The notes below the pieces were generated by a model. That model saw only the letters and a list, made by a program, of their open reading frames with translations. It had not been told where the DNA came from and searched no databases. From NCBI RefSeq assembly GCF_002999335.1, contig NW_020312613.1:112501-176500 (forward strand): DNA of 64,000 nucleotides, written 5' to 3'. A program made the position numbers and the translations under genes. The DNA comes from Cyclospora cayetanensis. Its lineage: Eukaryota > Apicomplexa > Conoidasida > Eucoccidiorida > Eimeriidae. The first letter of the stretch is position 1, and every line of letters starts with the position of its first letter. This document shows positions 1-64,000 of the stretch, piece after piece.

Positions 1-850
1 TGTTGCTGGTGCCGCTGGTGCAGCCGCCCTGATCCCCTATGTGGCTGCTGGTTCTGCTGTGGCTGCTGTGGCTGCTGGTTCTGCTGTGGCTGCTGGTTCT
101 CTGGAGGAAACCCCCCCCCCCTGCAGAGAGCCTCATGAGGAGGCGGAGGAAGCGGGAGCGGTGGCAGAGCAGCCTGTAAGAGAGGAGGAGATGCGTTTTT
201 GGCTTGTTCATCCTCCCCTGAAGTTGTTTTCATGTGCGTTCTGTTGTTCAGCCTCTGCTCCGGCGAAGCTCGTGCAGGGCAGCTGAGCTGCATTGGAAGC
301 GCCGGCTTTGCTGTGGGAGTCGAGTAGCTTCTTGAGAATGCCTGATGCCCTCTGAGCACATGCGCGTCTTCGGGAGCCAGCGGCAGAGCTAGCGAGGCAG
401 CTGGAGGCTGCACGCTGCAGCTTCCTGGAAAGCGAACGGCCATAACGTGGGAAGCAGCAGAGGCTTTGCTGCTGTTGCTTCCGACGCACTCATTGCTCCT
501 GTTGCTTCCGGCTACGATGTTTGGGATCGACGCAACAACCGAAGGTTCCTGAGAGAGAACGATGCCTTTGGGTGGCGCAGAGAGTCGGTAATCCGAAGGC
601 GGAAGGGTGTGAGAGGTCACCTTTGAACCTCCGTTTTCTGGAGGCTGCGCAGGTGTGCGATCCTCACTGCTGCTGCGAGTGCTGCAGGCTGTGTCTCTCC
701 CTTCGCGTTCGCCCGTGCCTTCTGTGCTGATTGAGCCTGTGGCTGACGCTGCGGTGAGCGCGATTTCTGCACCTGAAACCGCGTCTTCAGAATCTAGAAT
801 GCTGCTGAGGGCATATACCTCAGAAAGGGCTGGAAAAGCAGCAGCGTAGG
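1..850. other. GC-rich coding-like edge region, unresolved
   Basis: The first 850 bases look coding-like but no family can be named. Bases 41-110 are an imperfect GCTGCTGG/GCTGTGGCT repeat reading as an Ala/Gly/Ser run on plus and as Gln/Pro/Asn on minus. A plus reading frame at 655-849 ends in a stop after a Ser/Ala-rich stretch and follows an acceptor-like CTGCGCAG at about 646-653, so it could be the last exon of a gene entering from the left. A minus frame at 489-208 with a Gln run is the alternative. Strand and product are undecided. Confidence 0.25.
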
Positions 851-3800
851 ACGCTGACTGCGCTCCAAGAAGCAGCTGTCGCATTTCTCTCTCCAGGTTT
901 CCCTCTAACCAAGACAAACCGAAGCAGCTTGAACTCGTGGCTAGGGGAAGCGGAGCGCCAGATAGACGGCGTGCGTCAGTGCAAAGACGCCGGGGTGGAA
1001 CGGATGCAACACTAGGAATAATCAAAAAGACAGCTTAGAGGGAATGGCTTTGGTGGGCAATGCACGTGTTCGTCTTGCAAAAAACCTGTTTTCAAGGACT
1101 AGACCAATGGTGATGCGCCAAAAAAATGAAACCGGGGTGTTTTCCTCACCCAGGACAACTAAAGAAGCTTCGATTAAGCAGAGGTACGTCAATATTATCG
1201 CCAAATAGTGGAAAATTCATATTTCACAAGAAACTGCACTGCTAGCAGCGTTAATGCTTTGGTCGGGGGCTTTGAGGTGAAGCGGTGTCAGTCAATTTGA
1301 AGGGACGCCCAAGGTAACCTGCCGGAGGGTTGGCAGGAAGACAATATATAGGAGGAATTAATGGATTTAGAGTCAAAAAGCATGCGTTTTGGTCACGATT
1401 TACTGATCTAAAGGCAGACGGGTCATGGCAACAACCCATCCTGAACAGGAGTTTGCGCGGATCGCGCGGTGTCTGGACACCTCAGCGCTGCTCGATTGGC
1501 CACCAGTACAAAATGCACACGTACGCTTTACCGATAGAACATTTTAGCATTTACAAGTCGTTTATGATATTCGAGCTTGTTATATGTAGGCGTAAGGGCG
1601 GTTTGGTGGAAATAAGCACATGCCTTTCAAGCACCCACATTCCCCCACACACTCCTCCACTGATTAGCTGAAATTCAAAATTGAAGCACCAAGTGTCCTT
1701 CTGCTCCATCAATTTAAACTTTTTAAATCTTTGACTTAAGTTTTAAGAATCAGAACAAGAATAAATAAGCTGAAATCCCAACTTTTTGTCCGCGCAGTTT
1801 GTGTGGTGGCGCCCTATGGTGCTCATAGGACGACGCAAGCTTTGCATGTCCGTCGATGCTATTCTTTTTGAAACAAATTCGCTGGCTTTTTCCGTTTTCT
1901 GCAGAAAGCTGAGGCGCGTCTACTTAACGGAACAAAAAGCACATGCGCTCTTTTCGCCCCTCCTTCAGTCGTTAACATTAGAGATGACAGTAAAGCAAGA
2001 AAAAGCCGGATTTTCGCACACTGCATATCCATTTTTCGTGTACTACCAGTCCTTTGTTTGATACCAGGCTTTATTATGCATGTTCCCAGTATGTACACCT
2101 AGCCAGGGCTTGAACACTCAAAGACGCCTCGTGTCCAGTAAAGACTAATTTACCTTAGGAGTCTTCCTCGAAACTGTGGGGCGGACGGAATACATGACAT
2201 TGCTAAGGCCTTGAACAAACTACCATATCCTTTACTATTAAACCCAACTTACAGGCAGGCCGGCTCAACAACAGCCCCCAGAGTCTAATTTATTATCACC
2301 TTGGCTACGTGCTCGCCAGGTACTGTCTGCGAGAAAAAGGCCACAGATGCAAGCTCCAGCAAACGATCACTTCATCAATTTTAGAGCGTAGCTTTTCCGA
2401 CGGCTTGAGCAAAGACCTCCAATTCGAGCCACCAAACCCTGCGGACTAAACTCTTGGGCTCACCTCGCAGGTATTGCAGCAGCCGTTTTCCCTTGGCACT
2501 TACATGTGCTGGCGCTATTCACTTTGTCTTGCTTCCTGCCGTGCCTACAGCAGCTCCCCGTCTGACGTTACTTCTTGACTTATGAGTCACCAAAGAATCC
2601 TTATCCGTGCGCTTCACTTGCGTCGCACAAGAGAGGTAGCTTATTATTTGTAAAAAGAAAATGTGCCGTGTGTGCCTGTGCGCCGTCTGCTATGCAAAAG
2701 AGCTGCGAATGCTCGGAGCGCCTAAAGGGTGCACAAGTGCACCGTGCAGTCCCTCCTCCATCGCAACAAAGCCCCAAGAGGTGATAAGCTCACGGGAGAG
2801 GGCTCTTTTGAAGAAATATTAATAAGCTTTGTTTGCAGTCTTGTATTGAGTTTGAGGTCACGAGGGCCTACCCATGGAAACCTTCGTTGGGCGTTACGAA
2901 AAGCCGGCAGCAAAGCATACATATGTATATGGCTAGAGAATAGATATATATATATATATATAGGTTTATATAGCCGTCGCTACGTTGTCTAGTGTATATA
3001 TGGAAGCACTTCTACTTATTCCTCGCCTTTAGGATTATCGTATTATGTACGAAACTCCAGGTAGGCCGGCATACACATATGTGCGACTTCATGAGTGCAT
3101 TTGCGCATGCACATGTACGCCTATAGAAAATCACTTGAAAGTATGCCGACATGCGCAGTACAGCAAGCCTCTAACATGGCTTGCCCGTGCTGGACTGCTC
3201 CTTTACACATGCTAACAGCGAGCTCCAAAGGGCCACTATTAGCTTCCGCACTCTACAGCTTTGTATGCACTTTCCCGTACTGCCCATCTGAGTGAAGCCA
3301 TACGTATAGAGATATGAAGAGCAGTATGTTTTGCCGCTTGTCAGTGCTGGCAGGCGGCACGGCACGTAAGCGCAACTTCGCAGCAGGAGGCGGGGCCACA
3401 CACTGAGCCTTGAAGGTAACCAACAATTTAGGAGTCGTGACACTGCACAGTAAACAAAGGAAAAAGAAGCGTTGTGTGTTGCCTCCAAACGCGCCTCAGG
3501 CAGAGACAGGAGCGGCAGTTCTACAGAGAAAGGGATAACGATACAGGTTGCAGTATAGAGGTCTGCCTACAGTTTTCTTGCGAAAAGTTGCACGCGGAGG
3601 CTTCGACGCAGAGCCGCTGCTGAGGTGTTTGCTGGCACAGAGGCCACGTCCGTATCGGTACCAGCATGCGCAATGGAAGCTGATGAGTAGCTTTGTATGC
3701 ATTTGCATGTCTGCATTCGCCTACGTGTACATGGATATATGACCTGCACAGGATGAAGGTCCATCTACTGTCAAGCAAGGCTGCGGGCGAAGCCTGGATA

Positions 3801-4480
3801 CACATCATTGTTTGCGCTTTTGTGCATTTCAGAACGACCTAGCGACTATTTGGACATACAGAAAGGTGTGCGTTTGAATCCACATACACTCCTACGTCTA
3901 CACAACTCCACAATGGGTAAGCAAACGCATGCATCGGTACCATCTTATTGGAATTTCTCTGCGCGTTGCCCAAAAGTATGGAAAACCGCAACCCTTTAGT
4001 ACAAGATCGACGAAAGAAGTCGAACTTCACTGCAGGTCTTACGGGGGGCGAAGCATCCGCGTAGCGTCTACGCCTCCCACCGTTGCAATAAACTACATGC
4101 ATGTCTATGCACATACGTTCTATCCATAAATTCAAAGCATCAACTTCTCCTGCTTGTGTATATATATTTGTGTGCCGGTGGCTCCTGCTGCCTCGCGGAT
4201 GCTCGAGGACGGATGAGTTCAGTTGAGGACTCGTTTTTAGCCATACAGCTACAAATATGAATCCGGGTGTTGTGACTCTACGGATGATACACGTATGGCT
4301 GAACGTGGGTATCTTGATTAACTTGCATCCGTTGCGCATATGAAATGCATATTTACAACGATAGACGTAGGGGCACAGGGCGTGTTGCGTCCGGAGACGC
4401 ATATCTAGACATATATAAAGAACTCCGAAAATATGGCTATGCGCGTATCAACACTTCTACAGAGGAAGCCAGTTGCTCAA
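851..4480. other. gene-poor stretch, no recognisable gene
   Basis: All reading frames here are short and show no domain or motif I recognise. A pure TA run lies at about 2944-2962. Bases 2640-2760 resemble other dispersed fragments near 45740-45830 and 50340-50430 (shared TGTGTGC...GCTATG...CTCGGAG pattern), suggesting repeat debris. Confidence 0.5.
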
Positions 4481-4483
4481 GTT

Positions 4484-4564
4484 CGTGTGTGTGTGTTTGC
4501 GTATGTGTTTGCGCATGTGTGTGTGAATGTGTGTGTGTGTGTGCATGCATGCATGCATGCGCGT
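4484..4564. repeat. GT-rich and ATGC microsatellite
   Basis: Runs of GT mixed with GTATGTGTTTGC-type units pass into a perfect tandem ATGC tract (about 4543-4560). Confidence 0.85.
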
Positions 4565-5851
4565 GTCTGTATGCACCCGTGTAAGGGAATTTACACAACA
4601 CAACCGGATCTGGGCACAGCATCTTAAGGCTGCAAAGCCTCTGGCTGCTCCTGCACCGTGTGTTTCGCGCTGCTGCCCGTGGCTATATGAGATTTCTGCT
4701 CGCCATGAGAGGCTGGTAGCCTCGATCCTGCAGCACGTTAAGGTGCCTCAAATCCGAACTGTCGAATGCCCACTGCATCGAAGCGACACGCAAAGGGCAA
4801 GCTGCACTAAAGGGGTCAGGTCTACCTGCGTGCGAAGGAGCCATATAAAGCGAGCACTAAGTTTTTCCCCAAGAAAGAAAGAGATAGGGGGGCAGAATCA
4901 GCGGCAATAAGACGTCTCATTTCGCCTCGAGGCTATATGTGGCCCCTCCCCATTCCAAATGACAAGCGACAGAACGAGTCCGCACAGGAGCACGCAACTG
5001 ACTGGCTATATATATATATACATGAGATACATATATGTATACATAATATATCCATAATATATATGTATATAGAGAGGCAACAAATCTTTGAGCATCTTTA
5101 CCTTGATTGTAGCGCCCTTTCTGATAAATACCGCCGGCCAGACCTCTCCGTGTATCCCTGAAGCGCATGCGAAAAACTGCACAAAAGGGCATGATGAGCC
5201 ACTGCTCGAAAATCGTCGAAGTCGCCTCGACCGCTTTCTGCCGACGACACGCATTGAGAGCAGCGCAGTGCAGAGGAGCAAGTCAGGGCATACGAGAAAG
5301 GGGAAGCATCCAAAGACAAAAGTTGGACGCACCAGACCGCGAAGATGCAGGCAGCGGCATGCCGTTTAGCAGGAGGTTCACCTTCGCGGGGGAGTCTGAC
5401 TGATCGACTGCGCAAGTCTGCAGAAGTAGCAGCACCACAACACCCTAAAGCAGCCGTCCGTTGAGGTGCCACTCCAGTCGCATGCAGAGGCTACTTGCGC
5501 TGTGCCAAGAGCAGGCAAACTCGGAGAGACGTAGCGCTCCATGATGACTACCACAGGCAGAGAAAGGAGAAGGCGCAGATGCCCGCCTCGACGTGCTGAC
5601 ACAGAGGATGCCTACAAAGGATGAATGCATGCACACTTCTAGAGCCGCTTCGGCTGCCTTTGGAGACGGTGTGCACGCAGCCTACTGCACGTCGCTCTGC
5701 CACTCTAAGAAAAAAAACCCTTTGTGCTCAGTTCTTCGCCCCCTTCCACCCCCGAGAACTCACGATTATATCGCCTTCTTCAACTGCAGGAACGTCTGGC
5801 GCTCCTAAGGGTGTCATCCAGCTGACGGCCAAAAGCGCAACCATGAAAACA
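4565..5851. other. gene-poor stretch with a TA microsatellite
   Basis: A TATA/TATG-rich tract lies at about 5005-5075. The rest has only short overlapping frames on both strands with no family resemblance. Confidence 0.5.
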
Positions 5852-6445
5852 GACAATACACACACGCACATGATACACAGACATGCACGCATAGACATAC
5901 ACACATAGACAGACATACACAGACACACATACATACATAGACAGACATACACAGGTACTCGCATAGACATACACACAGAGACAGACATACATACATCGAT
6001 ACACAGATACACGCACAGACATACACACATAGTACATATACACAGAGACACAGACACACATACATACATGTACATGCATATAGATACACACAGAGATACA
6101 CATACATACACATCCATACACACAGATATACATGTATATACATATTTACATACATACACATGCACACAGACACACATACATGCATGTACATACACATCCA
6201 TACACACAGAAATACATACATACATGTACATACACATCCATACACACAGAAATACATACATACATGTACATACAGACACATGCACACAGAGATATATACA
6301 AGTATATGCATACATATATACACATACACACAGATACACACAGATACACACATACATACATACATGTACACACACGCAGATACACAAAGAAATACATACA
6401 TACATGTACCTACACACAGATACACAGAGAGATACATTCATACAC
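5852..6445. repeat. 600-bp CA/ACAT/AGAC microsatellite
   Basis: Nearly 600 bases of ACACA, ATACAT, ATAGACAT and TACATGTACATACA units. The tetra- and hexanucleotide structure keeps several frames open on both strands (Tyr/His/Thr on plus, Cys/Val/Tyr/Met on minus). These are compositional artefacts, not genes. Similar tracts sit inside introns of real genes in this window. Confidence 0.9.
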
Positions 6446-7160
6446 ACAAGGACGCACTCCGTGCTCTTCCCTAAACATTCTATACGCGTTCAAGCGCTTC
6501 GAGCAGAGCATGCAGCTTGAAGAAGGGGAGAATACGGAGCGGGGAGGAGTCGTACGAGAGCACCGCACAGAAAAGGTCCAGTCGGCATCAGAGAAGAAGA
6601 GAGACTCTGGAGGCAGAGAGAGAGAGACGCGCGCATATAATAAAAGGCGAAGAAACAGCCATTCGAGGGAACGCAGTCAAGGAAAGAAGAGGAGGCACTC
6701 ACCAAGAGAAGGACAAAGCCGCACAAACAGACAAGCAAGCGCGTTCGAGTTGAGGCTGCCATTTCTAGATTTGAAAGCCAACAGTTTGGTTTGTGCTTGC
6801 GCGAGGCAGAGAGGCTATGTGAAATACCTTTGCTTTCCAGATATGAAAGACTGAGCGTCTTGTAGCTCTTCCGCCCATGGCAGACGACACACGCCAACAT
6901 GTATTTCTCCAGGTGTCAACACGCATACTTCTGCAGACACAGCATGCCGAACGAAATGCGAGGGGAAGGAGGCTTTCTTCAGGGAGCGCTGCCGTGCATC
7001 AAGCGAGGCGTATGCATCTCGCCAAAAGGGAGAGGCCTCCTTCTTCCCTCTCCTTTTCCCCTCCCCCCTTCTCTCCCTTTCTTCATCAAAAACAAGGCAC
7101 ACAAAAACGAAGAACGCTGAGGGAGAGGCGTAAAGCCGAAAAAGGTCAGCGATCGGTATG
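6446..7160. other. purine-rich stretch, no recognisable gene
   Basis: Bases 6510-6730 are GA-rich on plus (charged Arg/Glu/Lys frames in several registers) and 7030-7080 are CT-rich. No motif or splice-coherent coding segment was found. Confidence 0.4.
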
Positions 7161-7930
7161 CCAGTGTCTCTCAAGACGTGACTCCGCAATCGAGCGGCAG
7201 CATGCACCCACCAAAGACACATCTATCCTGCTCGACAGCGGTGTCAGCGACTGCTAGACCTTCGCCTCCGAGCTGCAGTCCACTAACCACCATGCCTTCC
7301 GAGTGCATCCTGCAGTTGCACGCACTCAGCGACGCAGACGGAGAGCACCTTCGCGGCTGCAGCGGCGCGCTCTCCGTGCGACGCTAGGAGAGCAGAGCAG
7401 AGCAGCTCTGCTCGTCTCTGCTTGGCTCGAACAGCTTCAGCAAGCTTCTTGTGCCCATTCCTCCAGCATGCGGAAGCCACGGCTAAACGCCCTCCAAGAA
7501 GCAGCTCTCGCACGTACAAACAGGCTGCGCAAAGCGTGTGGGGGTGCAGGGATTCTTTCATTTTTCTGTGTCTTACTGCATTCCAACGCCTTTCGGCGCG
7601 GAGGCTCGACTACTCCGCAGCTCCCAAAGCACCCTTCCTCCGCCATCCTCCAAGTCTGCTGTACTGACGCCTTCGGAAGCTTCTGCTGCGGCTGCTGCTG
7701 CCCTTCTTCTGAGGCAGCAGCGTCTCAGGAAGGGAACCTTCCGCGCAAGCGAACCCGCCGCAGCAGCCGCCCCCAAAAGCACTGACAGCATGCAATTCAG
7801 CACGGCAGGGGGCTTAGAATCTGCGGCAGCTGCGGAAGGGAAGCCTCTACGGATCCCATCCATCGTGATGGCTGCCTGCCTGTCGCATGTGGCTGTGGAT
7901 ATAGTATGTGTATATATGTATGGGTAAGTG
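7160..7930 (+). other. possible Ala-rich coding exon, unresolved
   Basis: The plus frame 7538-7927 is Ala/Ser-rich in the style of coccidian proteins, runs into a TGTATG microsatellite and has a GTAAGTG donor-like site near 7924. A competing minus frame (7863-7573) has the same richness. Neither shows a domain, so I list this only as a place where an orphan Eimeria-type gene may lie. Confidence 0.25.
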
Positions 7931-8040
7931 TATGTGTGTGCACTTATATGGGTAAGTGTATGTGGGTGTATTTATATGAGTAAGTGTATTTATATATATG
8001 TGGGTAAGTGTATATGTATATGTGTGGGTAAGTGTGTGTA
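7903..8040. repeat. TGTATG / GGGTAAGTGTAT microsatellite
   Basis: Irregular tandem units of about 20-30 bases built on GGGTAAGTGTATGTG. Every unit contains GTAAGT, a perfect 5' splice consensus on plus. Confidence 0.8.
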
Positions 8041-9480
8041 TTGCCAGAAGCCTTTGTGTTGATGCACTGCTGCGGCTGCAAATGCCTCCGTGGTCGTAGG
8101 TGGGGGAAGGGGGCTGCAGCAAACTCCACAGCTGTTGTCGCGACGTTTTTGCTGGGTTTCACCAGCAGCCACGCTTAGCAGCGGGGGATTTCAGAGAACA
8201 GTACGTGGCTTATGCACACGAATCAATGCTCAAAACGTGAGATTGACAAGCACGGAATCATGGGAAGTGGCAGTGCGTTTGCGCACAAGCGTGTTTTCGT
8301 ATATATGTGTGTGTGTTTGTGTGCGTGCATGTGTATGTGTGTTTGGGTTCGACAGGTCGGTCGTGGAGTGGATGAGGGGCAGTCAGCCTGTCATGCAGCA
8401 GCACGCAGCGCCCGTTCCCCGCATCGGGCACTTCGATGGAAACGGTTTTTTCAGGCTACCAAAGGCGCTGATGAGCAGAAAGACGCAAATAACGGGAGGC
8501 GGGAGGCGAAGATGCAAGACACGATCGCCAAAAGATTTGCACGAACAGCCTGTCCGAGGCGGAGGTTTGCGCGCCAGCACATACACCGCTGGAAACTCCG
8601 CCGCCCTCTCGCAATACTTATAGGGCAAATCAAAGGAAATAATAAAAATTCGCAATGTTCGATGGGCTGGGGAGCGTTCGACACAGGCGAGCTGACCACT
8701 GGTTGGCTGTGCTTCGGGCCTCCCCTCTCCAGCCCGCATGGGATGTACAGCGCTTGCTCTTAGGAAAACATGCACACACGTGGTGCCTGCAGCATTTCCG
8801 CAGAAAAAGAATATGCTAGGAAGCCATCGGAGGCTTTTGGCTGAATGCCAGTCGCGTGCAGTGCTGGGGCAGTGTCTCGCTCAAAGGCTCCGTACAGCCA
8901 ATGCATGTTCTGGAGATGCCCGTACAGTCTACCACGGGCTTCGGGGATTAAACAGCGCAAGGCAGGCATGCTCTGACCTTCTTTTATCTTCGAGAGGCAC
9001 GGGATGCTCTTTCGCGGGGAGCTGTCTTTGCACAGGAGCTCGTCCAGGCACCCACCTGAGCGACAAAATCCGCCACAGCGAACTCCTCGGCTAAAAAGAG
9101 TTGAAACTGCCCTTTCCGCCTACCCTATGCAATCTGGTCTCGAGGAGGTGCCTGCGTGTACCATGTATGTGCGTTTCTAATGACCTGCATTCCCCGAAGC
9201 GGCCGCATATTTCGCTCGCCAGGTGCCTTTTGTATGGCGGGCTTACCCAAGGTTAGGTACTCTTTGTTATACCATTCATATTCAGCTAGGAATCGGTAAC
9301 GATTTCACTTACTGGCTCGTCTGATCGCACACTTTTCGTGGTGCAGAATAAGCTTCTGCACGAGATGCCATTCTTCGGGCTTCTACGCTACGTGCTAGCT
9401 GCAACTAGCTGTAAGTTCTCAAAGCGCTTAGGGAGTGCAGCTATATGCACACCGTAGCAGTCCCTTTCCCCTCATATAGG
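8041..9480. other. no recognisable gene
   Basis: Several frames of 110-180 codons overlap on both strands at 8090-9094, with a GTGTGT tract at 8305-8345. None has a motif or supports splicing to a neighbour. 9100-9480 looks non-coding. Confidence 0.4.
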
Positions 9481-11330
9481 CGACTCTAATGGGCACCGGC
9501 AGGGAAGGCAGGAGCCCGCTTGGAGGCACAGCACCATTCTGTCAAGTTTGCATTGACTCCAGTATTACGTGGGCTTCTAATGAAGCCTTAGATGAGGCCT
9601 CCCAGATGGTAGCACCACATGGCTCGATGCAGCTTATCACTACTCATCCTATGGCTCTAAACGCAGAGGGATCTCAGGCTCCGCTGCAACAACTGTGGAG
9701 CTGCCACCTCCACGTCAGCTTGCAAGGTGGCCTTTGCTGGCCCATTCGACGCTGTACTATCGTCAACTTCAATCACCAGACTTTTCCTGCCAGACTATTG
9801 CCAAAGAACATCAAATACTAGAGTACAGAATAGCTTGATCAAACATAATCCGTCGGCGATTCGAAGTCTAGATCCATTTTACAGGATTACAGCAACTAGA
9901 AAGTGTGACAGCCGTACGGATGGGCATCTACTAGAAAAGTTTTTACTAGCCGGTTGGAGGTGCACATCGCCCTGTGCTCCACTGATGAAGGGAAACAAGT
10001 GCTCCTTGCAGCTTGTCTCTCGAAGGGAGCAGCCCTTCAATGGTAAATTCTTTTCAGGTAGAGCAGGTCGTCTGCCCACAAAGAATATCACAGCCCAAGC
10101 CCCTTGTAGATGTCGTAGCTCATTGATTTATGCCAAGACCAGCTCAGCAGCTAGCTCAGGAAAATTGCGAAAGCGGAGGCAGGGAAGTGTGTCTGTAGAT
10201 CGGTGTATCGAAAAGATGCAACTTTGGTATGCAAAAGTCACAACCTAAAAAAAGCCCTACGTTGTTAATGATTTTCCCAGATCTATCCGAAATTTCAATT
10301 CAGCTGGTCATGGGCTTGATAGCGATTTGGCGACTAGACAGCTGGGTGTCTTTCGCGAATGATGGCTTACTTGAGTTTTCTGGAGCACAAAAGCGCAGCT
10401 TGCGCGTTTTGGGCTCAACATAAACAGCCATGTAGGACTCAGAACGAATGCATGTCAGGGCTGTCAGCCGGTCCTAGCCTGGAGTCGAACAAGAGCGAGA
10501 AAAGGAAGCCAGAGGGAACCCATGCTGCCTATTTGCCTCAAACAGTCCCCCAACAAGATGAGCATTGGGTACAATCGTCCCCTTGCCCCGCAAGTTTGGG
10601 CATAACGCCGTGCATTGTTGAAAAAGGATGGAAGGTAGGGCCTGCTCGCTGACATTAAGCTCCTGAACAAGATTATTCTGATGGAGAAGCTCCCGACGCC
10701 TCATATCCGCGAATCGTCTGATAATTTACACGCACGAGAAGTCTGACATGCGCCTCCGCACAAGCTTCCCTACAATTTCCCATCTACCCTGATAGCAGGC
10801 ACAAAACGGCGTATCATCTCACACACGCCAGTCTTAGGAAACTGGTGTAAAGCTTGAACTTGTTAATATCCCAGCTGAAATGCAGCATCAAGTATGACGA
10901 CGATTTCATCGGCCGAGTGATTTCTCGTCCTTACGGTCGTCACGTCTTCTGGTCACTGTAAGATCGTTGGCGCATCTACAAATTTGTCATGTTGCCGACA
11001 AATCACGGCTTTTTTTATCGGCGATCGGGCTGCTGCGCTTGCGTCAGCTTGCAGGACGGCCATTACTTCCCCATTTGGCGTTGTGCCACCACCAGCTTGC
11101 ATCTCGAGAGTGTTTTCATCAGCGTGCTTGTAAGGAACATCAAAATATCAAATTACCGAATCGATTATATAAAACCAGGCAAACCTTGTAGGGAAAGCTG
11201 ACAACCCAGTGCATCCACAGCCAATGGATGTGTGGGTAACAGCTGTATCGAAACATGTGGTGCCACAAGCAGTAACCCTTGACCTCATGTCTCCGTAGAG
11301 AGACACTGAACTCCAAACTCAGCCAAATTT
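9480..11330. mobile_element. degenerate dispersed repeat, two partial copies
   Basis: A fragment at about 9705-9840 and a second at about 11030-11180 share a motif with a third fragment at about 35100-35240. All contain GTCAGCTTGCA or ATCAGCTTGCA, then a GCC/CTG-rich stretch, then TTGCCAAAGAACATCAA or its variant, with many point changes. The third fragment sits in the retroelement-like relic described at 31.5-35.3 kb, so these are probably decayed pieces of the same family. No intact reading frame remains. Confidence 0.5.
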
Positions 11331-12249
11331 TAGCAGAAAGCTACAGCGTGTCTCTCAAGGATTGCCGCCTTCCCTTTTCAGCACCCTTCAGTTCCCACTA
11401 TGAAGAGAGCGGAAGCAGCTACAGTACTCGTAGCTGCACCCTCCAGGCACGCTGAGCATTCAGTTAGTTACACCTATCATCTACCGCAAGCGCACACAAT
11501 ATTGCGTCGGATTGGATCGGGCGCTCAGTATTTTGCAAGAGAAAGATTCCCGAGTAAACTAGTTCACTTGGCGATTCCCTACTAATTTGTAGTCCGTTCC
11601 TTGCGCCCACCAGAGCAAGCCTTTCCCTTCTTGGTGGAACCCGAAGAGAGCAGGGAAGGAAAGAAGGGAGCTTCTTTGCAAAGCCCTCAATGATTTTCCT
11701 ATTATTTATATTCTCTATTACGTGTGCAATGCATGCGGAGTTGGGTGCATGCTGACGGAGACCGGAGCCAAGCGTTACCCAGTTGGCGTACGCAGTCATG
11801 ACAGCCATGCAAGTCGACGATAGCACTCCCCTCAGGATGCACTTGATGCATGCGCATCTGTTTTCCATCTGCCTGAAGCCATTAGAGAAACGCGGAAGCA
11901 GTATCCGCCTTTAAGTTTATCCTGCGCTCACGGCCTTAACCCGAGTGCCAGCCTTCCGTAACTCCCGCCAGTAAGGCGTCACGTGCAGCTGAAAGCATAC
12001 ATGAGCCGAACGAAACCACAATTATAGGCACCACTTTGCCTCGACCTACACAGGAAAACTCCAAGTTTCTTGCTGCAGGCCCCTAGCATGCGCAGTCGGG
12101 GCTTGAATTGGGCATGCGTGTGTAGCTGTGGATCCTCGAGTGTTCTGGCATCACAAAGGCGCGTCATTTTCACCTTTCGGGCATGAAAACCCGTTCGAGT
12201 CGCACAACAGCAAATAAACTACGAGAGGAAGGCGTAGTTGGACAGCAAG
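11331..12249. other. non-coding upstream region
   Basis: No gene recognised. The last few hundred bases are the presumed promoter/5' region of the following gene. I see no sequence element I can name. Confidence 0.4.
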
Positions 12250-13029
12250 ATGAAGTTTCACGCGGCTTTGCTTCGCCGCGCATTGAACCCCGGAGCCGTT
12301 TTGAGCTCCAGGGGTTCTCCCAAGTTTCAGCAGTATACCCTTGGCAGCTATCCGATTCCCCCTGAGCAGGAGCTGCTGTGGAAGAATCGCATGAAGGCCT
12401 ATGGCGGCTACATTCAGCAGACCATTTCGCCGTTTCAGATGAAGATCCTTTGGCCATTCTGGCACACTTTTCCGGCAAGGCAAGACGCTGTGGCGCTTCC
12501 TATGGCAACATTCTTATCGATTACCTAGGTAGCTGTGACGCGTCTGGGGGAATGTGTGTGGCAGCATTCCTTGGGGGAGGTGAGAAGGGTGCATGATGAG
12601 GGCTCCAGAGAGCTTTACCCGGCGAGGTGCCAATACCAGGAGCGCAGCTTCCGCGAGCATGTGCATGTTTTTTCTGCGTCGTTTCAAGCACATACTTTCT
12701 GCAGAAGCCAGTTCACTCGTTTTTCTTTGGCAGGGTCGTTGTCGAAGGGATTCGGGGGGGAGGGGAGCGGGGTTGTTTCAAGTGTTCAACGGACTTGGGG
12801 GTGTCGGTCCATGTTGGAGTTGACGCGACGTCGACTAGGGCATTCTGCTTGGATTTTTCGCACCCTTCTACTTTCTGCACCGGGGCACACGATTTTGTGT
12901 CTCTGCAGAACGTGGGCAAAATTCAGCGCGTATTATTGGTGGTGGGTGTGGCCGGGCATGGTGACATACGGCATCATCAAGAAGATGTTTCATGATGCTG
13001 AGCATGAAGTCCGTGATAAATACTGGTAA
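12250..13029 (+). CDS. candidate cytochrome bc1 complex subunit 8 (QCR8/UQCRQ-like), two exons
   Basis: The small 116-residue protein is probably a single-pass inner-mitochondrial-membrane subunit of complex III. Exon 1 is 12250-12479 and exon 2 is 12909-13029; joined they give 351 bases with no internal stop. The match to the QCR8 family is by pattern: an Ile-x-x-x-Ile-Ser-Pro-Phe segment (residues 56-62), a basic turn near Arg77, then an aromatic membrane segment with a Tyr-Tyr-Trp-Trp-Trp cluster (85-89) followed by Val-Trp-Pro-Gly (90-93) and a charged C-terminus. The start at 12250 has AAG before ATG; an in-frame ATG-like start 12 bases upstream is possible. The intron begins GCAAGA rather than GT. 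An alternative identity would be another small respiratory-complex or ATP-synthase accessory subunit. The gene structure is firmer than the name. Confidence 0.5.
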
Positions 13030-15212
13030 GAACAGCCCCTTTGTACCCGAATAGTTGGTCCTCCACTGCAGTTTCGATATAGTTCTGCATGCGGCATTCG
13101 TGGGTGTCACGGCCAGAAACATGGCAGCAAGAGCCGCCATTGTTTTGCGCATGTATACATGTGTGTTTGCGTCCTCTCAGGTACTAAGAAACGTGGTCTT
13201 TTGAGAGCCAATGCCAACAACGCGCCATCTCATGTTCACCCTTCCCGCAGTCTGCACTATTCAACGCGTGGCTTTGTAGGGAGGTGAATAAACCGCTTTC
13301 TAGCTGCATCCCAGATTTGTGGGACTTGTTAAGAACCTGCTTCTTTTTATTCATGAATTCTTTCAGACTTTTCTGAGGTGAAAGCCTCCTCTTTGTTTCT
13401 TCCAGCAGCTTCATGGAGAGTAGGCGGTACAGTAAACGGGTAGCATGCCCTGGGGATGTCTAGGTTTTGTTCCTGGTGGCTGACTTGCAGGGCATCCATG
13501 TCTGCAAGGCCGATTGGGTGGCTTCTGTGTTTAGCGACCCACCACAATATTCCCACAGAATGTCACTTTCTACAAAGACTGGAAAGAGTACTGGAGAAAT
13601 TGATTCAACCATTGCAACCGGTGAATAGCTCCCCAAACCATCGACTAGCCGTCTGGATGCGCAGTCCGTCATGACTTGCTATTTGATGCTCACGTAGCGC
13701 CCTCGCAGACGGTAATTTTGTTGAGGAATGCGCAGTAGGCTCGAAGGACAGGGCTGGTGTAGCACGTGTTCTTTATGACTAGATGCATTCGAACCCTCGG
13801 TTCGCCAACGGCAAGTGGGTCTGTCGCTGTGTAACTGGGATATTTAGGGAAGTGAATGATGTATTCCTCAATGCCCGCATTGGCACTGATCTACGCCTCA
13901 GCCTGGAATAGAGGCAGTGAAATTGCACCACACAGTGTGCGTTGCATCGGTCTCACTGCCACGCCCGTGAGGAGATATTTGTGTACTTCTTTGAACATGA
14001 AGTGTGCACGCCTTTGAATTTAAGGGCAAACACTGAAATGGCTGTAGACATCCACAAAGCGCTGCAGAAATCGGGTGGTCCACGCGCAGCCATCATCTTG
14101 CCACTGGAAAAGTTGAAGAGAACTGTTACTATTGGGCACCTGGCCATGAGCATAAACGTGTGCATCTTCACTGTACACTCCGCGTGACGGAGGAGCCTAG
14201 TAAGGAGTGCTGAAACGGGGCCGTTCTTGGCGCCCTTTGTTGCTCACCGCAAGAGACCACGGCTGCATTGAACTTTTCGACAGTGCTCAAGGTGTGCTGG
14301 CGAGAACGAAATCATTGTCGTCTCCCCATCCCTGCGAGAACGCCTCTACTTAGCCTGCTTTCGAACAGAGGGCTGAGATTCAGCTGAATATCTTTGCCTG
14401 GCGCTGGCAGATGCGCGCGCAGATCGTAGATGTCTTCTTCATGAGTTGCTGCGACTGCCACTAAGCGCACATGTTACCGCGCCGGTAGCAACAGGTAGAC
14501 AACGTTTCTAAGTGTGTTCAGGTGAGGGAGTAAACGCCGCATACAAGAATCGAACGGCAGTGTTGTGCATGAGCCAGTACGCCATGAGCGGCGAGCACGG
14601 GGAATCCAACTCTGTGAGTAACGGGTGCCTATCGGAAGGCTTTGGTTGTGCATCTTGACGGATTTCAGTAGCTATTCTCGCTGGACTTTGCAAACATCCT
14701 CTTTGAAGGGCCGCCTCTGCCGAGGAGGCGCCTCCTGGGAAATTACCAACAACCTTGGGAGCCTGTGCGCAAGGTCCCACCACAACTTCTGCCATTCTAT
14801 CCGTTTGCTCTGATATTTAAATTGGCTTCAATGTTTTATGCATAGATAACCGAAGATTATTTTGTCTGTCGGTGCTCCTTGGCTGCCCTCCGGCACCCAA
14901 CGTCAGAGAGGGCGTCCCTGGAGGCGAGGATGTTACGGCAGCGTCTTCTGCCTCTCCTCCACATGACTAGCCTTGATCAGCGTGTTTTAATTGTATGTTG
15001 GGCTCTTTCGCGCTCCTTCTGAGCAGCTCGTGTACACATCCTGAGCAGCTTGTTTGTTTCCTTCCCCGCCTTCGTGCGGGCCTTGCCAATTGCCCCTCGT
15101 GCATGCGCTCCCTGCGCTAATTCTCGTTCTCTTTTTTGGGGCTTTCCTTTCCCTGGCTTCGCTTCTTGGGCGCTCCTTTCTGCGGCTGCCACCGCAGGCG
15201 TCCGTGTGAATC
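13030..15212. other. intergenic, no recognisable gene
   Basis: Only short frames occur. The longest coherent one (13942-14187, plus) has no known motif. 14990-15200 is pyrimidine-rich on plus and leads into the next gene. Confidence 0.4.
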
Positions 15213-15458
15213 ATGGCAGTCCCCAAGGGGAAGCGCAGCGCATCTCTGTGCCGCAAGCGGCAGCACATCGTTTTCTACGATCAGCTGGATGGAAATTACA
15301 AGCGAAGACGCGAGTGGTTCTACAGAAGGAGATACTGTCTCCCTCTAACTCCTCTTGCACACCTCACCGATATCGATCGAAGCAAAGAGGCCCAGAAGGG
15401 CACTGGTCCTTCCGTGCTCCTCCCATTCAGATTCCCCGGATTTTGGCTAGGAAGGTAA
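15213..15458 (+). CDS. organellar ribosomal protein bL32-like (C-terminus uncertain)
   Basis: The reading frame opens with Met-Ala-Val-Pro-Lys, then a basic stretch Gly-Lys-Arg-Ser-Ala-Ser. This is the signature start of bacterial-type L32 (MAVPKxKxSxS) and suggests a mitochondrial or apicoplast large-subunit protein. A basic block follows at residues 29-40 (Tyr-Lys-Arg-Arg-Arg-Glu-Trp-Phe-Tyr-Arg-Arg-Arg). L32 is normally 55-60 residues, so the core fits. The last about 35 codons are unlike the family, and AG|GTAATT at 15456-15457 could be a donor leading to a further exon. No targeting peptide precedes this Met in frame. The CXXC zinc motif of some L32 proteins is absent. Confidence 0.4.
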   Translation: MAVPKGKRSASLCRKRQHIVFYDQLDGNYKRRREWFYRRRYCLPLTPLAHLTDIDRSKEAQKGTGPSVLLPFRFPGFWLGR

Positions 15459-16596
15459 TTAAGCCGCTAATCTCTGAACGCCGAAGCTTCTCTAGATCTG
15501 TTTGCTCACGTGCGCCAGCGTTTCGCTGAAGGTGTGACAACCCACAACCAGCCGTTCTTGCTGCCAGTGGCTCTTGTACTGCAGGTTCGTCTTTGAGAAA
15601 GCTGTAAAGCTCATTAAAAAATAAGTTCGACAGAAGGGAGGCGTGGCACCAGTCAGTCACGCCCGAGCAGCCCATCGGCTGGAGCACCGCTAGCGGTAGA
15701 TGCCTCACACCATCTACAGCAGTATTAGCGGAACTGAACGCTGCTTCCGTTACTGCACCCTTTCCTCCAGTGACATGCATGCATGCGCAAGCGCCGCTGC
15801 AGTCACCAAAGCGATAAGCACACCGACAGCCGCGCACTCACAGGCTGTTGACGCGTGCTGCTTTTTTTATAGAATCGTTTTTCAAGACAAAATAGTGCCA
15901 GAGAGGCAGCGCCGAGCACGATAAAGTTTCAAAAGTGCTCATGCACGTGTGCGCACAGTGAAGTATCGTAGCAGCAGCGAAAGGCCCTTTTTCACGACAA
16001 CGAGTTCAGTAACAGGCATAGCACACGAGGTCGCGCATGCTTCCCTCTCGTCCACGGTGGGCAGGCGAGGCATATATCTGTTTCGACTACTTTCTGTTAC
16101 TCTGCCCCCTCGCATTCCGTTTCTTTTCGTTGCCGATCGGTATTCGTTCGTAGGGGGCGTATCATCCCCCGCCAAGTACACCCCCTGCCCGCATTTCCCT
16201 GTTGCCGTCTACGCTTTATGCATGCATTAATGCAGCGGACTATTTTTGTTAGCCGTGTGCAGCGTGCTCCCCTCCCTCACCCTTCATCCCTTCACCGCGT
16301 GTGTGCCGCCCTTCGCTTTCTCCCCAGCAGGAAGCTCCCTAGTAGCTATCCGTATTACCCATAGGTTTGTTTGTATGCATGCTCGCATGCGTGTGCACCA
16401 ACTCCTGCCCACGCCACTGCCCCTCCCCCTTTACCTTCTGCTCATCAGGCGCCGCTGCGTGCTCCCTAGGCAGCCCTCTAGGAGGGTTCGGCTGCCTCTA
16501 ACTGCCCCTTCCGCGTCGGCTTTTCGCCCGATTTTCTCGTCTAACTCGACACAGAGACAGACACACAGCCTCTCCGAACAGTGCTGCCCCCCGTCG
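15459..16596. other. 3' flank between convergent genes
   Basis: No gene recognised. It lies between the L32-like frame (plus) and the end of the cyclin-like gene (minus), so it probably holds both 3' untranslated regions. The plus frame at 16246-17007 is mostly antisense to the cyclin gene. Confidence 0.4.
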
Positions 16597-17102
16597 TCAG
16601 GTGACTCTCCCTCCAAGAGTCGCTCTAAGAGCGACACGCTGCTTTTCTGTGGCAGCGAAGAAGAGCAGGAGCTCGACTGGCAGCCTGGGAGGCAGGCTGT
16701 TATTGCTGCTGCTGCTGCTGCTGCTGCTGCATTTGCAGCAACAGCAGGTTTCACTCTTTTGCTGTCTGCTGAACGCATTGGAGGCTTGCTGCAGCAGAGC
16801 AGTATTGGCTGCTCCCAAACCCCCCAGTTGCAGGGGAACCGCAAGCGCCCCTCCTTCTCCGCTGGGAGCTGCAGCCGCGACTGCCTGCAGCAGCACGGCA
16901 GAGCGCCGCAGCAGCAATTTGGCCTTAAGCGAGGTGGAGATACACTCGACGTGCTGGCGTATGGCCGTGACAACGGCAGTGGCGTCTGCAGCACCAGCAG
17001 CAGCTGATAACAACTGCGTTGCTGGGGGAAGGCAGAGCGAACCTAAAAGGAACAGAAGGGGGGGGGGTCCCCCCGTAGAGCAGCAGGATGCCTTGCTCTT
17101 GC

Positions 17103-17135
<33 letters not shown>

Positions 17136-19221
17136 TGCTGCTGCTGCGCTGACTCTTGCAGCAGCAGCAGGCGTGGCTATGGGCGACTACATGCGGATAA
17201 CACGTTTGCACCGCGAGCAGCTGCACAGCTCTTGCCAGGAAGAGCGGCGGCAACTGACACAAGGGGGTGGAGTACAAGGCAAGCATGAGCAGCACATAGC
17301 TGTACTCCTTGCAGCGGGTGTAGTCTTGAGACGTCTGCTGCTGCTGCTGCTGCGAGCTGTCTGCGCGGGATGTCAGCGCTTCCAACGCCACTGAACAAAG
17401 GACTGGCATGCGAAACTCAGCGTGCTGCTGCGGCTGCAATATGCGCTTCGCTATGGCCGTAGCAGACTCCTCCGCAATGCTCCACAGCTTCGTGAGAATC
17501 GAGAACGCCGAGGGATGTCGCAGCAAGTCAAACTGCAACAGCTCAAGCAGCTTTTGCTCCTCTTCAAGAATCCCCTCAGGCTTAATTATCACTTCAAGCG
17601 GTAGCAGAGCACCTTGTGCTTCTGTCGCCGTGCCTGCCTTCAGAGCAGCTCCCCAGAGTGCTCCTGATGCTGCTGCTGCTGGTAGGTGTGGCGGTGCAAG
17701 AAGCGTTGTAGTGGTGTTACTATTACTGCTGCTATTGCTGCTGCTATTGCTGTTGCTGCTGCTGTTACTGCTGCTATTGCTGCTGCTATTGCTGATGCTG
17801 TTGCTGTTACTGCTACTGCTGCTATTGCTGCTGCTATTGCTGCTGCTGTTACTGCTGCTGTTACTGCCGCCATTGCTGATGCTATTACTGCTGCTATTGC
17901 TGATGCTATTGCTGCTGCTATTGCTGCTGCTATTGCTGCCGCTATTGCTGATGCTGTTACTGCCGCTATTAACAGTGCTGCCGCTATCTTGTAGTGCAAT
18001 ATTCTGCTGATCCGGCACGAGTTGCTGATTCGGCTCAAAAGGAGCTGCTGAAGAGGGTCTCTCGAAGGCAGCGAAGGCAGCAGCCGTCCAGTCTTGATGC
18101 CACAGGTGTGCAGGAGGCTGCTGCAACTGTCGATGCTCATCTGCCTCCTGTGCTGCTTGCTGAATGTGCAGCTGGTGCTGCGTTTGCAGTTCAGAATTCT
18201 GCGGCTGGAGGCTGTCATTAGTGCTCCTCTTGCGGGCAGTGGCTGCCGCAAACTGCCGCGCGAAAGCCTCTCCTGCTACTGCTGCTGCTCCACTCTCGGC
18301 ATATGCTGCAGTGTTGTTTGTCTTGTAATACTCTTGACTTCTTTCCAAGAATACATCCGACATTTTCGCTGCAGCCAAGGTGCAGCAGCACAGCCTCTGC
18401 AACACCGATTTCGGAGGCGCTGCCGCTGCTGCTAGGTGTAACTGCAGCAACTCCTCTATCTGCTGCTGCTGCTCTGCTGCTGTTGCTGCCAAGTCGTGTT
18501 GCTGCTGCAAGCCATCGCGATAGCTGGAAAAAGAGGCACTCCAAAGCGCAGATGTTTGGTGCTGCTGGTGCTGCTCCTGCAACTCAAGCCGTGGCGTAAA
18601 ACTGCTGCTGCTGCTGCTGCTGCTCGCTGGATAGCGAGGCGGAAGGCATGCTTCTTTTGCAGCTCCCGCAAGTATGCGAGCTGTTTCGGTGACTGCCGTG
18701 GTGACGAGAGACAGCTGCTGCTCCTCAGCGGCCTTTTTGTTTACTGCTGCTGCAGGTGTTTCCAAGATGCCACTCCTGCTGCTATTGCAGGCAGTGATGC
18801 AGCGCTCGCCGTCACCTCGGAAGCCTCGCCTTGACTGCGTAAAACAGGATTGCTTCGTTTGCGTTTCTGCTAAGGGTACAGCGGCAGCCCGCTTAGATTG
18901 CAGAGAAACGGATCCTGGCAACTTGCGCTGCATTTGGTGCTGCTGCAGTTGCAGTTGGTGCTGCTGCAGTTGCAGTTGCTGCTGGCGCTGCTGCAGTTGC
19001 TGCTGCAGTTGCTGCAGTTGCTGTTGCAGCTCTGCTGCTCTGCTCCTGTGGTGAAGCAGATGCAGCGCTGTTTCCTCTACCAATTGCTGCTGCAGTACAA
19101 GATGCACATAGCTTGCAGCGAGATGGAGGGTTTGGTGCTGCAGTTGAAATTCTTGCTGCAGCCCAATGAGGGCGTCCATCTGCAGCGACAGAAAACGCGT
19201 CAAACGCAAGGACGGGAATGT

Positions 19222-19253
<32 letters not shown>

Positions 19254-19971
19254 TAGTAGTGGTAGTAGTGGTAGTGGTAGTAGTAGTAGTAGGAGTAGTA
19301 GTAGGAGCAGTAGTAGGAGTAGTAGGAGTAGTAGTAGTAGTAGGAGTAGCAGCAGCAGCAGTCTCGCGATACATTTAGTGGGCATATGCAATACATGCAG
19401 AACGTGGCGACCACTGAGGGAGCAACTCACGGCGATGTGCATAAACGGCGCAAGTATAGCCTTGGAATCTTCCCACAAGGCATCGCACTGAGCTTTTTGA
19501 AGGTGTTGCTGCCGTTGCTGCCACTGCTGCTTTTTACTGGGCAGGGGTGTGGTAGCCACTTCGTCGTCTAGCTGCTGCTGTATATGCATCTGCTGCTGCT
19601 GTATATGCATCTGCTGCTGCTGTATCTGTATGTGCTGCTGCTGCTGCTGTATCTGCATCTGCATATGCTGCTTCTGCATCTGCTGCTGCTGTTGCAGCTT
19701 GAGCAGCAAGCGCCGCTTTGCTGCTGCTTCCTTTTGGATCTGGTCGTTGCTGCGGTAGCAGCACTGGCAGACGAGGCTTTTAATGGCACTCCAACATGGA
19801 ATAGCCTCCCTAAGGCTAATGAGGCATTTGTTGCGCGTGGCAGCAGCACGCGAGAGGCTGCAACAACTGACACTCGGGGTGCTGCTGCAGCTGCTGCTGC
19901 TGCTGCTCTCGAGGAGCTCTGCAGGGAGCTCGTCTCGGTGTTTTCTGTTGCTCAGGCAGTTGCTTCTTCTC
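16597..19971 (-). CDS. cyclin-fold protein with very large Gln- and Ser/Asn-rich insertions
   Basis: This segment encodes a divergent cyclin, expected to bind a CDK-type kinase. Two exons are supported: 19971-19431 and 19179-16597, joined across a GTGAGT...CTGCAG intron with both edges in phase 0. The cyclin N-lobe signature lies just after the junction (19179-19080): an acidic/aromatic helix, then Gln-Thr-Leu-His-Leu-Ala-Ala-Ser-Tyr, matching the ETLxLAVNY motif of mitotic cyclins. The second cyclin repeat begins about 490 residues later near 17590, with Leu-Gln-Phe-Asp-Leu-Leu...Pro-Ser-Ala-Phe, and ends near 17215 with Leu-Ala-Arg-Ala-Val-Gln-Leu-Leu-Ala. Between them lies low complexity, including a Ser/Asn tract at 17700-17990. 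Exon 19971-19431 is in phase with the pseudokinase gene upstream (20178), so both may be one gene. The stop is at 16599-16597. Confidence 0.6.
19180..19430 (-). repeat. intron filled with ACT/GCT triplet repeat
   Basis: On the transcribed strand the intron starts GTGAGT and ends TTTTCTGTCGCTGCAG. About 150 of its 251 bases are ACT (with CCT and GCT variants). A frame starting at 19374 would read this as poly-Thr joined to the cyclin exon. The strong splice signals, phase agreement and the cyclin fold crossing the junction favour an intron. Confidence 0.65.
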
Positions 19972-20177
19972 CTAAAAATAACCAGACAGACAGATGATGA
20001 TGCAGAAGCGGCATTTCTATAGGTTTCAGCCTGCCTGCATTTCTGTGGCATGCAAAGCATGGAGTGCTTCTGTTTCTTATCCCCATTTCCTTTCTTTCTC
20101 CCCCCTCCTCCTCTTCCGAAAAACAAGAGCTGTCTCCCCTCTAATCTGCATCTGCGCAGGCTGCACAAACGGCTCAC

Positions 20178-23100
20178 CACTCCCGAGACTCGCACTCCTC
20201 TCTGCTCCTAACGCTGCTCCCGCAACCGTTGCTGCTGCAGCAGCAGCAGTAGCTACACCAGTCCCCTCGCTTCGTGCTGCTAGCGCTGCTGCTCTTGCTC
20301 TTGCTGTTGCTGATGATTTGTGGGGTCGGAGTGCCGCTGTCACTTCTTCGACAGCTGCTGCTGCCACCTCCACTGAACGTCGTGCAAGGCACCCCAGGCT
20401 GCAGAGACACCTCACGGCTACTTGCTTCGACACTGCTGCTCGCCATTGCGCTGTCTGCTGCTGTTGCAGCTGCTCTGGCTGCTGCTCTGGCAGCGACTGT
20501 CTCTACACGGCTTCGGAAACGTTCTGTCTCGATGCAGTGCTGCAGCAACTGCAGTGCTTGCTCTGAACACATCGCATCAGCAACATGATCATTATCACCA
20601 TCATCAACAGAAGCAGCAACGGCAGCAGCAAGAGTGCTAAGAGCGCAACAATTAGTGCTTTCTACGAACACATTGCAACAGCAACATGATCATTATCACC
20701 ATCATCAACAGAAGCAGCAACGGCAGCAGCAAGAGTGCTAAGAGCGCAACAATTAGTGCTTTCTACGAACACATTGCAACAGCAATATGGTCATTATCAC
20801 CATCATCAACAGAAGCAGCAACGGCAGCAGCAAGAGTGCTAAGAGCGCAACAATTAGTGCTTTCTACGAACACATTGCAACAGCAATATGGTCATTATCA
20901 CCATCATCAACAGAAGCAGCAACAGCAGCAGCAACAGTGCTAGGAGCGCAACAATTAGTGCTTTCTACGAATGCATCGCAACAGCAACATGGCCATTATC
21001 ACCATCATCAACAGAAGCAGCAACAGAAGCAGCAACAGCAGCAGCAACAGTGCTAGGAGCGCAACAATTAGTGCTTTCTACGAACGCATCGCAACAGCAA
21101 CATGGTCATTATCACCATCATCAACAGAAGCAGCAACAGCAGTAGCAAGAGTGCTAAGAGCGCAACACAGAGCGATCTTCAGATTTCCAGCAGCTGCAGC
21201 ACAAATCAAAACTGTACAAGGCAGCAGCAGCAGCAGCACTTCACACAGCCACCAGACCTGCTGAGAGGCGCTGCGTTCTGTCCATGGTGAGGGTGTGTTG
21301 CAGCAAGCGCAGTGGTTCACACCCTACGATTCTCCCGAACTGCAGCAGAATTCTTTCCGCTTCTGTTGCTTCGCTGTCTTGCAATCCTTCTTCCGGGGTG
21401 TGTGTGTTTATTGGTGGTGGTAGTGGTGAGAGAGGCGTGGGGATCGGTGGATGGGATGCTGCTCCCTCTGCTCCGACTGCGGGAGGGGTTCTTCCTGCTG
21501 CTGCTGTTGTTGCAGTTGCTGCTGCATGTGCTGCTGCATGCGGTGCAGATCCTGCTTTTTCATCGGAAAAATACTGTGCGCAGACGGATGGTGAGTCTCG
21601 CGAATACTGCTGCTGAAGATGCCGTAGCAGTGCCTTGTCAGCTTTGCTGCCGCAGGTGTCTATACACCGTATCCACTGCTGCAGCAGCGCGTCTTCCTCA
21701 AGTTTCAGCTGCTGCTGCATGCGCTGCCACCGAGGGATCGGCCACAGCGGAAGCATTTCAAGCCAGAGCATTGGGGAGACGGCTGTGGCTGCCTTTTCTT
21801 CCGTTGCTTCGCGCTGCTCATCGCCAAGCAGGAAGGTGAACTCCCCCTCCCCAGCTCTGCCTGCCTGCTGCTGCTGCTCCTGCCCCTGCGAAGGAGGCGT
21901 GAGGATGCGAAGCCACTGCTCTCGTGTTGCAGGCGTCCCAATCAATCGGCAACACTCTATGAGGTAGAGCAGCTCGCTGCTGCAGCAAAACGGTGGGGTT
22001 GTTGTTATGAGCTCGAAAAAAATAACCGCCACAGACCACATATCCACTTCGTAGCCGTACTGCTGCTGCAGCTGCTGCTGCCTCAGCAACAGCAACTCCG
22101 GTGCCTTGTAAGGCATTCGCTGACTCTCGCGGAGCGAGCGTTCACGATCTCGAGGATCTGTAAAAAGCAATCAGAAATTTGCGACAGCCTTCACAGGTTG
22201 GTGGGGTGATATGCAGGGAGACGTAGTGTGCGCTGCGCCTCCTTAGAAGATTCCCCCCCTCCCCTCTCAGTAGCAACTCTCCCTTAGCACTGGCAGCAGC
22301 AGCAGCAGCACGATTAGCAATTGCATTAGCAGCATGCTTAGCATTAGAATTCGCAGAAACATGATTAGCATTAGAATTCGCAGAAACATGATTAGCATTA
22401 GAATTCGCAGAAACATGATTAGCATTAGAATTCGCAGAAACATGATTAGCATTAGAATTCGCAGAAACATGATTAGCATTAGAATTCGCAGAAACATGAT
22501 TAGCATTAGCATTAGCAGCATGATTAGCATTCGCATTAGCGGCATGATTAGCATCAGCAGCAGAATGAAGAAGAAGAAGTATGTACTTTTAAGCAGCAGC
22601 ATGATTAGCATCAGCAGCAGAATGAAGAAGAAGAAGTATGTACTTTTAAGCAGCAGCATGATTAGCATTAGCAGCAGAATGAAGAAGAAGAAGTATGTAC
22701 TTTCTAGCAGCAGCATGATTAGCGTCAGCAGCAGAATGAAGAAGAAGGATGTACTTTCAGGTGTCAGTCGAACGTTTTTGTAGTCAAGAAGGCGGCCCAT
22801 CGCCAGATCGCTCAGCTTCACGCAGGGTGCTCCCACAGTGGAGTCAAAGAAGTCAAAAGCCGACAAACAGTTTTCTGCTGCTTCTGCGTTCACCCTGCAG
22901 CGGCAGCAGCCGCAGTCTGCTGCTGCTGTTGCCGCGGCAACTGCAGCAGCAGCGGCAGCCGCAACAGCAGGACGGGAGGGTGATTCTTGGTGAGCGTACA
23001 GGGGAGTGAAGTATCGAGAGAAAGCTAAAAGAGCTGCGTGAAACACAAGCAAACACATGTTGGAAGCGCTGCTTGCTTTCATCGAGCAACGCAGCTATGA

Positions 23101-25693
23101 CACTCGCGAAGACGTGCACAAAAGATCAGCGTTTGTGGCAGCGTCTAGGAAAGAAAGGCGAGGCAACCGCGTGGCAGCAGTATTTAGCGCCCACCTTTGC
23201 TGATGCTCGCGAAGGCAACTCGGGGATGCGCATCGCCAGGCAGAGACAGAAGGATGTTGTCTGGCTTTATGTTTCGATGTAAGACTCCTCGTTTGTGCAA
23301 GAACCGCAAAGACGTCAGCAATCCCTCAAGCAGCCGTAGTGCACCCCAACGCAAAAATCGACCGCCACCTAAGGAGAGACAGCCGGCCTCTTGCAATTCC
23401 TAAAACAAACCTCAGCATACATACATACATATATGTACATACATACGTATATGTACATATACATAAACATACACACATATACACAGACACACATATACAC
23501 AGACACACATGTACATGTACATACATATACATGTACATGCATATACATGTACATACATATACATACATACATATACATACATATATATATAAACATAAAC
23601 ATACACACACATACATACATATACATACATATACATATTCATATACATATACATACATGTACATGTACATACATATACATATACATACATGTACATGTAC
23701 ATACATATACATATGCATATACATAAACATACACACATATACATACGTATACATGTACATACATATACATGTACATACATATACATATACATAAACATAC
23801 ATACGTATGCACACGTTTTGTTTGATCGAGAAGGCTTTTTGTGTGTAGCAGGTTCTTGGTCGTGTGCCTGCGATTGGGAGCTTTAAAATGTAGGAGAAAG
23901 CGGGGGGGGGTGAACAGTTAGAGGAGGGGTGGGTGGAATGGTAGGGTGATGGGGGAGACAGGGGAATGTGGCGTCTTTATGCTGCATCTTTGCTGTATTG
24001 GCGCATAGGGTTTGACGTGGCTTACCCTCCAGTAGGATCTGAGATTTCTTCTGTGAAACTGTGTGCAGACATGGAGCATCGACCCTTTGAGCTCAGCTCC
24101 CACATAGCGCACAATTGGCAGTTCTTCCCGCCGTTCGTCTGTCTTGCTGGTGCTGCTGGTGCTGGTGCATGCGGTCGTCGCTGCGAAGGCGTGATCTCTC
24201 TGCAGCTGCTGCAAGAGGGCAAGTTCACGCAGCAGGGATGCAGGAACCCCGTCATCGACTTCTGCATTGCAGACTTTCAAGTTTACCGATCGAATAGCCA
24301 CGGGAGCGAGTAGCTCGGGAGTGGTGGTGGTGGTGGTGGTGGCGTTGCTGCTGCTGCTGTTGCTGCGGTGGATTTGAGGATCGAGCTGCTGCGACACAGC
24401 AGCCGCAATAGCCGCCTGCTCTCGCACTCTTTGCTGTCGAAGTATTACGGCAGGAACGAATCCTGCATAGACTCTGCCTTTGCTTCGCCTTTCTGAGAGC
24501 TCCTGGCTTTTCAAAGTCACAACAGACAGCAGTCCTTCCCTCTCTAGGATGCCACCCCATGCACTGCTGCTTAGCACCGCCATTCGCAAACAGCGACACA
24601 CACATGCCAGAGTCTGAAGGCTGTCTTGCCCCCCCAGTATTGGCAAAATCACGTCGACAGTCTGACTTATGGCGTAGGAGGCAGCACACACTGTAGGATC
24701 GGCTGTTGCTGGTGTGGCTCCTGCTGAGGACGGCAGATTTACTGAATTCGAGGTCAGCTGCATAGAGAGAGCCTCATCCTCGCTGCAGCTACTATCCGTG
24801 CGGCTGCTGCTGCGGCTGCTGCTGCTGTCATTGTTATTACTAGTAAGACGGCTGTGGCGGTTGGATTCGTCCCCGAAATTCTCAAAGAGGAGGAACGCAC
24901 TGTTGCTGCGGGAACTGCTTCGACTGACAGCGGGAGTCTTCGTTGCTGCGCAGCAGACGCAGACTTCCTGCAGCGGGCGTGTGACTGCTGATGCAGCATC
25001 TCTTGCCATGCTCTTGCTGCTGGTGCTACTGACGCTGCTGGTGCTCCTTTGGGGGCGAGCAAGGCGTTGGTTTCCGCGTGCACGCGCGACCGCCGCAGCT
25101 TCACACTCAGGTGTTTTTCCGGGTTGTTCAGAAGGCTGGAGAGACGACTGCTGCTGCCCTTCAGTCGGTGTGGCACCAACCCCTGCTGCTGTCAACGCAG
25201 GGGGAATACACCTGCGCCTTCGTTTGGATTTCCAGAGAGTCTCTTGAGTGAACGCGGGTGCAGAGGCTTCTGCAGGCCTGCTCTGCGGTGCTGTCAAAGC
25301 GTCGCTGTCTTGGTCGTGCAGAACTGCTGTTGCTGCTTCTGCTGTTGCAGTTTCCTGTGGGGCAGTGCTCCAGCGGGGTCTATGAATGCCGCCTGGCGAG
25401 TTGTAGCTGTTTGGACGCTCGCGCTTGGTGGGTTTCGGCATTTCAGAGAGTGGAAAGGAGGGGGCAAGACATGAGCTGGAGCTGGATGCAAGCGTACTGC
25501 AGCCGACGCCTCTGGGGTAGGCCTCCAGCGGTTGCAGAGCTGGACCATGGAAGGGCTGCTTTCTCCGCCGTCCACGACGCAGGCGCTCCAAACTGGAAAG
25601 GGTTGTGAAACAATCGAAAGAAGAGGGAAAACGGTCACGGGTAAGCTTTACATGCGCTGAGGGAGTGGTCCACCCCTGCACGGTTTGTGTCAA
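20178..25693 (-). CDS. F-box-like / CDK-like pseudokinase, five exons (may continue into the cyclin)
   Basis: Exons: 25693-24026, 23399-about 23195, about 23024-22755, 22157-21258, 20562-20178. A Met at 25441 is an equally likely start. Residues 346-386 read as an F-box (Val-Asp-Val-Ile-Leu-Pro-Ile-Leu...Leu-Ala-Cys-Val-Cys-Arg...Trp-Gly-Gly-Ile-Leu). A CDK-type kinase follows: a degenerate glycine loop near 405-411, VAIR (465-468) in place of VAIK, a PSTAIRE-like helix with Glu490, HRNIKPDN instead of HRDLKPxN (about 23280-23255), DLA instead of DFG (22809-22801), an intact APE-like KAPE, and DMWSVAVIFFEL. The last exon junction gives Arg-Leu-Ser-Ala-Glu-Gln-Ala-Leu, the CMGC subdomain XI end. 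Loss of the Lys, catalytic Asp and DFG points to a non-catalytic scaffold. The exon 2/3 boundary is uncertain. A stop closes the frame at 20174, but a GTGAGC donor at 20177 in phase with the cyclin exon suggests read-on by splicing. Confidence 0.65.
20564..21171 (-). repeat. 101-bp tandem array (about six units) in a pseudokinase intron
   Basis: Units start with ATGATCATTATCACC or a close variant at 20585, 20686, 20787, 20888, 20989 and 21102. Four spacings are exactly 101 bp and the last is 113 bp because of a 12-bp AACAGAAGCAGC-type insertion. The array fills the intron 21257-20563. Since 101 is not a multiple of three the array is unlikely to be coding. On the transcribed strand each unit carries a copy of the sequence around the intron's 3' splice site (see findings). 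Confidence 0.9.
22341..22502. repeat. six perfect or near-perfect 27-bp tandem units
   Basis: Unit GCATTAGAATTCGCAGAAAC plus ATGATTA, repeated six times with 27-bp spacing, inside intron 22754-22158 of the pseudokinase gene. It reads as a nine-residue repeat on plus, but no gene context supports translation. EcoRI-type GAATTC occurs in each unit. Confidence 0.9.
22564..22754. repeat. 57-bp tandem units carrying copies of the 5' splice site
   Basis: AATGAAGAAGAAGAAG starts units at 22564, 22621 and 22678, with a partial fourth at 22735. Each contains GTACAT on the minus strand, at 22586, 22643 and 22700, matching the donor used at 22754. Confidence 0.85.
23405..23815. repeat. CATA/CATGTA microsatellite within a pseudokinase intron
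   Basis: About 400 bases of ATACAT, ACATGTAC and ACACATATAC units, lying in intron 24025-23400. Several long frames on both strands are artefacts of the repeat. Confidence 0.9.
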
Positions 25694-26930
25694 ATAAACG
25701 TTCCTGAAGACAAACTAGCTCACTGACGGACCCAAAATCTCGTCGCCGCGAACAAAATGGATTATATTCATCGGGTGCTTGAAAAATTGCATCATGGAAC
25801 AAGCACCATCATGAACTGACCGAAGAAACACCCATGCCACCACCTGAAGTCCGCCGAGCGGTCAGGCAGAACCAGACCGCTACAGGTTGCTGCGGTTCTG
25901 GTTGCGGATTCTTGAGAGCGAAAATTCATGACATTAATGCATTTTAAGGCTTTAGAACGCGAATCGGTCCAGAAACATGAAGCACGAGCTCATCAGAGTC
26001 GCGCATGCCATGCACAAAACCTAGCACCGCCCATGAAGCTGAAGAAAACTCCCTATACATGGGCAAGAATGCACATAAAAAGCAGCTATTCAGATGTTTT
26101 CGGCTAGACTTATACACCGCATGGCCACCAATTTGTATTAAACGGCTCGGAGGAAGGCGTGAACGACACCTAATCGCCTCCACTCACGACTCCTGTAAAG
26201 TGACCCACAAAGACACCTCCCGAATGAAAACGCGTGATTAGCAAGCACGCATCCAGGAGAAGCGCTTAGCATGAACATTTACTGTTTTGCCTGAACATAT
26301 GGCAAGTTTCGGTTACAATTTTTCTTCCGTGCCTACTGCTTTGCTTCTATGCCTCGCGCACTGGAGCACAAGCGGTGGGTACGTCTTACCCTCACAGTGA
26401 AGCCTAGCGTGTGCAACACACTAGGGAAGCTACTCTATATCCGTTAAGCCATTTATTCCTCCAGACACCTGTCTACAAAACAAGAGTACACTGCTCTCGA
26501 GCGCTGAGCTGTGCTCCTATGCCGCCGGCTCCTGGTGATTCGTGCCTCTGTGAAATGCAGAAATAGCCGTAGCAGCATACGGCACTGGCTCTGGTGCACA
26601 GTTTGGAGACATAAAGCGCTTTGCGATAATAACAAGCTGCATCATTTAAACTATGCCTGACCCTCTAGCCGCATTAGCGTAGCCGTGAATGCATGGTGAG
26701 AATTTCTCGTCAGAAAACCGGGTTGTAGCAGTGCACTCCATGAAACCACAGAGAACCCTTTGGCCCTTGGTGGATTCACGCGGCCACAGCAGTGAACGGG
26801 GGAAACCATCCACTAGACCGACCATGAATATGCACCCAAGGAAGGTTGAAGCAGTACCTTACACCCAGTTGGCGGCTCCAGGCCAAGATGTGTGCTGGCG
26901 CAACTGTCATTGCACGCATAATCAAATACC
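25694..26930. other. intergenic between two minus-strand genes
   Basis: No gene recognised. It should contain the promoter of the pseudokinase gene (right of 25693) and the 3' untranslated region of the VDAC gene (left of 26931). Confidence 0.4.
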
Positions 26931-28786
26931 TCATGAAGATACGTCGATCTTCACACCGTATTTCACGTTTTCTGGGCTCTGCCCCTTTGAAACATCCAGT
27001 TGGGTCCCGACTGTGGCATGCAGGTAGCCGCAGAGTTTGTGGGTGACGGCTACAGCCAAGAGGCCGTTCTGCGATATCTTGGATTTTACAAGGGTGTCTT
27101 TCTCATCGTTCATGTACCACATGCCACCGAAGGTAATATTGCTCTTGTTATCTGGAATGCTGTATTCAATCTCGGCAGCCACCTCTGCGCCGCGACCATC
27201 CAGAGACTTGCCGTTGACGCTGCCCAGGATCTTCCCGAACATCATATTGCATGTTGGGGCGCTGCATCCACAGAGGCATATGCCAGGCGCAAAATTGGAG
27301 ATACGATTCCACTAAAGCAAGCACTAGGGCGTATTGAGACGGAGTGTCTTGATCCGCGTGTGCAAATGCCGCCTCTCGCTGTAGGCCGAGAACGGCTGAT
27401 GCTTGGGAACGCGGGTAAATGCAGTCTCGTAGAAAAAGCCAGATGGAAAACTTACGTTCGAACAGCCGCCATCCAGCAACCACCCTTTCCTCCCGTCGTG
27501 GGGGCAGTGTAAGATGCGCCTACTGCGTATTTCATGCCCGAGGCGTCGAGCTTGCCCGAAACCTCGCCTAAGAAAACAAACGGCAACGAAAGCGAAATCA
27601 TGTCGAAACCAACCGGGGAAGGAAACACTCAACGGCTAAAGCTTCGGCACTGCCCTTCCCACTTTGCAAGACTTACCACCGAACCTGAAGCGCTCATAGG
27701 TGAAGGTTCCGGAAGAGGTGAACGTCCTCAGGATAGGGCTAACCTGAAGAGTTCAGAGCAGAAGCACACCAAATACTGTCACTGGGTGGTTTTGCACATG
27801 AAGACCAGTAGATCTCCATGCGATGCAGCAGACACGCGTTTCATGAAAAAGAAAAAAGCCACAGCCCTCCTTTACGGCGAAACCACCATGCGGCCATGCA
27901 AACGCAGAAACCATTATTTCAACAAATCCCCAGACTTTTACACGAAGTGAACCTGGAGCCGCTTCAAAGGGCGCAGCAATCCCGCACTCCCAGCGAGCAA
28001 GACTCACGTTCAGGATGCTGTGGAAACGGGGAGCGACGTATTCCGTGGAAAAGTCAAAAGCGTCTGCAGTCGTCTTCTCCCCCTTCCTCTCATACTTGGT
28101 GGAGAGAATCAAGCTTGGGAATTGGGGGATCTGTTTCAAAAAACGCAATCGTACCTCCTCCACCATTAACCCTACTGGCAAGCGAGGAGATCCCGGCAAA
28201 CAGTATTGGAGCTCAAATCAACGCCAGGAAAAACCTTTTCATATTCGCTCCTCCGCAAGCTACACGACATATACACCCCAAACTAGGCATTTAACCCAAA
28301 GTACCTTGTAGGACAAATCCACGTAGGACCTGCCGGCAGATAGAACCTTGACCTCTGCAGTCGCATCTCCCGCGGTGTACGTCAAGGTGGAAGACGCATC
28401 AAATCCACCGAGATTGTTCACCCCAGCTGTATTTACGATTTGCTGAGCAACGGCACGGCAGGCAGGCGGGCACACACTTGCAATCGCGCGAAAAAACGGC
28501 TTGTGCGCGGGCACTGACGGAAAACAAATCCAGAGAAACTCGGAAATGAAGCGCACTGGGCTACAGCAGGCCGTCCATCGCAATCGACGCAGCCATTTCC
28601 TCTAGCACAGAAGCTAAAGTAATGCACTTTACGCATTTGCACGCACTCCCCACAATCCAACGGCGGTGGGCTGCGCCTTACTGGATTCTTCGACTTGTAC
28701 TTGTACTCAAGGTCCCATGGCTTCTCATGAGGAAATCCTTTCTTGAGGAGGTCTGCGGAGTAGAAAATGCAATCCAAAGCCCGCAT
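26931..28786 (-). CDS. VDAC: voltage-dependent anion channel (mitochondrial porin), multi-exon
   Basis: A beta-barrel channel of the outer mitochondrial membrane that passes metabolites such as ATP and ADP. Supported exons: 28786-28682 (Met-Arg-Ala-Leu-Asp-Cys..., with Asp-Leu-Leu-Lys-Lys-Gly-Phe-Pro as expected near VDAC N-termini), 28442-28305, 28130-28008, 27743-27677 and 27567-27456. A last exon starts near 27311 and ends with a stop at 26933-26931. The first four junctions agree in phase and use GTAAGG, GTACTT, GTGAGT and GTAAGT donors. The link from 27456 to the last exon is not phase-consistent as drawn, so a short exon is probably missing from my model. The last exon shows the typical alternating strands, including Gly-Gly-Met-Trp-Tyr, Leu-Val-Lys-Ser-Lys-Ile-Ser and a terminal Lys-Tyr-Gly-Val-Lys-Ile-Asp. 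Confidence 0.75.
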
Positions 28787-31455
28787 TGATACGCATTTTC
28801 CCGCGAGACAGGAACGGAACTAGGGCTTGTTTTGTGCCATCGAGAGGGCTTTCGCGAGCCAGCCGAAATGCAAAGCAGAAGCGCAAGAGTACAGCAGCTT
28901 TATTATGCTAAAACGCATGAGTGGTCCTCGAATTTGCTGCAGCTACAGAACACCTGCATGTGCAGCATGCAACCGTGATGTGCTCCCGCCAATTAACGCA
29001 TCCCAGCTTCACCTGCCCCCCAACAGCGGTCCCCGGAGGTGCACACTGAGGATATGTCTAAATGTACACGTGCCGCAAGAAGCAGCTGCGGATATCGGCA
29101 ATATTCAAATATTCTCAGGCACTCCAATAGGCGCACCGGATGCGGGCTTCCCTATGTCCTTGAACAGCACCATTCTCGGGTGTTGCTACGAAAGACAACG
29201 TTCGAGGTTATAGGCAATTGACAGAAATATTCTATTTTCAGTGCGCTCCTAACCCAAATGGAAGCGCAGGTACACAAGAGATCTACCGCGTGCAGCGGAA
29301 TCACTCCCGTGCGAAGCCTCTCTCTCTTGACGCTGAGGGCTGAGCAGCAGCCGCTTGAAGTTCAGAAGGGCTTCTGGCTTCGTTTGTTGGAAATGCCTGT
29401 TCTCTGAATGAAATATAAAGGCAGTTTATCATTTCTCTATGTGCAATATGCTCATCCATTTTCCCCCGAGGATCCATCAGCACCCGCGCAAGACGCCCCT
29501 CTGCTGCCCCTACTGTCTTCTCCCGAGTGGCAGACTTTAGCCTCCAGCGCCTTGCCTCTGTGCTTGGGTGTCTCACTTTGTGAATGTGTCAGCTGCGAAG
29601 GGGGCACAAAAGGGTGTCGTGCTGAGGAGGCGGAGTGTAGTGTACTGGATGCAACACAGAAAATGTACACGTGCAGTACACGCATGTACCGCTAAATTAG
29701 GGGGGCTTATTTCGCAGACGTTTGAAAACGAGCAAGCAGACACACAAAATATGTGTTCACGCGCGGGAAAAAGGCAAACTCACTTCGCCAGGGCTATGAA
29801 TGCTGCAAGGATTCTCTTATAGACTCCCTTCGAAAGTTGCCCGCTTTGTGCACCCATCAAAACACTGGACGGATGTATCTAAACTTCCTCTTTAGGAGCT
29901 ACCTTCTTGATGCTTGCAGTACTCGGAAAGGTTCCGGCTCGAGATGTAACGTTCCATCTGGGATCTCCTAGGAAGATACTTGGCTCTAAAATACAGCCTT
30001 GGAAGAAGCTATTGAGTGCTTTGCGAAAGGGCTCCCTCATTCCCCTGCCAACACCCCTGAGGGCTTTGATTTAAGTGAAAACGACTGCTCCAGTGCACGT
30101 TGCTGCATCGTCTGTGCTGTCCAACCACTCCTAGCTTGTTGCATGTAGCATCTACTGCACACGCGCACAAGATCGCGTGTTCTCGGCTCGTGCTCTCAGC
30201 ACAATGCAATAAACATGGCATACACCTAAATGAAGCCATCACTCAATTGTTAATTAATTTCTTCGTTCAGCACAGCTAGTGAAATAGAAAGTTTGTACAT
30301 GTACCTTGGCCCCGCATATCTTCCGCCTATTTCGAAAAACATGCCTTCGTGTTCCCTACCTGTACGTTGACGCTACCTGGGTTCAGGACAGCGTGAAGTG
30401 CCTCTGTATAATGGGCACTCCCCAGGCAGGTAGAAATCCGAAAGAGTAAAGAACAAGAACGGCAAACTGCATATCAGTCCGTAGACTGAAATTGTAACGT
30501 GTTAAGACATGCACACTAACCAACGCAGGAGGCAACCAACCAACACGACCCTGGCGGTGCTATGATTCCCTGACGTCGGAGCGTTGAAATCTAAGCCCCT
30601 ATTGCATAGAAGAAGCAGAAGACAAGTAAAGTATGCACAGTCACTCAAAATCCACACTAGGTCAGCGAAGATTTCTCATATCACCGAGCAGTCTTTGAAT
30701 ACCATTGCAGCCGGTGCGTGCAGCATGGTCGATTTCCGATCCCAAGCATGGCAAGGGGAAGAATGGCGGGAGAGCATACCTAAGGGTGCCCACGCGTAAG
30801 TGTGAGTTCAGAGAACACAAGAGCAATACTTCACAGAAACTTTTCAAGCAATACCACAGAGCACCGAGTCTAATTCAGGCAGAACAGATGCACGGGGGAT
30901 GGGCGATTGCCAAGCAATGAGGAGAATATCCGCGTGTGGTGACCTGCTTTGTTTGTGAAAGCGGAGCCGGAAAATTCTCCCCCAGGCAAAAGAGCCCGCG
31001 ACTGCCCCTCTATCGATGCCTGAGGCTGGTGTTTCCTGCAGCATTTCACCAAAATTTTCCGTCTAGTATATCCTCAGTGCTCAAAAGCCCTAAAAACTCG
31101 CACCTCTACGTTTGCCAGTGGAGCTTCCGCCTACATGAAAATCACTGGCCTGGGCAAGGTTGTAGAACAATTGAAGCGCTGCTGAACTTTTTCAGGGAGC
31201 CAATATTGATACGTTCGGTGGCAACTCGAATCTTTGAAGGAAACTGACAGTGCAAGAAAGAGAAATGATGCCTATAAGGATCGCGCATGGTCATCCAAGC
31301 CGCCTGGTCGCAACCCTCTTGGTGTGCTCTCTTTCTGGCGCATCCACATGCACCAAATATCCATGATCGGAACACACAGTCGACAGTCGCTTATCATAGT
31401 TCAGTGCTTGCCACTTCAATTCTGCGCACACATCCGCGTGCACCAGCCACTTGTT
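28787..31455. other. gene-poor stretch, no recognisable gene
   Basis: Short overlapping frames only. 28827-29213 (plus) and 29301-29576 (minus) are the longest and have no motif. 30080-30200 shares short words with dispersed repeat fragments elsewhere, so this may be repeat-derived. Confidence 0.4.
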
Positions 31456-31459
31456 CTCT

Positions 31460-34400
31460 CATATCCCTCCAGTGCAAAGGGTAGCTGCTAAACCCTGACT
31501 ACCAGGCGCAGGCCCGGATTGGAGAGGGTCTCCTCCGTGCGGACGAGGAATGCCGCAAGGCAACGGGTAAACCAGGGTACTGTTGTTTATGTACCCACTC
31601 AGTACAAGGTACAAACTCAAACCAAGCATTGGATTTGTCTGATTGAGCAATCTAAAGTGCTGCAGAAGACTGCAGTTGGTGCATAATGTCTGTCCATCTG
31701 CCTCAGGATATTTCGTTGAGATCACACAGCGATCAGTCCGTGGGCGGGCCATAAAGGCCCTCCAGAACACACCAACGAACTCCAAATTCTTATCTGTAAT
31801 GATACTCCGGAGGAATTTGTGCAGTTTCTAGCCATGACTTGAGGAGATTTAAGCAATTTTCTAAACCGTAACAGAGCACAAGAAAAGACCTAAACGGGCA
31901 TATTTGTTGATTCTGTGGACGACTGCGCAGATATTGTCCTGACCCTTGACTTCCGGCAGTCCAAAAGGGTAGTTCATCTTCAGACCAGTCCAAATCTTAT
32001 CGTGGACAGAAAGGTCTTGCAAAGGCTCGCCCTTAGAATTTTTGTAGCTCCTGGCAAATTGGCGTGACAGCACATGCATCTCTGCTGCAGGACGCGTCTC
32101 AGGCCAGCATCTGGACGTTGAGCACCTTATCACCGTACTATGGGACGTGCTGTGACCTGAGAAACCTTCCGCGTGCGATTTGCGCAGAATGGCATTGCGG
32201 TGCAAAGTCGGAATAAACAGGTCACGGAGAATACGCTTTGCTTTGAATCACAGCAGGTATTAGTCAACATGGCGCTGCTTCACCCTTTTGCAATTGCTAA
32301 GTTTCCCGATAACAGAGAATGCACAGGTGTTGAAGGCACATGCAAACTTGAAATTGATCGACACCGTTACTCATCACAGACAAGAGAAATTGCGCTGCAC
32401 GATAGTGAATCGCTGGGGCTTCACGAAAGCGCGTGGGGAACCGCCCTAATGATGCTCCTAATATACTTCACTGTTACGTCGTACTGCATTAGATGCCCCA
32501 GTCACGGAAGGCCCGTTTGGCGATAGAAGTTATTAGAGTTGTTCGAAAGGTACTTCGAAACTGACAATTGATCTTGACAATAAATACTTCCACAGAAGTA
32601 ATGCCGGCATCTTTTTTCACGCCCTACTACACTGCGTGTAGCTTATCGTTCGTGGCGTGGGAACCGCTGCTCGGTTTTGGTGAGGCGATGAGAACAACAA
32701 ACAAGAATTTGGTGTCCTGTGGAATCGACAACCTTTTGAGAGAGTAGTACGCCCCGCCGTCGCTATCATTGGCTGTATGGAAGCACTGACGTTCATAATC
32801 GGGAAGCACAAGTACCGAAGGTGTGGTCAGGTGGAGAATGAGTGTCGTCAGTGCGACATCGGCCTCCTCTCTGCAGGTCACAGATTGTGTTTGCTCAAAT
32901 ACATTAGTTAAAAGAAAATAACTTAAGCAAATCCATTATGAAATTTCGATAACAAGATTCAAGTTAATAGAACTCTGTAACATCCTTGCATCTGGGTAAC
33001 ATTAAAGGCTACGCCTTGCCTGCTTCAATTCGTGCCGTATCTGGCTCAGTTCCTATACTGAAGACGGAATCATAGAAATCAACTGTTCTAAGAAACTACG
33101 AGCACTTGGGTGTCTCCACATACTACTGCTTCCTCCGCAGCATCTGAAGCGCATGCAGTGGGTGCTGTTGGGATACCCAAACATTTTGACTAATATTACG
33201 ACGCCGTACATGTAAACGGCCATCCAGCCCTCATTGACAGGATCATAGATATCTCAAGTGACATGCAATTGCAGTTAGATTTGGATATTAAATGGTTTAA
33301 ACCGTATTCATGGACTTGCGAATGCAAGTGTGGAACGCTGCTCATGCCTTGGATGGAAATTTGCAAAACGTGTCTTTGAAGTTAGCTGTCGAGCGACTGT
33401 TTATCGATGTATTCGGCCAAGCAGTTCGCCAGTCTGGGGCATCTGAAACTTTTACTTCACACACTTTACCTAGCTCACCTTCCTGTTTATGGTGTAGCGG
33501 CTTCCGATACCGCTAGACATAGCTTGAGGCTGACCCGAGAAGTATTTTAATACGGCGCGCTGGGCGACTTCCAGGTCGCCAGCCTGCTGGCAGCTTCGTA
33601 TTCAACGCATCAGCGAATCACCCTTCAATACTTGCCTATTCATCCTGAACCTAGGCAAAGAGCTCAATCGAGTCCTCAAATAGAGACCAATTGCAGAACC
33701 AGTAGGACTGGATGCATGCTTAGAATTACTTCTCCACTGAGCTGCTCGCATGAAGGCTCTGCCTCAGCTTGTGGATGTGAGGACTCGACAGTGCTCACCA
33801 CAGCCAAAATGTCCGTTAGTGAGCAGACCAGAAGGTGGATCTTCCAAGCGATTCTTGGCACTCTAATCCCCCCAGCGCGCAGTTGTGGCCGCATGCGCAC
33901 ATTCCGTTGGGCCATACATGGCATATCTAGGATTACGCAAAGGTGCGTGGGAACAACATAAAAGTCATAAATCATACTCATAAAGGCAGCTTCGAATTAA
34001 AATGATAGGCTGCTGCTCGGAGCTTTGCCATTCCTTGTGTTCAGCAGCCTGTCAGCAAATATAAGTCTTAAAGATTGTGCTAACTAGTCATCAGACAGAT
34101 TGCACATCTACGCCCTCTCGTCGGATAGCGGACTCGCTGGCCACCATGTGGCAACTAACGAGATCGATTTCCCACCATTGATGCAGGATTGCATCCGCGT
34201 AGAATTGAGCCGTGCAGGGTCGCCAACCGCGACTCTATCCTCTATAGCCCCCTTCGGTACGTTGCTGCCCGCGTGGGGGGCTTCCCGTTTTCCTGTTGAG
34301 GCTTAAACCAACGAGCCTGCTTCGGCGAGGCTCAGTCCCGTTGCTAAAACTCACTGGCTTTTGTATGCTTATGCACTTCCAGATTGTATGACTCAGCTTT

Positions 34401-35330
34401 CCCATGCAGTTGCGCTGTCGGGCGCTGTCGAAAGTTGTTCTAAAGCGCGGGGTTTCCTCTGGCTCTAAACCGAGACTTGTCTCTTCTTGCCCAGCCAGAG
34501 GCGCAAGGCATGCGCTCATTTGCTCTTGGAATTTCATGCAGACCGTCATTTGAGAAAGCCTCATCGGTCGGCTCTTCTAGTTTTGAGTGGCTGCCCATCC
34601 TGCGACCCCCTGAAGGGGCACTCAATCAGACCCGAGTCGAAACACTGATAAAGCACGTCTTCGTCTACGTTGTGACTATTGCGAAGAGAAATCTCATTTT
34701 CATTCCTACATGTTTCCTTGAATCATTTCCCTGTTTCAGCTTGTTTAATTCTCTTAATTTCGCTGTTGAGCGTGTATCGGCGTAAATTGTGAGACAGTGT
34801 CACTATGAAGGCGTGAAGCGTAGTGATCCTTTTAGGCAGACAACTTCCTCTGTATGAGTAGAACCACGACTGTAGGGCTCTTTCTTTTGATAAGCACTCC
34901 GCAATCCGGACCCCTCACTACCTCCTTTGGGTAACACGAAGCAAGGTACTCGTCGAACTGGCTAATAAAATGTTCGAGTGCCTGCCCAACATTACGGCCC
35001 TCATGCTTTTCTGAACACCATAAACTACAGAAACTACAGTGACGCATCAATACACACTTAATAGGCTACTAAATCAGGGTTTTCGACCAGCTGTGTACCT
35101 GCTGCGTTCACATCAGCTTGCAAGCCGGCTTCTTGTGCTCCAATAGAAGCTGCCCCACCTTCAGTTCCATCGCCAGGGTTTTGTTTTCAGACTGTTGCCA
35201 AAGAACTTCAAGGTATCAAATTTATGAATAGCTTAGCCAAAAGCCAGACAGCCGATATAGCGAAACTTTGCATCACATTGCAGCCACAGCCACTGGATGG
35301 GCACAAAGTGGCTGCATTGGGCCATATGGC
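31460..35330 (-). mobile_element. degenerate Ty3/gypsy-like retroelement relic, copy A
   Basis: The minus strand at about 32090-31790 retains integrase-core pattern: a basic segment before Gly-Glu-Pro-Leu-Gln-Asp-Leu, then Phe-Gly-Leu-Pro-Glu-Val-Lys-Gly-Gln-Asp, then Val-Val-His-Arg-Ile-Asn-Lys-Tyr-Ala. This mirrors the GLPxxxGxDxIxVVVDRxSKxAHF signature of chromovirus-type integrases. A second piece (31785-31640) has Phe-Val-Gly-Val-Phe-Trp-Arg and Tyr-Pro-Glu-Ala-Asp-Gly-Gln-Thr, matching the FWxxLF and YHPxTDGQTER motifs. Stops and frame changes separate the pieces, so it is dead. Segments at 32640-32790, 33470-33956 and 34840-35050 recur in inverted orientation at 46-48 kb. No intact terminal repeats were found. 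Confidence 0.6.
33958..34839. mobile_element. 882-bp insertion with ACAAC target duplication inside relic A
   Basis: Relic B (46.3-48.8 kb) is continuous where relic A is interrupted. A's sequence stops matching after ACAAC at 33953-33957 and resumes at a second ACAAC at 34840-34844. The 882 bases between are absent from B and flanked by this 5-bp direct repeat, as expected for an integrated element or solo terminal repeat. The insert begins ATAAAAG and ends GGCAG and has no clear terminal inverted repeats or coding potential. Confidence 0.5.
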
Positions 35331-37957
35331 GTCTTCGCTTCATTTGAGGCGACCTTAGGGAGCCATATGATACCAGACTCGATGCAGACTTGGCAAAACT
35401 TAGTGTGCGCCTTTCAGAAGGAGCCCTCGCTTTCGTTGACCAGCTCCGGTACGAAGGGAGAGGGGCAGCCAGGGTGCACGTACTTGCATTTTTCAAGAAC
35501 TCCTCAGCTAGTTGCACATACCATCGAGCACACACGCGAAGCCCATAATGTGTCTTGCTAAATCGAGCTAAACCGATTCTTTATTAAGTAAGTGCACCAA
35601 ATAGGCAATCTAATTTGTTGATTCCTTCCCAGTTCTCAGTAAAATATAATTAGCATAGTAGAAAGTATACTAGTGTAGCATAGCCCGCAATACCAGTGAC
35701 TGGAGTTACAGCAGTAAATTTCATGCATACTTCGCAGCTACAAACAAGAAAAAAGTACCATAATGTGGGCATTAGGTGCACGAGGCTCTAGTCTTGAGCC
35801 GTAGCGTTATACTCGCTAAAATCAGCAGCCTTTGTAGTGTCAGCCATATTTGAAGTCAGAGCAAAAGTCTCCAAGACTTCTGCTTGGCATTTCAGGTTCT
35901 GCTAATCACCTGTTTCCCGATTCCTGCTACTCATTGCGTCCTAGCTGCTGCTGCAAGGGCTGCTGCTGGTGATGAACGCAGCCTGCCTGCTTTCTGAGGC
36001 GCGTCGCACACGTACTAGAGCTCGCGTACGAGCAAGACTCTGGCATGCAGTCTACATTTTGGGAGTTCCTTGTACTCTTGGTACGTGTAGTTAAGGTCTC
36101 ATTTGCGATGGACTGTATGTCCGGCTGCTTGCATGTTTTTCGCACAAGAGGGCTGATTAGCTTGCTCCACACTACGGGGGTGAATGTAGTGCCTGTGCCT
36201 GTGTGCACCTCTCTCCTGTGCGTATGCCTGGGTGCCGATGGAAACGATTGAGCATTTGAGTGCGTCGAGCCATTTCCAAGGACCTCGCCGGTGGTCCCTC
36301 TGTTTCCCTCTCGTGCTCCACGGATTGGAATTTGTGGGGTGACAGGAAGGGGTAGACGAGAAAGGCGAAGGGGGAAAAGCTCTCCAAAAGCAACCCCCAA
36401 TAGTGACTCTTTTGTTCGAGCCAGAAGCGTGCCTAAGGCCAGTGGCCTGCATTCGGATAATAATTAGGGGTAGCAGTAGCTTTACACTGGGAAACGTGGC
36501 GACACCAGCGGCGTGATGCCGCAGCACTCAACTTGCACCACGTTTTGGAACGAGGGTGCTCCGAATGGAGACAAGGCACGCTCAGTTTATGTGCTATAAC
36601 GCTTGACAGGGCGTAGTCTGAGACGTGCGATACACCCCCGCTCCAGCAGGCGAGGCGAAAATGCGCCTGCACCAGTAAGAGCAGGCCGAGCGCACTACAC
36701 AGCGCTCTCTAGCCGGTTCCTCGGGACACCCCTGACAGACAGTGCAGTAAAGGATCACCCCATAAATAGATAGAAAGAGCAGCTCTAGCGGGGGCAGCGT
36801 TCTTCAGCAAGAGCATCATCACCCTCAGACCACTGGTCTTGAACCATCGGTCAGCTGCTGTTACTCACACACCCCGCCCCATTCCTATGCTGACATCGGT
36901 TTTTATGGAGGGGCCATTTTCATTGGACGCCATGAATTGCCGTGCAAGCTGCCGTTCGCAGACTGCAAGCATCTGTACAGGGCGCTGTCTACTACTCCCT
37001 TTCTTCTCCCTCCCCTTTGTCCCCCCACACTGCCTTGCGTAAGCGTGGGGGCAGAAAGTGTGAACGTCTTCCCATGGCTTACCTACAATTTGTGACTCTT
37101 CTTTCCGACCATGTGCTGTTACTCCAGAATGCCGCCGCTACTGCTGCCTTCCTCTCGATCTGAGCTTGCAGGGGTCCCCGAGCCTCGAAACTTGCAAGCC
37201 ACGAGCCGGATGGCGAAGCTGCGCCGCTATTTAGCTCGTAGACCTTGAGGGAAAGAGATTTGATAGACAAAGTTTCAAGGACCAGCTGCCCACGCGCAAC
37301 TGCTCCTCAACACAGCGCAGAATGTTACCCCCTGTGACGCCCGCTACGACTGCACTAGCTGCCACAGGAGCAGCACACGTAGCAGCCCCCTCAGCGTGCT
37401 TGCTGCTGGAACATCCGTTTTGGTACTGGCTGATTGCGGCCACTGTTATGTCGTCCCCCTACTCCCCCTTTATTGTGCTTTATCTCTCCCTGTTGGAAAT
37501 TCTTCGGTGGGGGAACCTTGTAGGAGACGCCCCTAAGGATCCTTTCGACGAACGCGTGTCAAGCAGCCCCACTGAGCAGCCGCAACGGCAAGAAGAGGCC
37601 TCCTTGAGTCCTTGGTGTTTAGAGACTTCTTTTATTGTTCCGTTCGACTCGTGCTGGGTGCTTCCTGAGTTGTGCGCCGTTTAAGCTTCCCCAAGGAAGC
37701 TGTCGCGTAGAAACCTTGGAAAGACTTCCAGAGAGGCTGTCCCACTACCCCACCCCTTCAGAACCCCCCGTCCTTTGCAGAGAACTATCCAGTGCTCGTG
37801 GTGCTTGGTTAGTATGCCTCCAGGGGTGGCGGCGCTCCAGGACGAGCATCTGCAGAGGCTTCTGAAGGGAGGTCTCCAGAGGCATCGTTGGACGTCTCGA
37901 GATCTAGCCTTGAGGGATACTGGCATTGGGTAGAGCGGGCTGAGCAATAAGGGCAAG
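35331..37957. other. unresolved region, mostly non-coding
   Basis: 35560-35900 is AT-rich and non-coding. From 36800 base composition becomes GC-richer. A plus frame at 37322-37684 contains a plausible hydrophobic segment (about residues 32-60) and an acidic/Gln tail, which may be an upstream exon of the next gene or a separate orphan. I could not fix splice sites. Confidence 0.3.
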
Positions 37958-39418
37958 ATGCCACGAAGGGATTGGGGAGAGACTTGGGTGGCGAGGCACA
38001 AAGTCTTTGAGGGGGTGTTCATAGCGTATGCAGATGCCGAGAAGACCTTTCCCAACCGCAGCAAGTGGAGGGTGCAGCAGCGCAGGCAGCTGCAGCACAA
38101 GCAGCTGCAGCAGTGGGAGTGAGTCAGGTTGGTACAGGCCGCAGCTCTGCACAAAGAGGAGTTGGAGAGCATTACATAGCAGTTTGCGCCCTACAACTAT
38201 CCCCTCCTCGCAAAAGGGGAGGCTAGGGCTTCTGTCGCATTACAGGAGATTCGCTTCCAGACACACCTGCTTTGTTTTTTCAAGTGGCACGGCCAGCAGA
38301 TTGTTGTTGTGGGGGAGCACCCGCCGGCATTAACCCAAGAGGGAGCCGCCGAGGACTAGGGAGCTGCTCTCATCAAAAGCTGGTCCCTTTTGTTTGCGCA
38401 GAGTTGCTGGTGGAACCCCAGGCAGCTGCGCTGCTGCAGCAGCGGTCGCTTTTTACAGCTGAGAGGATTTTCGCGGGCCAGAGGACCCCGAAGGAGCAGC
38501 TGCAGCAGGAGAATGATGAGCCTTCCTCCAAGCAGCAGCAGTCGCTCGCGTCGCTCCTGCTGCTGCAGCGGTCCTACCGGCGGGTGGTTGTCTCAGATGG
38601 CGTGGGATTGGGGGCTAGTGAGTGTACAGGCAGCTTCGTGTTTCTTTGCAAAGGCTAAGCGTCGCGTGGGAGACGCCTCCAGAGCGAGTTCCAGGGAAAA
38701 GTTGGAGGGCGTTGCTCTGCGGGTCGTCTTCTTTGTCTATGGATGTGCGTGGTAAGTGTCTCTTGATAAGTGGTGGGGTTCTCGCGTGTGGAGGGAAGAA
38801 TGTAGTCTAGCTGCTCTTGGAGAGTGCGGAAACGGCAGGATCGTCACCTGCCGGCCATGCGCAGCTGATGGGCAAGCAACGAAAGCTGAGGGATGCCTCC
38901 AGCAGCCGCAACTGGTGCAGCACGACAGACACGTCTTCGGGCAGATTCTACATTTCAATGGCTTATGGTTGGGTGGGGGGGGCTTTGCTTCGGCGCGAAA
39001 CAGCGCTTCGCTGTCTCAAAGATGCCAACCCCTTTGACACGAACCGTATAGCTGCGCCCCTAACCCTCACGCCTCAGCAGCTTCGAATTGAAAGTGGCAA
39101 GCGCTCTTCTGCGCGGCTAGAGCCACACCCCAAGAGCCTCCTAGTTTTCGTGGAAGTCTGCAGCAGAGGCTCACGCCGTCTCGACTGTCTCTTTGTGCCA
39201 GGTGTATGTGTGTCTGGTGTGTTTGGGTGTCTGTGTTTTGTATCCAGGAGAGCCGTTTTGGCGGTTTGCAGGGAAAACGCGCGAGTTCAGGGCTCTTCAG
39301 TGTCTGCACTGAACGGCTTTTTCGCATGGAGGCGAGCGCTATGGCCGGCGGTACTACGGGGAGAACCGCAGCAGGATATCCCTAGGGACTGCTGGAATCG
39401 GCGAGGCTCCTCTTAGGT
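37958..39418 (+). CDS. candidate multi-exon gene of unknown function, structure unresolved
   Basis: I do not recognise the product. A good start context (GGCAAGATGCC) opens a frame at 37958. It reads Met-Pro-Arg-Arg-Asp-Trp-Gly-Glu-Thr-Trp, then Ala-Arg-His-Lys-Val-Phe-Glu-Gly-Val-Phe, then a basic Gln/Arg-rich helix, and runs to a TGA at 38121. In the same frame 38180-38355 reads convincingly as protein (an aromatic Phe-Phe-Lys-Trp-His-Gly motif, then a Val-Val-Val-Gly strand), but a TAG at 38177 and the TGA separate the two. The GTGAGT donor at 38119 gives phase 2, which does not join this frame at the ACATAG acceptor. A further segment follows a TTTGCGCAG acceptor at 38401, and strong GTAAGT (38753) and GTGAGT (about 38620) donors exist. 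The end at 39418 is only where coding character fades. Confidence 0.3.
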
Positions 39419-41103
39419 GTGCTACCTCCCGGGGGTGTGTCGCAGGGAGGGGGGATCAGCGGCAGAGGAGCGCATGCACTGCAGCGCTACGTATGGCAGG
39501 CCCTGCACGATTGCACTTGAACTACGATAGACGGGGGTACTGGATTTTCTCTGCGAGGGAGGGGACCGGCCAGCAGCTGCGGCTGCACGGCGGGAGTCAG
39601 GGGGGCAGAACGGCAGTGAAGCAGCAGCAGTAGGGCTCTCCCTCCCTTCGTCCCTCCGCAAGCGGAGAGCAGCGCGCAGGCGAGGAAAGGGCAGCGAAAG
39701 AAACGCAGGGTGCAGCGAGTGGAAGCCTGAAGTTGCTATGGCTTGGGAGCGAGCTCAGCAGCACCACCTCTGTTGGACGGCTGGTTTTTTCTTTGTGAGC
39801 GCAAGGAACACGCTTCTGCCCTCAACCGCAGAATACAAGCGAGGATAAGGGCATGAACGGAGACGGAAGGGCAGACGCGATACCGCCTGCTGTCAAGCTA
39901 GTCAAGTTCAGCTGTATGGCCAGCTGCTCGGGGAAGCGTCTGTCTCCCCTAGTGTGGACTGCTTGGCAGCAGCCCATACCAAGGTGCAGCCATAACACCG
40001 CGAAGAGGGAAGGCAGCCCTTGCAGGCGCTCTTTGCAGAGTACGAGGCTTGCCCCTAGACATCTACTCTCAAAGAAACACACTCCTACCCCGGCAGTCCA
40101 TTCAGTTGGACGTCTCTTTCCGCTTGCAGCGGCGTGAGTGTGGCCGCCTACGTGCACAGCGTATTCTGCTGAGCGTCCTGCCAGTGCGAACCCATCAGCA
40201 CCCCTGGAAGATCTGTAGACTGTCAACGCGGAGATGGTTTCTTGGGGGAGTAAAAACGCGGAGCAAATAGGGGCAGTTGGAGTTGGAGAGATGCCTCTCG
40301 CGCTTGCCAGCTGTGTGCCGATAGGCAGGTGGCGTGCTGTGCCCCTCGATGTGTGCAAGACGTATTACTACCTGTTGGAACTGTGGTAGTTCCCTGTAGA
40401 TGTGTACATGTAGGCACATGCATACATATACATATATATATGTACATATATGTGTACTTGTGTGCCTTCTTGGTAATGGCTAACCGACGAAGCACGCTGT
40501 GTGTATCCGTTTTGCGTCTGCGAGTGCGTTGATTCTGAAGAGTTTGTTTGCTGTCAATTCGCCAAGTGTGTGGCGTTTCTCTGAGCTTCGAGGTACCTCT
40601 ACCTACAGCCCAGCACCCACACCACGAAATTCCCCATCATATGTCTGCAGTGGTGCAGCACACGAGTCGGACGCAGGGATGTTGCAGCCGCGAAAATCTT
40701 GCAGCAAAGCCCAGATTTGGGAGCGTACGGGGTGAGGTGAACCCTGTGCGCTTGAACACTGCAAGTTAAGAGGCCTTAGGGTGTGGCTCTCTGATGATAT
40801 CGCGAGAGCTTTAGGGTTTGGTACAACGTTTAAAGGCCTGGAACGCGCGTGACTGTGGAAACGCCTAAAGCAGCAAAGCCTCTAGACTCAAGAGAGAGGT
40901 GTGGCGATTCTTTGGATCCCCCTATTTTGACTGAGTGCCTCCCCGAACTGCACGCTGCTTGGGCCTTCGGACGAACCGCCGCGAAACAGAACCCGTGTAG
41001 TCTGAATGGATGCCTGTTCCCCATTGTTTTCTGCACGTGAACACGACGGAGGGTATTAGGACCATCAGCAGCTCTGAATTTGCGCCAAATACGAAGGAGT
41101 TAA
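39419..41103. other. intergenic, no recognisable gene
   Basis: Overlapping frames at 39822-40358 (minus) and 39853-40270 (plus) show no motif. A short TATATG/TGTACAT tract lies at 40405-40455. The left part is GC-rich and may hold the end of the preceding gene; the right part holds the 3' region of CRK2. Confidence 0.4.
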
Positions 41104-44096
41104 TTAGTTCGTATCCCGGAGAGCAGGATCCAAGTCATCAAAATACGGATGCTGCATGGCTTTCTTCGCCGAAATCCTCTCGGACGCCTCAAAGACTAAC
41201 ATTTTGGAAAGCAAATCCAACCCGCAGTCGCTCAGGCCGGGGGCCTAGGAAAACACGAGAGGAGAACACAAAAAGTCGAAAGCCATGATTTTCTGGGCGT
41301 GTAAGGGTGTGTGCATGTGAACCCCCTGCACTTATCGTGCATGCACGTATCTCTAGAAATACCCCCAAACCGCATGAACGAGCGCCCAAAAAGCCATAGT
41401 TGCTGCGCACAACAGGGGTGCCGCCTCACAACGCGCCATCTACGTGTCTGCCCCGCAGCAAGCAGACTACCCAACCTCCCCAAAAGCCGAAAGCCGTCCG
41501 GCAGAGACGTTACATGGCACCCCATAACACGCTGAATGCGCCCTCAGTGGGGCCTCATCGACACTCAACGCACGATGTATTTCCACTTCAACGGTGGGTA
41601 ATACTTGAAGTTATTGCGCCACTGCGGCAAACCCGTGAGGCTTTCAGTTGGAGCAGGCGTCCCTGTGGAGCGCATGCAGCAGACACACACACACCGTCCG
41701 CGCCTTAAGGCTGTGGCTAAGGGCGTCAGTCGCTAAACCCGTCTTTGCGCGTGCATGCATGCATGCATGCATGCATGCATGTGCTGCTTGGGGGGCCTCT
41801 GCGTTGCACGATTACCTAAAACCTTGAAGATTCGCTGGAGCTGGTCTTCGTTATTCGAGCCTGGAAACAGGGGTCGCCCGTTCACCATCTCTGCAACAGC
41901 CCCCAGTGTCAATACACCATACGCGCACACTCGGCATACACTACAAGACAGACGCTCAAGCCCCCATCCAGCAGGAGAGCGCCTTGAGCAGCCCAAGGCA
42001 ACTTGGCAGGGGAAAAATATCCTCAAAAAGCACCGTGCTAACCCCAAGATATTCGCCACAAGAAACAGCCGCACCGACAGGATCTCGAAGAGAGCAGCAG
42101 AGGAACAGCCGTTTTCCCTTCTCCTCCTCTCCCCCCAACTACGATTACGACCCCTCGGAAACGTAGACACATTCAGGAGCTTCTGGCAGCCGCCAAAGGG
42201 CGAGCACTACAATGGCTGGCTGCTAAAAGAGGGCTGCACAACGCCTCACCCGCGAAGATGCATCCTATACTCCAAATATCGACAGGCGTAGAGTAAGTGT
42301 TGCTGCCCATCAGAACGTCAGGAGCCCGGTACCACAGAGTTACAACTTCGTGAGTGTATGATCGAACTGGGATGCCAAATGCTCTGTGAATGCGCAACTC
42401 GTACACTTTGCAGACAGCAGCACGACGTGTGGAAGGAAGAATCATGCGATGTGGTGTGGCTGTCACCCTAGAACCAGCTCACGAGGCGAAGAAAGCGAGC
42501 GCCGCTTCCACGTGGAGGGATTCACAAGGCATGCAGACACGAAAAAGGCATGTGGGCAGACATGCATGCAATCATGAAGGCCTGCGTGTGTGCACGTTGC
42601 ATTTACCAGCGGTGCATGCATACACGACACAGGCGCGACGAGCACAGACACACACGCAGCAGCCTCTTCCCTTGGCGAAATGGCGCAGTTGCAAAGCAAC
42701 CCCACTCGACAAGGCTTTTGCATGTACCTGGCGAGGCCAAAGTCTGCGAGTTTGAGAGTTCCGCCTCTGCTGATCAACAGATTTTGGGGCTTGAGATCTC
42801 GATGCAAAACTCTGAAGAGCGCATGCAGAAACAACGGGGACGCCCATGCATGCATGCATGCTGTGGGAAGCAGGAAGCTGCCGCTTGCGCCTGCCGGAAC
42901 GACAGGCGAGACGCGCGATCTTTTTTCGAGCCATCGCGTGCAATCTTGTTTTTTGCGCCTCCAAAAACGTCTGCACCCAGGGGACGTGATGTTTCCAACG
43001 ACTGCTGGTGAGCTCCATGAAAAAGCGCAAGTCGCACACCCCAGGCAGGGAGAAAAGGGAAGCAGAAAGGGAGGGCAGAAAGGGAGGGCAGAAAAAGATG
43101 GACCTGTGTTGGTGACAGTAAGCGATGCCCTTCAAGAGTTGGTACAAAAATGATTTGACGACTTGTGGCTCCAATCCAGCGGCTGCAGGCAGACAGGCAG
43201 ACACAAGCGCCCACCTTCTTTCGAGGCTTCTTGCATGGCTGGGTTGTGTATGCATGCACTGTTGTTTAACAACATCGAGGCGACCTCAAGAGGTTGCAGC
43301 AGTGGACTAGCATGCGAAAGGGGATACCATGAAGCAATATGCATTCAGTAAGGGGCACCACAGAGAGGGGGTTCAAGCACGCCAGCCACACACATATACA
43401 CATACATATACAAATATATACATACACACATACATATACACATATATACATACACACATACACATACACACATTTACACGCACATTTACACACATACACA
43501 CATTTACACACATATACACGCACATGCACACACATACACACACATACACACACATACACATACACACATACATATACACACAAACCACGCATACTGGACC
43601 CCTCAACCGAGATTAAGGCATTTGCTTGCATAAAAAGCCGCTGCTTACGGCGGCATGCATCGAGAACTTCCTTGAGATCCTGCTCAAGATATTCAAACAC
43701 GAGGGTTAAGCGTTTGTCGGTGTGGACGACATCCATTAGTCGAACGATATTGGGATGGTGGAGCTCCTTAAGCAGGGAAATCTCGCGTATGGCTGCAAGC
43801 GTGCAGCACATTGTATGCACAGACACACACACATGAACTCCCCTAATAGAGGCCTTTCTGAGCCACGATGCGTAGACACGAGGCTATGACAATTACATCG
43901 CATGCAAGAGGCCGCATGCGCTGTAAAAGTGGCGTGAGAAGCAAGCGTGTGGCGTGCCTGTCGATGGAATCCCCTCGTCTTCTGCCTCCAACCGGATCTT
44001 CTTTAAGGCACAGAGATTGCCATTGGCATCTTGCGCTTTGTAGACCACGCCGTAGGTTCCCTCGCCTATCTTGTCAAGCTTCTTGTAGCGATCCAT
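41104..44096 (-). CDS. CRK2: cyclin-dependent kinase CRK2 (PSTAIRE CDK, PfPK5/CDK1-like), eight exons
   Basis: A Ser/Thr kinase that, with a cyclin, drives cell-cycle progression; apicomplexan orthologues are PK5/CRK2. Exons: 44096-43958, 43792-43649, 43182-43104, 42811-42728, 42383-42250, 41890-41816, 41662-41574, 41244-41104. They join to 885 bases, 294 residues, close to the usual about 290-300. The GEGTYG loop holds the inhibitory-type Thr14/Tyr15. Further landmarks are Lys32, the PSTAIRE helix (44-50, preceded by Gly-Ile), HRDLKPQN with Asp126, DFG at 144-146, T-loop Thr159 in [16 protein letters not shown] and WSIGCIFAE. The C-terminus ends His-Pro-Tyr-Phe plus a short tail. PSTAIRE itself is split by intron 1, whose donor must be GCACGC at 43957. 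Other donors are GT. All seven introns are 150-470 bp. Confidence 0.95.
41753..41781. repeat. GCAT tandem repeat within CRK2 intron 6
   Basis: About seven perfect tandem GCAT units (self-complementary in GCATGC form) lie in the 153-bp intron 41815-41663. Confidence 0.9.
43385..43588. repeat. CA/TACACA microsatellite within CRK2 intron 2
   Basis: About 200 bases of ACACAT, ATATACAT and TTTACACA units inside intron 43648-43183. Confidence 0.9.
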
Positions 44097-46280
44097 ACTG
44101 CAGGCTGGGGGGAGGGGTTCTTCTTGGAAGGATCTATTAGCGCTAGCCAGAACCCGAAGCAGGAGAGAGAAAGAGACAGAGGCGATGGACGGAACGGCGG
44201 GTGCAGTGCTCGCAGGAGCAGCGAGGAGAGAGTCAACAAGGGAGAATCGAATGCATCTGAAATGTGGCCTCGTCCTTCCCGTCTTGTGAGTCCTCTTTTC
44301 CTTGAATCCGCAAAGCAAGAAAATCCTAGGAAGCGCAGTGTGTGTGGGAGTGCGCTCGTGTTATTGCTTGCTCTGTGTGAGGTTGGAGGTACTTGTGACG
44401 CCGCAAGCGCTGCACATACAAGCCCCTTCCTTCTCCCTTCCCTTTGTCGTGAGGGTCGTTACTCTGTCTGCTAGCAGGGGGTGCAGGCACGTCGCATGCA
44501 AGAGATGCTTGTTTGGGTGCCTTTTCCCGTAGCGATTACACGGCATGCATGTTCTTCTCTCTGCTGTGGCAGAACAAAACGCCTATTAGATGTTCGTTTA
44601 CGCGCCAAGGGGGGGCGGGGGGAGGCCAATTGTGGTGCTGCTGCTGGTGCTGCTGCTGCCGCCTTCAACGCTAGTCGTACGGAAGGAAGGGGGGGAAAAG
44701 GAGGGAAGGAGGGGGTGAGTATGCCACTCTGTGCTGCTCTCACCAACGATTCAGATGTGGAAGTGCTTGCTTCCTGGCGCTGCTGATCGTCTTCGGCTGC
44801 TGCTACCTACACCCTAGGCCATATAAGTAGCCCGTGAGATGCGCATGCATGCGCGTGGCAGTGACAGTCTGTGCACGTCCAGAGGCAGTCTGAATGCGCA
44901 GTGTGCAGATTCCTAGGAGATTCCCCCCAAGCGCTATCCGCCGGGAACTGGACCGCTGAGCGGCAGACGCCCGCTTCCACTGCCTGAAAACCCCCAAAGA
45001 CGCGCAAAGGTGAAGAATGAAAAAGGGTGCGACGATCGACGGCCGCAAAAACCGTCAAGACAGCAGAAACTTCATCAAACACCAACCGCCAGAGCCTGCC
45101 CTGCTAAAGCAAGCAGCTAGCAACAGCGCGGACGGCAGCGTGGCGAATGCGGGTGACGTAGAGGCAAGGGGAGGGGAGCTTCCAGCCGTGAAGATGCGTG
45201 CAAACAGGTAAAACTCCAAATCTGCATGTTTTCAAACTGAGAAGAAGTGGCGGTCTCTTCTGGCTGGCCCCTCCTCTTGCCAGTGGGGCCGTCAGTTCAC
45301 CACCTTCGGCCGCATGCGCTTCTTGTGCTTCCATGAGTGCTGTCCGTATGCGCCTCACTGCTGCGGATGCTTCTCCAGCCAATGATGCAACTTCCTACTG
45401 GGAAGCTTCATAATCGCTGGCACTGTTGGGGGGGAGAGGCGGAAGTTGCCTTCCGATTCGGATTGCACGAATCGACCGACAAGTGTCACTGAATGCTTCA
45501 TGACCAGGTCCTACCTGCCTCTCTCTATGCACAACCATTCATGTGGCTGGTAGCAGAAGGAGAGGTGTTGGCCCTCGTCTTTTTTCCGCTCCATGCCGCA
45601 AGTGGCTTGGCGGCGGACTACGCTACACTTAGGCGCTTCCTACAAACCAGGTGTATCGAACGCAATGAGAAATCGTTAAGAATTCATTTCTTCACTTGTT
45701 TTTACGTACAGCTTACTGCAAAATAAGTTCAGCTCGAAACAAAAAGACGCAATATTGTGTGTGTGCGCGAGATGCTATGGGCAACCAGCTTCTAGGGCTC
45801 GGAGTGCTTGCAAGATGTAGCTTCACACACACTAACTTTCCCTCCCTCCTCAAAGGTCAGGAACTCTAAAGTGCATGGCACAGGAAAAAGCAAGTCTTCC
45901 TTAAGATGCTTATTAACTTTCCCTGTAATTTTGTACCCATATTGGCACTAAATGCCTCCCTACGGAGACCCCAGGTGGGTTGTTACAGTTGGTAGCATCA
46001 CGGCGCTCGTTTCAGCATTTCTTCGCTCACCCACTGGCTGTGCATGCAATGGTATGCAAGGCTTCCCTACTACAGTGTTCGGCTTCGATCAAGTTATCTG
46101 GTAGCTCAGCATTTGATGATCTCTGCAGCAGTCTGCAAAAAACTCTCTGGAAATAAAAGTGAAGGTGGCACGATCGTATAACGCCAGTTTCGGAACCACA
46201 GCCCTTCCTGAATGCTGTCATGAAGGGAGCAGCTTTACTGATTCTAAAAAGATATGTTAAAGCCTATAAAATGTGTAATG
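44097..46280. other. intergenic; possible small minus-strand exon at 45382-45180
   Basis: 44097-44300 is the presumed CRK2 5' region. A GCTGCTGGT run lies near 44635-44660. A minus frame at about 45390-45180 is helical and charged (Ala-Val-Arg-Arg-Ile-Arg-Thr-Ala-Leu-Met-Glu-Ala-Gln-Glu) and could be an exon, but I could not find a coherent start, splice or end. 45740-46280 resembles repeat debris. Confidence 0.3.
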
Positions 46281-46289
46281 GTGGGTCAG

Positions 46290-48770
46290 TCAGGTTATGC
46301 CAGGGGAAACGTTATAAGGCCCATCAGGACGGGCAAGCACACGAATGCTTCGTCAGCCGATTTAAAATGCACCTTCCTTCGTGTTACCCAGATGAGGTAG
46401 CGAGGCTTCCTACTTGTGAAGTGTTATCAGAAAAAAACCCTTCAGTCGTGGCTCTACTCATACAGAGGAAGTCGTATCCCACGTACAAGTGTGTAATCCT
46501 AGATATGCCATGTGTGGCTCAACGGAATGTGCGCATGCGGCCACAACTGCGCGCTGGGGGGATTAGAGTGCCAAGAATCGCTTGGAAGATCCACCTTCTG
46601 GTCTGCTCACTAACGGACATTTTGGCTGTGGTAAGCACTGTCGAGTCCTTACATCCACAAGCTGAGGCAGAGCCTTCATGCGAACGGCTCAGTGGAGGAG
46701 TAAAAGAGAAGACGGTCCTAAGCATGCATTCAATCCTACTGGTTCTGCAATTGGTCTCTATTTGAGGACTCGATAGAGCTCTTTGCCTAGGTTCAGGATG
46801 AATAGGCAAGTATTGAAGGGTGATTCGCTGATGCGTTGAATACGAAGCTGCCAGCAGGCTGGCGACCTGGAAGTCGTCCAGCGCGCCGTATTAAGCTACT
46901 TCTCGGGTCAGCCTCAAGCTATGTCTAGCGGCATCGGAAGCCGCTACACCATGAACAGGAAGGTGAGCGACAGGTGGATGCCTTGTTGGGGGAAGGCTAA
47001 GTGCAAGAATCGACAGCGCTTCTGGGCAGGGCACTAGTTCCTGAAAGGATGGAAGGTCGCGCAAGCGTGTTAGCATTGAGCCCCTGAAGAAGAATAAGGT
47101 GAAGCGCACGTGTCTAATGCCTCAGACTGTCAAATTGCGTGACCAGCTACATTGATAAAGTGTATTTGACAACACAGAAGCTCTCTTCAACTACTCTACT
47201 TACTTTGATGAAACATAAAGCGGCGTTCCATGCTCGCAGTCACAAGGTCGAGCATACGTGTATACGTTTTGCCCTTTTATTGTCCGAGCCAAACTGCAAC
47301 AGCAAGTTACGCGGGCTTTTTATAATTCTATCGATGGGGGCCGGATGGCTGCCGACAGAGGCGACGTTTTATTCTTCAGCCGCAACGTCAACGAACGCCT
47401 GTAGCACGTACAGCGTGTGCTTCAGCTTGTTGCCGGACAACCAGTGACATATGCAGACGCACAAGTGTAAATTTTTTTTGGAATAATTGTGCTTATGAAA
47501 ACCGTGCGTTGATCGCAAAAATCTAGCGAGGTCTGGCAAAATTGAACCAATCAAGAAATGTCCTTTATTGCTGAGCACCCTCAAGAATGCTGCAAAGTTC
47601 TAGATGTTTGTATCTTATTACTGAAATTTCATGGCTGGATTTGGTCAGCTGAAATTTCTTTCAGCTCATTCATTTGAGCAAACATGATTTGTGAGCTAGA
47701 AGAAGGAGGCTGATGGGGCACTAAGGACACTCATCGGCCGCTATACAACTCCTTCGGTAAGTGCGCTGGCCGATTGTGAGTGCCGTGGCTTCCCTACAGC
47801 CAATGCTAGCGACCAGTCTTCTCTTTCCGCAATTTATGGTATCCACAATACACCAAAGTATTGCTTTTTGTTTTCATCGTCTCACCAGAACCGAGCAGGG
47901 GTATCCAGGGCCGGGAAAAAGCTATTCGCGTTGCAGGCATTGAAAATACCGGCGCGATTTTTGCGGGAGTCATTTTTCGACCTCCTGGACCGACCATTTG
48001 ACTTTAGTGTAATTCTCTTGGAGCCATTTAGCACGTCGATAGTCCTAAAGTTATTCGCTGGATTGGGGGCCTCCTGTAGTACGGCGTCACAAGGAAGTAC
48101 ATCAAGAGCATCCCTAACATGGTTGCCAGGGCACTGTCGTGGCACTGCATCCGTTCACTATTGTGAAGCACAACCGCATTTTTATGTGTCCAAAATTTTC
48201 ATCGGATGACTTGTATCCCATGCTTCTAGCGCCTGTGCGTACCTTTTGTTGTTAATATCAAGAGGGGTAAAATAGGGATGCATTCCACGTTGAGGTTGAC
48301 CTGCTGGGGCTTAGAAAAGGCGGGGACTTGGTCGCTCGCACATCCCCGCTTCACTCCGCTGCGCCGATTTAGGCAGCGCAATAAAGCATGTTATTTTGGG
48401 CTATAGTGGGAGTTTACCATATGGTGGAGAATCCTCACGATCTATCCGGTTGCCTGAGATATCTTACCGTAGAGGGGATTCTCCTCTCAATCAACCTGGT
48501 GCACAGTCGTGTCCAGATTGTTAGCAGCTAAAGCTACACAATACTCGTAAACTCAGCCTTTTGCAAAACCTTCTGTCCCTTCGAAATTCGACTGGTCTGA
48601 CTAGATTTTATTGTTGGACTGCTGGAAGCCAAGGGCTGGGGTTGCGTCTACGTAGCTGCCGACAGACTCAGCATGTGTCCACTTGAACTTCCATCTACCC
48701 CAGCACTATCATGACTCGGAAAGTCGCTCAATTTTTCTGGACTTAAGTCTGGAAGGATCATGGATTCCCC
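46290..48770 (+). mobile_element. degenerate Ty3/gypsy-like retroelement relic, copy B (inverted to A)
   Basis: Three blocks are inverted matches of relic A: 46300-46480 (to 35050-34840), 46490-46945 (to 33956-33480, the closest) and 47760-47990 (to 32790-32640). The first block still encodes a related peptide in both copies (Ser-Cys-Tyr-Pro-(Asp/Lys)-Glu-Val ... Leu-Leu-Ile-Gln-Arg-Lys). Farther right, at about 48590-48680 plus, Leu-Asp-Phe-Ile-Val-Gly-Leu-Leu-Glu-Ala-Lys-Gly-Trp and Ala-Asp-Arg-Leu-Ser match the integrase core motif, as in copy A. Stops break it throughout. The order of blocks is the same as in A, so these are two insertions or copies of one element. Confidence 0.6.
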
Positions 48771-50810
48771 GAGAGTATAAACGAAATCGAAGTTTGCTAG
48801 TGCGTTGTGGCGTGCCCTTATCACCCGATTAAATGTTTACCTTAATATGACCAGAGCGGGCTACCGTGGGGACGGGGAACAGGTAGCGTGCATAATCTGC
48901 GTCCTTCTACATTATTTGCGACTCTCCGCTAAGATAAATTCAAGCCTTCTTGGCTTGTTGTTCTTTAGGTAGGTGGCATAAAACAGACAACTGCACTTGC
49001 CCACCCGTTGCCACACCGCATTCCTGGTCTACACTTCGGAGATCCTCTCTAATCCGAGCCTTTAAGTGGAGTTCCTAGAACCTGAATCTCCCTCAGTAGA
49101 GAAATTCAGATTATACTTAGCTGTTGCTTATGACTGTGTGCACAAGGCTCAACAGACATAGCACTCAATTATGGTAAGCAGCGATCAAACGTGTGTTCCG
49201 AGCCTGGTGAATTGGTTTAACTACGTGGGAGGGTTTGCCAAGTGCACCAGAAGGTGTCCATACAGAATTTGCGGCCGTGTGACAAAGACCACTTGCTACT
49301 CCCTTACAAACTTATTGACCTTTTTACTTCATCGATTTCCCTAGAATTCAGAGGAGCCACAGAACTGTAAATATTGGCGTCCTCATATGTAGATTTAAAC
49401 TTCGCCGAACTCTTCGCGAGCTTTGCCGCACAGGCAAGCTACGTAGGCGGAGGATCTAGAGGCAGCCACAAAAGTGGATTTTAGGACTATTGAGCGTCAG
49501 GGCACACTGGATGTTGGTTTTGTTGAGATGGGGAGGGGATGCCCAACGTTTCCAGGTGACGACTCAGCGGTTGCAAACACTATCGCATGAGGGAGAGTTG
49601 GCGGCTTTATTTCATTGGCAAAGCTAGTGACTCTAGACAATAAAGAAACCCGCCGTTGCAAGGTTGTTGTCCGTCCTCGGCGTAGGTTCTGCCTGATACA
49701 GTTGTCTACATTTATGGGTAGGGCTCAAAACTTTGCTGGCTACTATTGTTAAGGTATTGCGTTCACTCAGCATTTTTGCACAGGCGATCTCAAAAAGATT
49801 GTCTTTGCATTCCACTTTATGCTTCTTCTGGGGTATGGACGTCAAAGGCAGTACTACATTTACCGGCTGTATTGGCCTTCAAAAATTGCCTGTCGAAACG
49901 CGGAAGCACTACTGAAGTAGTGTCTTTTGATTTCATGTACACATTACGCTTGTCGTTTGCTTTCTCGTGGCAGGAAGCCCATGTTTCAGCCTTCTGACGG
50001 CAGTATGCCACCCGCGGCGCTGCGGTCGTGTCGTTTTTGTCCCTTGGTTGTTGATACTGACTACCTTTCGACCAGCTGACTGGACTTTAAAGGGTGATGA
50101 TCTCTTTATTTTATCAGTTGGACTGTTTCCCAGTTTCTGCTTGCACGCGTCGTGGCGGTAGGGTGCGCAATGATTCCCAACGAACACGCAAGGCAGACGA
50201 GGGCATATGCGTTAAAGGGGGATAGACGTAGCAGCCCAAGCTACTGCGAGCCTCCTCTGCCATACTGATAAATGTCAAAAGTTTGATGTTGAATCAAATA
50301 ATTGGCATGTTCATTCGCAAACCTTGCATTGCTATGAGCTCGACACAAGACGACGCAATGTGTTTGTTTGCACATGTGCGCCAAGTGCGCGGTGCGCAGC
50401 TAGCTGCGAACGCTTGAAAAGCACAGCCATGCCGCTAGCCCAGTGTTTTCAAATCGGAGCTCGAGGGGGACGGCATGGGGAAGAGGGATTATTTGTAGAA
50501 CCCCCCACGAACTTTCTAGCCAAGGAGTGTCTCCCTACGGAGACCAAGGATGAAGCGTTCTAGCCTTCCTTTTTGAGGAAGGTGGAGAAACCACATAACG
50601 CTGCATTTCCAAGTAGCCCATTCCACATCCCCCGTATTGCTGCACCGACGCACTTCAGCTCGTGTACGTCTCCTGTGGCGTGAAAGCAAATGCTGCTAGT
50701 ACCCTTGCTGCTGCTACTGAGTCGATGGCTGCCCCAACACACACGTGGTGCTGCGCTACTGCCTGTTTTGGCATCCTTAGTAACAAGCCATCGGCTCTAG
50801 CGACGACGGC

Positions 50811-50841
<31 letters not shown>

Positions 50842-51148
50842 CACACGCGGCATCGACGCGCGCAGTGTGAAGAGTAGCGCTAAAAATCGATGCTGCGCAT
50901 ACGGCCATCTCCAAAATCAGGATAGATGGAGCACGTTCACAGCAAGCCTACAAAATCGAGATACCTGGGTGACAGCCTCTAAAGCTGCACAGACAAGCCT
51001 GGGGCAGTACCTTCCCTCTAGACGGAGCTTTTGCACGGTGATGATCGATATGCAATCATTGAAACACTGAGCCTCAAGGCTTTTTTGGGATGCGACCTTT
51101 CCGCAAGGCCGTTGTTATGTCGCCATCCCACTACCAGTAGAGCTCTGC
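48771..51148. other. gene-poor stretch, probably repeat-derived
   Basis: No gene recognised. It may include the 3' end of relic B. A (CAG/GCA) run lies at 50811-50840. 50340-50430 shares words with the fragments near 2640 and 45740. 50560-51148 is probably the 3' flank of the phosphatase gene. Confidence 0.4.
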
Positions 51149-54100
51149 CTACGCATCCAACTCGCCAGCGACGCCTCTGACGGGGAAATCTCCTGAAGGA
51201 GCAGCCACGCAGGCGGAGCCAGAGGACGACACGGGGTACAGGAACGCTGCGAGACAGGTACAATCGTCAGTCGATCCATTCTTTATGGCTTTTTTAACGA
51301 TGCGGTGACAAACTTCGGAGAGCAGTTCAGGAGTGGGAAGCGCGAGAGGCAGCAGGGGAAAGCCTCCCTGAGAGGATCTGCCCCCCCGACTCGGCGACTC
51401 CCAATGGCTGCTGCTGCCTGCAGCGCTGGAATCCACGGCGGCTTGCTGAAAGCTGACGCCGGACGGCACAGCAGCAGCGTCTCCTGCAGCTGCTTGTGCT
51501 GCTGGCGCTCTTGTTGCGCTTCCTCCCGCCACGCCGACACCGTTCTGCGAAGATAGCAGCCGCCTCCAGGAGGTAATTCTCTTGAGCCCCGAAGGAAGTG
51601 CCTGCTGCGCAGAGTTGTGTGGGGGTTGCTGCTGCTGCTGCTGCCTCTGCTGGCTCAGCTTGCTGCTGCTGCTCGTCCTGCTTAAGCCTCCAAAGGAATT
51701 CCTGAGAATCGCCGTTATATCGCTCGCGCTGGCTACTCCCCGCATGCCGAGGGCTGTCTGCTGCCGCAGCAGTTCGCGCTGCCTCTGCTGCTGCTGCCGC
51801 TGCTGCAGCAGTTCCGCCTCGCGTTTGGCCGCTGTCTCCAGTGCTCGCCAGAAAGGCTTGACTTGCTGCATGCACTTCAAGACATCTGACGCGTCCACGA
51901 AATCCCAGACGCCATCCGTTGCGAGCAGCAACACGCCGCAGTTCGGTGAAATCGCCGATCCGGGAGTCTCTGCCCCCCCAGCAGCGTCCTCAGTGGCGGA
52001 AGGCGCAGCCGCAAACAGAGAGGCTAGCGAATACACACCGACCTCCGGCTCAATCGACAAGGAACGAGGTGGCAAGCGTGCCTTTACATCAAAGTCGCCG
52101 ATCGAACGTGTCGGCTCAATAAGGCCCCCCATCCTGTTGTTGATGATGCTAACCTGCAGCAGAAGTAGCCAGACACGGAGAGACGCGCAGTCAGACGGCA
52201 ATCGAGAGGCTCGGGCGAAACACCAGGGCAAGAGAGAGAAAGAGAGAAAGAAAGAGAAAGACACATGCATCTATGGCAACAAGAAAGGCAGCTAGAGCGG
52301 CGTCAGCCAGTAGAGCAAGCTAGGAAGCTAGCCCCCAAACAAATAGTCGAAAAGGATAAGAAGCACCCACGCAAAACTGCAGATATAGTCACAAGCAGCC
52401 AAAACTCGCGCTGGGATGCCTGCTGCAGGCAGGGAGAGGAGGAGGAAAGAAGGAGGGGAAGAAAGAGGCGTAAGTCGCATTCCTCTGCTCAGCACAAAAA
52501 TAGAGAGCAACCTCTACAGCGCATCGAGTGCGTCGCAGTTTACCCCTAGCGCTCGAAGCCGTTTTTCTTCGGCTGGACTGCCACAGCGCAGCTGTCTCGA
52601 CAGCCACTGGAAGGTGATACTGCTGCTGTTGGGGGCAGTGGTGATGCTGCTTCTGCTGCTGCTGCACGTGTACGTCCCTAGCGAACAGGCGCTGTCTGAA
52701 GACTGTAATTTGTTGCTGCTCGGAATGAGACAAAAGGAGATCCTGCTGCTGTGGCTGCTGATACTGCTGCTGCTGCTCACACCAGGAAGCAGCTCTGCAG
52801 CGCTGCTGCGATCTGGCCTCTTCAGCAAGCCACCCAGAGTCTGCGTCACTTGTTGCTGCTGCTCTTGCTGCTGCTCCTGCTGCTGCTCTTGCTGCTGCTC
52901 CTGCTGCTGCTCCTGCTGCTGCCGTCGTTTTTGCTGCGGAAGGTGCTGTTGCGGCAGGGGGGGCATCAAGTGAGAGGTTGCAATTGGCGAATCCAGACTC
53001 TCCAACCCGAAGAAGGACTGATCGCGTTTAAGATTGTTGCTGCTGAGGCTGCTTCTGTTACTGTGTCTCTGTTGTCGCTGCCGCAGCGCAGGTGCCGAGC
53101 GACTCAGCGGCATTGGGCTCGTGCTGCCACTGGCGTGCCTGATGAGAATGTCGAAATTGCTGCTGCTGCTGCTGCTGCTGCACGCGCCAGATTCGGAGCG
53201 CTGCTGTTGGCGGTAACGCTGCTGCTGCTGCTGCAACAGCAAATCCGATAGCGTACCAGCAGCGCCTGGACTGCTCTGCCCCCCTGGAAACGGCTTGAAT
53301 GCGACTTCCTTATAATCCCATACTCCAACAGTTCCTTCGGCAATCGTAACAGCGTCTTCCTCTTGCTGCTCCTGCGTGTGCTGCCCTTCACTGCTGCTGC
53401 CTTCTGCGCAAGTTCGCTCCAGCAAGGCTGCCTCGGCTGCATACTCCGCAGCAGCACCCGAGTCGGAGGCTGCGTGGCTTTTGGCCTTGCTGCGAAGCGA
53501 TCGCGCAGCAGCAACGCGAGAGTCGAAGGAGACAAAGGCCGCTCCGCAATCGCCAAGATTGAACGTAAAAAGATGAGGCCCCTAAAAAAACGAACACGCA
53601 AAAAAACAGCCACCACGGCTCCCAAGCATGGCCAAACGCACCAGCAAGAGAGCTGGATAAAGTGGCAACAAGGGCGGTTCCAGCAGCAGCAAAAGGTAAA
53701 ACAGCAGTAGGTAAAACAGCAGTAGGAGAAGCAGCAGTAGGAGAAGCAGCAAAAGGTAAAACAGCAGTAGGAGAAGCAGCAAAAGGTAAAACAGCAGTAG
53801 GAGAAGCAGCAGTAGGTAAAGCAGCAGTAGGAGAAGCAGCAGTAGGAGAAGCAGCAAAAGGTAAAACAGCAGTAGGTAAAGCAGCAGTAGGAGAAGCAGC
53901 AGTAGGAGAAGCAGCAGTAGGAGAAGCAGCAGTAGGTAAAACAGCAGTAGGAGAAGCAGCAGTAGGAGAAGCAGCAGTAGGTAAAACAGCAGTAGGAGAA
54001 GCAGCAAAAGGTAAAAGAGCAGTAGGAGAAGCAGCAAAAGGTAAAACAGCAGTAGGTAAAACAGCAGTAGGAGAAGCAGCAGTAGGAGAAGCAGCAGTAG

Positions 54101-56181
54101 GTAAAACAGCAGTAGGAGAAGCAGCAGTAGGAGAAGCAGCAGTAGGAGAAGCAGCAAAAGGTAAAACAGCAGTAGGAGAAGCAGCAGTAGGAGAAGCAGC
54201 AAGAGGTAAAACAGCAGTAGGAGAAGCAGCAGTAGGTAAAGCAGCAGTAGGTAAAACAGCAGTAGGAGAAGCAGCAGTAGGAGAAGCAGCAAAAGGTAAA
54301 ACAGCAGTAGGAGAAGCAGCAGTAGGTAAAACAGCAGTAGGAGAAGCAGCAGTAGGTAAAACAGCAGTAGGAGAAGCAGCAGTAGGTAAAACAGCAGTAG
54401 GAGAAGCAGCAGTAGGAGAAACAGCAGTAGGTAAAGCAGCAAAAGGTAAAAGAGCAGTAGGAGAAGCAGCAAAAGGTAAAGCAGTGCCATTAGGAGTCGG
54501 AAGCATCAGCATCGCGCAGCAAGAGCATTAGCAGCCAGAAGCATCAGCAAGACCCCTCCTCTCTCCCTTCCCCTTTCCACCAGAAGGGGCGGCAGACTTG
54601 CCTGCAGAAGAGCAGCAATCAGACAACTGCCGCTGCCAGCAGCTTCCGGATGAATTTTGCGCAACACAGCCGAGCGACGCCTAAAGAGAGACAGCCAAAG
54701 CGACAGCGGATGTCTAGCAATGAGAAGAATAGCACCAAGAAGCTGCGGCTACGTTAGAGCTTTGCTCCAACGGGGAAACACATTGGCAACACTCAACACT
54801 TCTCCCACCTCCTCCAGCACACTGCGAAAAAATGCCAGCATCGGTGTCAGCAGCGAAGGCACGCGTTTGAAGCTCTCGAAAATCACCTCATGAGAGCATC
54901 CAGATCAGCAAACAGCGTTCTGGCAGCTGCATGCAGCTTCTCTGGTCTCAACAACGGCAACTGGGGAGGCAGTCGCTTGTAGGCAAGTAGAGGGAGACCT
55001 TTTGATACGAAGTTGGAAGCTTCATGCGTGTCGTGCCCATCGCACACCACGAACAAGACGGAGGGCATGCTGGCATCTTTCTCCGCCGTTGCGAGAGGCT
55101 TCTGCGCTGTACGTACACCCGGAACGGCGGCCGATGCTGCTGCTGCTGCTGCTCCCGCTGCTTCTGCCTCTGGAAACTCCCAGCACTGAGAGACTGCGAC
55201 GCCTTCAACTGCTGAAAACTTCGCCTTCCGCCTCCGCAACACGGAAGAGAACTGCCCCCACCTGCTCTGCTGCTGCTGCTGCTGCTGCTCGGCAGATGCT
55301 CCTGCCGCGACTGACCAGGAGGGAGCGCGGGGAGCTTCGACGAGGCGATTTATTGCAGCATCGATAGCCGCTGAATCGAAGGCTGGAGGCTTCCTCGGCA
55401 GTCCGTCGACTGCTGTTTTCATTTCTGCCACCGTAGCCGCTGCAGCTTCTTCTTGCATATCTCGCAGCTCAGCAGCAAAGCCTCCCTGAACTGCAACACG
55501 AACTCCTGCAGCAACAACGGGGGGCAGTCGGCAGTGCTGCCCTCCCCAGCATACAGTCTCGTCTGCTTTCAACGTGGCTGCAGCCGTCGCTGAGGCTGCC
55601 GCTGCTCCTGCTGCGGCTGCCGATATCCTTCCGTTCCACTGATACTCCAGTCCTCTGCCTCCCGCTGCAAGCTCCAGAATGCTTCGATCTGCGTCGGCTC
55701 CAGTGTTGGGTGTCGGTGCTGAAGGCTTTGTTTGGCTGCTGCAACTGCCCCACTGGCTCGATGCCTGTTGCTCCTCCTCCTGCTCCTTCCGCTGCTGCTG
55801 CTGCGAAGGAGGAGAAGGGGAAGGAGAGCTCGTCGCGGCTGAAGATTCAAGGCGTCCCCATATACCCACACAAATCCTGTCTTCGTTATCGTGCATGACT
55901 CCCCTGTGGGAATAGGAGCCAAAGATTACCCGCACTACGCAAGACGGCTGCGCGACAGGCTCCGAGGCGGGTGACGTGCTTCCCCAGAGATGTCGCTGCT
56001 GCTGCTGCTGCTGCTGCTGAGCGCCTTCTTCTTCCTCTTCCTCCTCCTCGACAACTCCCTGCAGGTGACCCTCCAGGTGGCACTGCCTCCACGCAGCCGC
56101 AGCAAGGGAGCGCTGCACCGCCTCCATGTCCAGCGTGGCAGCTGCGGCAGCTGCCGCTGCTGCATGCACTGTGCGCCGCAT
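51149..56181 (-). CDS. PP2C-family protein phosphatase (PPM) with low-complexity insertions, four exons
   Basis: A metal-dependent Ser/Thr phosphatase. Exons: 56181-54887, 54680-54602, 53581-52544, 52153-51149, totalling 3417 bases and 1138 residues with all phases agreeing. Motifs in order: Phe-Gly-Ser-Tyr-Ser-His-Arg-Gly-Val-Met, then Asn-Glu-Asp (99-101); a 270-residue Gln/Ala-rich insert; CDGHDTHEAS with Asp381-Gly382; the GSTA-equivalent Gly-Ser-Gly-Ser-Cys-Leu-Ile-Ala-Ala-Leu-Leu encoded by the 79-bp exon 2; Asn-Leu-Gly-Asp-Cys-Gly-Ala-Ala (the VGDSRAV motif); a Gln/Ser-rich insert; GLIEPTRSIGDFDVK across the last junction; LLATDGVWDF; and Gly-Ser-Thr-Asp-Asp-Cys-Thr. The four metal-binding acidic positions (Glu/Asp in NED, DGH, TDG, TDD) are kept, so activity is expected. 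Usual family catalytic size is about 300, so most of the length is insertion. No signal peptide or membrane segment is evident. Confidence 0.85.
53689..54486 (-). repeat. 15-bp repeat array (about 53 units) in PP2C intron 2
   Basis: On plus the units are variants of GCAGTAGGAGAAGCA, GCAGTAGGTAAAACA and GCAAAAGGTAAAACA. Because 15 is divisible by three, all minus frames and one plus frame stay open for about 290 codons. The array lies in intron 54601-53582 (donor GCAAGT, acceptor TTTTTTTAG), so it is not expected to be translated. Confidence 0.9.
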
Positions 56182-57099
56182 CGGGGGCTAAAGGGCGGGA
56201 GCGATCGACTTGGTCGCGGGAAGCAGAACTGCTGGAAAGCACAGTGGCAACGAAAAAAGCCCGCAGGCAGTGCGGCGTCGCTGATCTGCAGATCTTAAGG
56301 TCAGCAACACGCCCGGAATACGAAAACGAGAATAAAAGCAACGCATCGAGAAGAAATCCAGCAGAAGAGTGCGCGCTGACGCCAGACACCAAGCGGTGGC
56401 GCCACCTCGCCCAAGTGCACGCCTCGAAAAAGCCGACGGGCCCCTGCTTACCTACCCCCAAAGAAATAAAGCAGAAAAACAAATAACACGAATAATTTTG
56501 AAAAATAAAACCTAATGGATGCTCCCAATAATTCATTTCGCCTTGCGAAATCCTGGGGCTGCTTGGACAGCACATGCAGCTCCTTCGTCCCGAGATCTGT
56601 TGAAGGTGGCTTCACTCCGAGCTCGTCAACTTGTAGCACAAGAAGGGGGGGCACATGGCGAATGGCTACCATGGGCATTTATCCGGTAAATAGTTTCGCG
56701 GAAAAGAGGCAAATGCATCAAGGGGTGCCTGGGAGGCGCACTTCTTGGTGCCGATATGCGCAAACTCCGTTTTATCGTGGGGCCTGAACAGGGGCATGCA
56801 CTTCTTTGAAAACACGTGGGAGAAAGCAGCACAGCAAGAAAGATTCTGCATTCCTCTACAGTGCAAAGCCGTGTCACAACCATTGAGGGGCTCTGGAGAC
56901 TTGGAGCAACCTCCCCTCTCTGCCGTGACTCTACCGGCCAGACTTCCGTTCTGAAGGATCGAAATTTCAGCGTAGAAGAGTGCTCTTCAGTTCGTGCATG
57001 TGCCATTAACAACTTCAGCGCACAGACTTTGGGCCCTGGCTGCTGCGACGTATACTGGCTGCCGCGCCTTCTGTGCTCCTGCGATATCCTACTGGCTGC
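56182..57099. other. intergenic, no recognisable gene
   Basis: The left part is presumably the 5' region of the phosphatase gene. 56500-57100 has overlapping short frames on both strands with no motif. Confidence 0.4.
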
Positions 57100-57900
57100 G
57101 GAATAACGACTGCTAGTTCCATCACTAAGAATTTCAGCTGTCTTATGTCAAGCTACAATTAGACACTTTCCATTGCTCCAGCTGTTTAGGTAGATCGGGG
57201 GTGAAAGCCTGTTTTGGCTGGGGTACTTGCACTTCTTTTGGCCAGCCAACTAGAGTTGCTTTCAAGTGAGACGATTCAATGCTCCGTGAAGTTGCTTGGC
57301 TAGACTCGATCTCTTTACAGCGCTAATTATCTCTAACTGAAAATTCGAGAAGAATTGTCTACATGGTTTGTCCGCATATCTCATTGCAGAGTACTGTTCG
57401 CCAGATACAAGATGTAAAATTGTGAGCGTGAGCGCTGGATGCTACATGCAACTAGCTGTGAGTGCTCGGAGTGATTCGATGCAAATCTGTGGTTAGATAC
57501 AAGCCCACAGAACATTCCAACATCCTTTCCGGGTGCACGACGGCGAAACCCACGCTTGGTTGCTTCAATTTTTGCCAGATCTGGATAAATTCCTGCAGCC
57601 GAAATACGACATCCTTGAAATATAATTGTTCAAAAAAGCGAGCAGTTTTCTGCCTTTACATACCATTCCTTTTCCCACAATCGCTGCGGCACACCCCGTA
57701 GCTGCTGTAGGTCCACGTGGATGTTCTGGCTGAATCCTACGATGCCTTTCGTATAGGCAGCCATTCACCCCTTATTGATAGGCTCATGCAAAGCTCAGTA
57801 ACATGGTTTGGCAGCTTGGCTGAGACATTTTAAACTTCAACCGGCACACAGGTATACGCAAACTTTGCCAATGCGAGTGTGAAGCACCGTGTTGTCTCTA
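57100..57900. mobile_element. degenerate repeat fragment, copy C of the relic family
   Basis: 57545-57870 can be aligned by eye with 33015-33345 in relic A. Shared words in the same order include GCTTG(C/G)(C/T)TGCTTCAATT, CCA/CCGTATCTGG-type text, ATTGTTC or CTGTTCTAAG, CAGCCATTC/CATCCAGCC followed by CATTGA(C/T)AGG, AGTAACATG or AGTGACATG, and GCGAGTGTG or GCAAGTGTGGA. Identity is low, so this is an old copy. Confidence 0.45.
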
Positions 57901-60065
57901 AGCAGAGTGAATGGGGATTTGTCAGAAAGCAATTATGGAGTCAAATGCCAAGGAGGATATATATTCTTATTGCTCTCAAGTAATTCGCATGTCTGAAGCA
58001 TTCAAATCTTCTGCTTAGTGGTATTTTTTACAGGTGTCCAATGTAAATGCATGTGCGCTATCTTTTGCCTTTTTCTGCACCAAAGTCGGGTTGTGCCCAA
58101 GAGCGCTGGTTAATTCCTGCTTTTTCGCTTTTGATCTCGGCAGAAATCGACGAGTCAGGGCTTTTACAAGAACCTGAACTATAGTAATCCCTGCAGGCAG
58201 AAGACATCCTCTGCATGAAAAGGGCCACGATCTAGGGGATTTTTCTTCCGACACACATGCCGCCAGGAGAATTTGATTTTCTCATATACGGGATACAAAT
58301 ACAGGTACATCTTTAACCGGGCGAAAAAACTCGAGCGCCTGCCCATCCGTCCGGCTGCCTGTCATGCTTTTCCTGGCTGCCGTGACATAGTCGACGCGTT
58401 TATGAATACTTTATCCGCTGACATGTCATACTAGCTGTGGAGCCTCTGCGGTCGCATCAGCTAGCGAGGCGGCCTCTGCTGCGTCAACTAGCGTTGTGCT
58501 ACCGTCAAGTTTCATATTCATTGGGTTCTTCAGAGTGTCTTCAAAGAAATTCAAAGTAGTGAATTACCAAAAAAAACTTGCTCGAGGTCAAATGCTGGAC
58601 TTTGGGAATCCTTGGATCCTACTGGACTCAAAGCCATGGTGAACTGCTCCGTCGAATCGTGTGGCACTGGCAACTGTAAAGATCTCTACATGGTCCTCAT
58701 AGGAGATACCTAACTACAAACTCAAAACAATATTTGACATTATTGGGTGATTTTAGAGAGACCTCATTTTTCTCCTGCTAGCACCCCAGAGTCGTTGACA
58801 CGAGCGCAGATAGACAAGCGCGTGGGTACAATTTCTAGCAGTCCTATGACTAACGGTTAGTTGCTTTTTTCCCCCAGGGCACATGCACCCAACAATGAGT
58901 CTGCTGGTAATTAGCCAATCATACTCTGCAGTACATAGCATAAACCTATCAGCAACGAATTGGTTAGATGGTTGATAATTCTTAGTTGAATATTACTTCT
59001 GTACTAGAAGCCTTCCAGTCTAGCTTAGCCCGTTCCAGAGGCGATAAAGTGGTCATGATGAGCCCGTGGAGAGCCGCCTTAGCAGACGTCTCGAATGGGG
59101 CTGTATCTACCTGCAGAATTTTGCACCACCCCGTTGGACGAAAGGGGCAGGTTCAATGAAGCATGCAAGATTTATGCTCTTCCCCTTGCTGTTGTGCTCT
59201 CCATACAGAAATTTTGCTGGAGGCAGTGGCAGGAGACCCTCTGCCCATGCTGGTTGTTCTAAGCGCCTGCTAGTATGGTACGTGCTTATTCTGGCCTATT
59301 TTGATGCGTTGTGTGCGATAACAGTCCTGAATACGAAGTCAGATGGACGACACCCGTTCAGGCAGGTCTGCCCGAGACTGCCTACGCGCGTCCTGCAAAG
59401 CCTTCCTGACATTCAGGCCGGAAATACAAAGTTAGTAAGCCTTAAACCCCAAATTATCGACGAAGAAGCGCTTTAAGATCGCTACACTGGCTAGACGAGA
59501 CTGCCAGTGTGTTGTGTTGCGCTGGTGACTGGCTGCGGTTCACCAGTGACCGGCCGCCTCTGGAAAAGCCCTAGACTGTAAGCAGTAGCGCCTGCACTGC
59601 TCTGTCCTTTGTTTATTTCAAATCCCTGAGTATATGAAAACACTTTCGCAATGAAAAGAAGGATAATAAGGAGCCACGGGGAGCGAGGATAGCAGTGAGC
59701 CAGAGCCTTCGGCAGCCGACAGTGTGGCATTTTCGGAGCAGCGTTGAGCGAGAACGAAGAATAAGGGCTTAGAATTTATTGTTTTGACTCAAGGTGCGTA
59801 CTACTAGCTAAACCTACGAAGATTAGTCATGCAGTGTAATATGGAATCTGGTGTACTTGCAGCTGACCACTGATCGTATTGTTTTGCGCTACTCCTCCGT
59901 CCGATCCTTGGATTACCCTCTTTCGTCCCTTCCTTTGTCGTGTATTCCTCTGACTTCGCAGCTAAAACACGAATTTCAGCTGTGTGTGCTCTTCTTAGAC
60001 CGACAAGTTCAGCATTTTCTTTCGTTTTTCCCTCCCTCTTGGCCGTGTCTGCAGCTGCTTTTCCG
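57901..60065. other. gene-poor stretch upstream of the transporter gene
   Basis: No gene recognised. A plus frame at 59066-59476 has one hydrophobic segment but no known motif. 59880-60065 is the presumed 5' region of the next gene; an in-frame upstream start at 59940 would add a hydrophobic 42-residue leader. Confidence 0.4.
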
Positions 60066-63000
60066 ATGAATCAAGGAACAAGTCAGCAAGCGCCCTCACC
60101 TGACGAAGCAGTGGACCATCGCGCCATTTTGTACGGTAATCCGAATTTTCCGGCTTCCTTCTTTCCAGCCCCTGCCGTGGAGGCCACCCCTACCCCTTCA
60201 GTCCCCCTCCCGTCCGTTGCTTCTTCCCCTGCTGAAGATGCGGAGCTTCAACCCCCCTCCTGGGTAGGGGGGAGAGACGCCGACATGCAATGGGGGCATA
60301 CGCACTACGGCGATTGGTTGTCGGCATCTTCATCCACCCGGCGTCCCCTCCTCCCTTCAGCAGATGTGCAGCGAATCGGCGAGTCGCAGAGGGTAAGGAG
60401 CCTCAGCAGCTACAGGGGCCCCCCTGGCATTTCGCACCCTCAGCATCTCGCTGGATGGCCGTCTGCCTTTTCTTCGGCTCTTGAAACTGGACAGGAAAGC
60501 TTCTGGGGAGCCGCCTCAAGGAAGCCTTTCGCGGGCAGACTCCCAGGCTCCCTCCCCGTACAGGATAGCGCACTTGAACCCACCGAGGTCTCTTCACATC
60601 GCGTCTACGGGGCACCTCAATGGAGTACGTACAGCCAAGGATTGGAAGGCGCGTATTACGAGGCGTCTGGCAGATTTGGGAGGGGCCAGGGGGGTGCTGC
60701 CCATGACGACTACGTATTAGCTCCCGATGGCGAGGCGCGGGAAATTACCAGTAAGCAGCAGCAGCACTTGCTTGCGCACTGTGAGCAGACGTCTCGTCTG
60801 CTGCCCTCTGGCCGCCTTACCGGCAGCACTGAAGCCGTTGGCTTTCTCTGCATGCAGCCATTGTTGCGCTCGCTCTGCTGCTGCGGCTGCTTCAGACTCG
60901 GGAGCCACCCTACCGGCACGCCTTCGAGGCTCGCATGAAGACCTCTTTGGCTCTCTCCGTCGACGCAGCCTCTGGAGTGCCCCTCTGCTGCCATTCGGAG
61001 AGTTCGCTGCTGCAAGCCAGGAGTATCCTCCTCCGCCACTGCGTAGTGAAGAGGCAGAAAGGTGGGGGGGGGAAGAAGGCGCCACAGCGGATTCCCCCTG
61101 GCTCGATCGCCTCTCGCCTCTCGATCTTGGCAAGGGGCCTGTATCGCGGAGGTTTCTCACGGACGTGTGGAGTCTCTGTGTTTTGGTGCTTTGCTGGGTG
61201 TGTTTACTATGGCTGGTTGCAAGCTCCTTGTCGCATGCTTCTCCCCAGAAGCTGACGGCGGGGGTGGATTGGAAGGGACGCGTCTGCGGCTTGGATGGGG
61301 GAGTGGCGCATCTGCCTCTCCTCTACTGGCCTTCGAAGCAGCCTCCCAAAGCACCCAGCCGGGAGGAACTAGACGGATCCAACCTTTTGCCCGTAAGCCA
61401 GGAGGAGCAAACGCGCGCTGCTTTACAGCGCGAACTCTGCCAAAGCAGTCTGACGCTTGTAGACGACTTCGCAGCCACACACACACACAAACAAACACAC
61501 ACACACACACAGACGCCTACACACACACACACAGACACAAGCCTACACACACACACACAGACACAAGCCTACACACACACAGACACCTACACACAGATGC
61601 CTACACACACACACAAACAAACACACAGACACCTACACCACAACACAGTCACTTGTGTAGGCATATGTAGGTATATAGAAATAGGGATATACAAATATAT
61701 ATATATGTATGTATATATATACATGTATGTATATGTATATGTATGTAGGAATAGATTTATAAATGCAACTGTGTTGATGCGCCCTGTATGGGTGTGCTGG
61801 TACGCATGCAGGTGTGCACTGCTGCCTGCCCCTCTGGATTTGAACCTTTGAGACCATCGGGTGTGTGCGACTCGGATTCTGAGCGTCTGAACTTTTGCTC
61901 GTGGTATTCTCCCGTTCCAGCGCGTCTGATGTTGCAGCGCTTTTGTGTGTTCTCTGACGAACGCGGCTTCATCAGGGATCATGGCGTTCTGCACTCCTGG
62001 CTGCATTGGGTTGGTGATCTCGCTCTTGTATGGCCTCTGGTGAGCCGTGTCTACGGATCGCATCTGCCTTTTCCCGTTTCCGCTTGAATTGTGTCTCCTT
62101 TGCTGCTTAGACGCCAACGCATCCTGTTGACAGTCTCTGGCACCCTAGAAACGCTCCCGCACATGCCTGGCAGCCGTCGCTGCCACTGCCACTTCTGTCG
62201 TTGCTCCTTCGCAGGCGTTGTGGGTGCCGCTTGCCTCGTTCGCTCTGGCTCTTCTCTTCTTCTGGTTCCTGCAGAAGGCAGCTCCCTTGGTCGTTATCTC
62301 TTTGATTGCCGCTGCGGAGTTGACCTTTCTGCTTTCCTCCATCCACTTCTTCTCGCGCGCGCGCGCCGCTTGGTCTACTGTGCATGGAACTGCTGCATCA
62401 GTCGCAAGCGAGGCGGGCTTGAAAACACCTTTCGATGCATCTTTCACGGCAATCCCCCTGTGGATCTCAGTCTCCTTGGGCGTACTTAGTGCGGCAGCAG
62501 CAGTTGTTCTTCTGCTCTGCGTCCTCTCCTTCAGACGGCAGCTCTCCCTCTGCACCACTGTCATCCGATCGGCGGCTGGCGTCTTGCGCGAGGCACCCAG
62601 CAAATTTCTCCTTCTTCTCCCCGGCTTCACAGCCCTCACCTTCGCCGTGCATGCTGCAATTGCCCTCTTTGGAATCCTGCACGTCATGGCTGGAAGTGTG
62701 TGCGCTGCCCCTTCCACCCTCTGAACCTTCAAATAGAGGCGCTAGATATCTTGCACCCCACTTCAACGGACAAACCCTTTCTACGCCGTGCAAACTGGGG
62801 TGGCATGTCGTCTGATGCGACACTTTCGCACTGGCGCGATGCTATCTGTATATTTATGTCTACATGTACAACTATATATGCATAGTATAACTACATATAT
62901 ACTTAGTATCACTATATATGTGCATATATGTATAACTGTATGTGTATAGTATGACTATGTATATATATATGTATAAATATATATATAGTACAACTACATA

Positions 63001-64000
63001 TATAGTCTAACTGTATATACAGTAAAACTACATCTAGCATAACCCTTTATATGTATCAATATATACGTAGTATAATTATACATACTTAGTATAGTTGTAT
63101 ATATAGTATAATTGTATATATATATAGTACAACTATATATATATATATATGTATAACTATATATGCAGTACAACTATATAGGCTATCCATGGTGTCTCTT
63201 GGGCATGTATGTCTTGCACGTTGCTGACCCACTCGCTCTTCCGCGTTTGCCTTTATCCTTGCCGCATTGGATCTGCTGCTGGCAGTCGGCCGTGTATGAG
63301 GTGTCTGCCGTCGGCTGCGTTTCGCTCTGGCTGCGATTGCTTCGCAGGTGCAAAATTCTCCGTTCCTGTCCAGACTCCTTACGGCGCCTTCAGCCCGTGG
63401 CAAGGCTTGTCTCTGGGCACATGGGGAAGGGTGTCTGTTTGCATTGTTGTGTTTGTGGCGCTGTGGACAAGTGCGTTCATTAGCGGCGTATGCCAGCTGA
63501 TCACTGCCTACTTTACAGCTTGCTGTTACTTTACGCCGAACGATGCAGGTGCGACCTACTTCGCCGACGGCATGCAGCCGTCAGCCTGTTCCAGGAGTTA
63601 ATTCTCCTCTCTTCTCCTCGCGTTTGTTGGATGCGGCACTGCTCCTTGGGCGTCGAGTGTGCGTGTGCGCTCAGACAGGAGAGAAGTTCTAAGTGCTAAG
63701 GCGAACGAGTCAGTTCGGATCATCATGAAAAATCACCTAGGATCAGCCGCGTTGGGAGGACTATTGCTCTCAAGTAGGCGCTGCTTCGTGCTGTGCAGCA
63801 GCTCACACACATCGAAACCAATTGTACCGCCACTGGTGGTTGTGGTGGGTACCACTGTGTAGTTTCTTTGCCACGCGACGGCCGCTGTGTTTCGCGTTTT
63901 CCTGGGTGAGAGGGCTACTTTCTTGGGTGAGAGGGCTACTGCCCTCGCGAAGATGGCATGCACACGTCGTGTTTTCTTCCGCTTCAGCACCCTCTAAAAC
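60066..64000 (+). CDS. choline-transporter-like protein (SLC44/CTL family), 3' end beyond window
   Basis: A multi-pass membrane transporter of the SLC44 family (choline or related solutes). Exons: 60066-60750, 60896-61392, 61812-62039, about 62215-62695, 63348-63548, then about 63690-63775 and beyond. Residues 1-about 300 are a long Pro/Ser-rich cytosolic extension. TM1 follows (Val-Trp-Ser-Leu-Cys-Val-Leu-Val-Leu), then the family hallmark Asp-Trp-Lys-Gly-Arg-Val-Cys-Gly, Leu-Leu-Tyr-Trp-Pro and, across the intron at 61393-61811, Asn-Leu-Leu-Pro/Val-Cys-Thr-Ala-Ala-Cys-Pro. Exon 4 has four hydrophobic segments. 63348-63548 gives Ala-Leu-Trp-Thr-Ser...Gln-Leu-Ile-Thr-Ala-Tyr-Phe, and 63730-63775 gives His-Leu-Gly-Ser-Ala-Ala-Leu-Gly, the conserved HLGSLAFG loop. 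Donors are GTAAGC, GTAAGC, GTGAGC, GTGTGT and GTGCGA. The start of exon 4 and the exon 5/6 junction are the weak points. Confidence 0.75.
61479..61765. repeat. CA then TATG microsatellites in SLC44-like intron 2
   Basis: ACACAC/ACAAAC/ACAGACAC runs to about 61640, then a TATATG-rich tract at 61665-61755, all within intron 61393-61811. Confidence 0.9.
62838..63182. repeat. TATA/TAGTATAACTATATG repeat in SLC44-like intron 4
   Basis: About 340 AT-rich bases made of irregular units such as AGTATAACTACATATAT and TATATATGTATA, within intron 62696-63347. Many units contain hairpin-prone TATATA runs. Confidence 0.9.

Follow-up and report, generated by a model that had tools for sequence, protein, structure and literature searches.

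On the minus strand of the analysed stretch of Cyclospora cayetanensis DNA (64,000 nucleotides, hereafter the window), a predicted gene model of seven exons spanning positions 25441-16597 forms one joined frame of 6309 nt, encoding 2102 amino acids (Table 1). All six introns of the model have GT-AG boundaries, and the only stop in the joined frame is the terminal one. The predicted chain consists of a weak F-box, a CDK-like pseudokinase and a cyclin interrupted by low-complexity inserts, in that order. An earlier note on this DNA, made from the sequence alone, had summed the exons to 6552 bases or about 2183 residues, which does not agree with the model from the ATG at 25441; counted from 25693, the same exons would total 6561 nt. 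A start at 25693 was rejected, since the codon at that position is TTG and the earliest in-frame ATG in that open frame is the one at 25441. The coding exons contain CAG-rich repeats, a trait of Eimeria; with Besnoitia and Neospora as the closest relatives bearing a name (see below), they point to an Eimeria-type coccidian.

Table 1. Features of the predicted gene, with positions in the window.
Feature	Position	Strand	Basis
Exon 1: F-box-like segment behind an N-terminus of low complexity, then the beginning of the pseudokinase N-lobe (VAIR, PASLLRE)	24026..25441	-	gene model; family-profile match, residues 253-415
F-box-like segment, then family motif ERRSKGR	24470..24685	-	family F-box profile
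Exon 2: catalytic-loop region, HRN (23279-23271) replacing HRD	23195..23399	-	gene model; family comparison
Exon 3: KLSDLAMGR (DFG region) behind a low-complexity insert; activation loop, first half	22755..23033	-	gene model
Exon 4: activation-loop insert PRDRERS, APE motif, kinase C-lobe	21258..22157	-	gene model; kinase profile
Exon 5: last kinase-fold helix (EQALQLLQHC...), low-complexity tail, donor GTGAGC	20178..20562	-	gene model
Intron 5 as read here: 206 nt separating the kinase and cyclin blocks	19972..20177	-	GT-AG, in phase
Exon 6: low-complexity linker, first cyclin helix (ILAPFMHIA)	19431..19971	-	gene model
Exon 7: remaining cyclin fold, long low-complexity inserts, signature KMSDVFLERSQEYYKTNN, terminal stop	16597..19179	-	gene model; Pfam

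The first half of the window protein matched Pfam Pkinase at 3.9e-17, and the ORF of exon 4 alone matched the kinase profile of the family described below with an E-value of 6.9e-18. The solved structures matched by the kinase stretch were CDKs, with CDK4 first (4.5e-13). At the position of the CDK helix named PSTAIRE the window reads PASLLRE. The motifs known as VAIK, HRD and DFG read VAIR, HRN and SDLA, so that the residue set of an active CDK is not present. The whole second half matched Pfam Cyclin_N at 1.2e-4 and 22.2 bits, slightly below the 23-bit cut-off, and this match spans the junction of exons 6 and 7. With the inserts removed, the core matched the same family at 5.7e-10, in keeping with a cyclin N-terminal fold, and among the solved structures the cut core matched cyclin A2 (9.3e-05).

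According to the earlier note, F-box, pseudo-CDK and cyclin might form a single polypeptide, a proposal built largely on splice phase. The junctions it described were all found: exon 5 ends in phase 2 at its GTGAGC donor, the acceptor TTATTTTTAG precedes exon 6 and opens it in the matching phase, and the phase is also kept at the following junction (19431/19179). The weight placed on the matching phase could not be upheld. In the region, 191 of 691 donor-acceptor pairs (27.6%) keep the frame open through to the cyclin stop, so an in-phase junction is no more than expected by chance, and we rejected it as proof of fusion. Of the 8 GT sites considered, 20178 alone is a GTGA/GTAA donor; against the join, four of the seven pyrimidine-rich acceptors would be in phase with it. 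A poly(A) signal between the two blocks, which the note had named as a check, was not seen: none of the four poly(A)-type hexamers sought occurs in the 206 nt. Donor 20178, the short gap and the absence of the hexamers together give the join modest local sequence support.

The same stretch can be read as two adjacent genes, one for the F-box and pseudo-CDK that runs to 20174 and one for a separate cyclin that starts at 20060, at 20051 or within exon 6. As the note had stated for this competing view, the unspliced frame does end at 20174 (ESREW*), inside what we read as intron 5, and a separate cyclin gene could start at any of eight in-frame ATGs lying between 20060 and 19442. The chance level of open splice pairs leaves room for this reading, whereas the distance of merely 206 nt and the lack of the hexamers argue against it. 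Because phase is weak as evidence, the question of a single chain has to be decided by homologues.

A first protein search gave one match; it covered the 8000 candidates with the most words in common, and low-complexity words were heavily represented in it. The protein BESB_016990 of Besnoitia besnoiti (P0001, 3309 aa) has Pkinase at residues 319-492 and Cyclin_N at 1611-1650, and its kinase is 44% identical to the family alignment described below over 222 columns. Used as a query, the Besnoitia sequence added two further proteins: P0002 of Neospora caninum (2393 aa), annotated as 'putative protein kinase (incomplete catalytic triad)' and containing kinase and cyclin domains, and P0003 of the dinoflagellate Prorocentrum cordatum, with kinase, Cyclin_N and Cyclin_C on one chain, preceded in the model by some 2600 residues that look unrelated. 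The Prorocentrum cyclin stretch as a query then yielded 59 proteins of 500-1060 residues. In 56 of these, the precomputed Pfam annotation lists Pkinase and Cyclin_N together (P0006, P0016 and P0062 are listed without Pkinase); F-box-like is listed in 25 of the 59. One of them is from Durinskia baltica, judging by the taxid in its name, and we call all 59 dinoflagellate-type, a putative label based on their similarity.

Six of the entries have names containing mmetsp or TRINITY, which we take to denote transcriptome products, and these were scanned by Pfam. Kinase, cyclin and F-box-like matches were found in P0010, P0048, P0051 and P0054, with F-box-like at E-values of 2.7e-4 to 9.9e-3, all below the Pfam cut-off. 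P0034, whose sequence starts at HRN, has kinase and cyclin, and P0060 showed no F-box at E<=0.1. Since no gene caller is involved that could merge assembled transcripts, and since the simultaneous chimeric assembly of several entries is unlikely, the kinase-cyclin chain is very probably real in the dinoflagellate-type lineage. In the two other coccidia the joined order, another check that the note had named, is the same: the Besnoitia and Neospora models both have the pseudokinase followed by the cyclin on one chain. Single-chain homologues in both coccidia and among the transcriptome entries speak against two genes, although the two coccidian models, being predicted, may both have been merged in error. 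We regard two adjacent genes as very improbable. The proposal of a single polypeptide is backed by Besnoitia, Neospora, P. cordatum and the 56 proteins, and we are highly confident that the window gene encodes a single chain.

A profile made from 49 family members matched the joined window protein with an E-value of 1.5e-50 in six collinear stretches running from the F-box to the cyclin, two of which are weak (E 1.9 and 0.34). The match to residues 611-719 starts in exon 3. Exon 5, where the profile match is weak (E 1.9), is by eye collinear with RISAAAAYDRV... in Besnoitia and RISAAAAYARV... in Neospora. The activation-loop signature TPE[ND]P[KR][DE]R[DE]RS occurs in 52 of the 59 members and the signature E[QR]S.EYYK in all 59; both are present in the window and in P0001-P0003. 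The family cyclin profile matched the ORF of exon 7 at E 1.1e-10. Pfam (E<=0.001) found three other cyclin loci in the genome, in a listing that does not include the split cyclin of the window itself, and none of the three matched the family cyclin profile at E<=0.01.

Genome-wide searches covered an assembly of 43.2 Mb in 392 contigs. Family member P0009 gave 26 matches, of which the best single one was another kinase (C61; 43 bits, 27% identity over 231 residues). Exon 4 of the window (38.6 bits, 43% over 83) ranked below C61 because the window kinase is split over several exons. With the family kinase profile the window scored 140 bits, against 65 bits or less for eight of the other kinase loci from that search. 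This gap is inflated, as splicing was taken into account for the window protein but not for the ORFs of the other loci; the best single exon of the window scored 61 bits. These comparisons support the assignment of the predicted gene to a family of single-chain F-box/pseudo-CDK/cyclin proteins, of which it would be a coccidian member and which is found among dinoflagellate-type sequences. No relative named Toxoplasma, Eimeria or Cyclospora appeared in the three protein searches, in which most of the 59 proteins were nameless and the length ranges were limited. Scanning IMG/VR with the family alignment gave 32 pattern matches and no relative.

The replacement of HRD by HRN is a property of the family as a whole. 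HRN was found in 55 of the 59 members and also in the window, Besnoitia, Neospora and Prorocentrum, and HRD in none of the 59. Four members have no HRN: P0006, P0016 and P0062, all without a listed Pkinase, and P0055, whose sequence starts beyond the catalytic loop. HRN lies after residue 200 in 49 members, 42 of which were aligned (P0004, P0031, P0042, P0046, P0048, P0052 and P0057 were omitted). Positions in this alignment are named after CDK2 and cyclin A residues and were placed via the alignments of P0009 to solved structures. The beta-3 position is Arg and the catalytic Asp is replaced by Asn in 42/42, and the DFG Gly has become Thr in 41 and Ser in 1. The C-helix Glu, the DFG Asp and the Thr equivalent to T160 are each kept in all 42, as is the equivalent of cyclin-A E295 on the cyclin side. 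Catalytic residues are thus lost with full fidelity across the aligned set, and several CDK-cyclin contact residues are kept; dead catalysis combined with kept docking residues fits a binding module. The position of cyclin-A K266 is never Lys in the 42 aligned members (Val in 39, Cys in 2, Ile in 1), a point against the explanation proposed below.

From these residues, the pseudokinase is likely to be catalytically dead. A kinase that remains active through an unusual mechanism, despite the beta-3 Lys-to-Arg and catalytic Asp-to-Asn changes, would agree with the invariance of the C-helix Glu, the DFG Asp and the activation-loop Thr, and with the intact DFG of Besnoitia and Neospora. We consider it quite improbable, given that every aligned member has other residues at the two core catalytic positions and has lost the DFG Gly as well.

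The F-box is the least clear part of the chain. When near full-length aligned members were scanned singly, Pkinase, Cyclin_N and Cyclin_C were found in 42/42 and F-box-like in 40/42 (E<=0.01). In the window, a 51-aa cut of the protein matched Pfam F-box-like at 0.036, and the 14.3 bits of this cut piece fall below the curated cut-off for F-box proteins of 24.3. The kinase half of the window protein gave no Pfam F-box at E<=1, and a cut of 103 aa gave none at E<=10. A genome-wide F-box-like search gave 13 places at E<=10, none at the window locus; four F-box-like loci elsewhere in the genome are above the cut-off, and there is one Skp1-domain match. The family F-box profile, however, matched the window at E 7e-4 (exon ORF) and 2.6e-3 (joined protein), and the window segment accounts for the only matches at E<=1 among 1393 sequences. 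This score rests partly on the adjoining ERRSKGR, because a profile ended before the ERRSKG motif gave no match at E<=1. The RRSKG motif occurs in 49 of the 59 family members and in the window, and is absent from the Besnoitia, Neospora and Prorocentrum models. Nor did the F-box profile match the Besnoitia and Neospora models at E<=1; the Neospora model starts inside the kinase and that of Besnoitia some 127 residues ahead of it. The F-box that the earlier note had placed on the chain is therefore weak on its own by Pfam, and in the window it remains a putative one, assigned by collinearity with the family.

This bears on the main rival to a ubiquitin ligase function, namely that the gene encodes a single chain of which the coccidian F-box is degenerate and no longer binds Skp1. 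The protein would then be a scaffold or decoy, in which a dead CDK-cyclin pair sequesters CDK regulators or substrates. The weak F-box in the window, the lack of an F-box match in the Besnoitia and Neospora models and the HRN found throughout the alignment would all suit such a role. Set against it are the F-box-like matches in nearly all aligned members and the ERRSKGR motif kept after the F-box in the window, and 5' exons may be missing from the two coccidian models. We think a scaffold or decoy rather unlikely.

The best solved relatives of family member P0009 are CDK2 for the kinase (1.2e-50) and cyclin A2 for the cyclin (9.2e-15), and P0009 keeps a PSTAIRE-like helix with its Glu. In contrast to CDK2/cyclin A2, the family has both parts on one chain, the catalytic Asp and Lys are replaced and an F-box is added; the activation loop of P0009 is also longer by an insert of about 11 residues. 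In animals, cyclin F (FBXO1) combines an F-box and a cyclin on one chain, is not known to carry a kinase domain and uses its cyclin as a substrate binder for SCF. The cyclin core of P0009 matched solved cyclin F at 3.6e-07, cyclin A2 being closer. Cyclin F is the nearest analogue of the receptor proposed below, from which it differs in that the window protein has a kinase domain between F-box and cyclin.

The earlier note knew of no described protein with this architecture, a view that needs partial correction. Judelson and Ah-Fong (2010) described four CDKs of Phytophthora infestans that carry a cyclin domain at the C-terminus; RT-PCR confirmed them, and each has an Asp-to-Asn change in subdomain VIb (PMC3019232). 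Relatives were reported there from other oomycetes, Paramecium, Tetrahymena and Theileria annulata, and none for T. gondii or P. falciparum (PMC3019232). The oomycete, ciliate and Theileria chains resemble the window gene, by published description and not by alignment, in having a CDK-like domain and a C-terminal cyclin on one chain with Asn for Asp in VIb; the window shows both traits, the order of kinase and cyclin being that of the predicted model. Unlike the family described here, they come without mention of an F-box, a term absent from the main text of that paper (PMC3019232). A kinase-cyclin fusion with a dead catalytic residue was thus already known, and the addition of the F-box is the part not found described: the open-licence literature in PubMed Central yielded no mention of an F-box on a kinase-cyclin chain or of coccidian members. 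Nor was such a protein seen in the available portions of PMC5510908, PMC11148040, PMC6685633, PMC7686383 and PMC11570480.

Taken as a whole, the explanation that we find moderately probable is that the locus encodes one polypeptide with F-box-like, pseudo-CDK and cyclin parts, which is a coccidian member of the family and likely an SCF receptor. The catalytic Asp is lost in all aligned members and the activator is still joined to the kinase, so the pair appears to be kept for something other than catalysis. In the proposed mechanism, the cyclin would dock in cis on the pseudo-CDK and fix it in a CDK-cyclin-like shape that is incapable of phosphate transfer. This rigid, dead pair may bind cell-cycle substrates or regulators, the target presumably being a cell-cycle protein with which CDK-cyclin normally comes into contact. 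The F-box would link the module to Skp1-cullin, so that bound proteins are ubiquitinated. That the receptor works in this manner, with cis docking, Skp1 binding and substrates all putative, seems to us an evenly balanced proposition. Against an SCF receptor count the weak F-box of the window, the failure to find one in the Besnoitia and Neospora models, and a MRAIL-type substrate patch that is not recognisable by eye in the window cyclin.

By analogy, and more tentatively, the family may represent an ancient myzozoan SCF receptor, spread from dinoflagellates to coccidian parasites, in which a fused dead CDK and cyclin recognise the substrate. Such a receptor would follow the logic of cyclin F with a built-in pseudo-CDK. 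The Toxoplasma cyclins have been counted as seven, without A-, B-, D- or E-types, in the part of PMC5510908 that treats them, and the word 'cyclin' is absent from the main texts of two papers on Toxoplasma F-box proteins (PMC6685633, PMC11570480); the family may therefore have been overlooked when coccidian cell-cycle proteins were inventoried. Given an F-box beside the pair, the obvious candidate role is a regulated degradation of proteins of the cell cycle. A layout that this gene shares with dinoflagellates and that has hardly been described hints at a destruction machine made from a dead kinase-cyclin pair.

Three introns of the F-box/pseudo-CDK/cyclin gene are filled with repeats, with units of 101 bp (6 copies), 57 bp (3.7 copies) and 27 bp (7.5 copies); TACATA-like repeats are also found among them. 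Upstream of this gene, and likewise on the minus strand, is the C-terminal portion of a gene for a mitochondrial porin. The window also holds a separate multi-exon protein kinase gene, distinct from the pseudokinase gene, and the Pfam domain Pkinase was matched there in three ORFs.

Repeat-filled introns and other genes in the window
Feature	Position	Strand	Content
Intron	20563-21257	minus	tandem repeats
Intron	22158-22754	minus	tandem repeats
Intron	23400-24025	minus	tandem repeats
Porin gene, C-terminal part	26934-27311	minus	Porin_3 match
Protein kinase gene	42176-43883	minus	Pkinase

By eye, residues 1 to ~2600 of P0003, the single-chain relative from Prorocentrum cordatum, appear to be unrelated sequence joined ahead of the kinase, and the kinase N-lobe is absent from the model; together these probably represent a gene-model error.

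Behind the cyclin, the dinoflagellate-type members share a conserved block, the C-terminal ~80 residues of the 42-member family alignment A1 (residues 856-938 of the compact member P0009), with the consensus LEHWD ... RREWKS ... YPERFPVSKLVRYILPD.
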